From: Dryococelus australis
Lineage: Eukaryota; Arthropoda; Insecta; Phasmatodea; Phasmatidae
NCBI GenBank assembly: GCA_029891345.1
Contig: CM057009.1
Coordinates: 290,418,966-290,482,965 of the forward strand
Length of the DNA stretch: 64,000 bases
Direction: 5' to 3'
Shown piece after piece: positions 1-64,000 of this stretch (positions are counted from its first letter, which is position 1; every line of letters begins with the position of its first letter). Made by a program: the position numbers and the translations under genes. The notes below the pieces were generated by a model. That model made no database searches. It was given only the letters and a program-made list of their open reading frames with translations, and was not told the DNA's origin.

Positions 1-640
1 AATTTCAATAAACCTAATAAACATTAATTAGCAATACATAGAAATATGAGCGGAATAAAAGTTACCTTGGGCTTATTTGTGTGCATGTTCACCGCTATCT
101 TTTAAGTGTGTATGACAAAAATGAGCAAAACGAGTTGCGTGCTTAAATTTAATGCGCCTTTTTCGTTCGACTGGTTGTTCCTTCGTTTTAATATTTATTC
201 CAACTGAGGCCGTCCTCTTAAAGAAATAACCCAACACATACCAATAACAAAAGGGTAATTACTACAGCCCTTTAACTCGCAGTTGTAACAGTGTTAAACA
301 CATTCGCGGCAAAATACTAACGTGCATTACATGTATTGTGCTGTGTCGTGGAAAACAAATATGTTAAAGCAAAATATCTGTCATCAATTCAGGCATCTTT
401 AAAGCGTCATAAAGCTGACATAAATAATGCTAGAGGCCTAAAGTATGAATATTCGTACGGAATGGTTTTTGGAATATGACAGAATTTTTTGAAAAGCTGT
501 AAACAGTAAACAGCACATTTGACAGGTATAAAATTGAAGTCACATTTCAATGTTTATGTTTAGGTGTAGCGAAAGTACACGAACACATGTACACACACAC
601 ACAATGGCATGTAAAAATTGATTTTGACAAATGCTACATG
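1..640. other. AT-rich non-coding stretch
   Basis: No reading frame here looks protein-like and no repeat shared with the rest of the window was recognised. There is a short CA run near 589-602. Confidence 0.6.
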
Positions 641-654
641 GCAGTCATATGGCA

Positions 655-762
655 ATGGTATTTTACATTTGGCGGAAGGATACGAAACGGGCATGTAAGT
701 AGATATTTAGCAGGGCTCCGAGAAAGTTGCTTTCAATGGGGAATGGACTACACGTTCCGTTT
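655..762 (+). repeat. Family A dispersed repeat, 3' fragment
   Basis: The stretch from 'ggcggaagga' to 'atggactac' matches the 3' part of the better preserved family A copies at 9215-9590, 28440-28790 and 34110-34405. It shares their order of motifs: a gcgga(a/g)gaata-like block, an 'agcagggct(c/t)c' block and a terminal 'tgaatggactac'-like block. Only the right end is visible here and it is diverged. Confidence 0.4.
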
Positions 763-3290
763 AAATAAATGTAACTTTGTGTTGAAAGGAGTACTTCCAT
801 GTGTTACAGGAGTGTGTTTATCCTCTCAATTGGCGAGCCCCTTACGCAGAAACAATCCCGTGTAAACAGTTTTTCAACATTTCGTTCCGTGTTGGTATTA
901 TTCCAGGTCACAGTATCAGGTGAGACAACCTGTAGATATAGCTTACCAGTTCGTTCTTTCTCTTCGTTTTTCTTTCATTTATTTATTTACTTTGGCATTT
1001 CTGTCCACATTATTTTGCTTGTAATGTCGATACACCTTTGCTATGACCAGACTGCAAAACAAGTATTTTCAACAATGAGTCTTGATATCTGGCAATGAAT
1101 TAACGTGATTTTGTATTCCATCTGCAACTGATTTTCCTGATTTGTTAAGGTCTCCCTGTATTCCCTTATTGTCACGATGTACAAACCCTGACGAATATAT
1201 TTTTTCCAGGATGTTGTAAGTAACTTACACCAAAATTTTACTGTGTCTCAGGTAAATGTATCCATAGTAAAGTAGTAAAGAATCTGAATTAGAATTGTTT
1301 ATCACTGTTAGAAATACTACAGTATTTGACAGTGTTAGAGGGATTTTTACACAATAGTTTGGATACGTAAGTAAGAAACGGACATTTTGAGGTACATTAT
1401 TTTGCTGTGGGTGTGATATAATATGAGTTAATTCATACAAACTAAAAACTCGATTCAGTCTCACTGCATTACCAGTAAAGGAAAATAAAGTAAAATATAC
1501 TGATTTATTAAAACCTGAACGAAAATTTTAATTTTTCCGCTTCAAAAAATTTACTTGTCGCAGTTGGCTGAAAACGCCTTAAAAAAACCAAAACTTTGTG
1601 TATCTATCACACCCTGAAGGTGTGAATTATGATCCAAGACAAGAATTTTCAAAGTCGAGTCACGCATTCTGCCAGAATTTTATGGAAATTGGTTAAGATC
1701 CTTCAAGTTTATCATGGGAACGAGCGTGCGATACAACATGCGCTCAGAGAGGCGACCCCACAAAGTATCTTAAAAACTTTGATAGCTCTATTCGGAGGTC
1801 ATTTTAAGCGAAGTTCATACACGCCATGTTTCTAATTTTACTCCGATGTCGGGTTACGCGCGTGACTTGACAAGCTCGCATAGAAAATTATGTTTTTAAA
1901 TTCTGGAATTATGTTTTATCAAGCGGAGATATGCACCACCAGATTACTTTTGTTTATCGCTCAGTCGGCTTGGCAGAGGCGCCAAGTTAAGTCACATTTC
2001 AAACGAGCTACGTTTTTATCCTTCGACGCCACCTCTTTATAGCATGTTCTCGAAGACTTTCGGATATACAGCACTGTGTGTACAGATATGCACAAGCTCA
2101 ACACCAGATGACTTCGCTGTTGGACGGGTTCACATTTCCGATCAAAGTAATCTGAATCCGATAGAATTGATTATTCATCAGGGTGGCACGCCTTTACGAG
2201 TAAGTTAAGATATTGCATGATTGAAGTCATATATGGCCATATGCGTAAAAGAAACACGTAGCGCTTAGTGCATTTGCTATACAACTACTGTGCGTTAAAG
2301 CTTTGCTATACATTCTTGGCATTAAATATTTGTCATTTTAAACCGGATTCTTGATTTAGCAGTTAAGATTGCTTGAAAATATAGAATTTTATAATCCTAG
2401 TGACCTACCTAATACACGATAATTCTAAAGTAAGTTATTTGTCAATTAATTGTAATATACGGTGAAAAACACATTATGTTCTATCTAACACTATAATAAG
2501 TTAATATTCAATTTAAGTAACCAATGAATGACATGGCGAATAATTAAAAGACAATTTTTTTTATATTTCCTCTTTAAAAGATTATATCCACAATAAATCA
2601 AAGAATCAATAATGGCCATTGAGATAGGACCCTAAACGAGAAATTAAGTGTTTATAAGAAATTCGAGTTTGATAAGTAATTTTTAAATGAAGTCTAGCAA
2701 AAACTCTTTATACACCTTGATCCAGGACCTCGCATTTAGGCCATTTCTACCATTCAGGGGATGGATTCTTAAATTAGTTTTTAACAAATTATGAATGCCT
2801 AGATATGAAAAATGTTTATATGCAGCAAGTCATAACACTTTGCCTTTGGTATAATGTTACTGAATTAACAACCATAGAAGAATAAAGAAATGTTTTCATA
2901 TATGCCTGTTAGAAACATATCATACGAAATTTATCATACTCTTTGGAAATGTATTATATAAACACTTAGTCTTGATAAAACATAACTATAAAAAAGATAT
3001 ATTGGTTTAGCTTATAATTATATTGTTACTCTAATAACAATAATTCTTTATCGTATTCCTTTTATATTGTTTCCGATTAAATGCATAATATTAACTTCTG
3101 ATTTCGAATAAATAATGTGCTAAAATGTTACTTATATAATGTATATTAAGACTGAATATAAATATAGTAAAATCAACAAAATACACAATCAAATAAACGA
3201 AATAAACAGGTACCTCAATATGCGTTCATTTGATCTTAATATGTTAGTTAATATATACACTAAAAGATAATGTTAATGAAATCAATTTTT
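763..3290. other. Gene-free AT-rich spacer
   Basis: Short open frames here have no recognisable protein character. The region 2200-3290 is very AT-rich. Nothing else could be supported by eye. Confidence 0.55.
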
Positions 3291-3291
3291 A

Positions 3292-6200
3292 TCACTCCCA
3301 TTCGTCATCATCTTCCTCTGCGTCTCTTTCAATTTTACAGGCGGGAAGTGTGCACACGTTAATGCACTTGAGTTAATTTAAATTGCAGATACATGTTGGC
3401 AGTTTACAGCTCTTAATGCAATTGCAAGGTAGTAGATATATAACAGTCTGTGGTGCTGGCTTACCTTGCATCGAGTTCACTACCAGTTGCTCTATTTCCA
3501 TGTGTTTTTCCAACTTCTACCCTCTCCCAATTGGACTAGTGTCCATGGATCATTCGGAAGACATCTCTTTCTAATAGCAGCTTGATAATTTGCACGGTGG
3601 GCATGTTTCTGTACACAGTACCGCAAGGTTGAAGTTGACGACTCTCTGTATCGCCATTATTTGCGTAGAAGCAGTTATATCTCATATTATTCACGTGATA
3701 TTTACAGGTTTTAGTGAGTATAGAAAACACGAGACTTTCTCCAATTTGTCCATTAGTTCTTCAGAGAGATTCCATTCGTCTCCGAGCTGCGAAGGTGTTT
3801 CCTTATATTCGTGATGGCAGACAGGATTTTTAATGCATTTTCTGTTAATATTCCTGAATATGTGTGACATCCAGTAAATGTATGAAGGCCAATCATTTTC
3901 ACAAGGTAAACAATTTCACCAAGAGTTTAAGGTTTTTTCCCTAACATCAAGGACTCTCATGCATATTTTAGCGCCACATCTCAAAGTTATTTAACCATGA
4001 TGTGTCGTGGAAGCCAAACACTTGATAAACACATCGTTGTCATCTGAGCATATCATTACTACCTCATAACCCTCATTAGCAGTATGTGCAGCAAATAGCA
4101 ACAAACAACCATCTGTTTCCTGGTGTGTACTTTGGATATCGGGTCTTTTATCTCTGCAGTTTGCGAAGAGCGGTTTGTTCACATGTTTACCAAAATCATT
4201 TTTTCCTTCATTCATTATCAAGAAATGGAATGAGAGTGGTTGTTTCTCTTACGTGGCTTGGGAATTTCTTCCACTCTTTGACAATTTGGGAAGATGAGAT
4301 GCTTTGTACTGGTGCCCGAGTTATTCCCCTCAGATTGCCCTTTCGGTGATATTTATAGATATCTTATTTAAGTATCAATCACAACATCGATTTTTCGACT
4401 CCAATTTCCTTCCCTCAAAACAATGGACAAGGCAAACATAGCCACCTCACCAAAGTTTGACTCCTCTCCTTTTTCTCTTTTTTAGCATCAGATACTGTGG
4501 CAGTATATCTAGGTATTTCGTCAGCAGAAGTTTTGAATATCTGCAATTATGTTACCACAAAAGCTTGGTATATCTTTCGTAACAGACCTTCTGAAGTGGC
4601 TAAATCCCATATCCAAAGTCATAAGGGAAGAGATAGTACATCTACTGATTTAAGGGTCTGTATTTGTGCTGTCACAATGACTCGCCCAATTAGTGCTTTA
4701 TCTGCTTTCGTGATGACTGTCCTGCCATTTCATTTGACCGTCGGTTGTTTTCTTGAACATATTAATGCATGTTAATATATTGTTAATTTTCGTCCGGTCA
4801 TCAAACTTCTTGATGAGTGGATTATTCTGAAGTATCTCAAGTTTGAAGTCTGTGTATCACTGTTCACCTATTTCATGTGACTTCATTACGTCGACTTCTA
4901 TGTCATCAGATGCAATTTATACTTCAGACAGACTAATAAGTTCATGTAGCCCAACTAATGTGTTCTGACCCAGACTAACAAATTTTGTAGCAATACATTT
5001 GTCTTTCTCAATTCGTGATTCATGTAGCTCTGCATGAGTAAGACATGATGTGTTGTTTTGAACCGTTTCCCTCATTTGACCCAAAAAGCACTTCTGTGTT
5101 CACCATTGTATAGTATCTTTTCACAGGATCTGGGTTGAGGTTAACTCTTGTTGTACTACCCATTGTATGTGTGTATTTTGTTTAAACATTACATCAACTG
5201 CTTGATCGACTGAAATTAATCAAAATGGTTTAATATCTGTCAGTTGGATTTAAAAGCATCCACTGATGCAGCTATGACATATCTCTAGATGTATCACTAC
5301 AGTTAATGCCATATCGGCATACTACACAGGAAGTTGTCTAGTGGAGTTCATCCAGTCATCTGCAAAACACCATGGGATCACACAGCATATGGCAGAATGA
5401 TACAAATACAAATTTCATTATCGAGCAGCATGAAACAATGTTAGCAAAACATCTTCAATAATATTCACATAATGATGTTCAAAAAACAGAGGAATATCCA
5501 TCGTCATGACGAAGATGCTCCAAGAATATATTCCAAAGCTGTTTACTTTTTGAAATACTGAATTCTTTAAGAAGTAGTCTATTATTTGTTAGTATAAGTC
5601 ATGCGTGAAAGCATTACCATCCTCAATGAAGGAGTAGGCCATTTAAATTTTGTGATCTTTATTCTTTTCTACCCAAGGGATGAATTGCAACCAAGAAAGT
5701 ATCAACATAGCTTCATACATGCACTTATGTACTCTAACTGCACGATTGTACGTGCGACATTCTGGAACTGATGGTATTTATACTTCTGCTATTATGTCTG
5801 CTTCAATACAAAGGTTGCGAAGGCCAGCATCTTGAACACATTTTGCAAGAATGGACATGGCTTTGCAAATTGTATGAAAGATGCCAATTCATTAAATAAT
5901 GATGCTGTATGTAGCTTTTTGCTCCAAATGATCTCAGTTGCTCTTGCATTAAGAGATTGATCAATTAACACTAAATTTTCGTCCAATGCAGTGATTTCGG
6001 TATCAATTCTGAATGTTACGAAATTTCATTACAGATTTCAGCTCAGTTACAAGTGCATTAATGTTGGGCAAGTAGCCAATGAAATACTGCATTACACTAA
6101 TTAAGTCTCTCTTGCCACATAACAACAAAAAATGTGTTCTTATTTAGTGTAAGTTTCACTTCGGCAAAACATTCTGGTTTAACTTCAGTACTTGTCATCA

Positions 6201-7680
6201 ATGGCTGAGGCCCATTTCTTTCAACAAAAACATACATGCACAATTTATTCAGTATTTGTGATGGACAGTGGTATTCTCTTTTGTTTCTCAGTGCTCGAGA
6301 GATGAACTTTAAAAAATTGTGGGATCCACAACTATAAGATTGACTTGATGGGTTGTCCTTTTACCAGTAAGATTCTCTTCCAGGCTATTGGTTCTATCTG
6401 GTAAGTTAGTAAAGACACGTGACTGTTTTGCAGCTGGAAGAACAAGTTATTCATTTAAAGAAACAGAAAGTTTCTCAAGACACAAGGTGGTATCATTTTA
6501 TTTCAGGTGTTAGTATGAAAATCCACGACCAAGTCTTTTGAGAGTGCAAATGATTTCAGCATTGCCTGTCGGAATTTTTGTGGCATATGAGAGCAACAGG
6601 TGCTTGGGAGTTTTCTGCTGGCCATCTGTCACTGCATCTGAATCATAATAAAAGTAAGGAGACCCTTTTGTAGGGATAGGTTTTCTGAGTATCCATTCAG
6701 AAGTCCCAATAGGAAGGCACTGTAGATGAATTTTTATGGACATCCGAAGAATTATATGGCCATGGTGTTGAAGTCAAGGTTGTTTTGGTCATTGTTCTTC
6801 ATGCAGTAATGTCTGATCAATGTTCTTGTCAATATCTGTTGCCTTAACATTCAGATATGACAATTCTCTTTACAAATATTTGTTTACTATTACAACATCT
6901 TGTAGTGTGAGATTATAGGGTTGGACAAATAATTTCCCTTGGTTATCTGGGAATACATGCAGAATATCACTGAAATATGACTCAATCTTTCTTCTGATAT
7001 GCTTCCTTGTTAATTTGTCTATTCCTTGTATTACCCTGTGTCTCATGTGGGTTTCAAGCTTTCAGTAAGAGTCGGCACTTGTACTATTTTTTGTTAATAA
7101 CAATCACATTTATAATGGACTGACCTATGCCATCATATGTTTCGTCTTTCATATTTTTGTAGTGATCACTGAGTTGAATACTACACACAAAATCTTCTTC
7201 CTTTGCTTTACCATAGTATAGTTCGTATAACAAGATACATTATAATGGGCTTCTTCAGCCACTTTTTCCCTACTACAAACTGCTAAGATCTTTGAATCAC
7301 AACTTATGTTTGTGCACTCTCGAAGTCTTTCAGCAGCTCTAAGTTCTGTGGCCTTAACTAATTTATCATGTGTCTTTGTTCCCTTGTGTAATTTTATCTT
7401 TTCATAAAATATATATTCTTCAGCTTACGAATTTGACTGTAGTGACGTTATTTTGTTTTACTTGTGCACTCATTAATTCCAGCATCATCACTGATACGTG
7501 CTTCAACTTATTGCTAATGATTCTCTAAACACATTTTCATAGTAAAATTACGTTTGCACTTACTGTGGTAAATTATTTGGGGAACTGCATTGCTTTCCAC
7601 ATTCCTTGCAGTGTCTTAACTTTGGGATATTAGTTCTTACTTGCTGCCTCCAGAGTCATCCTTGATGAGTCCTGTGAGGT
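3292..7680 (-). pseudogene. Decayed copy of a large uncharacterised invertebrate multi-copy protein family (PIN-like region, CXC-type tail)
   Basis: Read on the minus strand, successive short frames line up in the order of one long protein family that I recall as repeated and unnamed in insects, cnidarians and molluscs. Near 7300 the frame reads ELRAAERLRE followed by a C-x3-Y pair. Near 6950-7000 it reads KHIRRKIESYF and VFPDNQGKLFVQPYNLT. Near 6590 it reads TPKHLLLSYA. At 6370-6420 it reads LEENLTGKRTTHQVN. At 5792-5990 it reads LIDQSLNARATEI. At 4020-4150 is a QETD...ICSDDNDVF block that I read as the PIN-like nuclease-type acid motif. Near 3920 it reads HTFTGCHTYSG. The tail ends with ANYQAAI, a cysteine cluster PCNCIKSCKLPTCIC (a CXC/tesmin-like pattern) and an acidic end at the stop codon at 3292-3294. 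Frameshifts and stops occur throughout, so it cannot be expressed whole. No introns are evident, which suggests a mobile or retro-copied origin, but the mobilisation mechanism is unknown. Function is unknown. Confidence 0.7.
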
Positions 7681-8590
7681 TGTCAGTGGATCTCCAGGTC
7701 TGATGTTTGACAATAAATGAACTGTACACGGGAGATAAGAGTTTGCTTATTTCAGCATTCATCATGATGGCGCATGGACGTTCACCACTGGCTAAGAAAC
7801 AGAAAGATTTACAATGTTATTATACTATCATTATTATAATGACGAGTTATAATCATATTAACCATAATTATTATGTATGTTATTTCTAAAAAACCAACTG
7901 CCACAATAATAAACATGATAGAATTCCAGTTTTCATAAATTTATTTCAGGAGTGGAGTATTAATGCATATATGCAAAGAGTTATGGCATACTATTTTGCA
8001 CACTGTCCACCTTTGTGCATTCACAATTGGCGAAAAAATCATATTATATTATAACCCATCCTACAAGTGGTACCGTTAACATGGCCGACTCAAGACCTAG
8101 TCCTAGAATTTCATGTATCTCACTGATGTTCAAGCGAACTGGAAATAATAAATCAAAGTCTTGATGTTTTGTAAAATATAAATTTTCAATTCAATGCAAT
8201 AATATTTTGCAAAAAGTTGTTGGCTACAAAAATAATTTCCCCCCTACTTTATATACGTTACACAAAATAATCTGAGTAGTATTATATTCATTTTCCCACC
8301 AGTTTCTTAATGACGTTTGATGAATGCAGTGGTTAAGCTGGTTTGCGATTAGCTGGTAATTTGGATACCAACATTTGAAAAATGCCCCTGTTCTCTAATT
8401 ATTTTATTAAAAGAGACAGACTGACTGGCGTGCTCCCGATAAAGTTGGCAAAATGCATGCGGTATAGTTTAATGTTCTAACGTCGTTTTAAAATTTCTAC
8501 ATTTAAATTGTGGATAGTTTTATTTTTAATTCCGTTTTAGTTTGCTTTCTGCGCGTAAGAGTAACAATGAGTACGTCGGTAACAAATAAG
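7681..8590. other. Gene-free spacer
   Basis: AT-rich sequence with no protein-like frame and no repeat recognised. It lies upstream (5' side) of the decayed minus-strand gene, so it could contain that gene's lost start, but no boundary repeat was seen. Confidence 0.5.
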
Positions 8591-8599
8591 CGTTACTAG

Positions 8600-8700
8600 C
8601 AATTTTATATTTATACTTGGTTGATGCATGAATAAAGTGATCGGGCCGATTGCAATGTTAATTTTACACATGGCTGTAAGGAAAAACAAATTGGGTTGAA
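8600..8700 (+). repeat. Family B inverted-repeat element, internal fragment
   Basis: The string 'gcatgaataaagtgat' followed by 'ggcc', 'caatgttaattttac' and 'tgtaagg' corresponds to the conserved internal part of the family B copies at 49162-49587 and 52714-53365. No terminal repeats are retained. Confidence 0.45.
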
Positions 8701-9214
8701 CAAGACACGAGAATCTGTGAACCGTCGAGGCCGTGGTTAACACGCATGCGTTTGTGTGGCGGTCAGGGTGCGAATTAAACTTTTTGCTGAAGGGCAGGGG
8801 TATTTTTTTTTGCAGCGAACTAAAGAGTTTTGGAAATTCGAGTTTTCCAGCAAAGCGGTGGCAGGAAGTTTACTTACATATCGTTTATAAATCTGTGTTT
8901 AGGAGATTAAGGGTACTGTCTCACAAATATGGAACGTGACACGAGTGCTCTTTGCCACGATACCTTGACGGCTCGTAAGTGTCCTTTCCTACAGGCTAAA
9001 TCGCTTGTTATTGCGTGTAGGAGATAGTGCCTAGCACCTCATGAAAGAGCATACAATACAATAAAATAATTTTAAAACCTCAATTTTTTAAAATGCACAT
9101 TGTGCATTTACTTGTGATGAACAGAAATAAACTTTAGTGTGTAGCGTATTCATGGTATCATTACACTTTTTGAATAAAACCTTTGAAAAACCAACCCATG
9201 CATGAAGTGCTCGG

Positions 9215-9590
9215 TTGTTTCCTAAATACTTCCTGTTTCATAGGAATGTTATAAGTCTGTTAATATAAAAAGGAACTTATTTTTGGTGAAATTAGACTGT
9301 TACTTATATTTTATCTATCAATTATAATATTTCATTTATAATAAATATTAATAAAACAGAGATAAAAATGTGTGTTGGTAATGGCCGGTAAGAAATAGTT
9401 CTTACGCAAGATATTGTTACCCTGAGTGGGCACGAATACGGTGCACAGTCCCTTTGGTGAAATTTTCTAGATTCGGTTGAAGCTTCGTTTGCATGAGGTG
9501 GAGGAATATCCAGGAAGTAGAACTTTAGCAGGTCTTCAGAAAAGTTGGAAGCAGCCGTGAATGGGCTATAACATGTTTCCAATCTGTGCC
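9215..9590 (+). repeat. Family A dispersed repeat
   Basis: One of three good copies. The left part is AT-rich ('atatttcatttataataaatat'-type sequence), followed by 'tgtgtgttggta', a 'ggcacgaa...ggtg' block, 'gaggtggaggaatatcc', 'actttagcaggtcttcagaaaagttg' and the terminal 'ccgtgaatgg'. The right end resembles the right end of family B, so A and B are probably related non-autonomous DNA transposons. No coding capacity is seen. Confidence 0.6.
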
Positions 9591-11405
9591 TGGCGTGAAA
9601 TTAAATACACGGAGAGTGACGCGAAACTTTGTGCTACACCGCAAACCTGGGTTCCGACATGTGCTATATATTAGTCGTCTGTGGCCTCGTGCACTTTCCA
9701 GCCATTACCTGCCGTCTCAAGTAGGTGTCAAGCGTTCTCGTTGTGATTTGTAGGTGGGAACTGCTCATCTCATCATTCATCATGCATCATTACTCCTCAA
9801 GGAGGTAAATAACTTCTTCAGGGAGGGAAATCATTTTCCCTGGCAGGGAAATCATTTTTCTTACGTGAGTCAGGTCAAAGATTTCATGAGAGAGGGAATT
9901 CCCTTGCACACTGTTGGCAGCCATGATGACTGTGAATGCGTATTTTCGACCATCATTTTTCAACATAGTGTCCCAACCCACCACAATGCCAGAGAGTTCA
10001 AATTCGTTTAAGTATTAGTGAATTATTAGAGGAGCCTGTAGCAACTGTATTTACCTAGGTTGGACCTTCGGGGATAAATCGCCCTTTGGCATCCCCAATA
10101 ACTGCCGACAGACCATGGGAAAGAGCTCTCGATTGGAGTAGTGATTCCGATTTCGAGGACTGGCTGTCTCACATGTAATCTGGTGTGAGTAGCAGCAAGC
10201 GGTAACAGTATTGTGTGCTGTGTGGGTGGCTGCATTGTGTGTTAAAAGTGATGTGAATTTTACAGTTAGGTCAGTGCTTAACATTGTGTGATATATTGTG
10301 ATTGTTATTGCAAATTATATTGTTAGATATATGAATATTTTGATAAAAATAATAATGCAAAATAGAACATTTTTTAGTGTCCCATTCATTTGCTAAATAT
10401 ACAGTGTTAAATGTTATACGGTGATTGAAGTCACCTAAGCCCACCTACACTGATTAAGGTTGGCTAACCAAACTGATCTAACATAACTTAACCTAGGGTG
10501 ATCTAACCTGACCTAATCCAAACTTAATTAACCTATAATACTAGTTGAACGAATGTTTTTTGCAGTTCAGACAAACGTAGAAAAGTTGGTAACTAAGTTG
10601 CAGATTTTCCACGCGCATGCGTATTCGCGACGACAACTATCATCAGGCGCTTAAAAAAAATTATCTGAGCAGGTTTTCAAAAGGGCTCACTTCTACGCGA
10701 ATCAATTTTACTAGGAATTAGGTCAAGGGGTATGTTGATTTTTATATATGCGGTGGAAGAATACACTAAAGGCAGGAAGACGGTACTAAGCACAGCTTTC
10801 TAAAGTGCCCCGATAATCGTGAACCAATCTCACAGACAAGGACATAGGAATTCACTGCACGTTGGTAGAAAACTTTTTTAAATCACTGATTTACAGTCAC
10901 TAAAATAATCATTCATCTCTCTCAGTGAACATAGTGGAGTATTGTTTTTTTCATCGGTTCGCTATTAAATTGAAGTGTTTAGCGAGCGATTCGCGCAGAT
11001 TCTTCTGAAGTGCAACACCCTGTACGGCTTCCCCTAGAGAATAAAATAAAATCGCCTGCATTCGTACTTACTGTAGTTAGTATCCAGCGATTTTTTTCCT
11101 TGTAAGATTGATTAAGTCTTTGTCGTGTGAAAGGCAGTAGTAAAAGTCGCTGCCTTGAAAATTGATCAGAAACATGCTGGGCCAGCGACGAGTTTGTTTG
11201 TTGAACCTTATGAAATCGGACATGCGTGTGATCTGCGATCGTGCGCGAGTTGCTTGTGTTGACAGACGATGAAAAATCACTAAAGGAGTGCGACAGTCGA
11301 TGTTCCCCAATAATTATCATAAGGACTCTGCATCCGCGAGACAGGAGGGCTTATATCACACCGCTGTCCACGTGCATTCCTTGTAGAACAAGAGTTCAAG
11401 CCCGG
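9591..11405. other. Gene-free spacer with degenerate CCTAA-like stretch
   Basis: At 9803-9862 a short unit ending 'gggaaatcattttt' occurs twice. At 10455-10545 the sequence is built from degenerate 'taacct/gatctaacc' units, reminiscent of the insect telomeric CCTAA motif, but too irregular to call telomeric. A frame near 10110-10160 reads a short acidic stretch, not enough to call a gene. Confidence 0.45.
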
Positions 11406-11411
11406 GAGTCT

Positions 11412-12212
11412 AAAGGTTGAAGTAAAGTCACTGCCTATGGGGCACTACGCCCGACTATACAACGCGAAGAACTGATAAAAAAAAGTAGTACAGACACCAT
11501 GAAAATTGTCAGCAAAATGCGATTAATGCTGTATATGAAAAGGGAATGTACATATTTTGCAACATTATAAAATATTTTACTCAAATATACTTTTTAAATG
11601 TAAAAAATAATAATTTATTAAAATAGTCTAAATTTTTAACAAAATTTAAGCGCATTTCCACTCTCGATGCTTCATAAAGAAGGGTTTGCAAGGAAATCTT
11701 TTTAAAAGAAAATCATCACAATATTTACTGTATTAATGTGTAAGGAAATTGTAATAATAATAAAGGAAATAATTTTAAACAATTCTTATGTGCGTCCATT
11801 TGTCACAAGCATTTATAGCTTAAACTGACGTAAATAAAGTTAGTTATAAATTTGATATGATACATTATTGCTATGATTTTATTACACATTATCACAGTAA
11901 ATATCATGACGATCTTCCTTAAAGAAGATTTCCTTGCAAATTCTGCTTTCCGAAGCATCTAGAATGGAAATGCGCTAAATTTCTGTGAAACATACAGAAT
12001 ATTTTAATCGATTATGTTTTTACATTGAAAAAGTATATTTTAGTAAAATATTTTATAATGTTGCAAAATATATACATTCTTCTTTCTTATACAGCGTAAA
12101 TATTACTTTTCTGACAATATTTATAATCTCTGTACTTTTTTGTATGAGTTCTTCACGTTGTACAGTTGGGTGCAGTGCTCCATAGGCACAGTGGCTTCAC
12201 TTCGAAGTTAAG
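11412..12212. mobile_element. Foldback (long inverted repeat) element, copy 1
   Basis: The left half and the reverse complement of the right half match over most of their length. The outer end reads 'ggttgaagtaaagtcactgc' on the left and, inverted, 'cttcgaagtgaagccactgt' on the right. Inner matches include 'tattttgcaacattataaaa' against its inverse near 12052-12070. Both halves also carry a 'gaagcat' plus 'cctttgcaag'-like block. The whole unit is about 800 bp, close to a giant hairpin with arms near 380 bp and an AT-rich centre around 11800. It has no protein-coding frame, so it must depend on a transposase elsewhere. A second copy lies at 16551-17348. Confidence 0.75.
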
Positions 12213-13390
12213 ACTCTTTCACACGATCAACTTTTCTTCAAATAACTTTAAACTTACATTGAATTCAATTCAGTGAATGTTATATGATGTCACGTGAACG
12301 TCATAATAGCGGCCATTTCCTCTTTCAATTACTTGAATGTTTTTTTTTCCTTCAAGTTTTTCGTTTATATGTTCTATATTTTCTTGAATCCAAAATTTCA
12401 ATCGCCGATTGCATTTCTGACAATGTTAATGGAAGTAATCTAGTAATAATGGAGTTGTGTCCGCACATTTGATAGTTGTTACAAAATAAGGAAATGCCTT
12501 TTTTAAAAGAAAATGTACAATAATATGAAGAACATTTCTCTCGGTATTTTTCAACTGGTTTCATTAAAAGGTCTGCGATAAATTTTCACGTGGTGACTTG
12601 AAAGCTCATCAAATGCAATTCATAGAAATCCAAATTAAGTGGTTTTTTGGTTAAATTAATTGAACTCAAGTAACTGAATTAAATAAATATTTGATAGCGT
12701 GAAAACGTCTTTAGATTATAAATTGGGGCGATGACTTGAGGGAACAGCCTCTTTCTACTATAGACTGAAATGTATTATGTTAAAATATAATACCATGCAT
12801 AGAGGTTTCGTCTTTTCTATTAAGACAGCCACCTACACACACCGCAAGGCCAACCTGTGCATGGGACTTAAGATTAGAGCAGGGCAAAGGTGTGCGTCCG
12901 GAAAAATTGCTAAATACAATTGAATTTGCACCTATAAGTATTAGGGTGTCGACCCTGTGCAAGGCTGCAAGGTGTCTCGGCGAAGCGTCGTCACATGCGG
13001 GAAGACCTGGTTTATGCGAACGGCATCGAAACCACGCAGTAAGTTTCGTTCCGTCCTTTCAACATACCTAGTATTTTGGTTAATTGCTAATATTATATCA
13101 AAAAACGAGAAGTAACTGTTAGAAAATTATCGACGAGGTTTTTCTGATTCAGTGGTTTTTGTGTGCGTTTTGATACAACAGAAAAAATATTGTTCTGCTT
13201 AAGATGGCACCATTTCTTGGCGACTGAAGAAATACTGCGAGGCTAATGTGCGCACGCGTAAGTCGGGCGAAAGTTTGCATCGCAAAATTTTGCCCCACTT
13301 GTAAACCTTTACTACGGTCGTTATAAATTACTTATGGAATGAGCACCTCACTACTGTTACTGTTTTAATAATTAAATATAATAGTCAACT
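12213..13390. other. Gene-free spacer
   Basis: Mixed-composition sequence without a recognisable protein frame or a repeat seen elsewhere in the window. Confidence 0.5.
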
Positions 13391-13395
13391 ATTAT

Positions 13396-13626
13396 TTGTA
13401 CTGTCAGGACTGTTACGTATTAAGTTCAACCTCTGAAATACTCATTTGTGCGCATTGTTACATGAATCATCAAAAGAAAATGAATCGAAAAGTTTGTATA
13501 CCGGAAATATTAATGATAGCTCAGCGGAGACTTGCAGAAGGGGCTTCGAGACGTAGATTCGCTGCTGGTTTCGGCACATCAAAGACAGGTCCACGTAAGA
13601 GACTGAAACAGGCGAGAATCACTTGA
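13396..13626 (+). pseudogene. Possible pogo/psq-type helix-turn-helix transposase fragment
   Basis: A 76-residue open frame. Residues about 45-72 read RRLAEGASRRRFAAGFGTSK followed by a basic GPRKRLKQ tail. This fits the spacing of the psq/CENP-B-type helix-turn-helix found at the N terminus of pogo-like transposases (a glycine turn, 'S-x-R-x-A-A-x-x-F-G', then a basic recognition helix). The upstream part contains several C-x2-C pairs but no clear zinc finger. Nothing resembling a DDE catalytic domain follows, so this would be a truncated relic. The assignment rests on a short pattern and could be chance. Confidence 0.3.
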
Positions 13627-13639
13627 TATTTAAATACTT

Positions 13640-14380
13640 TAATAAGACGACTGTGCGAGGGAAAAAAACCTCCACAAATGGAGAAAGAAAGGACGCAAGT
13701 CTGTAATGATTACAAGATAAATAATTAAAACTAATTTACAAGACAATGCTAATGGAATGAAGAGGCAGGTGTCTGCAGAAACGAGTTCGCACAAAAAACT
13801 TCCAAGCCAATTAAGCGATAAACAAAGTTTTCTGTTAATGACCATGCTAATGATCATTTGAAAAAGAAGAAAGCTGGAGTGGTAGACCTTATGCTCTGTC
13901 TAGGATGCGAGGAGAGACACACAGTTCATCCATACAAAGACTGGATTTTGTGTAGTTATTTCGATAACTGACAGCATAAATCACGCTCTTTTTATGAAGT
14001 TGGAGGTGCTTTCATTTTCGATAACTGATCAAATACATCTAAACAATTTGACAAGCTATTAGTATTCAATTAATCTTACATGAGGTCTATTTCTCTGTGT
14101 TCTCAACGTCATTTAGAAATTACTTAATAATTAACTATATGTATTAGGATACCATTTTAAACTCACCTAGTCCTCTTTTTTTCATTTACATTCCTGGTCA
14201 CATGCAAATTTTTCCATGCGTCATGTCCACTTTTACTCCTCTGGTGGGACTATAATGCGTTTATGGCATTTGCTGACAGTAATATAATTTCATGGAAAAT
14301 ATAACTAATTATATCATAAAATCTAGTAAATTAAAAACACGAAAAACAAAGGATTTTAAATTATCGTTAATAAATTTACC
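13640..14380. other. Gene-free spacer
   Basis: AT-rich sequence, no recognised gene or repeat. Confidence 0.5.
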
Positions 14381-14384
14381 GTGA

Positions 14385-14633
14385 GTGAGTGAAGGGATTT
14401 GGACGGCTGTTAACATCGAGGTCTTGAGAGCCGATGAGGGTTATTGAGGATGGTATGGAGCGGCGCGGGAATGGGGGAGGGAAGCGGGAGATCCCCGAGA
14501 ATGCCCACCGACCAACGGCATCGTCCGGTACGTTTCCCACATGCGAGGGTTCGGGGGGGGGGGGGGGCAGGGATTGAACCCGTGTCGCATTGGTGGGAGG
14601 CGGGCAGGCTAACCACTTAGTCACCGAGGCCCC
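14385..14633 (-). repeat. tRNA-derived SINE, family 1
   Basis: On the minus strand it starts 'ggggcctcggtgactaagtgg', where the A-box-like sequence is followed by 'ttagcctgcccgcctcccacc' and a B-box-like 'gggttcaatccc' (14570-14580). The tRNA-like head is followed by a body with 'cccacatgcgagggttc' (inverted), 'gatctcccgcttcc' and 'cggctctcaagacctcgatg'. A run of 15 G interrupts the copy at 14553-14567. Other copies are at 34977-35140, 56108-56345, 57034-57200, 59255-59370 and 60254-60476. Confidence 0.75.
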
Positions 14634-15870
14634 TAGATTTGCTGTGTATTTACACGGCAGATATTTGGTTCAAACACCTAGCACGTACTCTTGCTCCACT
14701 TTCGTCTTTCATCTCGGCGAGCCGGTAAGAACACCATGCGTGACTGCATTTAAGGAAAATTAGTTTATTAAAATATTCCTTTCTTGAACCAATAATACTA
14801 TAAATTCAAAAATTGAGACTATTGTCGCAGCCATTACGTGGGAAGGAAAATAAGTATCAGACTAAAAATGGCTCCGCACTGATATATTTTTAACCAAGTG
14901 GTTAAAATTCGTACGCTATTTTACTTTTAGAGCCCATGGCAGTAGTGTATATAGGAAAATACTGAGTCCGCAGCCCGGAGTTGGAGCCCGTAGCTGAATG
15001 GTTGCTCATGTGCTTAGTTTAATTAACTGAAAATGTTCGATTAATTAAACTGATTATTCATTAAGTGTTTAAATGATTCATGTGATTAATATGGTTAGTT
15101 ACAGTGGGTTATTAAATCTACTAATTTTTAAAGTATAATTTAAGTGCGATATACAATCTGAGGTAATGTTTTCTAGTTCCGACACTGAAGATGATTATGC
15201 TTATACCGTGATTGTAGGGGCTCATCGCATAAATTATATTTTATATAAAACAAGTCTAATTTATATAGATAGTTAAAAATATATCTAGGCCGATCATGAG
15301 AGATATCATCTGTACTGCCTCGTAGCCGGAAAATCTAATACAGTAATTAAAATTTAATATCAAAATTAAAAAATTATCAAACATATGGAATTTGCATCAC
15401 GGTATAGGTGAAATGTAGGTTCGACCGCGATATCATGTAGAATATGTATATTCTTTTTGCCTATTATATATCGTAAATTCTTAATCGTTTCATTAAGTCT
15501 TAGTTTCACGTAATTAATATTTTATTAATTTTGATACCGGTACCTTAATGGCGAAGAGATTGATTTCCCTATCATTTAACAATGGTAAAAAGTCCTTGGT
15601 AAGCTTTCATTGATGAGAATTTATCCAATATCGAACAGAAAATATTATTCAGTTATCAACACTGACGACATATTAAAGTATCCAGAAGATAAGACGTAAT
15701 TTGTTACACGCCCATACCTTCACTGGATGTGTAACTACATGATTAGAGATGCAAAAATACAACGTAACGTCTACGATAACCCCTCCCCTCCATCCCCCTC
15801 CGAGTGCATCAGTGGTTCCACCACAATTATAGCATTAGTATTAGAAAGCGTGCACGGGGCAGCAGACAGT
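14634..15870. other. Gene-free spacer
   Basis: AT-rich sequence. The stretch 15010-15100 is made of interleaved 'ttaatta/gattaat' strings that weakly resemble, inverted, 24170-24300. No protein-like frame. Confidence 0.45.
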
Positions 15871-15989
15871 TAACGCAGTGAGAGAAGGTCACCGATAACA
15901 GAGCATCTCTCCTCGCAGACTGCATTACCAGCACTTGACGGAGTTTTATCTGGCCCGGTTTCCCGGGTCTGCATGAGGCCGGGCGGACG

Positions 15990-16400
15990 TATCATTACAT
16001 TGCCAAGCACATTGTGTTCAGCAGTGAATACCTGTTGTGCAGTGACACGGGTGACCATCGTGTGCAGGTGTGGCGACGCCGGCGAGAAATTACACATCCT
16101 GCCAATGTTGTGGAGAGACACGCCAGCATTTCTCCTATCATCACTGTATCGAGAGCCGTATGGTATGACTTTAGGTCACATCTGGTAGTGATTCGGGGGA
16201 CCCTGATGGAACAAGGGTGTGCCAGTAGCATCCTAAGTTTATGTGCGTAATACCTCATGAGACAGCGCCCTGGTACAGACTTCACAAGATAACGCTCGTC
16301 CACACAGAGCACATGTTTCTATGGAATGTAAGCTTTATACTGAGGTAATCTTGTGGCCAGCAAGCTCCCCAGATCTCTCCTCGCTACAAAAAAAAATGCG
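15990..16400 (+). pseudogene. Tc1/mariner-family transposase remnant
   Basis: Two plus-strand frames together show the middle and catalytic part of a Tc1-like DDE transposase. Near 16010-16080 a VFSSEY block stands where the first catalytic aspartate is expected (the usual D appears as S). It is followed by VQVWRRRRE and, near 16190, LVVIRGTL. After a stop at about 16250 the sequence at 16285-16310 reads SQDNARPHRAHV, the conserved second-aspartate block, and at 16350-16378 ILWPASSPDLSS, the block that precedes the final acidic residue. The N-terminal DNA-binding part and the C terminus are not recognisable. With stops, frame changes and a lost catalytic residue it is inactive. It ends about 150 bp before foldback copy 2; any link between them is inference. 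Confidence 0.75.
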
Positions 16401-16550
16401 TGCAATCAACTGGGACGTCAACTCCGACCCGGTGCATATCTGCAGGTTATCAAGAGTTTGTTACAATTACTGTTGGCCGACTTGTCTCAGGAGAGGGGAA
16501 AATGGCTGTACTAATTCGTTTAGAATTTAATTTGCGCATGTATCCAGGCT

Positions 16551-17348
16551 AAGGTTGAAGTAAAGCAACTGCCTATGGAGCACTGCGCCTGACTATACAA
16601 CGTGAAGAACTCATAAAAAAGTAGTACAGACACCATAAAAAGTGTCACAAAAGTGCAATTTATGCTGTTTATGAAAGAAGAACGTATATATTTTGCAACA
16701 TTATAAAATATTTTACTAAAATATACTTTTTAAATGTAAACAAATAATTGATTAAAATAGTCGGTATTTTTAAATCAAATTTTACCATATTTCCATTCTG
16801 TATGCTTTGGAAAGCAGAATTTGCAAGATCTTCGTCATGGAATATCGTCATAATATTTACTATAATTGCATGTAAGAAAATTATTATAATAATGTAGTAA
16901 ATAATTTTTATAATTGATTTTATGTGCGTCAATTTGTCACAAACATTTATGTTTGAAAATTACGTAAATAAAGTTAATTTTAAGCAGTGATATGATACAT
17001 TATTACTATGATTTTCTTACATGCAATCATAGTTAATATTATGACGATCTTTCTTGAAGAAAATGGTCTTGTGAATTCTGCTTTCCGAAGCATCCAAAAC
17101 GGATATGCGCTTAGATGTTGTTAAAAATGCGGGCTCTAAAGAGCAATTAATTTTTTTACATTGCAACAGTATATTTAAGTAAAATATTTTATAATGTTGC
17201 AAAATATATACATTATTCTTTCATATACGGAATAAATCGAGCTTTCCTGACAATTTGTGTGATATCTGTACTACTTTTGTATCAGTTCTTCACGTTGTAT
17301 AGTCCGGTACAGTGCTCCATAGGCAGTTACTTTACTTCAAACTTAAGG
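16551..17348. mobile_element. Foldback (long inverted repeat) element, copy 2
   Basis: Same architecture and near-identical outer sequence as copy 1 at 11412-12212. The left end reads 'aaggttgaagtaaagcaact' and the right end, inverted, 'taagtttgaagtaaagtaac'. Inner 'tgcaacattataaaatattt' is present in both orientations, at about 16695 and 17185. The centre is around 16950. The candidate outermost bases 'cttaa' at the right end and 'ctaa' on the left would fit a TTAA-type target but the exact boundary is uncertain. No coding capacity. Confidence 0.75.
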
Positions 17349-18500
17349 GGTTACTACAGCCTAGCGACATAGGACCAGTAGTATTCTCGACTCTTTTGAC
17401 CTTCTGTCTGTTTCATTTACTGCAATAAAGTCAAGAGAGATCTGAACACATGCAGTTTCATTCCGTTTCCATTACTTCTTCTAAGTGCGTAACTTTTTCG
17501 TGTGTGAGTCTAATACTTAGTTATGTCAGCAACATCTGAGGGGCATCGTTTTTCTCAGCCCAGAAGAAAGAATAGCAGCCATCTCAGTTTTGTGAACGAT
17601 GTTGTGTATTTATGTGTGCTTGTGTGTGTCTAATGGTGTACTTCCGGGGCGGAAAATTATAGAGTGGCAGCTCTCCTACATGTTGTATGTTATCATTTTA
17701 ATAACTTCTAGTATGGCACCTTAGGTTTAATGTTTCATTTGTTATGCATTTATGGTCATCTGGTTTTACCACACGGCAACAAACCGATTGCAAAAGTAAT
17801 CTGCTAGTATTTGTTTGTAGTGCAGCGGCCACTAAGGGGCCCCACACAGTTAACTTAAAGTTCTGGTGTTTAGAGAATTCTCCTCTTAATAGTTAAATAA
17901 TTAACAGCTACGCTTCCCTGAGTGATACCCCTTCCACAGCATCTACGTATTACGAGGAGAATTAAGTGATTATAGAGAGAAGGAGTTGAGGGTACATAGA
18001 CGAGTGTTAGGAGGAAGGGAATCGCTACACTGGTGGAGACACCTCACGTTCTACCTCTCGAGTATGCGAGTTCGCATTTACTTGGGAATTTTTCGAATAA
18101 TTTGTACTTCACGCTGTTAGGGGAATAGAAAGTGGCGGTGATTGACGCAAACCACAACGCGCGTAGGCGTAATACCTCACTGTTAGTTAACGTCTCCTTT
18201 CATTGTAGTCTTGTTCCAATATGTTCAGGTGAAATAATCTTATTATCAACAAACAATTCCAGTATATATTTTGTTACAGTTTGATATATTCATTTGTTTG
18301 TAAAGATTAAGGTATTAACGTCAGCATACGTGAGAGCTGTTAGATTCCACATGGTCACGGCGAGCGCAGTAAGCGATAGTGTGTAAGGTCATTTCGCCAT
18401 GTGAGTAAGTCAGCAGTTTGCGCAGGAGGCCTTGCCAGCCGAGCAGCTTGACGCACAACGCCCACCCTGGTAGTCTTTCAACAGCCTGTTTTTGCTTCTT
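17349..18500. other. Spacer upstream of a gag-like remnant
   Basis: No gene recognised. A TG-starting terminal repeat of a retrotransposon would be expected somewhere here if the downstream gag-like remnant is part of an LTR element, but no repeated copy exists in the window to prove it. Confidence 0.4.
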
Positions 18501-18659
18501 TTAAACTGATGCATGAGTAGCGCTTATTTCTGCATGTGGGACAACTTGTTCCTTTGTAAGCAAGGGAATCTCCATTTGTTTTGGGTGTGTTTCGGAGATT
18601 TTCTGTTTCCTCCGCTCTTCTATTTTATAAGTAATTTTGAAACACAGTTACACCCGACA

Positions 18660-19345
18660 TCCACCACGTATATGGAAACACGAAGCAAGAGTAAACCAAT
18701 CTCCGTTACTGAACTTATCAAACATGCACTTATCGACACATCTGACTTAGAGAGAGCCTTAGACGACCGTGATCGCCAATGTGCTTTATTACAAAACACT
18801 ACACTAAATACAATCATTTCAAAACAGAACCAAAATTTGGAATTATCTTTTAACACTAGCCCTGAGCAATATTAAAACGAAACCCCACCACTCATACAAC
18901 ATACAGAACAAACAGAATCAACATCATTCAGCCCTCAGCCTGATTTTCTTGGAATTCCCATTTACGAGGACGTCGCATTAGAGTCACTACACACAGACAC
19001 ATTTCCATCACCACCCACCACCCACCACTACATTAATACCGCTACACAAACTACACCACCCACGAGACACAATATGTAACACACTCAACCACAACAACTG
19101 CTCCAAAATGTTTCCTCTCAACCGGAAAAACAGCCGCCCTTTTCAGGAGCGTAAGGTGAAAATGTAGCTGACTCCATTGAGGAATTCGAGGCCGTAGCCG
19201 ACATCGACCATTGAAATGAGGCGCGAAAATGTTGGTGTTTAAATTTTTATCTCGTTGATACTGCGAAACATACTTTTGACAACATTACCAGAAATCCCCA
19301 AAAGCCAATCACTTGGCATGAGCTGCAAAACACACTGAAAGACTG
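18660..19345 (+). pseudogene. LTR-retrotransposon-like gag remnant
   Basis: The plus strand shows a start-like METRSKSKPIS followed by a charged helical stretch (TSDLERALDDRDRQ), a stop at about 18872, then a proline/threonine-rich linker. Near 19138-19330 is a block reading PFSGA, then ENVADSIEEFEAVADID, a tryptophan/cysteine-containing helix, DTAKHTFDNITRNP and ITWHELQNTLKD. This order (short 'FSG' entry, helix with acidic-hydrophobic repeats, 'TW-x-x-L' helix) fits the capsid region of Ty3/gypsy-like gag proteins. At least three stops break it. No zinc knuckle, protease or reverse transcriptase was recognised downstream, so it is a solitary fragment. Confidence 0.5.
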
Positions 19346-21180
19346 AGTATTCTGTGCCTCAGCCATCAAAGACCTTCTGCACTACTGGCTGGCTGGTAGC
19401 TAACGGCAAGCCGATGGTGGAAGGGAGGGTTCTGCATGCAGGTTGCGGAGCCTGCCATAGTTACCATCGATCCGATGAAGGACGTTGTGCCTGGAAGGAG
19501 ACAGCATTCGCTTCCTCCATAACACATCCTCTCCGTCGTGCCAAGGGAAAATAAATTATCTGCCATGCCGCTGGCTCCCCGGGCTAATCGCCAACACCAA
19601 AATATATCTGTCGCTGTCAACAACCCTAAAGTATACTGTTACACTGCCTGTCTAGGACCGTCTTTGACGATATGATTTATTGGAAGACTATTTTTCTTCA
19701 TCGTTTGCCACTCCAGGGTCCATGACAGTGGTCAAACTAATCAGAATCTCACTTCAGTACTTTGCATTGTCTTATACCACGGAACGTGAAGAATCTCCGC
19801 TGATACCATCGGCTGCCTGCACGGCTCCTCGTCCGGGCAGACATTGCTCTGACCCTCTCTCAGTATAGACAATCGTCATAGATGCATCGCCAACCAGCAT
19901 GGTCTTTAGTACACTTTGAAAAGGATGCCCCGTCGTACACTGCCGGTCGGTGAAAGCGAGTGCAGGGTGTCATGAATCACAATCACTTAATGCTGACTCC
20001 TTCGCGCTGTCAGGCATGGCGACTTGCGTATGGTCACACATGATTCCCAACTATTATAACATCAATAATGCTTGACAAAAAAAAATCAACAATCACAAAA
20101 AAATGTACGTTTGTGGATTAATATGAGCACAACGACTATAAAAAAAAACATTCCGTGATTGTACGGACTGTTTAGAGTAAACGTATTTCCTTTAGAGGAA
20201 GATTGATGTTTGAGATTTTGAGGTTAGGGACGCCTCAATTCCGAATTATGATTCCCAGGGAAGCCAATAGGCCTGATGTTTGCTGAATCCCATTAAACAT
20301 AGTTTTAAGAAAAAATGTACCGCTTACTTATTCCTCACAGGAGATTCGTAAAACACTATCTGCAGAAACAAAAAAGCAAAGTGTTTCATGAAACATAATA
20401 TGGTTCGTGCTACAATTTGTACCTTTTCAAGCCTATGACTTTCGTGACATGGGAATTTGGCCTAATGCTGCTTTACAAAGATAAGGACTATCATTCCTAT
20501 ATTTAGGAGACGAACACAATCCCTGTCTACTCTATCCAAGAAACACAACAAAGCTTGCGAAAGGTGGGAATATAAAATGATATGCAATGTTACGAAAAAG
20601 TGTCGTGCTTATCAAAGAAATTTCTACACATTTATGAAACTTCATAAACAATAATATAACACCACACACGACACAAACGTTTATTTATATCTTTCGCAGC
20701 TAGCCAAATATCACCACTCATTTAGCCCCAACCACTCCTTAAGCAGACTGCCATTCATTTCACAAAGGATTTTTTCGAATACACATGAGGTACACACTAA
20801 AAAATATTTGAAGTTAAATTCCCTTTCGTGTAAGAGAAACTAATTACCTCTACATGTAAGGTAAAATTGCCCCTTAAATGTAGAGTAAATTTACGTAACA
20901 AGAAAAGTACTATTCCCTAACTTCACGGAAAAAAGTACTTGACAAAAGTAGAGGAAAATCGCATATGAGTAAGGGAAAATTAACTATTTTGTATAATAAA
21001 ATTGTATTTAAACACATCCCCGAGTATTATTACTGTTAGTTTATTTTACAAAAGTACTTAATATAACAGTTACATTAAAAGCATAATAGTGTATTATATA
21101 AACAGCAAGTGGCTTGCGAAGAAGAAGGTCTGCTGGGAGACTCAGTCAATGGTGGCAACTCGGGAGCGGCTTACGGTAAA
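19346..21180. other. Unrecognised sequence downstream of the gag-like remnant
   Basis: 19354-19870 is less AT-rich and has open frames on both strands, but none matches a family I recognise. It may be diverged retrotransposon body. The rest is AT-rich spacer. Confidence 0.35.
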
Positions 21181-21189
21181 AAGTGTATA

Positions 21190-21540
21190 CTAGTAAACTT
21201 TAGTGTTGACGACAGTAGCAGCGATATATTTGTCATTAACTATGGTAACGAGAACTGAAATGTTAGGTGTTTGGCTCGCTGAGGCCTGCGTCGAAGCCAG
21301 TGTATTTTGGAGGCGGGGATTCCGTTTTCTTGAAGAAGCAACATACATTGTTGAGTTTATCGCAACGAATAAGCGCCTTACCGCCTGTCCACCGGCTTGT
21401 TGCCTGCCATTAGCCTGCGAGCAACCCCTGCTTCTTGCCAGTAATGTAGCAACCTTTTGGTAACTGAGAGGTCGCCTGCCTTTGGCGTGCTGCCTTTTAC
21501 CAGACTGTGGAGTGTCCATCTTTGCCGATAACGCCACAAG
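21190..21540. other. GC-richer block with overlapping open frames, unrecognised
   Basis: Open on both strands over most of its length (115 residues minus, 86 residues plus), so openness alone says little. The minus frame is rich in A, Q, R and S without a domain pattern. It is neither clearly a gene nor a known repeat. Confidence 0.25.
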
Positions 21541-24500
21541 CTTTTGATGGCTACGTGATCATCTGCCCACGACGTTTGCCAGGCGTCAACTCGTTAGGAG
21601 ACAGAAGCTATTCCAGGTGATAAAGTACTTATTTGTGAAACAAACTTTGTGCAGACCCAAGCAATCATGCTATTGATTGCCATGATTTTTCTTTTACATG
21701 TATTCAGGAGAAGGGAATTATTATTTCTTCATAAATATTGTGTGCTTTTAAACTGCATTTACTTTTCTACGTTTTGTTTATGATGTGAAGTTTGACACTG
21801 TGAACAATTTACATACTGTTTAATAATTTGTATCTGTGCGTGAAACTGAATCTTTGCCGCAGAGACTACCTCAGAGCATTTCTAGCATACAGTGCATACT
21901 TTGTTAATTTTTAATTTTTTTGAAAAATAGTTGCTCTTGTCTACTATCTTAGAGAAGCAGGTAGACAAGCGTTATCACGTTACACGAATTGCAAAAGCTT
22001 CTTTTCATATTAGGCCCATCGCCCAAGGTCATGCCGTTTCTACAAATCTCCATATGTAATTTTCATTTGCGCTTGGTTGTTCGCTATATGGTAAAATAAG
22101 ATTGACATTTTCGCATAACACTTAAAATATTTTAATACAAAATGATATACTTAGAAGATATTTCAAATGGTAAAACATATTGATGTGTAGACGCTCCCGA
22201 AATTCGGCTCCTGCAGTAATTATAACTTAACTTTCGCATACACAAATAAATTCATGAAATATATATCAATATTATAAATTCGATTTCCATGTGACGAGAC
22301 GAGAGAAATAGTATCCGCGTTATAGGCCGCAGACATGATTACATTTCCATTATTTAACAGTTATTTAAAAAGTCATCAAATTACAATGATGTAATCTGAG
22401 TCAACTACCCCAATATATTGTTCCAGCTAGGAACTTTTAAATGCTAGAGGTAAATACAATTTACTTTAAATTTGAGACCCATGGTGGCTAGTTTCCAAAG
22501 TACATGAGAAAGTAAACAAAGTAATATTCAATGCTATTAGCAGGTAATTGAAGATCTCTTGTAACATGTCGTCACATCTGTGTGGTGACGAGTGGTATTT
22601 CTTTGTTTCTAACTTACTTACGTAACTGCATATTCATCTGCCGCGCCATAGGGTTTAGAATAACCAGTTGAAGCTCTTTGGAATTGCAAATTCCAAAGGT
22701 AAAATTTTATTGTTTATTTGGAATAAATTCGCCACATTATATTTAATATTATTTATGTAATTATACATACAATTTTATAAATATTGTTATGTATTTAGTA
22801 TTTACACGTTAGAATATACATTTTGCATTAAGCTGGTTTGGGTTCGCGGCCACTTGACGCGCTGGTACTGAGTTTGGAGTTGCTCGCCTTTGTGTGTGGT
22901 GATGGACTTACCTGCGAGATAATTTGTTCGACGGCGTGCACGGGGAGGCATGGCGTGTTGTTACCGCCCGGTTAGACAATGACACAGGGTAGTTGGTCTG
23001 GTCAAAGCGGTCATATCAAATTAACTATGTTTTAATAGTGCGTATATACGACGGAGTTAATATGTGGGCTATATAAATGCGATCGTGAGATTGCTGATTG
23101 GGACCTATGTCACAAAGAACAAGATTTCGCCGTACCTCGGGGCTGTGGTTGCCTCGTTGCCGAACATCGCCTCGTTCCATTTGTCGACTAATGCTTGCCA
23201 GCTGCCGGCGAATTCGGCTGTCCGCAAAGGCAGAACATTCACCGTTGTTTCATGAATGCAGGAATCTACATTTAGAGGGTAAAAATCTGTCTTTTACTAT
23301 TTGCTCCGAAGGGAACTAGGTGTTGTACTGCATTTTCAACTTGTGGTGTGGTATGTTGAAGATATCGCCTTTATGTGCTCAACAAGTAGCTGCTCTTAAC
23401 CTACAAGTAATTGTTATTAACCTTCCTTGGGTTGCGGTAAGTTGGGAAGGAATCTAATGTGGTCATTCTATGATGTTGTCAGTAGAGAGAAAATGAAGGT
23501 TCGGGTACAGTATTACAGAAAATATGGTATTCAGACAATCGGTGTACAGCTATAGCCATTTTTACAATTATTAACCTGCATAAAAGTAGAAGTGAGCTGT
23601 GGACCGACAAAATCTTTTATACATTTTTTCTATTTTTTGTATAGGCCTACTGTAATGTTGTATTGGCATATCACTTTCAAAGGAAGTAAATATAAATAAT
23701 TTATTCAATAGATTATTTGTTAGTAATGAGTACAAAATAACTAAATAACTATATGACTGTGTTGGCGCAGGTCTCAGGAGAGAAAGAATGTTAGTGTTTA
23801 GGTTTACGACTGTTATCTTCCTCATGGAGCGACACAGTTGGTGACGTGTGTTAGCACAGCTCAAGCTGTGTTTTTATTTGGAGTGTTCAGTGTCCTCTTA
23901 CACATTCTCGAGCGTGAAACATTAGAGGTTCAATGCATTACTCAGATATTTATTTTCATTGTCTGAGCACGAAAATTAAAATCGCTCAAGACTTCAAATA
24001 GTAGAAATTCAGTAACCTAATTAGAGTATTAGACCCACGAATTGGAGATATTAAATTTAAAACTTTAATCATGGAATGTGCCTATAAGTTCATACGAATA
24101 GTTTAAACGAATATTTACATAGACATGCTCAATACTTTATCACGCATAATATACCGCTAATAATTAAATCTGTCAATTCAATTTAGCAATGTAATTAATT
24201 AAATCAATGACACTAATCAATCCCACCCATTCGATTTAGTTACATTAATTTGCAATTAACAATCAATTTTTTGATTAAATGAATGATAATTAATGCGGTT
24301 CCCGCCTCTGGATCCCGGCGTCGTGTCGAAATAAATCAAGATGTCAAATAACAGGAGAAATGATGGCCGAAATAAACAACCTGAATAAAATATTTCTGAC
24401 TTTACTATTGACATCAGTAACAAGAACATTTATTTAATTTGCAAGGAGTCAGCTTTTTGTCTGAAATTATGGAAGCAAATCTAGTGTTTTGTATTTTTTA

Positions 24501-26050
24501 ATGGCATTAAAAATTTTTAACGGGAGGCAAGAAAATGTTTTTGTGCAAATAAAGATTTTACGTGTTGAATGACGAATCATTTTTAAATATCTTAAAACAG
24601 ACTTTAAGCTGTAGTTAAATCTAAAAAAAAAATAAAAAAAAAAAATAAACAACTACGTTCCATGCAGCCTTGATTTACCAACTAATTTGATTTAGAACCC
24701 TTGACAAATTATAAGCACTAAAAATATTCAAATAATGATTATTTTAAAACAAAATTTGGCATTTGAATGACTTGAAATAACATTATTAAATGAAACTCGC
24801 AATATAAACCGTTACGATTTAAAATAATAAAAAAAAAAATCTTTTACGGTTTGATGAAGACACTATCGCAAAAGTATTTTCGAGGTACTTAATGAAATTC
24901 CTGTCCGTGACACGGATTCCAACTTCATCATTCTTGTCCTTTCACTTTACATTTCTGAAGCCAATTACTGAGAATGCAACGTGAAGTTATCGAAAATCGT
25001 TCTCCCCACTGTCAACGAAGATGAATCAGACTTCTCTTACACGGAGAATAAAGAAACGAATAATTTACTGTCGCGTGACCTGGGATAACTTCTTTTTTTT
25101 TTACCTGTTCGCAGAAATATTTTCTCGCGTGGTTCCAAATGGCACGTTTTTTTTACGTCAACTTTCAGGATCATATTTGTATCTTTAACAGATTTATAAA
25201 TAATGCAATTGGAAAAAATGTAACCAACTTTATAAAGGTTAATATTGAAAGTATTCCAGAAGTTCTCTTGAAATGTTCGGTAATTATTTTATTCACGGTC
25301 GTTATACAGCGTGTCTCATACTTCGTGCGCAGTGCATGTACAATGTAAAATATGAATGGAAATATAAAAGAAAATCTAAGTGACAAAATTATTTTCTTTG
25401 ACACAGTACTTCCTCAATATTGTAACACTGTATGATGGAGTATAACCATTTACTTGAAGTATTCCAGTTGTTAAGTAACGTTATATCATAGTTCATACTG
25501 AACATAATAACTAGAATGAAAGAACAAAGCAAATAACACATAGTTTATAAATCAAAGAGATATTATTTAAGTAGTTATTATACACTCAAACACTTGCACG
25601 ATGCCTAAAACGAAACCAATAACGTAACAAATCAATAATTAGAATATCTTGGCTACAATCATAAGACAAAGTAATTTTAGAGATACAGATGTTGAATAAC
25701 ATTCTATTATTTACCCAACGCTGCTAGATAATTCAAGTGAACTTTGTTTTACAGAATATCGCCACAAAAAATTTAATGCCTATTATCTGCCATGATTCAC
25801 AACGTGTAGGAGATGGGAGCGAACTTCGGTACAATTTGTTTACAAATTCGTCCTAAGGAAAGTTGTGAATCTTCGTTCGTAAACAGTAACTATGAATAAC
25901 AGAAAAGTTCAACGGAATGGAGGATCATACAGTTTCAACCGACAGCCGCGTTGTTTGCACATGTGATGTGTCTCTGTAGGCCGCAATACGACACTGCATA
26001 CTCGGTCAAACACAGTAATTATGTAGCTTTGCAATAGGTGAAATAGAACA
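21541..26050. other. Long gene-free AT-rich region
   Basis: No gene recognised. A perfect short hairpin 'ctttggaatt' / 'aattccaaag' lies at about 22674-22699. A GC-richer patch at 22840-23260 has overlapping frames without domain signature. An A-rich run occurs at 24620-24650. Confidence 0.5.
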
Positions 26051-27010
26051 TAGTGGATAGCTTGCATGATCTTGATGCACTTGATGTGCTATCAACCGCA
26101 GTTTATCGAAGAACGCGCGTCGACAATGTTATGCGTGAGGAACAACCAACGTGAAACTGAATGGGATTTCAAGACTTTCATGTTCGCCAGAGAGTCATTT
26201 CCAGGGCCTGGCATATGACGGGTGGGAATGTCAGTATTCTGATCAGCAGAGTACTCCAAGGAGTAGACCACCGTGAAGAATCATTTTTCCCCAACTGCCA
26301 GACAGTGCAGTTGGGGCACAGCAGCCGACCTCGCTGCGGCCCAAGAACAGCCTAATATACGTGCATTTTCAAGCATGCTGTACATCGAAGCTTGTGGCGA
26401 GGGAAACGTCATGCCCGGACGTATGCTCGATGCATGCAAGCAATAACTGCCCTCAAAACTGCACCATTAGCATGACGCAAAGAGTTGGAAGAGGGTTTTG
26501 GTGACACTCAACAGCTGACGGAGGTGAAGCGAAGTGAAGGCGCGACAAAGATGCAACACAATTGTAGGGTCGAATGGGAGCACCCTGGCGAAACCCACAG
26601 GCCTGAAGCAACGTCCACAAAGTTACCCGCCAACGAATGTCCGTCTTCGTTTTCGCCGGAAATTGAAAACGGTCCACCTATGGGAGGCGTGTGGTGTGGC
26701 TACAACACCGCTACGGCCCTATCACATGACGGAGAGAACAATGGTCTTGGAACAGTTATAGACGTGGAGGCTTCCTGGTAATGGAATGTTTCGCGGGGAT
26801 TCCTAGCGTACTCACGCATGAAAAAAAACACAAGGGGAGGTGGAGAGAGTAGCCACAATAATCCAGCTAAGATCACTGAAGCGAACCAATGTGGCCCAGT
26901 GGCCGCAGTTCCTGGGACACAACTTGAACTACCCAACCCGCCTTTCTACCAAGTTCCAAGGAATCAAGACAGCGAAAAAAACTATGGCGCATTTGATGAT
27001 AATTAAGCTG
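26050..27010. other. GC-richer block with several open frames, unrecognised
   Basis: Several overlapping frames of 60-98 residues on both strands. Composition (arginine-rich, CpG-containing) resembles a decayed transposase gene, but I could not find DDE blocks or a helix-turn-helix with confidence. Confidence 0.25.
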
Positions 27011-27960
27011 TACACCTTGTTCACACACTCTTTCTGGAAAGGAGGGAAATTACTACTACCAATTACTTCCTAAAAAAATCGGTTTTGTAACATTTACTAT
27101 AAACTCTTTTATTTTTACAATATTTTCTCAGCGTGGATTCGACAATTCACAATTTCTCCATTTAGATGCACTTCCAGAATACTTAAATTACCCATTTAAT
27201 TTCAACACCTTAGCCATTGAATTTAAAATACGTTTTAAAATTCTATGAAACACTTTCACCACATGTGCTTTCTAAGTACGCGTCTGATGTCGAGAGAGGT
27301 TAATACAGAATGAGAAATTGAAGGACATGGTTGTCGACTTAACAATTTCATATTCACAACAACATTCTAACTTAGTACGTTTCTTTAATAATTGCAATAC
27401 TTTCTGAACATGAAAACACACCTACCACTATTTGCGCTGTAAAAAATAAGAGAAAGCACATCTCTGTTTCGTTCGAAGGGCATGAAGTTAAAATCACAGA
27501 AGAAAATTACCGCTAAGGCAGCTAACGAAATGGAAAGGGCATGCAAATGCATTTGAAGTCGACAGTAATATTTTACTCTCCCTTGAATTCTGGAGTACCT
27601 GAGGAACGGCAAAGAATTTTCTTTTACTATAAAACCATGACAAGCTGAATTTCAATTAACTAGGTCTACAAACTTGCAGAGCTATAAATAAATTTTTTAT
27701 TGTTCCCTGTAGAGAAAGGCTTATGAATGGAGTGCATTTTAAACCTTAATTCCTGGCATCGTAAATTTTTAGAATTTCTGCAGCCTGGTATATTTCTGGG
27801 AAGGATTAAATCCAAGAAAAAAATATATCACCCTTTCATCCATTTCTTATGATGCAACAGACATATAAGAAGATTGAGCGAAAAAAAAATACCTTTATGG
27901 CTTTCTCTTTGCCGTGAAAGAAAACAGTACACTACATATTTTATAAAGTATTCGAATCCA
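27011..27960. other. Gene-free spacer
   Basis: AT-rich, nothing recognised. Confidence 0.5.
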
Positions 27961-27964
27961 TAAC

Positions 27965-28080
27965 CTTCATCCAATGAAAGTCGTGCAGGCATCGATTGTC
28001 GTGCTGGCCTCTCACCATGGTGTACTGGGTTCGACCACGATAAAGGTCTAAGTGACCTGTGATGCTCTCCCATTTTCTCA
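27965..28080 (+). repeat. Degenerate tRNA-derived SINE head
   Basis: The string 'tcgtgctggcctctcaccatgg' is followed by 'tactgggttcgacca', a B-box-like sequence at 28024-28035. The A box upstream is degraded. It is not a real tRNA because the cloverleaf cannot be closed by eye. Confidence 0.4.
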
Positions 28081-28435
28081 ACACATTATGCTACCTCGCT
28101 TTCTAGCCTTTGTATATCATCCTATGGTATAATGTCGGTTGTTAGGAATCGATTTACGCTTATGCGGGTCTCAAATGATCACTGCCGTCAATGCGGTGGC
28201 TACCACACAGTGAACGATTTATTGATTATCATTAAAACGATTTGTTACTGCTGTCGGAACTTGCAGAATGGCATGCAATAAGATTTAATGCTCGAGAATG
28301 TACCGGCCCATCAACTGAAGATGTTTCAATTAATGAGCCCAGTGAAAATAACTTTGTAAATTTTATGTATAGTCCATCCGTGGTTTCTTCAAACTTTTTG
28401 AACCAAACCTTAGAAAAATAACCCTATATATGACA
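28081..28435. other. Gene-free spacer
   Basis: No gene or repeat recognised. Confidence 0.45.
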
Positions 28436-28439
28436 TGTT

Positions 28440-28790
28440 TGGTTTTTCCTAAATGCATCATATATCAAAAGCGTTTTTTATACTTGTTTTTACATAAAAG
28501 TACTTTATTTTTGGTTAAATGTAACTTTTATTTATATTATATATAAATTATATTTGGTTTATATTTAATATGGACAAAACAAGGATAAAATATGTGTGTT
28601 GGTAATGACATATAAGACAGTTCTTCTGCGAAATATTATTACACTGCGTGCGCACGAATGCATTACGTTATTCATGACGTAATTTTCTAGACTTATGTTC
28701 AACTTTGTTTGCGTGAAGCGGAGGAATATTCCTGAAATATAATTTTAGCGGGGTTTCAGAAAAGCTGGAAATAACCGTGAATGGACTACA
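28440..28790 (+). repeat. Family A dispersed repeat
   Basis: Matches the copies at 9215-9590 and 34110-34405 in order: AT-rich left part, 'tgtgtgttggtaatgac', 'gcgcacgaatgc', 'gaagcggaggaatattcc', 'ttttagcggggtttcagaaaagctgg' and 'accgtgaatgg'. Confidence 0.6.
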
Positions 28791-29129
28791 TAAGCGAATT
28801 TTAATCTTAAGCCTTTTGAATAGCGAAACTTTTTTTCTAGATTGTTGAGGATATTTTATGGTTTTGTAACCTGATATCGACAATAACGCGATAAAATACC
28901 AAATCATTAGAAAAATAACATTCACCATATTATTATTTTTCTTAGGTAAATATGAGTAATTTAATGAAAATGTTGGTTCGTATAACTTATAAGAAGTTCT
29001 TTTAACGCAAAGTTCCATTTCAGCTCAACTGTTCGCTGAAATTAGAGGAAAAGCACGTCCCATTCTTAAAAAATCCAACTGTCTTTTTGTCTGTAGTAAG
29101 TCCCGCCTGCCTGCATCGTTTTTCTCCTT

Positions 29130-29295
29130 TTTTTAGCCAAGAAGCGCGGGAGCTGTAAGGGTTACACTGGCACGCGCTACAAGAGCGCCATCGCCTCTAC
29201 GCGCAGGGCTCTGAACTGGCGTGCAGTGTTCTCGTAGTGCTGCGTCTATCTCTGGCACTTTCAGCGGTGATACTATCAGTTTATTGATGGAATAT
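29130..29295 (+). repeat. Dispersed repeat G, copy 1
   Basis: 'gccatcgcctctacgcgcag' plus 'ggctctgaa' and 'gtgttctcgtagt' recur at 36300-36360 with few changes. Both copies continue into 'ttgatggaa'. In this copy a family B element follows directly. Nature unknown. Confidence 0.5.
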
Positions 29296-29301
29296 GTGTA
29301 T

Positions 29302-29721
29302 AGGCTGCTCTCGGTAAACTGAGCACTTTCGAAAGACCTGCTTAAGATCTACTTGTATGCACGTAGTTTATTCTTCCGCCTTATGTGAAATAATCATTGC
29401 CACGGGCCTCACTACTTTATTCACGCACCCGTCAAGTGAAACTGTGAAATTATTAGACAAGTAAATATTTGACAAATCTGCTAATTTTTACACTTCGATG
29501 TATTAAAAATAACAGGAAGCAAAATAAGTAGTTTAAATTATCACATTTGGTTACCTAACACTTTTTATTCGACATTAAGATATGGAACTACTTTCCCTGC
29601 ATTGTTACCAACTTTACTGGACGCATGTCATTCGGCGTGCCCATTAAAATATATGCAGGTAAGCGCAGTGTCTTCATTCTAATGTTGATTTCAAAAGTGA
29701 TCACTTTATTGAGAATAGCCT
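29302..29721 (-). mobile_element. Family B inverted-repeat (MITE-like) element
   Basis: Ends read 'ggctgctctcggtaaactga' on the left and, inverted, 'ggctattctcaataaagtga' on the right. Inside are 'aagtagttccatatctta' and 'aaaaagtgttaggtaacc' (minus strand), shared with copies at 49162-49587 and 55732-56085. It is non-coding and must be moved by a transposase encoded elsewhere. Confidence 0.65.
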
Positions 29722-30910
29722 TTAGTTAAGTTCAATACGGGTTCCTATCCTAGTTTGACTGGTGTCCGGCTAGTTTGTTTTAAGACACGGCAATATGAAA
29801 AAGCCGTTTTTAACTATAAGGAGGGTTACAAAATAATACTTACAGCATGCGTGGTAACTTTAAAGTAGGCTACCAGTCATTCCTCGGTTGGGGTATGATG
29901 TCTTTTCATATGTTAACCTAATTATTGGGGAAGCGTTTGAAAGCTTCGTCAAAAAAAAAAAAAAAAAAAACTAGGATTTCAAACACTCTTCACCGCAGTA
30001 CAAATGCGTCAGGCGGAATCCTTAACTTATGGCAATTTCGAGTTTAACATTTATGTCAAAAGATAAAATTGATACACGGATGAACCGCATAGCAAGTTCG
30101 TAAGAATTGTTCTTCACGACAATCCAACAACGTATTTATTTTGAGCTCTATGATAACGTATTAATTTTATTCAATTTTGAGATTTTTAGGAAAAATATTC
30201 ATGTATTTAAAATTTCTATTGATCGTCTAATTAAATTTTGAAAAGTAATTATAGAATAATCTCAGACTATTATTTCATATCGCAATGAAAAAGGAAGTCG
30301 TATGATAAAAACATAGTTTATAAACTTAGACTCTTTATCGCCCTTAATAAAATGTATTACTTTATCCCGTATATACGGTATTGTGTTTGCAAGTTCTGGT
30401 TTTATAAGCATTACTTTTGGTTACTCAGAAGAATTTCGTTTCAGTAAAAATCGAAGGCGCCGCACGCCTTTTTGGACACGCAATGGGACGTGTATCCGAT
30501 ACGGGAGAAACAATACGAACCAGAGAAATGGGGATAGAGAGAAAGACCGATAAATCTTATTGCAGAGAGAGTAGCGTAGCTGTTGATGGTCTGTGCTGAG
30601 CTCAAATAAAATTTTTTTGGCTTGGGGCGAATCCTCTTAAAGTTCCGCTCCTAAAAATGCCTGGCGTGTAGCAGTCTGATAAAATGAATGACGATTGTTA
30701 TACCTGCAACGGTATGAGAGCCCCTTTACTCTCAGAAGTTGTGAAGTTCTCCTTCAAAAGAAGATTTATTAACGCGTGCCCTTGCCATATTTTACGATAA
30801 TTTTCCATTTCGTTTTCTGAAAAATATTTATGTAAGAACCACATAAATGTAAATATTTGTAGTGAAATTATTATAGTTTTCAAAATATAACACCGAAAGT
30901 TCAAAAATTT
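29722..30910. other. Gene-free spacer
   Basis: A 19-base A run lies at about 29952-29970. No gene recognised. Confidence 0.5.
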
Positions 30911-30913
30911 AGG

Positions 30914-31396
30914 AATATAGGAGCCCAAGTTTCTATGCTCCTAATCAACTTTCCCAACTATATCGCATGCCATGTTATCAACATAATATGCATATCATAT
31001 TAAATAAGTATAAAGAAAATTTAATAATCGGTACTCGGCTACTGGCATTCTTAATCTATTAAAAATATATATTGATCTTTTATGCCAACACATTTTATTC
31101 GCCCGGAAGAAAAAAATATATATATACACACAAACACACACACACACATATATGTGTGTATATTATATATATATTCGTTTCTCTTGGACGAATAAATATG
31201 TTGGCAAAAATATGAATACCTATTTAAAAATAATATTCAGGATACCAGTACCCGAGTACCCAATGTTAAATATCTTTGATATTTAATTAAAATGCTGTGT
31301 ATATGATATAGACATATATAGACATATGATATAGACATGACATATGATTTAGTTGGCAAAGTTAATTAGGAGCATAGAAAATTGGGTTCCAATGTG
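30914..31396. mobile_element. Near-complete palindromic element (~480 bp)
   Basis: The left arm begins 'ggagcccaagtttctatgct' and the right arm, inverted, 'ggaacccaattttctatgct'. The match continues through 'cctaat(c/t)aactttgccaacta' and, after a variable part, 'gggtactcgg(c/g)tactgg' and 'tgccaacatatttattcg'. The centre near 31150 is a CA/TA microsatellite. The structure would fold into one long hairpin. It has no reading frame. It could be a MITE or a recent inverted duplication; no second copy is in the window. Confidence 0.65.
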
Positions 31397-31399
31397 ACC

Positions 31400-32110
31400 C
31401 TTTGAGCTCACCCACTGGAACACAATTGCACCAATACCCACTCATTTCATCCTTTCTTTTAAACCTATAACGAACAGGCCAAAAAGAGAACCAAAAACTA
31501 AACAAAATTCATCATTAGAAGAGTAAACTTTTTTGTGGAAAAATCCAAATACTAGAAATGCATTTGTTCAAACAAAGCTGGGATAAGGATTCTATTCTAC
31601 TGGTTAACACTCGCTTTACAAATTTAATATATATTTTATTGAGCCATCTCAACATAGGCATATAAAAAGCAAATATTTGAACAACAGAAAATTATATTTG
31701 ACTCCAAAAATGAATATTGTTTTCTTGAAACACTCTGTAACATCAGAAAAATATATTTTGTTTATTTTGACTTTATTTAGACATATTAAAAAAAAAAAGC
31801 AGCAACAAAATATTTGAGTTGTATTAACTCCACTTACACATACTTGGCAATGCAATATCAACGATATCACTTGCAGTTCAAATTCTTTTTACTCATTATA
31901 AAACAACAATGTTTACACCGAACCATAAAATCTACCGATCTATTCCAGGTTCCTGGTCAACCAGTTTGGCATTTACAACTGGCCTTAAAAACACCTATTA
32001 TATCTCTTAAAATCCAAGTACCAAAAATTACTACAATAATATCACAATGTTCCAATACAAATATTTATAGTGCTCATACACAAAATATACAGATATAGAG
32101 AAACGCCTCA
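31400..32110. other. AT-rich spacer with minus-strand poly(A) signal
   Basis: On the minus strand 'aataaagtc' lies near 31765-31780, downstream of the unexplained minus-strand segment 32119-33250 and possibly its polyadenylation signal. Nothing else recognised. Confidence 0.3.
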
Positions 32111-32118
32111 AATACATA

Positions 32119-33250
32119 TTATAATGCCTTTAGCACACCAAAATGCAGCGGCGAATAAACAGTCTCAAGATCTCCAAAAACTAAATTGGTATGATCTCCA
32201 TCCCTTTCCGAAAGTACTCTCTTGAACAGGGACCTTGCCAGATACACAATTTCACAATCAGCAATATCAACCAGTGAGAAAAAGGCCCGAGGATATTCTC
32301 CCCGCGATAACCACACTGTGGTACGAATTGCCTCTTCCCACTCCACTCAAACACACACTCGCACACACACAAGGTCCTAATCTAAGGATTAGCCCATAAA
32401 CCATTCCTACTCACTCTGCTAGTGTTCCCTTGCCAACCCTCAAACAGCCTGCACTTTTGCCTGATCAGTAAAAGTACTAACACCCCGTATGAACTGAACC
32501 AGAACACTTCTTCCAGGCCTGCATGAGTTAAGGGAACCCTAAATATACAACAAGCCCCATTGCCTCGTGTCCATGTTTTCCTCACAACCGGCTTACTCCC
32601 GGATTTTGAAAACCTACTGGTCACTTCTGTTTCACCGGCTTTACCTCCCGGACTCCAGAACATGCACCAGCGACACGACTGCTGGCACCCGACACACACT
32701 GTTCCCGAACAATCTACTTCTCGATACTTCAAGAGGCTTTCCCGGACCATCAATTTCCTCGAACTCTAATTCTGTCCCATTCAACTCTTCGCAACACCAG
32801 ACTCGATTACTGTGCACCTCCGACGATAAATCCTCATCGGCCATGCGAGTAAAAATTCTATGTTCCACTTCAGAACTACTCGTCCTGAGACTAAGTCTTC
32901 AATAAGCATCACTTGCAGAAACTTGTACCGGACTGGCTTTTCGCAAAAAAAATCCTAAGTTCAACTCCTGAACCACTTGTTCAGAAACAAAGTCTTTTCT
33001 TCGCATCACTCGCAAAAACTAAGTCCAACACGAAACCCTAGCCGAATTTTTATAAGTGCCACTATCACACGACTCGTCCAACGACTAAGTCCACTACAGC
33101 ACTAATAGTCCAGAATATAAGTTCTTTTCTACTGCGAAGATGATAAGTCCGAAGCCAATAATTAACTGCTGCTCATACGCCGAAGAAGACTTCTTCTTGA
33201 CCAAGGAGGACTCCAACAAATTATTGACTTTTCGGTGCCATATTTTGAAA
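32119..33250 (-). other. Transcript-like minus-strand segment with degenerate tandem units, unrecognised
   Basis: Less AT-rich than its surroundings. On the minus strand 32830-33150 is built from degenerate units starting 'gacttagt', each followed by variants of 'ggacgagt', 'gttctgaagtggaac' and 'atttttgcg'. This continues into an open frame from 32868 (MADEDLSSEVHSN, then acidic ELEFEEIDGPGKP) that stops at 32641. A donor-like 'gggaggtaaag' lies just before that stop. A second frame at 32119-32346 reads EYPRAFFSLVDIADCEIVYL. No family was recognised. It may be the remains of a host transcript or the leader and 5' gene of an unknown retroelement. Confidence 0.3.
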
Positions 33251-33467
33251 AATATAATCATTTGACTAAAAATATCTACTTTTATGCGCTCCTTTTATAA
33301 ATATCTTCCAGACAATTAAATAAAGGCGTCCATCTACCTGTCACGCGAACTGAGTTGCAGCGTGTTTGTAGTACACGTTTATAAAACTAACTATTTCGCG
33401 TGTGCACAATTTGTATGCACACGAAAATGATTAACACCTCACACTAGGGCGGAACACAACTGCCAAC

Positions 33468-33665
33468 AGGTGGGCCTGAAAGGTGTCGTGTGTGCGGAGC
33501 CCATCCCGGACGTGCAGACACTGGAACAACGCATTCATGCTGCCTGTGCAGCCATTCGGATGAAGGATGGCACATTTGATCGTGTGTGGCGGTCGCTGCT
33601 TAGTTGCATGCTTAGTTGCCCACAGGTACCACTTCGGACATCTCATCTAACGGTGACCTCATGAC
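33468..33665 (+). pseudogene. Mariner/Tc-type transposase C-terminal remnant
   Basis: The frame reads VCAEPIPDVQTLEQRIHAAC followed by AAIRMKDGTFDRVWRSLL. This fits the C-terminal segment that follows the last catalytic acid in mariner/Tc3-type transposases: 'v(Y)-x-x-P-i-x-(D/T)-x-x-x-L-x-x-R-I', a variable helix, then '(F)-x-(R)-V-(W/R)'. Upstream DDE blocks are not recognisable, so only the tail survives. Confidence 0.55.
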
Positions 33666-33669
33666 AGCA

Positions 33670-34105
33670 TGTCTGCATTGTACTGCACAGGAATGAAGAA
33701 TTAATACATGGTTTATAGCTTTGAAACCATGCATCTACGGACCTATGTCCATATGACCTTTTTTTTTTTGCCCCTAAACTTCGCAGTGAGAGTCTGCTGC
33801 AGTTTGTCGCCATTGATCAAAATCATCCCTTATAAAATACAAGAAAGTGGCATCGTTTTCATTAAAAAATGGTTGTTGCATACACATAAAGTTTGGGTGG
33901 GCCAATGTTGGCCCAACAGAAAAAATACACACCTTTTACCAACAGTATGTTTACAAATGTGTTACCAACCATCAACCGACCTTTTAAAATAAAATAAAAA
34001 TACACTGGCAATAGGTAATGGCATTTTATGACTTAGTGGCAATGATTAATTTTCCATGTATCACAAACGTTTTATACTTCTGTTGATATAATAGCATCTT
34101 AATTT
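33670..34105. other. Gene-free spacer
   Basis: No gene recognised. A T run occurs at 33761-33771. Confidence 0.45.
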
Positions 34106-34109
34106 TAAT

Positions 34110-34405
34110 TAAATTAAAGTTTAAATATATTTTATTTATATATTACAATATTTCATTTATAATAAATATGAATAAAATCAGAACGAGAACATGTGTGTTG
34201 GTAGCGCTTAGAAAGACATAGTTCCCATGCAAAGTGTCATAACAACTAAGTGCGCACGAACTCGGTGCGTTGTCGTGTGGTGCGATTTTTTTTGACTTGG
34301 TTAACCTTAGTTTCCACGAGGCGGAGGAATATCCTGGAAGCAGAACTTTAGCAGGGCTTCAGAAAGTTGTGAAGTAACCGTGAATGGAATCCTGTAGTGA
34401 AAGTC
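34110..34405 (+). repeat. Family A dispersed repeat
   Basis: 'atatttcatttataataaat' followed by 'tgtgtgttggta', 'gcgcacgaactcggtgcg', 'gaggcggaggaatatcctgg', 'actttagcagggcttcagaa' and 'accgtgaatgg'. It is the closest in sequence to the copy at 9215-9590. Confidence 0.6.
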
Positions 34406-34594
34406 AAACCCGCACCAGAGCAATGTCTGCAGCATTCTTCTGATACACCTTCAACTTCTCGGGCGAGCAACGTGCTTGCGTAACTTTAGCGGAGGAATAC
34501 ATTCGCTCCTGGTTAGCTTCCCGCTGCACGTAAACGTTTTTCGAAACGTTGCAAACAGCTGCGAAAAATGTTATGCTTGCAGAATGTGTTGCTA

Positions 34595-35305
34595 GCTGGG
34601 CTCACAACCACCCGTCGCACCCTTTAATCGCCCATCCGTCAGTCAGTCAGTCATCCGTCTGTTTCTTCGTCCGTCAGTTGAAAGCGACTCACAAGAATCC
34701 GCCGTCCGTAGATCCTTCTGTCCTGCAAAATATCAGCGTGACAACTTAATATCGCTATCTTTCTTTTGTAGAAGGTATATTTTGGTTGGAAATACATTTG
34801 CAAGAGAGAAACATTTTGTGGAAATAATTTTTTTTACATAATAAAAATTTATACTAAATTACTGTTAACGTTTTAAATTCCTGAATTTACCACCAAGATA
34901 AATAAACACATATCCACCGCCTTGCATTTCATTTCAAAGTGCGTATTCACATGTATGGGATGTCGTCAGAAAGCAGGAGCCACGGTGGCTGAGTGGATAG
35001 CCTGCGCGCCTCCCACCAAGGTGAACAGGGTTCAATCCCCGGCCGTGTCGCCGGATTTTGCTCCATGCTCACCTCAATCACACTCATAGGCTCTCATGAC
35101 CTCGCTGTTAAAAGCCGCTCAAATCTCTTCACTCACTCCTTCGTCAGAAGGCGGTGGCCCATCCGTCCGTCTGTCGAAAGTTAAAGTTTGAGATAAATTT
35201 GCCGGATCGACGGATAGAAGAAAAAAAAAAGTTATCCTCCGATTGGTTAAAGATCACGTGACCGCCTGACGGACGGGCGACTGACGGATGGTTGTGAGTC
35301 CAGCT
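34595..35305. mobile_element. CCGTC-rich inverted-repeat DNA transposon carrying a nested SINE
   Basis: The left end reads 'gctgggctcacaaccacccg' and the right end, inverted, 'gctggactcacaaccatccg', both followed by multiple 'cgtccgtc'/'ccgtcagt' subterminal motifs. A second pair of such motif clusters lies at 35155-35230. The body has no transposase frame. A family 1 SINE sits inside at 34977-35140, so the transposon inserted first. A relative with different outer bases is at 54813-55468. Superfamily not assigned. Confidence 0.6.
34977..35140 (+). repeat. tRNA-derived SINE, family 1 (nested)
   Basis: Starts 'gagccacggtggctgagtgg' (A-box-like), then 'gcctcccaccaagg', 'gggttcaatccccggcc' (B box) and the shortened body ending 'aaatctcttcactcactcc'. 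The middle part of the family body ('gatctcccg...') is missing in this copy. Confidence 0.7.
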
Positions 35306-35485
35306 TTACTTTTTGGTAATGGATCTTCAGCATCTTCGTAAAACTGCTTAAGCCTCGGTTTCATTTGAAGTGACCTCCTGACGGATGGGCGACTGACGGA
35401 TGGTTGTGAGTCCAGCTTTACTATTTGGTAATGGAACTTCATCATCTTCGTAAAACTGCTTAAGCCTCGGTTTCATTTGAAGTGA
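35262..35485 (+). repeat. 112 bp tandem duplication at the end of the CCGTC-rich transposon
   Basis: Two direct copies with 112 bp period, the first starting 'ccgcctgacggacgggcgac' and the second 'cctcctgacggatgggcgac'. Each contains the transposon's right end and then 'ggtaatgga(t/a)cttca(g/t)catcttcg'. A third unit begins at 35486 but stops after 5-6 bases. The duplication therefore joined transposon end and flank. Confidence 0.75.
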
Positions 35486-35734
35486 CCGCCTCGAAGAACG
35501 TGCAACGCACCCTCGCCAAATTGTAAATACCAAGGAAGCATACAGCAGTTTTTTTGGCAAGGTTCTGTTTACCTCAGCACGTGTGCTCAGTGTGAAGTTT
35601 GACGTCCAGCTGTGAGTAGCGCTAGAAATGAACGCAATTTTTCAACTGGACGCACAGGCACAAACTACGATGTAAAAAATATTTGTAGTTATTTTGTTGA
35701 AGTTGTTTGATGCGGTGGTAAATCACTGTCAACG

Positions 35735-35890
35735 AGCGAGATGATGAAATAACACACTGGACTCGTACTCGTGTAGGAGCGAGGTACGATTTCTGGTTCG
35801 GCGATTCTGATTTCGGTTCTTCCACGGTGTTCCGAAATCACTTAAGGCAAATGCTGAGGTGGTTTCTTACCACATACTGTGGCAATTTTC
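35735..35890 (+). repeat. tRNA-derived SINE, family 2
   Basis: 'aacgagcgagatgatgaaat' and 'aacacactggactcgtactc' form the tRNA-like head, with a degraded B box near 35780-35800. The body 'ttccgaaatcacttaaggca' plus 'aatgctgaggtggtttctt' resembles the family 2 body at 55570-55728. Confidence 0.55.
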
Positions 35891-36089
35891 TTCCCCGATA
35901 CTGCTTGTCTGAGCCATTTATTCCGTATCTAATATCTCTGCTGTCATGGGGACGTCAAGGGACCCACCTGCCTCGAGCCAATGAATAGGCAAGTGTGTAG
36001 CTTATACATTCCCTGGTTGGCTGCGCAAGCCTCCGGAATGGGTCTTTTGTCTGACTGCTGCTGCGTGCACGAAAGTTTTCCTACTGATT

Positions 36090-36235
36090 GGCGAGCAAGA
36101 TACCAGGCGCTGTTTGGCGAATGGCGTTGCAACATTTTACTGATCAGGGCGCCATTTTGCTGGCGTGTGCGGCTGGAGTTCTGTATACGGGCGGCTGTTC
36201 CACTTCTGTATTCTCAAGTATTTTGTGTTTGAGCT
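36090..36235 (+). repeat. Dispersed repeat H, copy 1
   Basis: 'ggcgctgtttggcgaatggc', 'cggctggagttctg', 'gctgttccacttctgtattc' and 'aagtattttgtgt' recur with changes at 54685-54800. Repeat G copy 2 follows within 10 bp, so G and H may be parts of one larger element. Nature unknown. Confidence 0.45.
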
Positions 36236-36239
36236 GTTT

Positions 36240-36410
36240 CATGCGTTCGAAGCCCAGAAGCAAGGGAGCAATAAGTACGAGGTTGCCACACACATCAAAT
36301 GAGCCATCGCCGCTACGCGCAGGGCTCTGAAACAGCGTGAAGTGTTCTCGTCGTCTTGCGTGTGCCTATGAAACTTTAAGCGATGGTCCCATTATTTCAT
36401 TGATGGAAAG
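36240..36410 (+). repeat. Dispersed repeat G, copy 2
   Basis: Contains 'gccatcgccgctacgcgcag', 'ggctctgaaacagcgtgaag' and 'tgttctcgtcgt', matching 29130-29295. Confidence 0.5.
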
Positions 36411-36741
36411 TCTGTAGGAAAGTTCAGTGTTAATTCGCAGAGTTATTTTTACGTATCTTACCCAAATATTTTGAGTTGCAGCACTTCGAGAAAGCTTTAT
36501 ATATATATATATAGAGCTATGTTGGAATGCTTTAAAATTGTGTTTATATCGTGTGTGATGTCTTGACGGTAATCCACAGGTATAGTCTGAAGTGTGTTTT
36601 TTTTCTTCGTAAATCAGCATATTGCGTGGACGTTTAATACTTACGTTTAATAAAATCTGTATTTCAAACACAAAACACACTATAACGAAGTTCAAGCATA
36701 TGAGATTCTCTCTCATAAGCCACAACTACCAAAACATCCAT

Positions 36742-36866
36742 ATGGAGCCATGCCAAACCTTTCAGATCGGGAGGGAAATACTAATGGATCTGATACGTCA
36801 CTATCCAGTCATTTATAAAGACAAAAATACCTGCTTTGAAAATGCAAAAGCCAACAAACAAAGCAG
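36742..36866 (+). CDS. Possible MADF-type DNA-binding exon
   Basis: From the ATG at 36742 the frame reads EILMDLIRHYPVIYKDKNT and ends in a lysine-rich stretch just before a donor-like 'cag|gttagt' at 36864-36872. The pattern (hydrophobic-L-I-x-x-x-x-x-P-hydrophobic-hydrophobic-Y, then 'Y-K-(D/N)') fits the first helices of MADF domains, which bind DNA in insect transcription regulators and some PIF/Harbinger accessory proteins. The open frame in fact continues to 36996 without the expected aromatic third helix. That would make sense if an intron begins at 36867. No later exon was found. Assignment is weak. Confidence 0.3.
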
Positions 36867-37214
36867 GTTAGTGGATAATTTTGGGAATTATACGTTTGCT
36901 TTGTGGAATCCTACAGAAAAAGACTTGAGGGTTGTTTCAAAGAACTGTCTTAATGTGAAAAACAAATACTGTCTGAAATTAAATATGATTTTATGAAATA
37001 GTAATATAATCTTCCTTCTCTCTTCTCTCTTCAATTGCATACTATATGACGTCTTCTATAAAATTTTTAAAAATGCATTTTATCATATAACGTTAGCATT
37101 GTCTTGGTCTATATAGTCCAATTACAGAAACAATAACATATTGTTAATTTTAGAACATTCTGGACGAATGTTTTAGCCAGCGCATACTGAAAAAAAAATA
37201 CTTTGGGGCTGCTA

Positions 37215-37420
37215 GAAAATGATTTGTAAGTATACACAGAGCCAAATTCTATTGTAGTGAACACGAAATATTTTTATTGTCACCACGAAACACGTGTGCT
37301 GTCTAGAAATTAATTTTGTTGGGGCTACAAAATATTTTGTGCTCACCACAAAATTATTTGGCTGTGTGTTACCAACAAAAGATTCTGTAGCAGCCACAAA
37401 GCATTTTGTCCAGTACACTG
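37215..37420 (-). repeat. Degenerate short-period array with palindromic cores
   Basis: On the minus strand, units of about 20-28 bp each start 'ttttgt(g/t)g' and end in 'acaaaa(t)a'; neighbouring units form 'acaaaatattttgt'-type palindromes. About six units are visible. The open frame across it is a by-product (repeated FV motifs). Confidence 0.45.
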
Positions 37421-38555
37421 CCTCTTGAATATTGAATAAGTATCCAAAGAGCCGTTTCGTTTTGCTGAACTGAAAAATGACGCAGCGGGCACACTTTCTT
37501 GGAATCTGACTGTTTAGGGCTGGTCAAACTAAGACGGAATACGACAGCAACAAAGCATCGTTGGTCTTGGGACATTACTCAAGTCGTAAAGAATTCCTTC
37601 GCGTTTCACACGGCACTGTCTGCCATTTGTCGTATTTAATTTAACACTATAACTGAAACATACGATATGTAAACGATCCAACTACAAAAATTTTAATTCT
37701 AACGTTTGCAAACCAATTTTATATACGTACTTTGTAACGAATTCAACCCAGCTTCCACTATAACATATGAAAACATTACACTCAAGATACAATCCATGCT
37801 CTTGAAAGTATCGAGCTACTCCAACTCCTGGAGTTGACTTACTTTCATTCTCCACTTTTCTTTCTGTATATACTATAGTGAAGTTCCTGTTGGCATACCC
37901 GTATAGTTGTAACAACGGAATGTAGTGTTTACAGAATGGATTCTATTGATAACTTGCCCAACAGTTCTGATGAATGCATTTATTTAATAAGTAAAGCTGA
38001 ACTCTCAGACTGGAATGTAAATGAAGCGAATATGCTGGCTAGGAATATAAAATAGTGCTGTAGATAAAAAAATGTTCGTAACTCTGCTACAAAAAAAAAA
38101 ACAGAGAACAACGAAGGTAGGTAGATTGAAAGTAAGGTTATGTTGTCATACATACGTGCGTTACAAATAATCTGCTAATGTTTATGTTAACCGTAATACT
38201 ACTGTAGTTTCTAGGTGCGAAATTAAATGTTTGGAAAAAGAACAAACAACTATGAAAAATTCCCCGGCCTAATTTTGCATGGTAGACGATAATTATGCCC
38301 AGAACTATTACTCGATGAAGGTGATCATGCCCAGAAAAATACAACGCCAATGTCTAATGAAGAATAGGGATGGTGAGAAAGAAGAAGCTCGTATGCGCCT
38401 CGCATTTTATCTTTACAATGTACGTTAATCATTAGTAATAATTTTTCCTAGCATTTAACAAACGAAATGAACTAATATTATAATTTCTTATGGTAAGGTT
38501 GCATTAAGTGAGGAAATCATTGTCTGCGTGTGTCATTTACTAGTAACTTCGTAAC
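37421..38555. other. Gene-free spacer left of the Polinton element
   Basis: A 77-residue minus frame at 37682-37915 is open but unrecognised. The remainder is AT-rich. Confidence 0.45.
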
Positions 38556-38556
38556 T

Positions 38557-38850
38557 GGCTAAATTTAGGCTCTAAAAATTTTTAAACAGGATCTCCCCAA
38601 AACAAGCAATTTTCCTCGAAAATAATGAAAATTAAAGCCAAAATAAAGAAAATTTTCTATTTTACCAAAAATACCGTATCAATTTGTGCCACTTAAAAAC
38701 ATCGAAATTTAAGCAAACAACAAGCAAATTTGTTGCATTTCAAGCAATTTTTCATGTTTTTTTTTTAGAAATGTCAAATTTGTAAGCCAGCAAATCTTAA
38801 TCAAGCAAATTAAGTTAAAAATTAAATAAAAAGATACGAATTAATATGAT
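38557..38850 (+). repeat. Left terminal inverted repeat of the Polinton element
   Basis: Outer part reads 'aggctctaaaaatttttaaa' then 'caggatctccccaaaacaag' and 'caattttcctc'. Inner part has 'ccaaaaatacc', 'aatttgtgccacttaaaaa', 'aagcaatttttcatg', 'aatcttaatcaagcaaatta' and 'gatacgaattaatat'. Each block has its inverted partner, in the same order, at 47341-47629, with many substitutions and small gaps. Exact outer edge is uncertain by about 10 bp. Confidence 0.85.
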
Positions 38851-38858
38851 TTATAAAT

Positions 38859-39062
38859 TTATTCATCAAAAGTAAAACTCCAATAACACTCTTTAAAGTC
38901 TAAAAGTAAAGAAAAATCTGAAGCATAACCATTACTGTTTCCACAATTCCATCCATCACAACAATTCAAATAATAAACATCTTCTTTAAAATTAGAAAAT
39001 TTATCTGAACTTAAATAATTTTTATTGATTTTTAAAACAATTAAATATCCCAAGGTTTTCAA
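38859..39062 (-). CDS. Small unrecognised ORF next to the left TIR
   Basis: 67 residues, MKTLGYLIVLKINKNYL at the start, a central CCDGWNCG cluster and an acidic aromatic end that stops 9 bp from the TIR. It lies downstream of the capsid gene on the same strand. No family was recognised; it may be a surviving fragment of a longer protein. Confidence 0.3.
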   Translation of the reverse strand: MKTLGYLIVLKINKNYLSSDKFSNFKEDVYYLNCCDGWNCGNSNGYASDFSLLLDFKECYWSFTFDE

Positions 39063-39187
39063 ATATCTATAACATAATCAATTTATAGTATTAAAAATTT
39101 ATATATGTTTTATAAAAAAGTGATACTATGAGAAAATTTTAATTAGAATTACGATTTTTTATTCGATGAAATTATTCATCTATATTT

Positions 39188-40587
39188 CTAGAAATTCGTA
39201 AAACTTTTAAATGTAACCATTGAACTACGAGTCTTAAAATATTGTATTAAAATATCGAACCAATTTGTTGGTTTTTTCCATTTAATAAAATTAAAAAAAA
39301 ATATATTTTCAGTAATCCTCTCTTTCAAATAATCATATGTTAAATTCCGTTGACTAACTAGAACAACATTACAAATCGTATGTGCTTCAACAGCTTTGTT
39401 AAAACCAACACAAATTTTTATGTTTGTTTTATCTTTAACTACAGTTGTTTTTCTATATTAACAATCAATAACATATAATAGTATTCGCCTCCAAAATGAA
39501 TAAAAATTGGTTTTACCATCATAGTTCACAGTAGGTTTATAATAAAGTTAATTATTTCTATAGTCGGTAGTTGGTTTTGTTTCTAAATTTCTAAAGTCAT
39601 TGTAAACAAGAAACTGTTCACTGCAGAGATCATGTTCAATATCTAGATTCCAGTTTTCCTTTGGAAAAATCTCATTTCGTCCATTTTTAACATAAATATT
39701 TCTCACAATACAACGATCAAGCATAGAAACATGGACATACCTTTCAGCATAATTTTTTCTATTAATTTGAAAGCCTACAATTACAAACTCAGGCATCTCA
39801 AACTATAAATTATTAAACTGATCTTTTATACCAAAGTTAAAAGTTGTTCCTTCAGGAACTTCTTTTTCTAAAAATTGCCAATAATTAAAATTAATAGAAA
39901 TTTTAGGCTCTTTGTATATTTTTCTTTAATTGCAATGGCTGTGTTAGATTCGTATTCAAAAATAGGCCACATAATTTCTGATTTATGAATACCAATTCTA
40001 CCTGGATCGGCATAACTTGGATGTGTGACAAATTCGTCCTCATATAAAATTGTTATCAGATGAATTACGGGAAAATGTGGTTTTATAACCACCTTGCCAG
40101 TAAATTTCAGCATTATCTCTGATAAAGCCAAACAAATATCTCAATGGGTAAATTATTTCATTTAGTGTATCACTAGGTACAGATTTTACTCGGTATTTAT
40201 TATCAAAACCAGTAGCCTCTAAATGATTTTGCTCACCTGGGGATCTTAACAAAACATTCATCATTGTTGAAGTTAATACAGGATTATCAACAGCTTCAAT
40301 AATATTACCATGTTTTGAGATTTCTACTCTAGAAAACTGAAATGGAAAAAAATTAGAGAACAAACATCAACACTGTCTTCGTGTTTGTATTCTGCGTCAG
40401 CCACCACTTTATCTCTATTTAGTAACTTTAATTGCTCAAAAACATAAGCATCAGTTGGGAAAGAAAAGCCATCTCCTATAGGAATACCAAATTCGGTTCT
40501 ATTATTGTAAACATTTAAATTCCCCCTAGTTTGGTCAATTGGGGGAAAATTTTGCCTCTCGAAGCTCTCGATACTTTTATAACTCAT
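39188..40587 (-). pseudogene. Polinton major capsid protein (double jelly-roll, hexon-like), frameshifted
   Basis: Starts at the ATG at 40585-40587 and runs, with at least three frame changes, to a stop at 39188-39190 (about 465 codons). The N-terminal region has FPPIDQTRGNLNVYNN. A central region with FSRVEISKHGNIIEAVDNP and a following TSTMMNVLL fits the first jelly-roll junction of adintovirus/Polinton capsids. The later block PEFVIVGFQINRKN, then CIVRNIYVKNGR and LVYNDFRNLE fits the second jelly roll, and LYVIDC follows near 39460-39480, where a stop appears. Frame breaks fall near 40330, 40040-40130, 39800-39870 and 39460. The protein would have formed the hexameric capsomer of the particle. 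Its start lies only 27 bp from the divergent plus-strand ORF start at 40615. Confidence 0.75.
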
Positions 40588-40614
40588 TTAGAAGAAAAAA
40601 AATAATATATATTA
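40588..40614. promoter_or_regulatory. Putative divergent promoter between capsid gene and plus-strand ORF
   Basis: Only 27 bp separate the two divergent start codons. It is A-rich on the plus strand ('gaagaaaaaaaataat') with 'atatat' near 40606. Inference only: the control region must overlap one or both genes. Confidence 0.3.
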
Positions 40615-41625
40615 ATGAAAGAATCAAAGGATGTTTCTCGAGTTAAATTACTCATCGAGAGGTATAGAAATTATTTAAGAAAAAAAACACGAAGTGGAAT
40701 ATAAAATAAATAAGAAAAAATAGCTGCCATTAATTGACGAATTACGAAATAGTGGTAAAAAAGTATAAAAAGTAAGTGGAGAAAATAAAAATTTAATAAC
40801 AACACTAGTTCTTGTTGTAGCAAAAAATTTAGATTATTCACCTACTCCTGAAGAAACATCTTTTGAGAGAGAATTATTCCCAAAATCCCCTAATTTGGAA
40901 GAACAAATGGGAATTGTAGCTTTGAAAATTTGATGCAGCGTGCATATGATATACTTTAAATCTCGGAAAAGAAATTGATAAAAAAATTTATTTTCAAACA
41001 CTATGGTTTACGAGTAAAAAATCGTAAATTAGAAATTAGAGATACAGAAGTAAAGATAAATAATGATAAACTATCTGTTAATGGTAAAGAATATATATTA
41101 ACAGGAGGCATTTCTAATCTGTTTACAAAAGAAAAATAACCAGATATTAAGGATAAATATACTGAGGATGACTATGAAACACAAAGATATTGTTATAGAC
41201 AAAAATGTTGCATTCTGAGGATATGATCCTCATAAACAAATAAATGCGAATCAAAGTTGGAAGTACGAGAATATAATTCAACCATGTTATGATTCAACCA
41301 TGTTATGATTCAACGATGTTATGAATCAACCATGTTATGATCTAATTAACGAAAGACATATAAAGCCGCAATCAAAATCAGCGTCAAACACACCCGAAAC
41401 AGCAATTTTTCACATTTGATGATTTTCAATTTGGAGACGGCATAAAACATACAATAGTTTGCCGAAAAAATATGTTTGGATGGGTGATGTAAGAAATTTA
41501 ATTAACAGATTGTTAGTTATTCATAGTGAAGAAAATGCTGGGGGAAAAAAAATATTATAATGAAAAAGTAAGCATAATGAATATGCTGAACAATAAATTT
41601 TCTGATTTTGTTGTTAATAATCCAA
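40615..41625 (+). pseudogene. Conserved Polinton ORF of unknown function (PY-like)
   Basis: Start at the ATG at 40615 with MKESKDVSRVKLLIERYRNY. Further on come VKNRKLEIRDTEVKINNDKL and VNGKEYILTGGISNLFTKEK (40990-41138), then YTEDDYETQ, YDPHKQINANQSWKYENI (41220-41272), and finally KKYVWMGDVRNLINRLL (41465-41518). I recall this order of blocks from a conserved but unassigned ORF in arthropod Polintons, sometimes discussed as a structural or core protein; the label is uncertain. Several stops and frame changes separate the blocks. A 16 bp tandem array (41271-41340) sits inside it right after the NANQSWKYENI block and shifts the frame. It precedes the PLA2-like gene, as expected for a late structural gene cluster. 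Confidence 0.55.
41271..41340 (+). repeat. 16 bp x 4 tandem array within the PY-like ORF
   Basis: Four near-identical units of 'attcaaccatgttatg' type (one with 'acgatg', one with 'gaatcaacc'). The first unit overlaps the end of a conserved protein block, so it arose by local duplication after the gene decayed or by slippage. Confidence 0.75.
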
Positions 41626-42037
41626 AAGGAATTCCTTATCTAATAAGAATTTTAAATGTAATTCCACACACATTTTGGAGTTCTGAACACCATGGCAAAC
41701 GTATCATAAATTGGGCATTAAGTAATTTAAATTTGCCCGAAATGCATTTACCTGGCTATAATTATAATGGTCCATTTACAAAATTAAACGAAAGTTTACA
41801 TAGAGGAGATGCATGAATAAATAAATTAGGCGAAGCTTGTAAATATCATGATATTGCATATAGAGATCATAAAGATTTAGAATCTAGACGTGATGCTGAT
41901 AAAATTTTCAGGAAGGAGCTCAAGAAATCATGTTAGATAAAAATACTCCAATTGGAGAAAAAATTGCTTTTGCTGCCGTTGCTTCAACAATATTTACAAA
42001 AAGAAAATTAAATTGGAGTATTAAAATGTTTTATTGA
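41577..42037 (+). pseudogene. PLA2-like minor capsid protein remnant
   Basis: After an N-terminal lead (PKGIPYLIRILNVIPH) the frame reads EMHLPGYNYNGPFTKL, the calcium-loop region of parvovirus/Polinton-type phospholipase A2 domains. A stop at about 41815 follows HRGDA, and the same frame then reads KLGEACKYHDIAYRDHKDL, with the catalytic HD-x-x-Y pair intact. After a frame change near 41920 comes DKNTPIGEKIAFAAVA, ending at 42035-42037. In parvoviruses this domain is used for membrane escape during entry; in Polintons it is part of a minor structural protein. In the calcium loop the second glycine of the usual Y-x-G-x-G is F here, so the loop is altered. Non-functional as it stands. Confidence 0.7.
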
Positions 42038-42062
42038 ATATATATATATTTTGCTTATATAA

Positions 42063-42467
42063 ATGATGATAACAAATATAACTTTTGATGATCCTTCTGA
42101 GGAATTAAAAAATTTGGGTATAGATTCATTTTTTAACACAATATCAAATTGAGAGAAAAAATAAAAAAATTGAAAGAAGGTGAAAGTTTCATATTAACTT
42201 TGGTATTTCCAACAGTCAAAAAGATGGTCAAAGAAAAAACTGGCAACGGTTTACATCATGGAGGATTTCTACCAATTATATTGATTGCTTTTGGTGCACT
42301 TGGTGGTTTAGCTGGAGGAGCTAGTGAAATTTATAATTCTGTTGAACAAACTAGAAAAATATAAATTAGAAGAACAACAAAATTATAATTTAGCAATGGA
42401 AAATAAATCAGGAAGTGGATTAAAAAGAGGAAGGCCAAAAAAATTTGAATGTATACCCACTATCTAA
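42063..42467 (+). pseudogene. pX-like virion core protein remnant
   Basis: A possible start at 42063 gives MMITNITFDDPSEELKN, with a stop near 42150. The main block at 42149-42364 reads KTGNGLHHGGFLPIILIAFG followed by ALGGLAGGASEIYNSVEQ, a glycine/alanine-rich hydrophobic segment followed by helix, characteristic of the pX-like protein of adintoviruses and Polintons. After a one-base frame change near 42362 it continues NYNLAMENKSGSGLKRGRPK, a basic tail. The family is thought to be a DNA-condensing or membrane-active minor virion protein. It overlaps the protease region by about 20 bp, in line with a compact late gene cluster. Confidence 0.65.
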
Positions 42468-42805
42468 TATCAATATTGAAAAAACATGTAAATATATTAA
42501 AAATAAAAAAAATCAGAAAAGTTTATATAATTGGTGAATCACCAAAAAATATGCACAAAAATGAATGTGCAATGGTTAATTTTGACATTTCAAAAAATCC
42601 CGGAACTCATTGGGTTTGCTATTTTAAAGAAAATAACAATGCCTTCTATTTTAATTCATTTGGAGGCGATATTCCTAGTAATTTAACCAATTATTTTAAA
42701 AACAGAAATATTTATTATAATGATGATCGAGTTAAGAATTTTAATTCAGTTATATGTGGACATCTATGTTTAATTGTTTTATATTTTTTTTCGACAGAAT
42801 TTTAG
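42449..42805 (+). pseudogene. Adenain-like (C5/Ulp1-type) cysteine protease remnant
   Basis: An open frame of 118 codons with the conserved blocks in order: PKNMHKNECAMVNFD, NPGTHWVCYFK (catalytic His), FYFNSFGGDIP (acid position) and NSVICGHLCLIVLYF (nucleophile Cys). Upstream, the family's PLSN-x-x-I entry is present at 42457-42480 but in another frame, with the break in an A run near 42505-42516. Two active-site changes are visible: the acidic residue before SFG is Asn instead of Asp, and the residue seven before the cysteine, usually Gln of the oxyanion hole, is Lys. Related proteases mature capsid proteins in adenoviruses and Polintons. Probably inactive. Confidence 0.8.
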
Positions 42806-43660
42806 TTTAATGATATAATTTATTTGTAATTAAGTTACAGGTGTATTTGGGAAACCATTAATAAAATCTTTAAATAATTTTTTTTTTACTCTAACACCTA
42901 CGATATAAAATCATATGTAGATTCACATTGCAATCCGAGTGTTTCTTTTTTACAAAGTGAACTATCCAACTGTTTTGATTACATAAAATATTATGTTGCT
43001 TTTCTAGGACATAGAATTGTTAATATAGGTGAACCTGTAAATATTAAAAACGTGGACAATAACATACATATCGATATATATAGGATACTATGCATTAAAA
43101 AAGGATGTAGATTCGAAATATAAAATTATTGTTTCTGATTATGCTTTAAAAGAAGATATAAAATTTACAATTCAGTAACACTATTGATGATTGTATAAAA
43201 CGAATAAATAACGCAAAGCAGGCATTAAAAAATGATGTAGATTAAAAATATAAAACTACTGTTTCTGATTACGCTTTAAAAAACCGATGTAGATACAAAA
43301 TCCAATACTAGTGTTTCTGATTTAAAATCATACGTAGAATCAAAATGTAATATCATTGTTTCCGCTTTACGAGACCAAATAAACAAAGTTTTTGTTTATA
43401 TAACATAGTATGTTTCTCCTCAAAATCGTAGAATTAAAAATATGGCTGATCCTATAGATGGAAAAGATGCTGTCAATGAAAGATATTTTGATAAAGAAAT
43501 AGCTGATAAATTACCTAATTAAAACCAATCAGTTTTGAATTATTGTGATACAGTGGTTAACTTGAAAGTTGAAGAAAAATCTCATATATTTTATTTTCCT
43601 GCAAAGTGGAATAAAAAAACTGATAATTTTCATTTAGATAATCTATTTTTCTTTTCTTTT
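42806..43660 (+). pseudogene. Fibre-like coiled protein remnant with tandem modules
   Basis: The plus strand shows broken frames with YDIKSYVDSHCN near 42899-42934, HRIVNIGEPVNIKN near 43010-43050, three related modules with the core DVD-S/T-K-x-x-T/I-x-VSD (43092-43154, 43222-43284, 43285-43340) and NRRIKNMADPIDGKDAVNER near 43425-43482. The 'R-I-x-N-(V/M)-x-(D/E)-P-(V/I)-x-x-x-D-A-V-N-x-(K/R)-Y' signature is typical of phage-tail and adenovirus-like fibre shafts, where it marks trimeric coiled or beta segments. Several stops are present. In Polintons a fibre-like ORF is reported in some lineages only. Role (host attachment) is inferred from the signature. Confidence 0.5.
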
Positions 43661-43662
43661 TT

Positions 43663-43869
43663 ATGGATTGTACTGTTTATAAAATAATTTCTTATAATTT
43701 ACCTAATGATACTCTATCTGTTATTAAGGATTCCAAAAAAATTTATCATAGTAATACATTCGATGTTAAAAGAGGCGATAAATTTGTTTTTAAGATTAAA
43801 AAAAAAATATCTGAATATGCGGATGCCTTTGTGACTATAATAGGAATATTAGTGAAATATAAAGATTAA
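43663..43869 (+). CDS. Small ORF after the fibre-like remnant, unrecognised
   Basis: 68 residues, MDCTVYKIISYNL at the start, SNTFDVKRGDKFVFKIKKK in the middle. Predicted mostly beta strand with a basic patch; it could be the terminal head of the fibre-like protein. The stop codon (43867-43869) overlaps the polymerase remnant's stop on the other strand (43866-43868). Function unknown. Confidence 0.35.
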   Translation: MDCTVYKIISYNLPNDTLSVIKDSKKIYHSNTFDVKRGDKFVFKIKKKISEYADAFVTIIGILVKYKD

Positions 43870-45890
43870 CTATATAAATCAATATTTTTGTCATTATAGC
43901 TTAAACCTTTAAAAAATAAATCTTCATCATATCCAGCTAAATTATGGAAATCAATTGGTACTAAATAAGGCAATTTTAATTGTAGATTACAATTATTACA
44001 TGCAGGATTAATGAATTTTCCACTTATGTGATAATGATGATGTACTTTGTTATTCTCTTCTGTATACGCACATTCACATACAGTACATTTTTGAGATCTG
44101 TTCTATGTCGCTCTTTCTTCTTCTGATAGCGAATGCATTGGTTCAATTTGTAAATATATTTCACCAATTTCTTCTACTTCCCTTTTGATTGATTGTATAA
44201 AAATTTTATGAGCATTTGGGCCTCGATATACAACTGGTGGCTTATAATCACCATAATGAGATACAATATAATAAAAAAAATCAGATACCTCGTGTAATTG
44301 ATATTTCATAGTATATGATTCATTATTCAATTTTAAATAAATTGTTATTTATTTGTTCATTAGTAAGATTATATAGTTCTTTAAGTATCTCCTCATAAAG
44401 ACCAATATCGATATCATCTTCTGTTAAAACTGGGAATTTTTTGATTAATTTAAACTTACTAATTTCCTTTGGATTTGGCTTAACTGTTGATATATTCTTT
44501 AAAATTGATTCAAAATCGGCATATATTGTAAAAGGAACCGCCAATGTACGTTTATAATTTTTTAAAAATATATGCTTTCCTTTCGAGGGTAAAGTGATTT
44601 TTACTGCTTCAATTTTAGGGAGTCTTCTGTATGTTTTTTAATTTTTCTTACGAATAAAAATATTTAAGACACATATCATATATATACGTTTTTCCATGCT
44701 TATTATTTTTTTGCATTGAAAGCAGTCTCGATAAGTCTTTAATCCAACAGTAATGTGAGTCATCATCTTCTTTGCAATAAAATAAATTTATATGCTTATC
44801 CTTTTTACTTTTTGTAAGTTTTAGTGGATATACCATGGATTTATTATCTTCAGCTTCAATAGAGTATACATTTATAGAAGTATCGATTTGATTTTCTATT
44901 TTTGGTATATCATCACTTTTGACTATCTATTACTTTATCAATATCAAATCCCACATTTTTATATTTGGTTACTCTATCTGAATTTTTGTCTGTTGGAAAT
45001 AATGCAGATTTTACTGCCAAAAGAAAGCATTTTTAATCGTTATTATTTACATTTATGCAAACTATTTATTCTTACTAGATTCTGGTTGTTCTATATATGT
45101 TGCTCCATTTAATGGATTATACTTTTTTAGTGCTAATTGATTTCCGATTATTCTATCTAAAGTCCATCCTGAGCCTCTTCTTTGAAATTCAGATAATTGT
45201 GTAATTATTTATTGGTATATGAATTTATAAATCCTTTTAATATCTCCTTCATTCAATATTGTATAATTGGGTGATTGAAATGTGAATAATTCTACTTGAT
45301 TATTTTCTTGTTTGCGACAATTGGCATATAAGTTAATGCTGGTTTTCAACCCTCTAAATGTTCTAAGATTATTGCGTATTATCTCAAAAACTATAGTATT
45401 TATAAAATGTAAAAATCGATTAGGCTCTACTAAATTTAAAGAATTTTCAATGTTATATGTTGATATCCTACTTTTAAAGGCTTTATTAAATAAGCAAATT
45501 TTATTGGTTATTCTTCTATTTCTTTTGCTATCAAATAAATTATCATAGAATGGGAATATTTCTTCCAATTCCTTTCTATCTTCGGGATATAACTCATTGA
45601 TAGTTGCGTCAGCCAAAGGTAAATTTGTGAAAATATTCTTTGTTATCCCTTGTTTTACAGGCTGGCTTTTATTTATAAGTTTTACAAATATATTATTAGA
45701 AAATGGGAACATTTTTTAAATTCCCTTTTCTCTTGTTTTACAAATAGATTATTAGAAAGTGGGAATATTTCTTTTAATTACTTTTTCTCTTGTTCTACAA
45801 TAAATGGAAATTTTTTTTCAATTTTTTTTATCTTTCTTATATAATTCATTGATATTGGAATAAGAAAATGTCAAATTTGCAAAGTTTCTT
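43866..45890 (-). pseudogene. Protein-primed family B DNA polymerase, N-terminal and exonuclease part only
   Basis: Minus-strand blocks in order: an N-terminal region at 45209-45712 with FLHFINTIVFEIIRNNL; SEFQRRGSGWTLDRI and KYNPLNGATYI (45120-45205); a CFLLAVKSALFPTD block near 45010; SHYCWIKDLSRLLSMQ (44700-44765) followed by a zinc-type Cys pair; VPFTIYADFESIL (44500-44542), the Exo I motif with both acids; VYRGPNAHKIFIQSI near 44210; a C-x2-C...H-x-H cluster near 44040-44090; and FHNLAGYDEDLF (43924-43960), the Exo II motif. After that the frame stops at 43866-43868. Exo III and all palm motifs, including the metal-binding D-x-D region, are absent. This polymerase would have copied the element using a terminal protein; here it is cut short and frameshifted. 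Confidence 0.8.
45665..45890 (-). repeat. Tandemly duplicated module at the polymerase N terminus
   Basis: On the minus strand 'attcccactttctaataatc' plus 'tatttgtaaaacaagagaaa' recurs 40-50 bp downstream as 'gttcccattttctaataata' plus 'tatttgtaaaac'. The preceding 'aatgaattatataagaaaga' resembles the later coding block starting NELYPEDRKE at about 45590. This gives two to three diverged copies of one coding module. Confidence 0.5.
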
Positions 45891-45895
45891 TTTCT

Positions 45896-46150
45896 TTACT
45901 CATTAATAATAGTTGTAATTATATTTGCTTTCCATAAATTATTTATATGTGTTATGTTAAAGATTTTAGCTTTATTTCTTAAATCCGCAACTGTTAAATC
46001 ATTTAGATTTTCTGCTGCTTGACGAATTTTTGTAATAATATCATCTTTACATAATTTAGATAATTTTTTTATGTTTAATTCGCTAGCTATAACTCTCAAC
46101 TCGGTCACTCTCCTTTCGCTCAGATCTACTACTGAATAATTCGCAGCCAT
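45896..46150 (-). CDS. Small two-motif SAP/HeH-like DNA-binding protein
   Basis: An uninterrupted 84-residue frame starting MAANYSVVDLSE. Two similar helix-extended-helix motifs are visible: residues about 15-44 (TELRVIASELNIKKLSKLCK, then DDIITKI) and residues about 51-81 (LTVADLRNKAKIFNITHINN, then LWKANIITTI). The pattern L-x-x-x-A-x-x-x-x-I-x-x-x-x-x-L-x-K-x-x-(I/L)-I fits SAP or Rho-N/HeH domains, which bind DNA or RNA. It lies directly upstream of the polymerase on the same strand with a gap of a few bases, suggesting co-transcription. It is one of the few frames in the element without a visible break. Function in replication or DNA packaging is inference. Confidence 0.55.
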   Translation of the reverse strand: MAANYSVVDLSERRVTELRVIASELNIKKLSKLCKDDIITKIRQAAENLNDLTVADLRNKAKIFNITHINNLWKANIITTIINE

Positions 46151-46266
46151 AGTTGTTTATGTATAAGAAATAAACATTTATAAACGTTTTAAAAATAAAG
46201 AAATGAAGAAATGTAAAAAATAAAGAAAATACTAGAATTAAGTGTTTAAAATATTGATAGTAATTT

Positions 46267-46730
46267 TTAAAAATATTTAACTTCTTCTGTGATAATATTT
46301 CTCACTACAGCATTTTTGCATATTGTTGAATATTTGTCTTTAGTGTGTTTATTAATATAAAATAATTTTATAGATTTATTCTCATTACAAACTGTGCATG
46401 TTTTTGTTGGGTAATTATAATTTTGAATTCTATTAAGAATATCTATTGATGTATTGTGTGATTTAGTATTTTTATGCTCTTTGATATATAATACAAACAT
46501 ATTTTCTACATTCACATAGTATTTTCTCATTAAAACATTCTTTAAATTTTGTTGTATGTTTGTCTATAATCTCTTTATGAGGGTAAAATAAATCAATAGA
46601 TTTATTCTCATTACATACTAATGTCTTAGTTGAATAATCATGTCGAATTTCATTTGTATTGTGTGATTTACTATTTTTATGCTTTTTGAGGTATAGTTTA
46701 GAAACATATTTTCCACATTCGCATAGCACA

Positions 46731-46781
<51 letters not shown>

Positions 46782-46946
46782 CTCATATTGATTTTTGGCA
46801 TATTCAGTAGAACATTTTTTACATTTGTTAATATGTTTATCTTTAGTGTGTTTATGTAATGCAATACTTTACATGTTTAATACATCGCCACGTATTTTTA
46901 CATTGCTTATATATGGTATTATTTTCCATTTCAAGCATAGTTTCCA
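46267..46946 (-). pseudogene. Zinc-motif repeat protein remnant
   Basis: From a possible ATG at 46944-46946 (METMLEMENNTIYKQCKN) the minus strand continues after a frame change with HTKDKHINKCKKCSTEYAKN, is interrupted by a 44-base homopolymer, and then shows repeated units of two kinds: CECGKYVSKLYLKKHKNSKS, a C-x-C...H...H finger, and KTCTVCNENKSIKLFYINKH with a later C, a zinc-ribbon-like unit. Two to three cycles alternate in two frames (46472-46729 and 46267-46530). Similar alternating motifs occur in large DNA viruses. Role unknown, presumably nucleic-acid binding. Confidence 0.45.
46736..46779 (+). repeat. Poly(T) tract of 44 bases
   Basis: Uninterrupted T run within the zinc-motif remnant, equal to poly(A) on the coding strand. 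Could be slippage of a lysine codon run, or an assembly artefact in length. Confidence 0.9.
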
Positions 46947-47019
46947 TTTTATTTATTAAGAAAATTAATTTATTGAGAGAATGAAAAAGTATTTTTCTTT
47001 AATTTTTTTTTTTTTTTTT

Positions 47020-47335
47020 CCTTTTAAAGAAACACGAAACTGGAGGCTCTGCTCAACAAATTGAGCAATTCATATGAATTCACTAAACTAACAGATCTAG
47101 AAATTGATAAATGGTATGAAGCCACAGATTTTCAAATTTATGAATCTAAATTCGGTAAAAAAAATTAATTGTTTTCTAGACAATAGGTATAAAATTACTT
47201 TACCAGATCGCTATGCAAAGATAATTGATGAAAATGATTAAAAATTGATAAATGAGAAACAAGTTTTTGTGGCAGATAAAGGTTTAAAGTGAATAATGGA
47301 AAAACTATGCATGATATTGTATTCATGTAATAAAC
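47020..47335 (+). pseudogene. Small OB-fold-like Polinton protein remnant
   Basis: The plus strand reads KLTDLEIDKWYEATDFQIYE, then KFGKK and, after a one-base change near 47166, NCFLDNRYKITLPDRYAKII, a stop near 47240, then QVFVADKG. I recall this pattern ('L-x-x-x-x-Y-x-(V/A)-x-x-x-x-x-x-x-(K/Y)-(F/Y)-G, then a leucine-proline-x-R-Y' block) from a small conserved ORF in many arthropod Polintons and related repeats. It has the look of an OB-fold single-strand-binding protein, but no function is proven. It lies just inside the right TIR. No clear start codon remains. Confidence 0.5.
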
Positions 47336-47340
47336 TGAAT

Positions 47341-47629
47341 TATATTAATTTGTATCTTTTAATTTGATGTTTACTTAATTTGCTTGGTTAAGATTTCTCG
47401 CTTGCAAAATTGACATTTCTATTTAAAATGTGAAAAATTGCTTTTAGGGTGAGAAATGAGCATGTTTTTTGCTTAAATTTTTTTTTTTTTAAGTGGCACA
47501 ATTTGACAGGGTATTTTTGGCAAAATTGTAAATTTGCTTGATTTTGGCTTAAATCTACACAATTACGGAGGAAAATTGCTTGTTTTGGGGAGCTCCTGTT
47601 TTAAAATTTTTAGGGCCTACATTTCGCCT
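47341..47629 (-). repeat. Right terminal inverted repeat of the Polinton element
   Basis: Inverted partner of 38557-38850. Read on the minus strand from 47629: 'aggcgaaatgtaggccctaa', 'aaattttaaaacaggagct', 'ccccaaaacaagcaattttc', 'aagccaaaatcaagcaaatt', 'gccaaaaatacc', 'tgtgccacttaaaaaa', 'gaaatgtcaattttgcaag', 'aatcttaaccaagcaaatta' and 'gatacaaattaatata'. Confidence 0.85.
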
Positions 47630-49160
47630 CAAAAACCTGGATTTTGGAGCAAAACACCTCGAAATTCCGATGAAAATAACTTTTACGAACTAATTGTAGA
47701 GGAATATTTAGAGAATATTATTCACGATTTGTAGGAGAAATGAGACCTCAGTCATATCATTGTAATGTTAAATACGAGTACTATAGAATTTTCGTCAATA
47801 TAGTCTATGATTATCACTTGTTTGTTCAAATTATTAGAAAATCGAGTCATCAACTGAGAATGAAACAACTTGTGAACAGAAGAAACATTTCAAACAACAT
47901 CTGAAGGCTATTAAACTGATATTTAAGAAGTTTCACGAAGACTGTCGTAGGTTTGAAGAAAAGGCTATGCAAAATTATGAAACTGCATTGTTGACCTTCG
48001 ATTCACTTGTGAGCGAATTATACTAGCCGAGATAAATATAGGAATACAAGTGCTACCCACAAATGTAACAGGGGTACATATTTTGTCAAATGCATTTCCG
48101 GGGTACAATTTCAACTATAGGCTACAATGATGCAGTATCTGTAATCTATATTCCTTGGTGTATTTCAGCAGACTAAAGAAATGCACTCAATATTTTCCCA
48201 TTTCTGGCCACAGTTTCCTTCCCTATGATAGTTCGATATCATCGATGACATTAAAAATAAACGTGAAAAGTTGAGACATATTTAGGTAAGCGTAAAGTGA
48301 TCCAAGAAAGTTTCATGTTATTTCCGTGAATTTTGACGTGTTTAATGACTTCAAGGCTATATCCGTAAAATGTTCCCACAATCTGTTACCAGAAGTGACA
48401 TAAAGAGTCAGATACCAAGGAAAAAGAAACTGGATTACTTTTAACACACAGGCATGAAATATCAGCAGCACAAACAATGGTAGGAGCAGTGTGGGAATCT
48501 CCACGTATTCAGAGGACACGAACACAGAAATCTTTCTCTCCAAACGAACCACTTTAAAATGACGTGCTGTTAAAAAACACAGTTAGGTTATGCGGTGTTA
48601 GCTACCTGTGTGCTGTGTAAGTATCTTAAGGTAGGGTCATAGGCTGTTTAGCTTCTCTAAAAGCAGAAGAAGGTGAATGCAATATTGCTGGTAAAAATTA
48701 TTTACGTATACAAACATGTACATATGTCACTTATAGTGCTGTTTTAACAATTGCCTACTTGATATTGTAGGAAAACTGAAATTTAAATAAAGTTAATATT
48801 AGTATCAGAATGTTATTGAAAATAATCGTGAAACCATTTAACACCTACGATACTGACCTCCTGTGCCACTTTTCATAGGGTTTTACTGTATTGTTAGACA
48901 GCACCCCTTACCTCGCGCTTGTAAAGTGCACAGCTAGACATGACATCCGTTCGCAATCGTCCACACCTCAATCATAAGACAGAAATAACTTCCTCATGCA
49001 AAACTGTTCGTAATGGAGTTGGGGTTTTTGATTTTGGATGCTTCAGTTTTACTAACCGTTCTTATTTTCATTTCCGTGAACGAGCGGGAGAGCCATCTAC
49101 CGCCATTTCAGCGACTCCAGTTGTTAGTAAGTGCCAAGACGGTCCTGACCAGTAATGATA
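47630..49160. other. Gene-free spacer right of the Polinton element
   Basis: AT-rich. A 79-residue minus frame at 48313-48552 is unrecognised. At 48645-48700 'taggctgtttagctt' weakly recalls a family B end. Confidence 0.45.
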
Positions 49161-49161
49161 A

Positions 49162-49587
49162 AGGCTGTTCACGTTGAAGTATTGCACTTTGGAAATCAAC
49201 CTTAGAAAACAGTCACTGTCCCTACCTGCATATATTTTAACGGGCGCACTGGGTGACATGCGGCCAACGTCCAGTTGGTAACGATGGATGGAAAGTAGTT
49301 CCATATCTTAACGTCGAATAAAAAGTGTTAGGTAACCATTTGTTATAACTTATATTATTTCTTTCACTTTATGTTTTTTTTTTAAATGCGTCAAAGTGTA
49401 GAAAAGAGCAAATTTGTAAAATACTTATTCCTCTAATAATTTCACGGTTCCACTTGACCAACGCATGAATAAAGCGACGAGGCATATGGAAACGTTAATT
49501 TTACATCATGCGGAAGAATGCACAACGTGCATACAAGCAGATCGTAAGCAGGTCTTTCAAAATTGCTCATTTTACCGTGAACAGTCT
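49162..49587 (+). mobile_element. Family B inverted-repeat (MITE-like) element
   Basis: Best full copy. Left end 'aggctgttcacgttgaagta', right end inverted 'agactgttcacggtaaaatg'. Internal markers in order: 'cctgcatatattttaacggg', 'acgtccagttggtaacgatg', 'gaaagtagttccatatctta', 'aaagtgttaggtaacc', 'cgcatgaataaagcgac', 'gttaattttacatcatgcgg'. Non-coding. Confidence 0.7.
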
Positions 49588-50495
49588 CTACTTGGGCGCA
49601 TGCGTAGCTTGTTGAGGGGATATTATGACCAGTTGCTAGCACTGTGCTATGCCACGAATCAAAGTTCAGTTGCAATACGGGTCCGAAACTTCAGTCGTAT
49701 TACTGTCCGCACAACACGCGATTGGACGGGATTTTAGCGAGAACCTCGTCCAATGTTTGGGTGCTAGGCGATGTGAAGTAATGTTGGCATTTTTCAGCCA
49801 AACACAAGAAGGGCTTCCATGCCATTGAAGTAACTTCGCGACGTTTGTATTGGTGGATGTACCATCAAGTGAAGAGAGGGGAGGCACATGCATCTGCAGA
49901 CCCGAGAATGAAGCTATAAATTTTAAGTGACCACAAATGCCTTACTTAATCTGCGCGAGAGGCCTGATGAGGGCAAATAATTATTATGAAGACTTCGTCT
50001 CCTCGCCAACGTAACATCACCAAATTCCCATGCTTTTTTTACAATAATATTATTGTCTGATCTCGTTCTCGGGGAGTGGTGTTCAGAGAGTTATCGGAAT
50101 GGTATTCCTTACTCGATGTTATTACTTCTCTCCAAAGCTGTGACGATATTTATATTACTTGCAAGGAAGAAAATAGGTGAGTTGGGTGTGCCAACATTCA
50201 AATGGCGATGAGAGCGGAAACGGAGGTTATGAAAAAATAAATAAATAAATAAACGGAGGAAATGAATGATAAAATTGACGCAATCGAATAGTAGCAACAA
50301 CTTGTAAGTCAGATTTTTTTAAACCACCTTAATTATTAACTATCAAATAGCAAAATGCGAGTTAAGGGTCACTAAATGGGGGAAAAAAAAATCTTTATCG
50401 AAGATTGTCTTGACTATGGAGGACAATAAAATTAATAGCAGACATGGTTAAGTACACCAACCAATAATGTTCAACCAATGTTGAGAGAATTATTT
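49588..50495. other. Gene-free spacer
   Basis: 49600-49910 is less AT-rich with overlapping frames on both strands, none recognised. Confidence 0.4.
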
Positions 50496-50499
50496 GCCA

Positions 50500-50695
50500 A
50501 CCTCCTGTGGCGCAGTCGGTTGGTGCACAACCGATCTGGGGTGCGAGAGGCTCTGGCTTCGAATCCAGGGTAAGGCATGGGTGTTAATTGAAGTTAGTTT
50601 GTAAGTTGGTCTGTAAGCCGTCCCCTGCTAAGCTTTCGAGCATAAAATCGGGGAACGTTAAGAATCCCTGTACAATACAATACAATGCAAGATAA
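50500..50695 (+). repeat. tRNA-derived SINE, family 3
   Basis: 'ctcctgtggcgcagtcggtt' (A-box-like TGGCGCAGTCGG), 'ggctctggcttcgaatccag' (B-box-like), a 100 bp tRNA-unrelated body ending 'atcggggaacgttaagaatc', and a terminal 'tacaatacaatacaatg' short repeat tail typical of SINE 3' ends. No duplicated flank was identified. Confidence 0.75.
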
Positions 50696-51050
50696 TTATT
50701 CAACTGACGTTCATATCGCATCCTCCATAGCAAAACGGTTCAACCATCGTGAATTTTCACTAGAACGAGTAATCTGACATATTGGTTATACTACATGGAG
50801 GCTTACCCACCGTTTATTGAAATAGTACGTAGGCAGATGATATTTGCAGAAACAGCTTCTTCCACAAAATAACTTTGGGCGCCTGTACCTGTGACAGCAA
50901 TTTTCTTGTCTTCAATGTGATTGTGAATTTACAAATGCGCACTGATTCTTCGTTCACGTCGGATTTTTTGTCACGGTAACTAGGTTTCTGCAATTCTCCG
51001 TTACAATGTTGCAGAGCAAGATAATTACACTGGCAAGCTTTCTATAGGCT
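50696..51050. other. Gene-free spacer
   Basis: Nothing recognised. Confidence 0.4.
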
Positions 51051-51053
51051 GGT

Positions 51054-51340
51054 CACTCTAGACTGAGCACTTTTGAGATCCCTGCTTTATATATAGGCTA
51101 CTTGTATGCACAGTATGTATTCTTCCACTATATCTGTAAATTAGTATTACCATGGAGCTGATCACTTTATTATTCAAGCGTAGATAAACTGAAACGGTGA
51201 AATTATTAGAAAACTACGTTAATTATTTTTCAAATTTGCTCATTTTTACATTTAAATAACTTTCCTGGGCGCATGTCGGTCGTTGTGCCCCTTAAAATAT
51301 GTGCAGGTAAGGACAATGACATTTTTCAAAGATTTATTAC
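51054..51340 (-). mobile_element. Family B element, shortened copy
   Basis: Left end 'aggctggtcactctagactg', then 'tattcttccactatatctg', 'gatcactttattattcaagc', 'gggcgcatgtcggtc' and 'taaaatatgtgcaggtaagg', in the inverse order of 49162-49587. The central 'tagttcc...gttaggtaacc' block is missing and the far end is degraded. Confidence 0.55.
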
Positions 51341-52710
51341 GAAAGAGCTCAGTTAATCTTAAAAAGCTTAAAATAATCAATCCGTAGTTCAGATACATCT
51401 AAGCTAGCAGAAGGAAACCAAGCAAATGCAATAGTTTACCCCCTCGAGACCCAGTGTACACAAACGTGTATATAACTTACAGGGAGTTTATTTTTGGTAG
51501 GTATTGTACAATGCCAGGAGCATTGATCAGTGATCTTCCCTTCGGGTAAATTATTCGTGCACCGTACTATCACTTTATGTTGTGACTGGTTCACATTGCT
51601 ATGTCCTCACAAATAGTCCACATATCATTTGTTGTATCAGCTCTCCAGGCCCCAATGTTAGGAGCTGCCCAAAACACTCTTTCTACTATATCGGTCGTGA
51701 TACAGAAACAATCCTTTTTTCAGCTTAATTACACCACACACGAAATAGTTCTTACAAGCAGCGTCTAAAACCATGAACGAAAGTGGGCCGGAATTAGTGA
51801 CGATGAAAGAAGATTAATTGCGGCCCGTTAGTCGACTTAATGAATTACACCTTAGCGAATCATATAGGCCTATAAAATTATTAATAATTTAAATAAGATG
51901 TTTCACTTGTTTCTCATGTCTAATGCCCCGCGATATTGTATTAATACTGTGCATCATATACAAAAATAAGCTGTACATAACAAATAACGTAGCCGGTGTC
52001 TTACCAGAAAAATTTTAATTTACTTTGAGCAGCACGCTTGGATTTCTTATTTTACAGAATTCAAGTATGTACCCGGTAGAATTTACAATACTTTATTTTC
52101 CTGACAGTATTGTCATCGCTCAGAAATATGTACTATGCAGTGGGGTTTTATTGCACTGTCGTAGGGTTAAACGAATTTTTATGTTTAATTTTTGTTTAAT
52201 GACTGTAGTAAACAAGTTTAAGCAGTTTATTGCGATGGTAATTATATTTGTATAAACGCTGTTCTACTAACGCAGATTTTCAAATAAATTTCCGAAATAT
52301 CATTGCGCTGCATTAACGGCCGTGGTAATTATCAGTGGCTACTTTTGTTATCTCAATCTGTTTACCTTGTAATCCGGTTAGCACGATGACCACGTTGAAA
52401 CGAATAAATAATTAAATACTCTGTGATTTAACGCCAATGATCGAAACCAGCAAAGCTATGACCACAGGGGTGTATATTCAATCTACTAATTAACCAATTC
52501 AGCTGACAGAGTTTGCGATAAGAACTAGCTATTTTGTGCCGAATCGCAAGCTGGGGGTGGCAATTATTGTATTCGTGCAGCCTGAGTGCTGTCGAATTTT
52601 TTTGGGAAACATTCCCCCAGCCGGATTTTTTATTTCTGTATCTTTTCATAATTCATATATCAAACTAGCTATTTACCTTAAACTGCAGCACAGATAAGAC
52701 AAGGGAACTA
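51341..52710. other. Gene-free spacer
   Basis: Nothing recognised in either strand. Confidence 0.45.
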
Positions 52711-52713
52711 AAT

Positions 52714-53365
52714 GCTACTCACGATAAAGTGAGAACTTTTGAAAACAACCTTTGAGAAATATCACTGCTCCTACATGCATACATTTTAAAGGTCTTACTG
52801 AGCCGAATACGCCCAGTTATAGGCTGTTCACGGTAAAGTGAGCACATTTTAAGGCACTTCTAAAATTTTACTTTCACCGAATTTCTACGTTCCTGCCAAT
52901 TTTTAATACAAGTATTGCAAAGTGGCCAATAAACACAGTGTATACTTTTCACCACTCTTAAAATTTAATGCCTAAGGCTGCAATAAGATATATTTATTAG
53001 TGGTTAATGCTTGGCGGGAGGGCCTTAAAAAGTGCTCACTTTACCGTGAACAGCCCATAATAAGGTAACGACTGACGGAAAGTAGTTCCATGCCATAACG
53101 TCGAATTAATAGTGCGAGGTAAACATTTTTGAAAACTAAAATAATTTCTTTCGCGTTATAGTTTTTTAAATGCAGCTTAGTGAAAGTATTAGATATGTAT
53201 AATATTAGCTTTTATATTAATTTCACAGTTTCACTTGACAGAAGCATGATTAAAGTGATCAGGCCATGGTAATGTTAATTTTACGTGTGACGGAAGAATA
53301 CACAATGTTTATGCAAGCAGATCTTTAGAAGGGCTTTTAAAAGTGTTCAGTTTACTTGAACAGCC
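52714..53365 (+). mobile_element. Family B element split by a nested smaller element
   Basis: The left part (52714-52820) has 'gctactcacgataaagtgag' and 'cctacatgcatacattttaa'; the right part (53058-53365) has 'ggtaacgactgacggaaagt', 'agttccatgccataacgtcg', 'agcatgattaaagtgatcag' and the end 'gtttacttgaacagcctat'. Together they rebuild the same order as 49162-49587, interrupted by the element at 52821-53057. Confidence 0.65.
52821..53057. mobile_element. Small MITE with 35 bp inverted ends, nested in a family B copy
   Basis: About 237 bp. The left end 'aggctgttcacggtaaagtg' plus 'agcacattttaagg' is inverted at the right as 'gggctgttcacggtaaagtg' plus 'agcactttttaagg', nearly identical over 35 bp. 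Its ends are the same as the consensus family B ends, so it is a short internal-deletion form of that group that inserted into a full-length relative. Confidence 0.75.
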
Positions 53366-54680
53366 TATAAGAACTTATAATTACGTCACAATTTTAACTA
53401 TGCCCAAATTTGGTAAAATCAGTATTGTGACAAATACGAGCTCAAAATTTAGTCGTTATGCCTGTACTGCAGTGTAAGATCAATAGCTAATAGGGTACTT
53501 TGGGATTTTTTTTTAAATATAAACGAGCTAACGAAAACTAAAAATCCAATACAAAGGGGGATGGGAAGGTTCCCCTTAAAAGGGAAATGTTACCCAAGAA
53601 AACAACCACATGGGTCAACACATATTGAAAGATCCCCCCCATTTTACCCCATAAGAATCGAACCGGACCCAAAAACGGAAAAGATTGGAAAACGTTATCG
53701 AGTACTGTTAAAGCTTTCATTCCATTAGAAGTTTTCTCTAGTGTAAATTACATACTTTAAAAAAATACTGGTTATCATTGATAAGTTCCCACCACCGAAA
53801 AACCTAAAGTATAAAGTGAAAAATAATCGTGTTGACAGCCTGCTTCCTCTCGCTCTAGTACATCGGCACAGATATAGATAAAAAATATTGGGTTCAGCTA
53901 TGTTGGGGACACGGCCGTTTGTTTTGCGTGAATACGTCTACGTTGACGCGCTCGGACTCCTTGATGTTTATTTTACGTTCCCGGCACCACTTCACAGGAT
54001 CATATGGGGTTTTAACGGTATCGCTGGATTGCTTTTGAGATGCTCTTTCCAACCGCACACGATTTCTGTATTTCGACTTAGCTTTCTGACGAGTAGGTAT
54101 AGGCCGAAATTGTGTTACGTTTTCCTAATTTGTTTTACATTAAACACATACAATTTCCCCACAACCACGCCACACAAAAGTTTTTATACATGCAATCGAT
54201 TGATCTTGACGAGAGCTGTCGATTGAAACTTAAACGAGCGTCGTAGCTTCTCGTAGTCAAAAGTTCTAATACGCGGAATTTATGAGACACAGCGAAACGA
54301 ACTCAAAATTGCGCCCCCCCCCCCCCCCCAACCGGATCTCACCCGCCACCTAGGGCGCGGTGCTTCACAGTCCTCACTTTGGCAATCGAGTGGTGTAGTT
54401 GAATTATGATTGTGGGCGATAGATTCGGAGCTGCAATGCCAAAATGTATTCCCCGATTATTGTTATCATCGGATTTTCTGGATTGCCTCCCACTTTGGTT
54501 TGCCAATTTAAAGACGTATTCATGTCAAGACACGTGAGATAAATGTCGTGGTAGTTCCTTTCATGAGGGCGTAACCATTCGCTGATCGACTGCGCGAGGC
54601 TCTGGAAAGGGAACTTGCGCCTGATTGGCTACAGCAAGCTGCGAAATATTCCCTGCTCGCTGGGCTGCCAGCTGTCGAGT
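53366..54680. other. Gene-free spacer
   Basis: A 112-residue frame at 53888-54226 is unrecognised. A run of 16 C lies at 54314-54329. Confidence 0.4.
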
Positions 54681-54684
54681 GAGT

Positions 54685-54800
54685 TAAAGAGGCGCTGGTT
54701 GGCGAACGACGCGATTTCGCCGGTGTTTTCGGCTGGAGTTCGCCGTGTGCGCTGCTGTTTCACTTAAGTATTCGCAAGTTATTCTGTGACACCGGCGAGT
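54685..54800 (+). repeat. Dispersed repeat H, copy 2
   Basis: 'ggcgctggttggcgaacgac', 'tttcggctggagttcgc' and 'gctgctgtttcacttaagta' match 36090-36235. Here a CCGTC-ended transposon follows directly. Confidence 0.45.
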
Positions 54801-54812
54801 CGTGATAATAAT

Positions 54813-55468
54813 GCAGGATTTAATTTACAACGACCCTTCGCGCCATCCGTCCACCCGTCATCCGTCTGTCAATTACGTGACCAGCAGCCAATCAGATGTC
54901 GCCATTCAATCTATCCGTCCGTCAAAAACCCAGCAAGCTTTAACTTTTGACGGACGAACGGATGGAATTACAGCCTTATAACCTTCCACGTTTTGTTACT
55001 CGTTCGTCCCGAGTTCTATGCAAGGCTGTGTAGTGTGTGCAGTGTTTTGTTTTGGCTGTCTTTTGTTTTCATACGTTGGTTTATGTAAATGTAAAATGAA
55101 ATTATGTAACATTTTGTATTGAAGCTTAATTGATAATTACGTTTGGAAACACGCGCTTCTTTTGTGCAATAGTTAAAATAACAAAATTATTCTTTACATG
55201 TTATTAAATTTTTTTTTTACATAGATTAATTTCCGTTACGTACATGTATGGTTGTTTAGGTACTTAGAAACACAATACCGCAAAAGATTTTCACTCTGTA
55301 TAGAGAATTTTTTTCTATTTGTAAACAGTTTTGTTATTATTATTTTGCAGCAATGAACATACGACGGACGTACGAAGTTTGGTTGTAAATCGCTCTCCTG
55401 GGAGACGGACGAACGCATGACGGACGGGCGGATAACTGACGGACGTGACGGGCTGTTGTAAATCCTGC
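54813..55468. mobile_element. CCGTC-rich inverted-repeat DNA transposon, second type
   Basis: Left end 'gcaggatttaatttacaacg', right end inverted 'gcaggatttacaacagcccg'. Both are followed by clusters of 'ccgtc' motifs ('ccatccgtccacccgtcatc' left; 'cacgtccgtcagttatccgc' inverted right), with another cluster at 54920-54965. The interior is AT-rich without a transposase frame. Confidence 0.65.
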
Positions 55469-55569
55469 CTAAATGATCACATTTCTGTCGCGTGGAGTTC
55501 CTTGAGTAAATTAATGTCTTGGCATATATAACGGCAGTAAATTCGAAAGCGGGGTAAAACCTGACCTGA

Positions 55570-55728
55570 TTAACGAGCGAGGTGTTGTATTGGTGAACAC
55601 AGAACTCGTATAACAGGGTTCGATTCTCGGTCCTGCCATCCTCATGTTTGCTTCATATAGTTTCCCAAAATTACTCCAGGCGGTTGCTGGGATATTTTTG
55701 CTGCAGGCCGTGGCCGATTACTTCCCGA
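55570..55728 (+). repeat. tRNA-derived SINE, family 2
   Basis: 'aacgagcgaggtgttgtatt' and 'ggtgaacacagaactcgtat' form the head, 'agggttcgattctcgg' the B box (55614-55630), then 'gttgctgggatatttttg' and 'gccgtggccgatt'. A family B element begins within a few bases of its end. Confidence 0.65.
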
Positions 55729-55731
55729 TAA

Positions 55732-56085
55732 AGGCTGTTCAAGATAAAGTGAGCACTTTTGAAATCAACTTTTGGTAAAAGTCACTGTTTATACCTGCAT
55801 ATATTTTAACCTTAACGTCGAATTAAACGTGTTAGGTAACCATTTGTGATAAATTTAATTATTCCTTACGCTTTCTGTTTTTTTTAATGCATCGAAGTGT
55901 AAACATCAGCATCTTTGTAAAATACTTATTTTTCTAGTTATTTCAGTTACACTTGATCGACTCATGAATAAAGTAATGAGACATATGCCAATGTTGATTT
56001 TACTTAAGGCGGAAGAATACACAACTTGCATAAAAGTCGATCTTAAGTTGGGCTTTCAAAAGTGCTGAGTTTACTGTGAACAACG
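55732..56085 (+). mobile_element. Family B inverted-repeat element
   Basis: Left 'aggctgttcaagataaagtg', right inverted 'gttgttcacagtaaactcag'. Internal 'cctgcatatattttaacc', 'ttaacgtcgaattaaacgtg', 'ctcatgaataaagtaatgag' and 'aaggcggaagaatacacaac'. A deletion relative to 49162-49587 removes the 'acgtccagttggtaacg' part. Confidence 0.65.
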
Positions 56086-56107
56086 TATACCTGCTTCTCT
56101 AAACAAC

Positions 56108-56345
56108 TTGGGGCCACAGTGGCTAAGCGGTTAGCCCGGTCGCCTCCCACCTAGGCGATCCGGGTTCAATCCCCGGCCGGTCTCCGAATTTTCGCATGTG
56201 GGATCGAGCCGGGGTGGCAAACCCACCCACCCGTTGGTCGGTGGGTTTTCTCGGGATCTCCCGTTTCCTCCGCCCTTTCATTCCGGCGCTGCTCCATACT
56301 CACCTCAATGACCGGCATCGGCTCTCAATACCGCGATGTCAAAGG
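56108..56345 (+). repeat. tRNA-derived SINE, family 1 (most complete copy)
   Basis: 'tggggccacagtggctaagc' (A box), 'gcctcccacctaggcg', 'gggttcaatccccggcc' (B box), then 'ttttcgcatgtgggatcgag', 'gggttttctcgggatctccc', 'ttcattccggcgctgctcca', 'actcacctcaatgaccggca' and 'cggctctcaataccgcgatg'. It gives the plus-sense order for the family. Confidence 0.75.
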
Positions 56346-57030
56346 CAAAGGATACCTTCGACCTATGAGAAATTCCATTTGTCTGCGCCACGGGTACCGT
56401 GCAGGAAACAAACTGTTGTCCGTATATCTGTCTCGCTCCCGTGTTTCAGATCTCGCTTTAGAACGTGAGGATTTCTCCCCCAAGTGCGATAAAGAGTTCC
56501 AACACAAGACAGTCCCCAAAAAAACTGCCTGGAAACCACCGCCATGTTGGCAAATGTAAACTGCTAGCGGATAAACCAGTTCTAGGTAGGCAGATCATTC
56601 CCTCCCTTTCACTGCTGCTTGATGACAGCACCAAACTTTGTAATATGTTCACCATATGTTTCGTTCTGATCAATTTTAGACAAGTGATTCACGTGGCTGT
56701 AGTTGCGAAGTTTCGGTTTTTGAGTACAGAATTTCATTGTATTTATTGGTGTTTAAGAATGCATTTTTTACATATTAAATAAATAAATATACATTATAAT
56801 ACGTAAGAAAATAACAATATACATTGCGAAAATTACAAGATTCAGTTTTCTGTACGTAGTCAAGTAGATAAGGAAAAAATAATGATCCATAAAATTACAA
56901 ATGTCAGTACTTTGCACAAAGCCAAAAATGAATATTTACAATATTTTGTATTAAGTTACTTGTGTGTAGATGATGCAAAAATATACATCTGCAAAGTTCA
57001 CTGTTCACAAACACTCTTTAGTTGAGGATT
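56346..57030. other. Gene-free spacer
   Basis: 56350-56560 is less AT-rich with overlapping frames but no recognised protein. Confidence 0.4.
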
Positions 57031-57033
57031 GGA

Positions 57034-57200
57034 GTTGAGAGGTTTGGGTGGCTAACGTCTAAGGTCTCGAGAATCGATGAGGGATGGAATGAGATTGTTT
57101 TAAAGCAGCATCCAGAATGTAAGGGTGGGGGGGGGGGAATTCTAGAGAAGACCGTCGACTAACAGCATTGTCCAGGAACGATTCCCGCAAGCGAAATTTG
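57034..57200 (-). repeat. SINE family 1, 5'-truncated copy
   Basis: 'aaggtctcgagaatcgatga', a G run, 'agaccgtcgactaacagcat' and 'tgtccaggaacgattcccgc' match the body of 14385-14633. The tRNA-like head is missing. Confidence 0.55.
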
Positions 57201-58385
57201 GTTACGCATGAAAGTACTTTAAACATGTAACAAGTAGAGTGCGATTTTTTTTATTGGACACGTTGTATGATTACTTCTTGAATGAGAGTTGTCGATCATA
57301 ATACCAAGGAAACGGGTGTGTTCATAGCTGATAATTTTGTGTTATTAAAAAAAAAAAAACTCCTAAATATTTAGTAGCATTAGCTGATTTTGCGCAAATA
57401 ATGCTGAAATGTCTTTTCAAACATTAGGTGAATAATTTGTTTACATTAGCAAACACCTAAAATACTCAGACTTGATAAATGTTAGTTTCTGAATGTATGC
57501 CGTAATTGCAGTTTTGCAATTGCGTGATTAATTAAGTATGTAAGGGAGTATTCGACGAGGCAGCAAAAAATCGCTTCTGCAACTGTCACAAGAAGATACT
57601 TCAGTACGTATAATATTTTGCTGCTAAACACAAACTCTACTGGGTCGCTTGAAATTTGGTTGCATATTTTTCCATAGAATAGAGTCTAACATTCCACAAA
57701 AAAATGTTTTTTTTTTAAGTCTCATAAAAAAAGTTTCGCTTAAAACATAGAAACACCAGAACAAACGTAATTCGACTAGTCTAAAAACAATGTAATGCCA
57801 ATAAAAGTTATGTAATTTAATAAAGTTTTAAAATGGTTTTTCCTCAAACTCTCCTTGTAGCTGCAAGCCACGGGGAGGGGGGGGGGGGGGGGGGAATTTA
57901 GCTACCAATTTACAGTTGTTTCACATACAAACAATGTCTGGACAAACAAGCATGGAACTTTTTCCACTACAGGCCAAAATAATTACAGTAAATCGTGGGG
58001 AGAAATCGCTCCTGTACTGATACTTATACAGTAAGAAAGGCTTACAATGACTTGTGCAGGACTGTAACACAATATCGCAACTACAATGCACTAAACTGGG
58101 TAGTAGCCTCTTCAAATTCCTTGTATGTGTTAATTGATATTGGCAGACCTACTAATGTACTGCCTTACATGCTAAGTGAAGCTGGAATGTAAGGTACTCT
58201 AAATTACAAGCTATATCGTGGCAGTTGTTTGTAATACAAATACCAGTCTGTACAAAATAAAGCAATTTACTGAGAAACAGTACATAATACTTTTAATGAA
58301 TAAAAATGAAATGGCGAAATCTTCTTTGCTGTAAAATATGGGTTAAAACACCTTAATAAGTAATTTTTGCAGCTTTCGAACGTAC
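57201..58385. other. Gene-free spacer
   Basis: A run of 18 G at 57877-57894; A and T runs elsewhere. No gene recognised. Confidence 0.45.
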
Positions 58386-58580
58386 ATTTGTTTGCAATGT
58401 AATTTCATGTTTAGCATCATCCAACAAGCATTTACTACACAAAACTAACAATTTGTTTGCAATGTAATTTCATGTTTAGCACCATCTAACAAGCATTTAC
58501 TACACAAAACTATCAATTTGTTTGCAATGTAATTTCATGTTTAGCATCATCTAACAAGCATTTGATACACAAAACTATCA
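58386..58580 (+). repeat. 65 bp x 3 tandem repeat
   Basis: Three consecutive copies with an exact 65 bp period starting at 58386, 58451 and 58516. Each begins 'atttgtttgcaatgtaattt' and ends 'acacaaaact(a/t)(a/t)ca'. Only a handful of base differences. Confidence 0.95.
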
Positions 58581-59254
58581 ATTTTATAGGCCACATCAGA
58601 ATTCAGGTATTAAAAATAACAATTTTTCTCCAGATAAACTCATTAAAATTCTTATGATAAACAAGCCGAGCAGTAAAAAAACGGCCCACAATGCTAACGT
58701 TACATAACAATGAGAAGTCGTACTTTCGTCACGGACGGGTGCATTGGTACATAACCAGCATTCTTTCGGAAATAATTTCAATGATGACCGCTATCAATAT
58801 ACTCCATTATACAAGTATCCCCTGACTAATAAATCCGTTAATAATAATTTGGAACAGCTGTGTACTCGGCACTATGTTGACCTTCAACAAAACGGTTTGT
58901 TATACTCTATAAATTGATAGAAATTTGCCGGAAAAATATCTTACTATGTCCGTTACGTTAGGGGTATTTATTTATTTCATTTAATTTCGTCTTTCTTTGG
59001 CGAAGCTAGGCTAAAATGCCTTCTCTCACAGTTAACAAAATTGAATACGACGGAGCACATACATAAAGGTTATTTTAAGAAACTGTACTCTGTTAGGAAC
59101 GTTGTATGAAAACTGTAGACATGATTGGTCGGAACTGACGAGCGACTTACAGGAAAGTTTTTGTAACACCATAAACTTAATGTTTTTAGCGTTAAACGTG
59201 TGAAACGAGATTATGTAGGAGCGACGAATGCAGTAGTGGGGGATATATGAGTAC
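58581..59254. other. Gene-free spacer
   Basis: Nothing recognised. Confidence 0.45.
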
Positions 59255-59370
59255 CTCTAGAAAACCCTCAGGCCAACTGCATGGCCCGTCATGATTCTCT
59301 CTTACGAAAAATTTAATAGTGACCCCGCCGGGGATCAAACCAATATAGTATTTGTGGGAGGTAAGTACTG
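59255..59370 (-). repeat. SINE family 1, head fragment
   Basis: 'gtgaccccgccggggatcaa' is the inverse of the B-box region, matching 60400-60418 almost exactly. The remaining body is diverged and the A box is barely visible. Confidence 0.5.
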
Positions 59371-60250
59371 TAGCCAATACACTATATATACATATAGACA
59401 TACATATGCACATGTATGCATGCACCCATATATGCATACACAACAGTGAGCACAGGCATTAAAATTCCAATAATCATTTATATCATTATAAAACAACCTA
59501 CCAAAAGCGTTATGAACAAAAAACATTTTGGATTGTCGCACCCTTGACACAAAGGCTACTGTATATGCGTTTACTTTTACTATACAGAAGATCATATTGT
59601 AAAAAAAATTGCATTCCATATATATTATATATAGTATATATATTATATAGAGTTTATATAATATGTAGTATATATCGTATATATAACACTAGAACGCACA
59701 GTCACCGTTTTATGAACAGAAGCTTATACGGATCCCTTTCGTTTCTTCATGGCCTGCAGGATATCAGTCACGAAAGGCGGGCCTCGGACTGTATCTCCAC
59801 ATGCAGTGGAGTCCCGTACGAACTTCTTGATTCATTTTCATTCTGCCAGTTGTGCAGACGATGGAGTGTTTTGCAATACATTCCAATTGCGGGAGAAGAA
59901 ATGCCGGGTTTACCACACGTCGTTCAAGAATCAATTCACAGAGTTGAAAAGTATTTGGATGTTCCTCGACAGCGAGAGGTGGATAATCAGTCTCGTCTAT
60001 CGCAAATCCACCCCACACCCATTCCGAACTCTTATCGTCATGAATATCTTCTGTTTCGGTGTTGGCGTTTTGTGTGACTGGAGATGAGGGTATCTCTTGA
60101 AATATAACTTCAGGTGCACCACTGAAAATCTCATAACAGAATAACTCTTTTGATTGCTATTAGCGATAATCAACAAACTACTAAACTCAATAAACTAAGG
60201 TAATACGTAGTGTAGTTGCAGTGGCTGATGTAGTAATTAATTTAAAATCG
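59371..60250. other. Spacer with AT-rich microsatellite and an unrecognised open block
   Basis: 59380-59450 and 59615-59690 are imperfect TA/CATA runs. 59749-60087 is less AT-rich and open on both strands; a minus frame reads DETDYPPLAVEEHPNTFQL. No family recognised. Confidence 0.35.
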
Positions 60251-60253
60251 AGT

Positions 60254-60476
60254 TTAGAGATTTGGGTGGCTCTTAACAGTGAGGTCTTGAGAGCCGATGA
60301 GGGAGATATGGAGCAGTGCCGGAATGCAAGGACAGAGGGAAACGAGAGATCTCCGAGAAAACCCGCCCGCCACCCGCCACGTTACAAAAATTCGGGAGTG
60401 ACCCCGCCGGGGATTGAACACAGTTCACCATGGAAGTAGGCGAGCGTCCTAACCGCTACATCATCCGTGGCCCCTA
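60254..60476 (-). repeat. tRNA-derived SINE, family 1
   Basis: On the minus strand it starts 'ggggccacggatgatgtagc' and runs through the B box ('tgttcaatccccggcggg') and the body to 'ggctctcaagacctcactg'. It is nearly full length. Confidence 0.75.
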
Positions 60477-63400
60477 TTTGAAACCGAAATTTTAAAAAGC
60501 CTACTATTTTACTAATTGTTTCATAACTGTGGCAAGGTTAATGTGAATTAAATGGGAAGACGCTGTACTGCCCACAGCTGGTTGCCATAATCGGACATGC
60601 CTCTCAAAGTAAAGATTGCTGGAGGTGACATGGCATACGGGTATGTATTTATTTCTATTTTATTGTGTATTACTGGCATCAATTTTATACTAATAGGCTA
60701 AATGGATATGTAAAAACTGCAAGGGAAAGCATACACAGAAAGTGAATATAAAACATGTTTTCTTTTTAAAATGGCACTTGCGTCCGTAAATGTATGCATA
60801 ATTCGGATGTCTAGGTTGGTGGTTCGGAGATACAGCAAATAACCTGTCCGTGGAGTATCTTCAAATAAATGTTGATTCCTAAGTCAGAAAAACCTAGGGC
60901 TCTATAAAGACTTTATAGTGCCTTAGAAAAACCTGTTACGTCATAGATGCCCGAAAGAAGAGCAGACAAGTGACATCATTATTTTCGTTGTGTATACATA
61001 CAGTGGTTCGGAATGGTCATAGTTCTTTAACAACACGCGCTACCTAGGACCCACAAAGCAAGAATTACATATTACCAAAACGTTTAGCAGTTTGTAATAA
61101 CATAACAAAAATATAGCTGCTTAATATACAGGTAAGTAATTAAATGACAGGAATAAAACAATTTCAGTCATCCTTTCATTGCGTTTAATGTTTTATGATT
61201 GATTGAACACAATGTTCTCATTTATCACATTTCCGATACTGCCATACTGAATAAGCATCGATAATGTAAAAACGCAAGGATAGACCCGTTTATGAAAATA
61301 GTGTCCACTTAATCGATGAGGCCATTTAAAGGAACACGTAATTTCACAAAATAATGTGATTGTAGTTCGGAATGACAAGCTAAGAGATACGAAACGAATC
61401 TCAACACGAGAAATGTAGGTGTCTGTATATTCGCGTACAATAATATTTAAAATTTTAATATATATTAATTAAATAAGTATAATTTAAGACATCACAATTG
61501 TCACTCTTACTTAAGCATACTCGTTAATCTACGTCCCGATTGATTTGGTATGCCACGTAATATTTTCAACATTAAAATTATCAAGAGTTATATAAATGTG
61601 AACTGAATCGCTTGTACTGCGTCGCAACTTCCATTATACGAGATAAGAATATAATGTCATTATCTACCGTTGGCATCCATATTCGTCATAACACCAGCAG
61701 TAACATCCTCTTGCATTAATGTGTAAGAATTAATCCACTATATTTACTCGACATGTGCCTTCTTATAGATAGACGTTGACAGTTTTTAAGGTACAAAATA
61801 TAAATTGGGATCAATTCCAACGTGTATATCTTTTTTTAACACTAAAATTATTTTTGTATAGGTTTTGTGACATGTACATATATATCCTTCCAAATATCAC
61901 AAATCGATATGGAAGTAATTTTATTATAATATATACAGTGTATGATTCATTAGGTGAATCTAAATTCCAGTGCGTCTTCTGAGCAAGCTACGAAACACTA
62001 GTTTACAATTTGCCATCAGAGCTGCACAGAAATGCCATGCAAACCATGTTTAGGTTATTAGTTTTGTAACACATCTAGGCTTTCGTGAAAGATTACTTCT
62101 TGTGGTAAGATCGAAGTTGCATTAAAACTCGTTCAAATTTGTTTTAACTAAAAACTTATTCATGTTGAAAGACTCCAAGCCACTTGATTCTGACCCCAAA
62201 GGTGTGACTTTTCTGTCGGCAAAAAGTTAGTGGATGATGAGCCAATAACATGTGCACTCTTCCCCATACATATGCTGTGTAATACAATGACTAGTGACTT
62301 AAGGACATCACCAATAATGACAAAAATGTCGTAGACCACATTCCAGTTGCCTGAAATGAACGTCATATGTAGTAAACCTTTGCTTATTGAAACGTTCAAA
62401 ATGGCACCCGTTCAAGCAAATTGATAGATCGTGGACTCTTCAATAATTGCCAATATACTAAATTAAGGAACTTCATGCTTCAATTAAGTGTGGCAAATCA
62501 TCTTTGAAAGATCAGATATTGTACATGCAAAACCACAGTTCTTAACTAACTATTTTGGCATTTGTCTGGCAATTTTCTTAGTACTGATTTCTTGGCTACT
62601 ATAAATGAGCATATTTTTTCTTGTTTTAATCAGGGCTTATTTCGACTTTATGAATACCAAGTTTACTTACCAAGTGTAGTTTTCATTGGGTAAATATTAT
62701 AAGGATGCACATATTTGAGAGATACTACACAGCAGAATATTTGGATATGTAAACAGACGTACGTTCATACACTCGTAAATAGCGCATACCTGTAAAATCC
62801 CTTACGTTGCATTTGAAAGTCCTCTAAAACTATAATTTTCAAAAACGAACACGTCTTGAAGTCACAAGTCTAAAGCAAGTTCGCACGAGCCGATGTCGAG
62901 GCTGTAGTAGAGCATGTTTGTTTGGAAATACGCATTGTAATGTCAAGGATTCTGAATGTAACATATTAACTAAATAACTAATCCCAAACGACATGTTGTA
63001 CCGTATTTCACAAGTACAGTGCAACTTGAAAAGCACCAATACATTAAAATTAGTATACCAGGCCAAAGATAAAAAACAGCGTTTGATACTCAGCCCACGG
63101 ACGTACTTGTATACGTCTTTTCAGTATATTATGATATCGGCAAAACTTATAATAAGCAATGGTGTTTTGTTCACCATTGCGAGCTGGGATATACAGATAT
63201 AAATGGTGACAAAGATAGTAGTGTTTATTTACATATAGTTTATTTTAAAAAATCCCTTACGGTTCAGATACATAATGCAATATGTAATCCCAGCATTAGT
63301 TGAAGTATGTGGAAAATAATAATAATAGTAGAAATAACAAAAAGTACATTGTTATCAAAAGTGACATATTTATTAAGCTTACTTTTGTATAATGTGAAAA

Positions 63401-64000
63401 GACGAATGACTAGACTTCATAATTAATGCAGTATTGTTTGCCAGTCGTTTTTATATAGGTAATGGCCAAATTGATACCGTGAATTCAACGTTACGTGTAC
63501 GTTTACTTTTCTATAAATTAGAAGGACACTTATCCTTTCTACGTAATCTCAGTTTATTTATGATAATGAGAATTATCTTTTGCTAAACGAAATATATTCT
63601 AATATATGGAATGATTGATTTTGTGCTTTCTTCGATACAGGATTTTTTTTGTACAATTTGGTCTCTTAGTAACAGACTTGCAAATATATTACTGTTTTTA
63701 ACTATTAGTTCTTTTGTACTTCAAAAGTAAACATATTGACATTTTTGATCCTCCAGCCCGAAGCCATATATTTTGTGGGTTTCAGATACTGGCGAAAGTA
63801 AACCGTTCCCAGTGATCTTTTTCGTATAATGCGTATTTGTTACACGTGTATATACAAATTTAAAAAAAATACACTTTGCAAAAATCTTAATTTGTTTTCA
63901 GCATACATCATCAAACGAAACCGTAACAAGTATTTCGATTAAGGCATTTTCCCACGAAAGTTCAAATATTAATAGAAATGCCAACCCCAACATACCTTTG
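60477..64000. other. Gene-free AT-rich region to window end
   Basis: No coding frame, transposon end or shared repeat was recognised in these 3.5 kb. Confidence 0.5.

What the first reader, a model, noticed from the sequence alone, without database searches (positions are those of the whole stretch)
38557..47629. A 9.1 kb fossil Polinton/adintovirus element with recognisable TIRs and a near-complete structural gene set
Inverted repeats of ~290 bp flank capsid, PLA2-like, pX-like, protease, fibre-like and polymerase remains. That set is diagnostic of virus-like Polintons. Very AT-rich composition sets it apart from the host flanks.
Basis: partly seen in the sequence, partly recalled or inferred. 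Interest (0 to 1): 0.85.

Follow-up and report, generated by a model that had tools for sequence, protein, structure and literature searches.

The report
Decayed, internally deleted Maverick/Polinton copy
This is the broken remains of a virus-like jumping element of a known kind (Polinton/Maverick), one of more than a hundred copies in its host genome; it is a sound identification but not a new kind of thing.

Summary
In detail: two inverted arms (38557-38851, 47338-47628; 82% identical) enclose a 9.1 kb block of 25.9% GC (37.3% outside) with remains of double-jelly-roll capsid, PLA2-like and adenain-like protease genes, weaker pX-like and fibre-like pieces, and the N-terminal part of a family B DNA polymerase. 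The Polinton reading is right; three details are not. (1) The coordinates are not the element's ends: relatives carry about 83 and 33 bp more, so both tips are lost. (2) The set is not near complete: two fuller relatives hold about 7-8 kb more in the middle (rve integrase, weak A32-like ATPase, more PolB), lost here by a deletion at 43870-43879 not seen in 39 other scored copies. (3) Adintovirus membership is not shown. The family is multi-copy: 178 termini, control 0. Flanking hexamers agree at >=5 of 6 bases in 10 of 15 paired elements (2 of 210 mismatched pairs) and in 4 of 4 others. Twenty PolB pieces differ about equally at all codon positions, as expected after a burst and neutral decay. 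Closest in print: PLA2-bearing Sf Mavericks. New member of a known kind.

The parts
38557..38870 (+). Left terminal inverted repeat, outer ~83 bp missing compared with relatives
38859..39077 (-). Remains of a small ORF next to the left TIR; relative in L031:737-1102; function unknown
   Evidence: no Pfam hit up to E=5
39188..40587 (-). Double-jelly-roll major capsid gene, broken into at least five frame fragments
   Evidence: PF21738 6.2e-5 and 0.0014, under cut-off; 150 matches scored in the host genome. That 39188-39457 is its C-terminus is recalled similarity, not a profile hit
40769..41218 (+). Broken unknown ORF upstream of PLA2
   Evidence: 40960-41139 has no Pfam hit of note
41517..41936 (+). 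Parvovirus VP1-type phospholipase A2-like gene, interrupted by one in-frame stop
   Evidence: PF08398 0.0025, profile 2-19; PF08398 2e-5, above cut-off, profile 24-64; pieces searched apart
42137..42364 (+). pX-like (adenovirus core protein X-like) piece, weak
   Evidence: the window piece has no hit, relative L031:3962-4333 hits PF05829 at 0.011, below cut-off
42449..42805 (+). Adenain-like cysteine protease; the frame is open for 118 codons, one conserved acidic column reads Asn
42878..43620 (+). Fibre-like gene with short repeats (52-bp units at 43225-43322), broken
   Evidence: naming rests on recalled motifs, no profile hit for 42878-43123
43870..43879 (.). Junction of an internal deletion of ~7-8 kb, with a few bp of shared sequence
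43866..45715 (-). N-terminal part of family B DNA polymerase (by recalled motifs: terminal-protein-like region, OTU-like region, exonuclease motifs); the frame ends at the deletion junction
   Evidence: domain scheme from passages of PMC11071308
45896..46156 (-). Tandem Rho_N/SAP domain ORF upstream of PolB
   Evidence: PF07498 1.3e-11, two stretches; PF02037 0.0014
46267..46777 (-). Repeated zinc-finger-like (recalled pattern) Cys/His ORF remains
   Evidence: no Pfam hit of note
47330..47679 (-). Right terminal inverted repeat, outermost ~33 bp missing

Best explanation
The region is a dead copy of a Polinton/Maverick family. An intact element of this kind would be a linear dsDNA of about 14-17 kb with long TIRs starting AGTAGATATATAAG, copied by its own PolB, packaged by an A32-like ATPase into a DJR capsid matured by an adenain-like protease, and inserted by an rve integrase with a 6-bp target-site duplication; the PLA2-like protein would help the particle through a membrane, as in parvoviruses. 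Shown here: TIRs, target-site duplications, gene remains, multiple copies, divergence pattern. Inferred from the known families: replication, packaging, entry. The family amplified from near-identical sources, and the 20 PolB pieces compared then decayed without visible coding constraint. The window copy also lost both tips and a ~7-8 kb central block, so it lacks integrase and the catalytic part of PolB and can neither replicate nor integrate by itself.
For: TIRs far above background. Relatives' TIRs reach further out. 6-bp flanks match at >=5 of 6 positions in 10 of 15 paired elements, against 2 of 210 mismatched pairs, and in 4 of 4 further elements, three of them exact. Terminus pattern: 94+84 hits, control 0; of the 100 places listed, 15 inward-facing and 0 outward-facing pairs within 30 kb. 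rve integrase PF00665 1.1e-11, above cut-off, and PolB PF03175 7.1e-6 in relatives. DJR, PLA2, protease and Rho_N pieces in the window. Window colinear with L031 over 38558-43875 and with the PolB side of L029, L032, L033 and L036. 39 of 39 other scored junction hits match one side only (40 scored of 2495 first-look candidates). Per-codon-position differences 0.130, 0.128, 0.127 over 190 pairs of 20 copies.
Against: The window copy itself has no integrase, no PolB beyond the N-terminal part and no target-site duplication; these are shown only in relatives. The DJR hits and the ATPase hit are below Pfam's cut-offs. The palm domain is not shown by profile even in relatives (L040:2864-3406 no hit). 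No penton was recognised. The window's own TIR arms differ more (K2P 0.195) than its polymerase piece differs from its nearest relative (0.092), so one date does not fit all parts. In the codon test indels shift the frame in some pairs, which blurs differences; the one pair printed apart (window and L010) has 9, 18 and 16 differences at 166 sites each. No relative was found in IMG/VR in five scans.
Confidence: 0.95

Rival explanations
1. An endogenised adintovirus in the strict sense (exogenous virus of Adintoviridae that integrated). Not exclusive of the best explanation, since adintoviruses are Polinton-like.
For: Shared gene set with integrase. Length 13.7-17.0 kb in 10 of 15 pairs; a reported Drosophila-associated adintovirus is 14,567 bp. 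An OTU-like Cys motif (recalled) before the PolB exonuclease region in the window and relatives. By eye the end of L030's integrase piece looks chromodomain-like (recalled).
Against: No chromodomain hit in the integrase C-terminal pieces. No relative in IMG/VR in five scans. High copy number from a near-homogeneous source suggests spread within the genome.
Confidence: 0.25
2. A non-autonomous, amplified deletion subfamily: the 9.1 kb form itself was mobilised in trans and spread.
For: Short forms exist with both ends: 5 of 15 paired elements are 6.2-11.4 kb, and L008 is an 879-bp form with both TIRs and flanking hexamers alike at 5 of 6.
Against: The window's junction is spanned by none of the 39 other scored hits (40 scored of 2495 first-look candidates).
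Confidence: 0.03
3. A host-domesticated element (for example capsid or protease kept as a host gene).
For: Some fragments remain open for more than 100 codons, the protease frame among them.
Against: Capsid, PLA2, fibre-like and PolB regions are broken by stops or frame changes; the difference rates show no constraint in the PolB pieces. The protease was not tested for constraint.
Confidence: 0.01

Closest known systems
Sf Maverick 1 and 2 (Spodoptera frugiperda; PMC5803895, passages read)
   Same: ATPase (A32-like), rve integrase, adenain-like protease, PolB with an endonuclease VII-like region (our 43866-44102 also hits PF02945 at 0.0016, below cut-off) and a protein with a parvovirus-type PLA2 domain
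   Different: Integrase chromodomain reported there, not detected by profile here. The paper says Sf Mavericks lack the usual PY capsid-like gene, while a DJR capsid region is found here. The window copy is broken and deleted.
Polinton/Maverick transposons in general (passages of PMC10175614; PMC8504770)
   Same: DJR capsid, pPolB, cysteine protease, A32-like ATPase, rve integrase; 10-40 kb or 15-30 kb stated there, 6.2-17.0 kb in 15 pairs here
   Different: This copy is 9.1 kb, with tips and centre missing
Adintoviruses (definition read in passages of PMC11071296; Drosophila examples in passages of PMC8363768)
   Same: PolB + integrase + adenovirus-like virion genes, similar length
   Different: OTU domain, chromodomain and hexon not shown here; no exogenous form found
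Bidnaviruses (PMC4061559, passages)
   Same: Polinton-type PolB and parvovirus heritage in insects
   Different: ssDNA; that paper says the bidnavirus capsid lacks PLA2; absence of DJR capsid and integrase there is recalled

Membership tests
Polinton/Maverick | Long terminal inverted repeats | tested here: met
   Window arms 82% over 295 columns; relatives' TIRs start AGTAGATATATAAG or a close variant
Polinton/Maverick | 6-bp target-site duplication (length recalled from the literature, not read in a call) | tested here: met
   For the family: 10 of 15 pairs >=5/6 against 2 of 210, and 4 of 4 further elements. For the window copy it cannot be tested, both tips lost; no empty site found
Polinton/Maverick | rve integrase | tested here: met
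   In relative L030 (PF00665 1.1e-11; an integrase structure, 6qbv, 1.6e-5). Absent from the window copy
[quoted passage not shown]
   Relative L029 PF03175 7.1e-6, just under cut-off, phrog_1907 7.1e-8. Window keeps only the N-terminal part. Protein priming and the palm domain not shown
Polinton/Maverick | Adenain-like cysteine protease | tested here: met
   Profile against 1avp 6.3e-6; Peptidase_C5 in 10 of 29 aligned members at 0.01, the window piece not among them
Polinton/Maverick | Double-jelly-roll major capsid protein | tested here: met
   PF21738 in two window pieces, 6.2e-5 and 0.0014, both under the curated cut-off
Polinton/Maverick | A32-like packaging ATPase | tested here: inconclusive
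   Relative L032 PF04665 0.0053, below cut-off; absent from the window copy
Polinton/Maverick | Minor capsid (penton) protein | tested here: inconclusive
   Unidentified ORF in the missing block (L029:6141-6752) has no Pfam or PHROGs hit
Adintoviridae | PolB with N-terminal OTU-like domain | tested here: inconclusive
   Cys motif seen (recalled) but no OTU profile hit; structure not predicted
Adintoviridae | Integrase with C-terminal chromodomain | tested here: inconclusive
   No chromodomain hit in the C-terminal pieces of two copies, though one looks chromodomain-like by eye
Adintoviridae | Hexon recognisable by BLASTp against reference adintoviruses | not testable with these tools
   No named reference set on hand

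The most novel reading that the evidence does not exclude
A virus-like Polinton with capsid, PLA2 and fibre-like genes spread inside one large animal genome as a true transposon, in one burst from an almost single source sequence to hundreds or thousands of copies, so that its virion genes were carried along rather than used for repeated infection.
Probability: 0.35. Interest if true: 0.45.

Novelty: new member of a known kind. Interest (0 to 1): 0.3.

Why it matters
It confirms a raw-sequence call of a Polinton/Maverick and turns a single fossil into a datable, multi-copy family with paired ends, target-site duplications and many part-open copies. That makes the question of transposon-like burst versus repeated viral infection testable in this genome. 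The element type itself, PLA2 domain included, is already in print for insects (passages of PMC5803895).

Tried and rejected
IMG/VR relatives: five scans (PolB, integrase, capsid, PolB exonuclease region, protease alignment) gave none. Amplified deletion subfamily with the window's junction: not supported, 39 of 39 other scored hits match one side only. Empty insertion site: 400 nt of joined flanks matched only the window's own two halves and one 84-nt piece elsewhere. Chromodomain: no profile hit. Rfam on the window: 0 matches. Host naming: genome size, GC and chromosome-sized contigs (twelve with printed lengths, 92-403 Mb) would fit a cockroach such as Periplaneta americana (passages of PMC12774602), but no barcode was tested, so no host is named. 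A first distance run mixed strands for the polymerase copies; those values were dropped and recomputed with strands set; its TIR values stand. The 15 inward-facing pairs come from the 100 places listed of 178 hits, first read by eye and then checked by script; pairs with unlisted partners are missed. The TSD reading was by eye; one search recomputed it and showed that L008, which I had first taken for a mismatch, agrees at 5 of 6. Structure prediction was not used.
Full report
What is there. Their local score of 315 compares with a maximum of 33 among 200 internal segments and 36 among 716 comparisons outside the element. GC is 25.9% inside and 37.3% outside. Between the arms lie pieces of genes on both strands; the capsid, PLA2, fibre-like and PolB regions are broken by stops or frame changes, while the protease frame is open for 118 codons.

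Genes. Pieces were searched apart. On the minus strand next to the left arm is a DJR capsid gene in several frames (PF21738 6.2e-5 and 0.0014, both under Pfam's cut-off, covering profile positions 181-248 and 4-107 in the right order). On the plus strand follow a PLA2-like gene split by one stop (PF08398 0.0025, and 2e-5, above cut-off), a pX-like piece (only a relative hits PF05829, at 0.011, below cut-off), and a protease. The protease alone hits Peptidase_C5 at 0.016, below cut-off. A search of 5.8 billion proteins gave 5 relatives among 10 candidates with the single sequence, and 7234 of 7993 scored candidates with a 6-sequence alignment. A 29-sequence profile built from the window piece and 28 of the 120 proteins listed hits adenain 1avp at 6.3e-6. 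In that alignment the column that is Asp in 90% or more of the sequences (position 69 of the window piece) reads Asn in the window copy. A fibre-like repeat gene follows; its name rests on recalled motifs. On the minus strand near the right arm are the N-terminal part of PolB, a Rho_N/SAP ORF (PF07498 1.3e-11) and a repeated zinc-finger-like ORF. Passages of PMC11071308 describe an OTU-like protease domain and a terminal-protein domain in protein-primed PolB; the window shows a Cys motif that fits (recalled), but no profile hit supports it.

Ends. In 14 of the 16 relative ends printed the TIR reads from its first bases (AGTAGATATATAAG or a close variant); L029L and L006, written there in a shifted register, show the same start a few bases earlier. 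The window's left arm begins about 83 bp inside that start and its right arm about 33 bp inside. An empty site was not found.

Family. The host genome is 3.415 Gb in 646 contigs. The tool scores only the best candidates, so counts are lower bounds: 151 matches for the PolB piece (9583 first-look candidates), 150 for the protease (15454), 150 for the capsid piece (9935). The 32-nt terminus with up to 3 mismatches occurs 94+84 times, and 0 times in the reversed-pattern control. Among the 100 places listed there are 15 inward-facing pairs within 30 kb and no outward-facing one: 10 span 13.7-17.0 kb and 5 span 6.2-11.4 kb. Flanking hexamers agree at >=5 of 6 bases in 10 of 15 pairs (4 of 6 in four more, 2 of 6 in one), against 2 of 210 mismatched pairs. 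Of four more elements with both ends held, three show exact 6-bp duplications and one, the 879-bp short form L008, agrees at 5 of 6.

What the window copy lost. It is colinear with L031 over 38558-43875, and from 43870-44015 to 47679 with the PolB side of L029, L032, L033 and L036. Between these points L029/L030 hold about 6.9 kb and L031/L032 about 8.1 kb more; only these two fuller relatives were measured. There lie an rve integrase (PF00665 1.1e-11, above cut-off), an A32-like ATPase piece (PF04665 0.0053, weak), further PolB sequence (the PF03175 hit of 7.1e-6 runs across the point where the window's PolB ends) and unidentified ORFs. The palm domain is inferred to follow; a candidate piece (L040:2864-3406) has no profile hit. 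A 211-nt query across the junction found 40 scored places of 2495 first-look candidates; only the window's own spans it, 39 of 39 others match one side. The deletion is therefore private to this copy as far as scored, with a few bp of shared sequence at 43870-43879. Other copies carry other deletions (for example L038).

Age and mode. Among 20 PolB pieces (the window and the 19 next best-scoring places, so a biased sample) K2P over 190 pairs has median 0.134, minimum 0.088, maximum 0.228, and the difference rates at codon positions 1, 2, 3 are 0.130, 0.128, 0.127. Indels shift the frame in some pairs and would blur a difference; the one pair printed apart (window and L010) shows 9, 18 and 16 differences at 166 sites each. 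Equal rates suggest that the copies differ by mutations gained after insertion, not by selection on a replicating lineage: a burst from near-identical sources followed by neutral decay. TIR pairs within elements give K2P 0.114, 0.121, 0.098 and, for the window, 0.195. With a recalled insect rate near 3e-9 per site per year these values mean roughly 16-33 million years; the clock is not calibrated for this host, and the window's TIR value is higher than its PolB value, which is unexplained.

Compared with what is known. Passages of PMC5803895 describe insect Mavericks with ATPase, integrase, adenain-like protease, PolB with an endonuclease VII-like region, and a PLA2-bearing capsid-like protein. 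The same combination, down to a weak endonuclease VII hit (PF02945 0.0016, below cut-off), is seen in this family. PLA2 in such elements is thus already in print, although a search for papers with both 'adintovir' and 'phospholipase A2' gave none. One paper in the library holds Maverick, Polinton and cockroach together (listing only). For adintoviruses the definition read in PMC11071296 (passages) asks for an OTU-bearing PolB, a recognisable hexon and an integrase chromodomain; none could be shown here.

Verdict. An ordinary but well supported fossil Polinton/Maverick: a deletion derivative of a multi-copy family.

Noticed in passing
Relatives' TIR starts (L031, L037): A TATATAAG box sits a few bases inside the terminus, which could act as an inward promoter; not tested.
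   Followed up: no
L008:1418-2296 (host C3): An 879-bp short form with both TIRs and flanking hexamers alike at 5 of 6: a miniature derivative that could have been mobilised in trans.
   Followed up: partly
window 45896-46156: Two Rho_N/SAP-type domains in an ORF just upstream of PolB; a paper search for Rho_N with Polinton terms showed no occurrence of Rho_N in the 10 papers listed of 60.
   Followed up: partly
window 35258-35491 and 58386-58584: Tandem arrays of 112-bp (2.1 copies) and 65-bp (3.1 copies) units outside the element.
   Followed up: no
window 56127-56559: ORFs resembling (recalled, not searched) an interspersed repeat seen in some insects; no Pfam hit for 56155-56559.
   Followed up: no
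window 32001-33000: Strong GC skew of -0.356 at 43.5% GC, cause unknown.
   Followed up: no
L040:6990-8892 and L028:127-837: Frames beside PolB copies look (recalled) like a Gypsy-type pol and a Helitron-type helicase, i.e. other elements nearby.
   Followed up: no
L031:7475-7771: Weak MSV199-domain match (PF10553 0.0023, below cut-off) in the block that the window lacks.
   Followed up: no
window 38557-47679: Window TIR arms (K2P 0.195) are more diverged than three other elements' arms (0.098-0.121); unexplained.
   Followed up: partly
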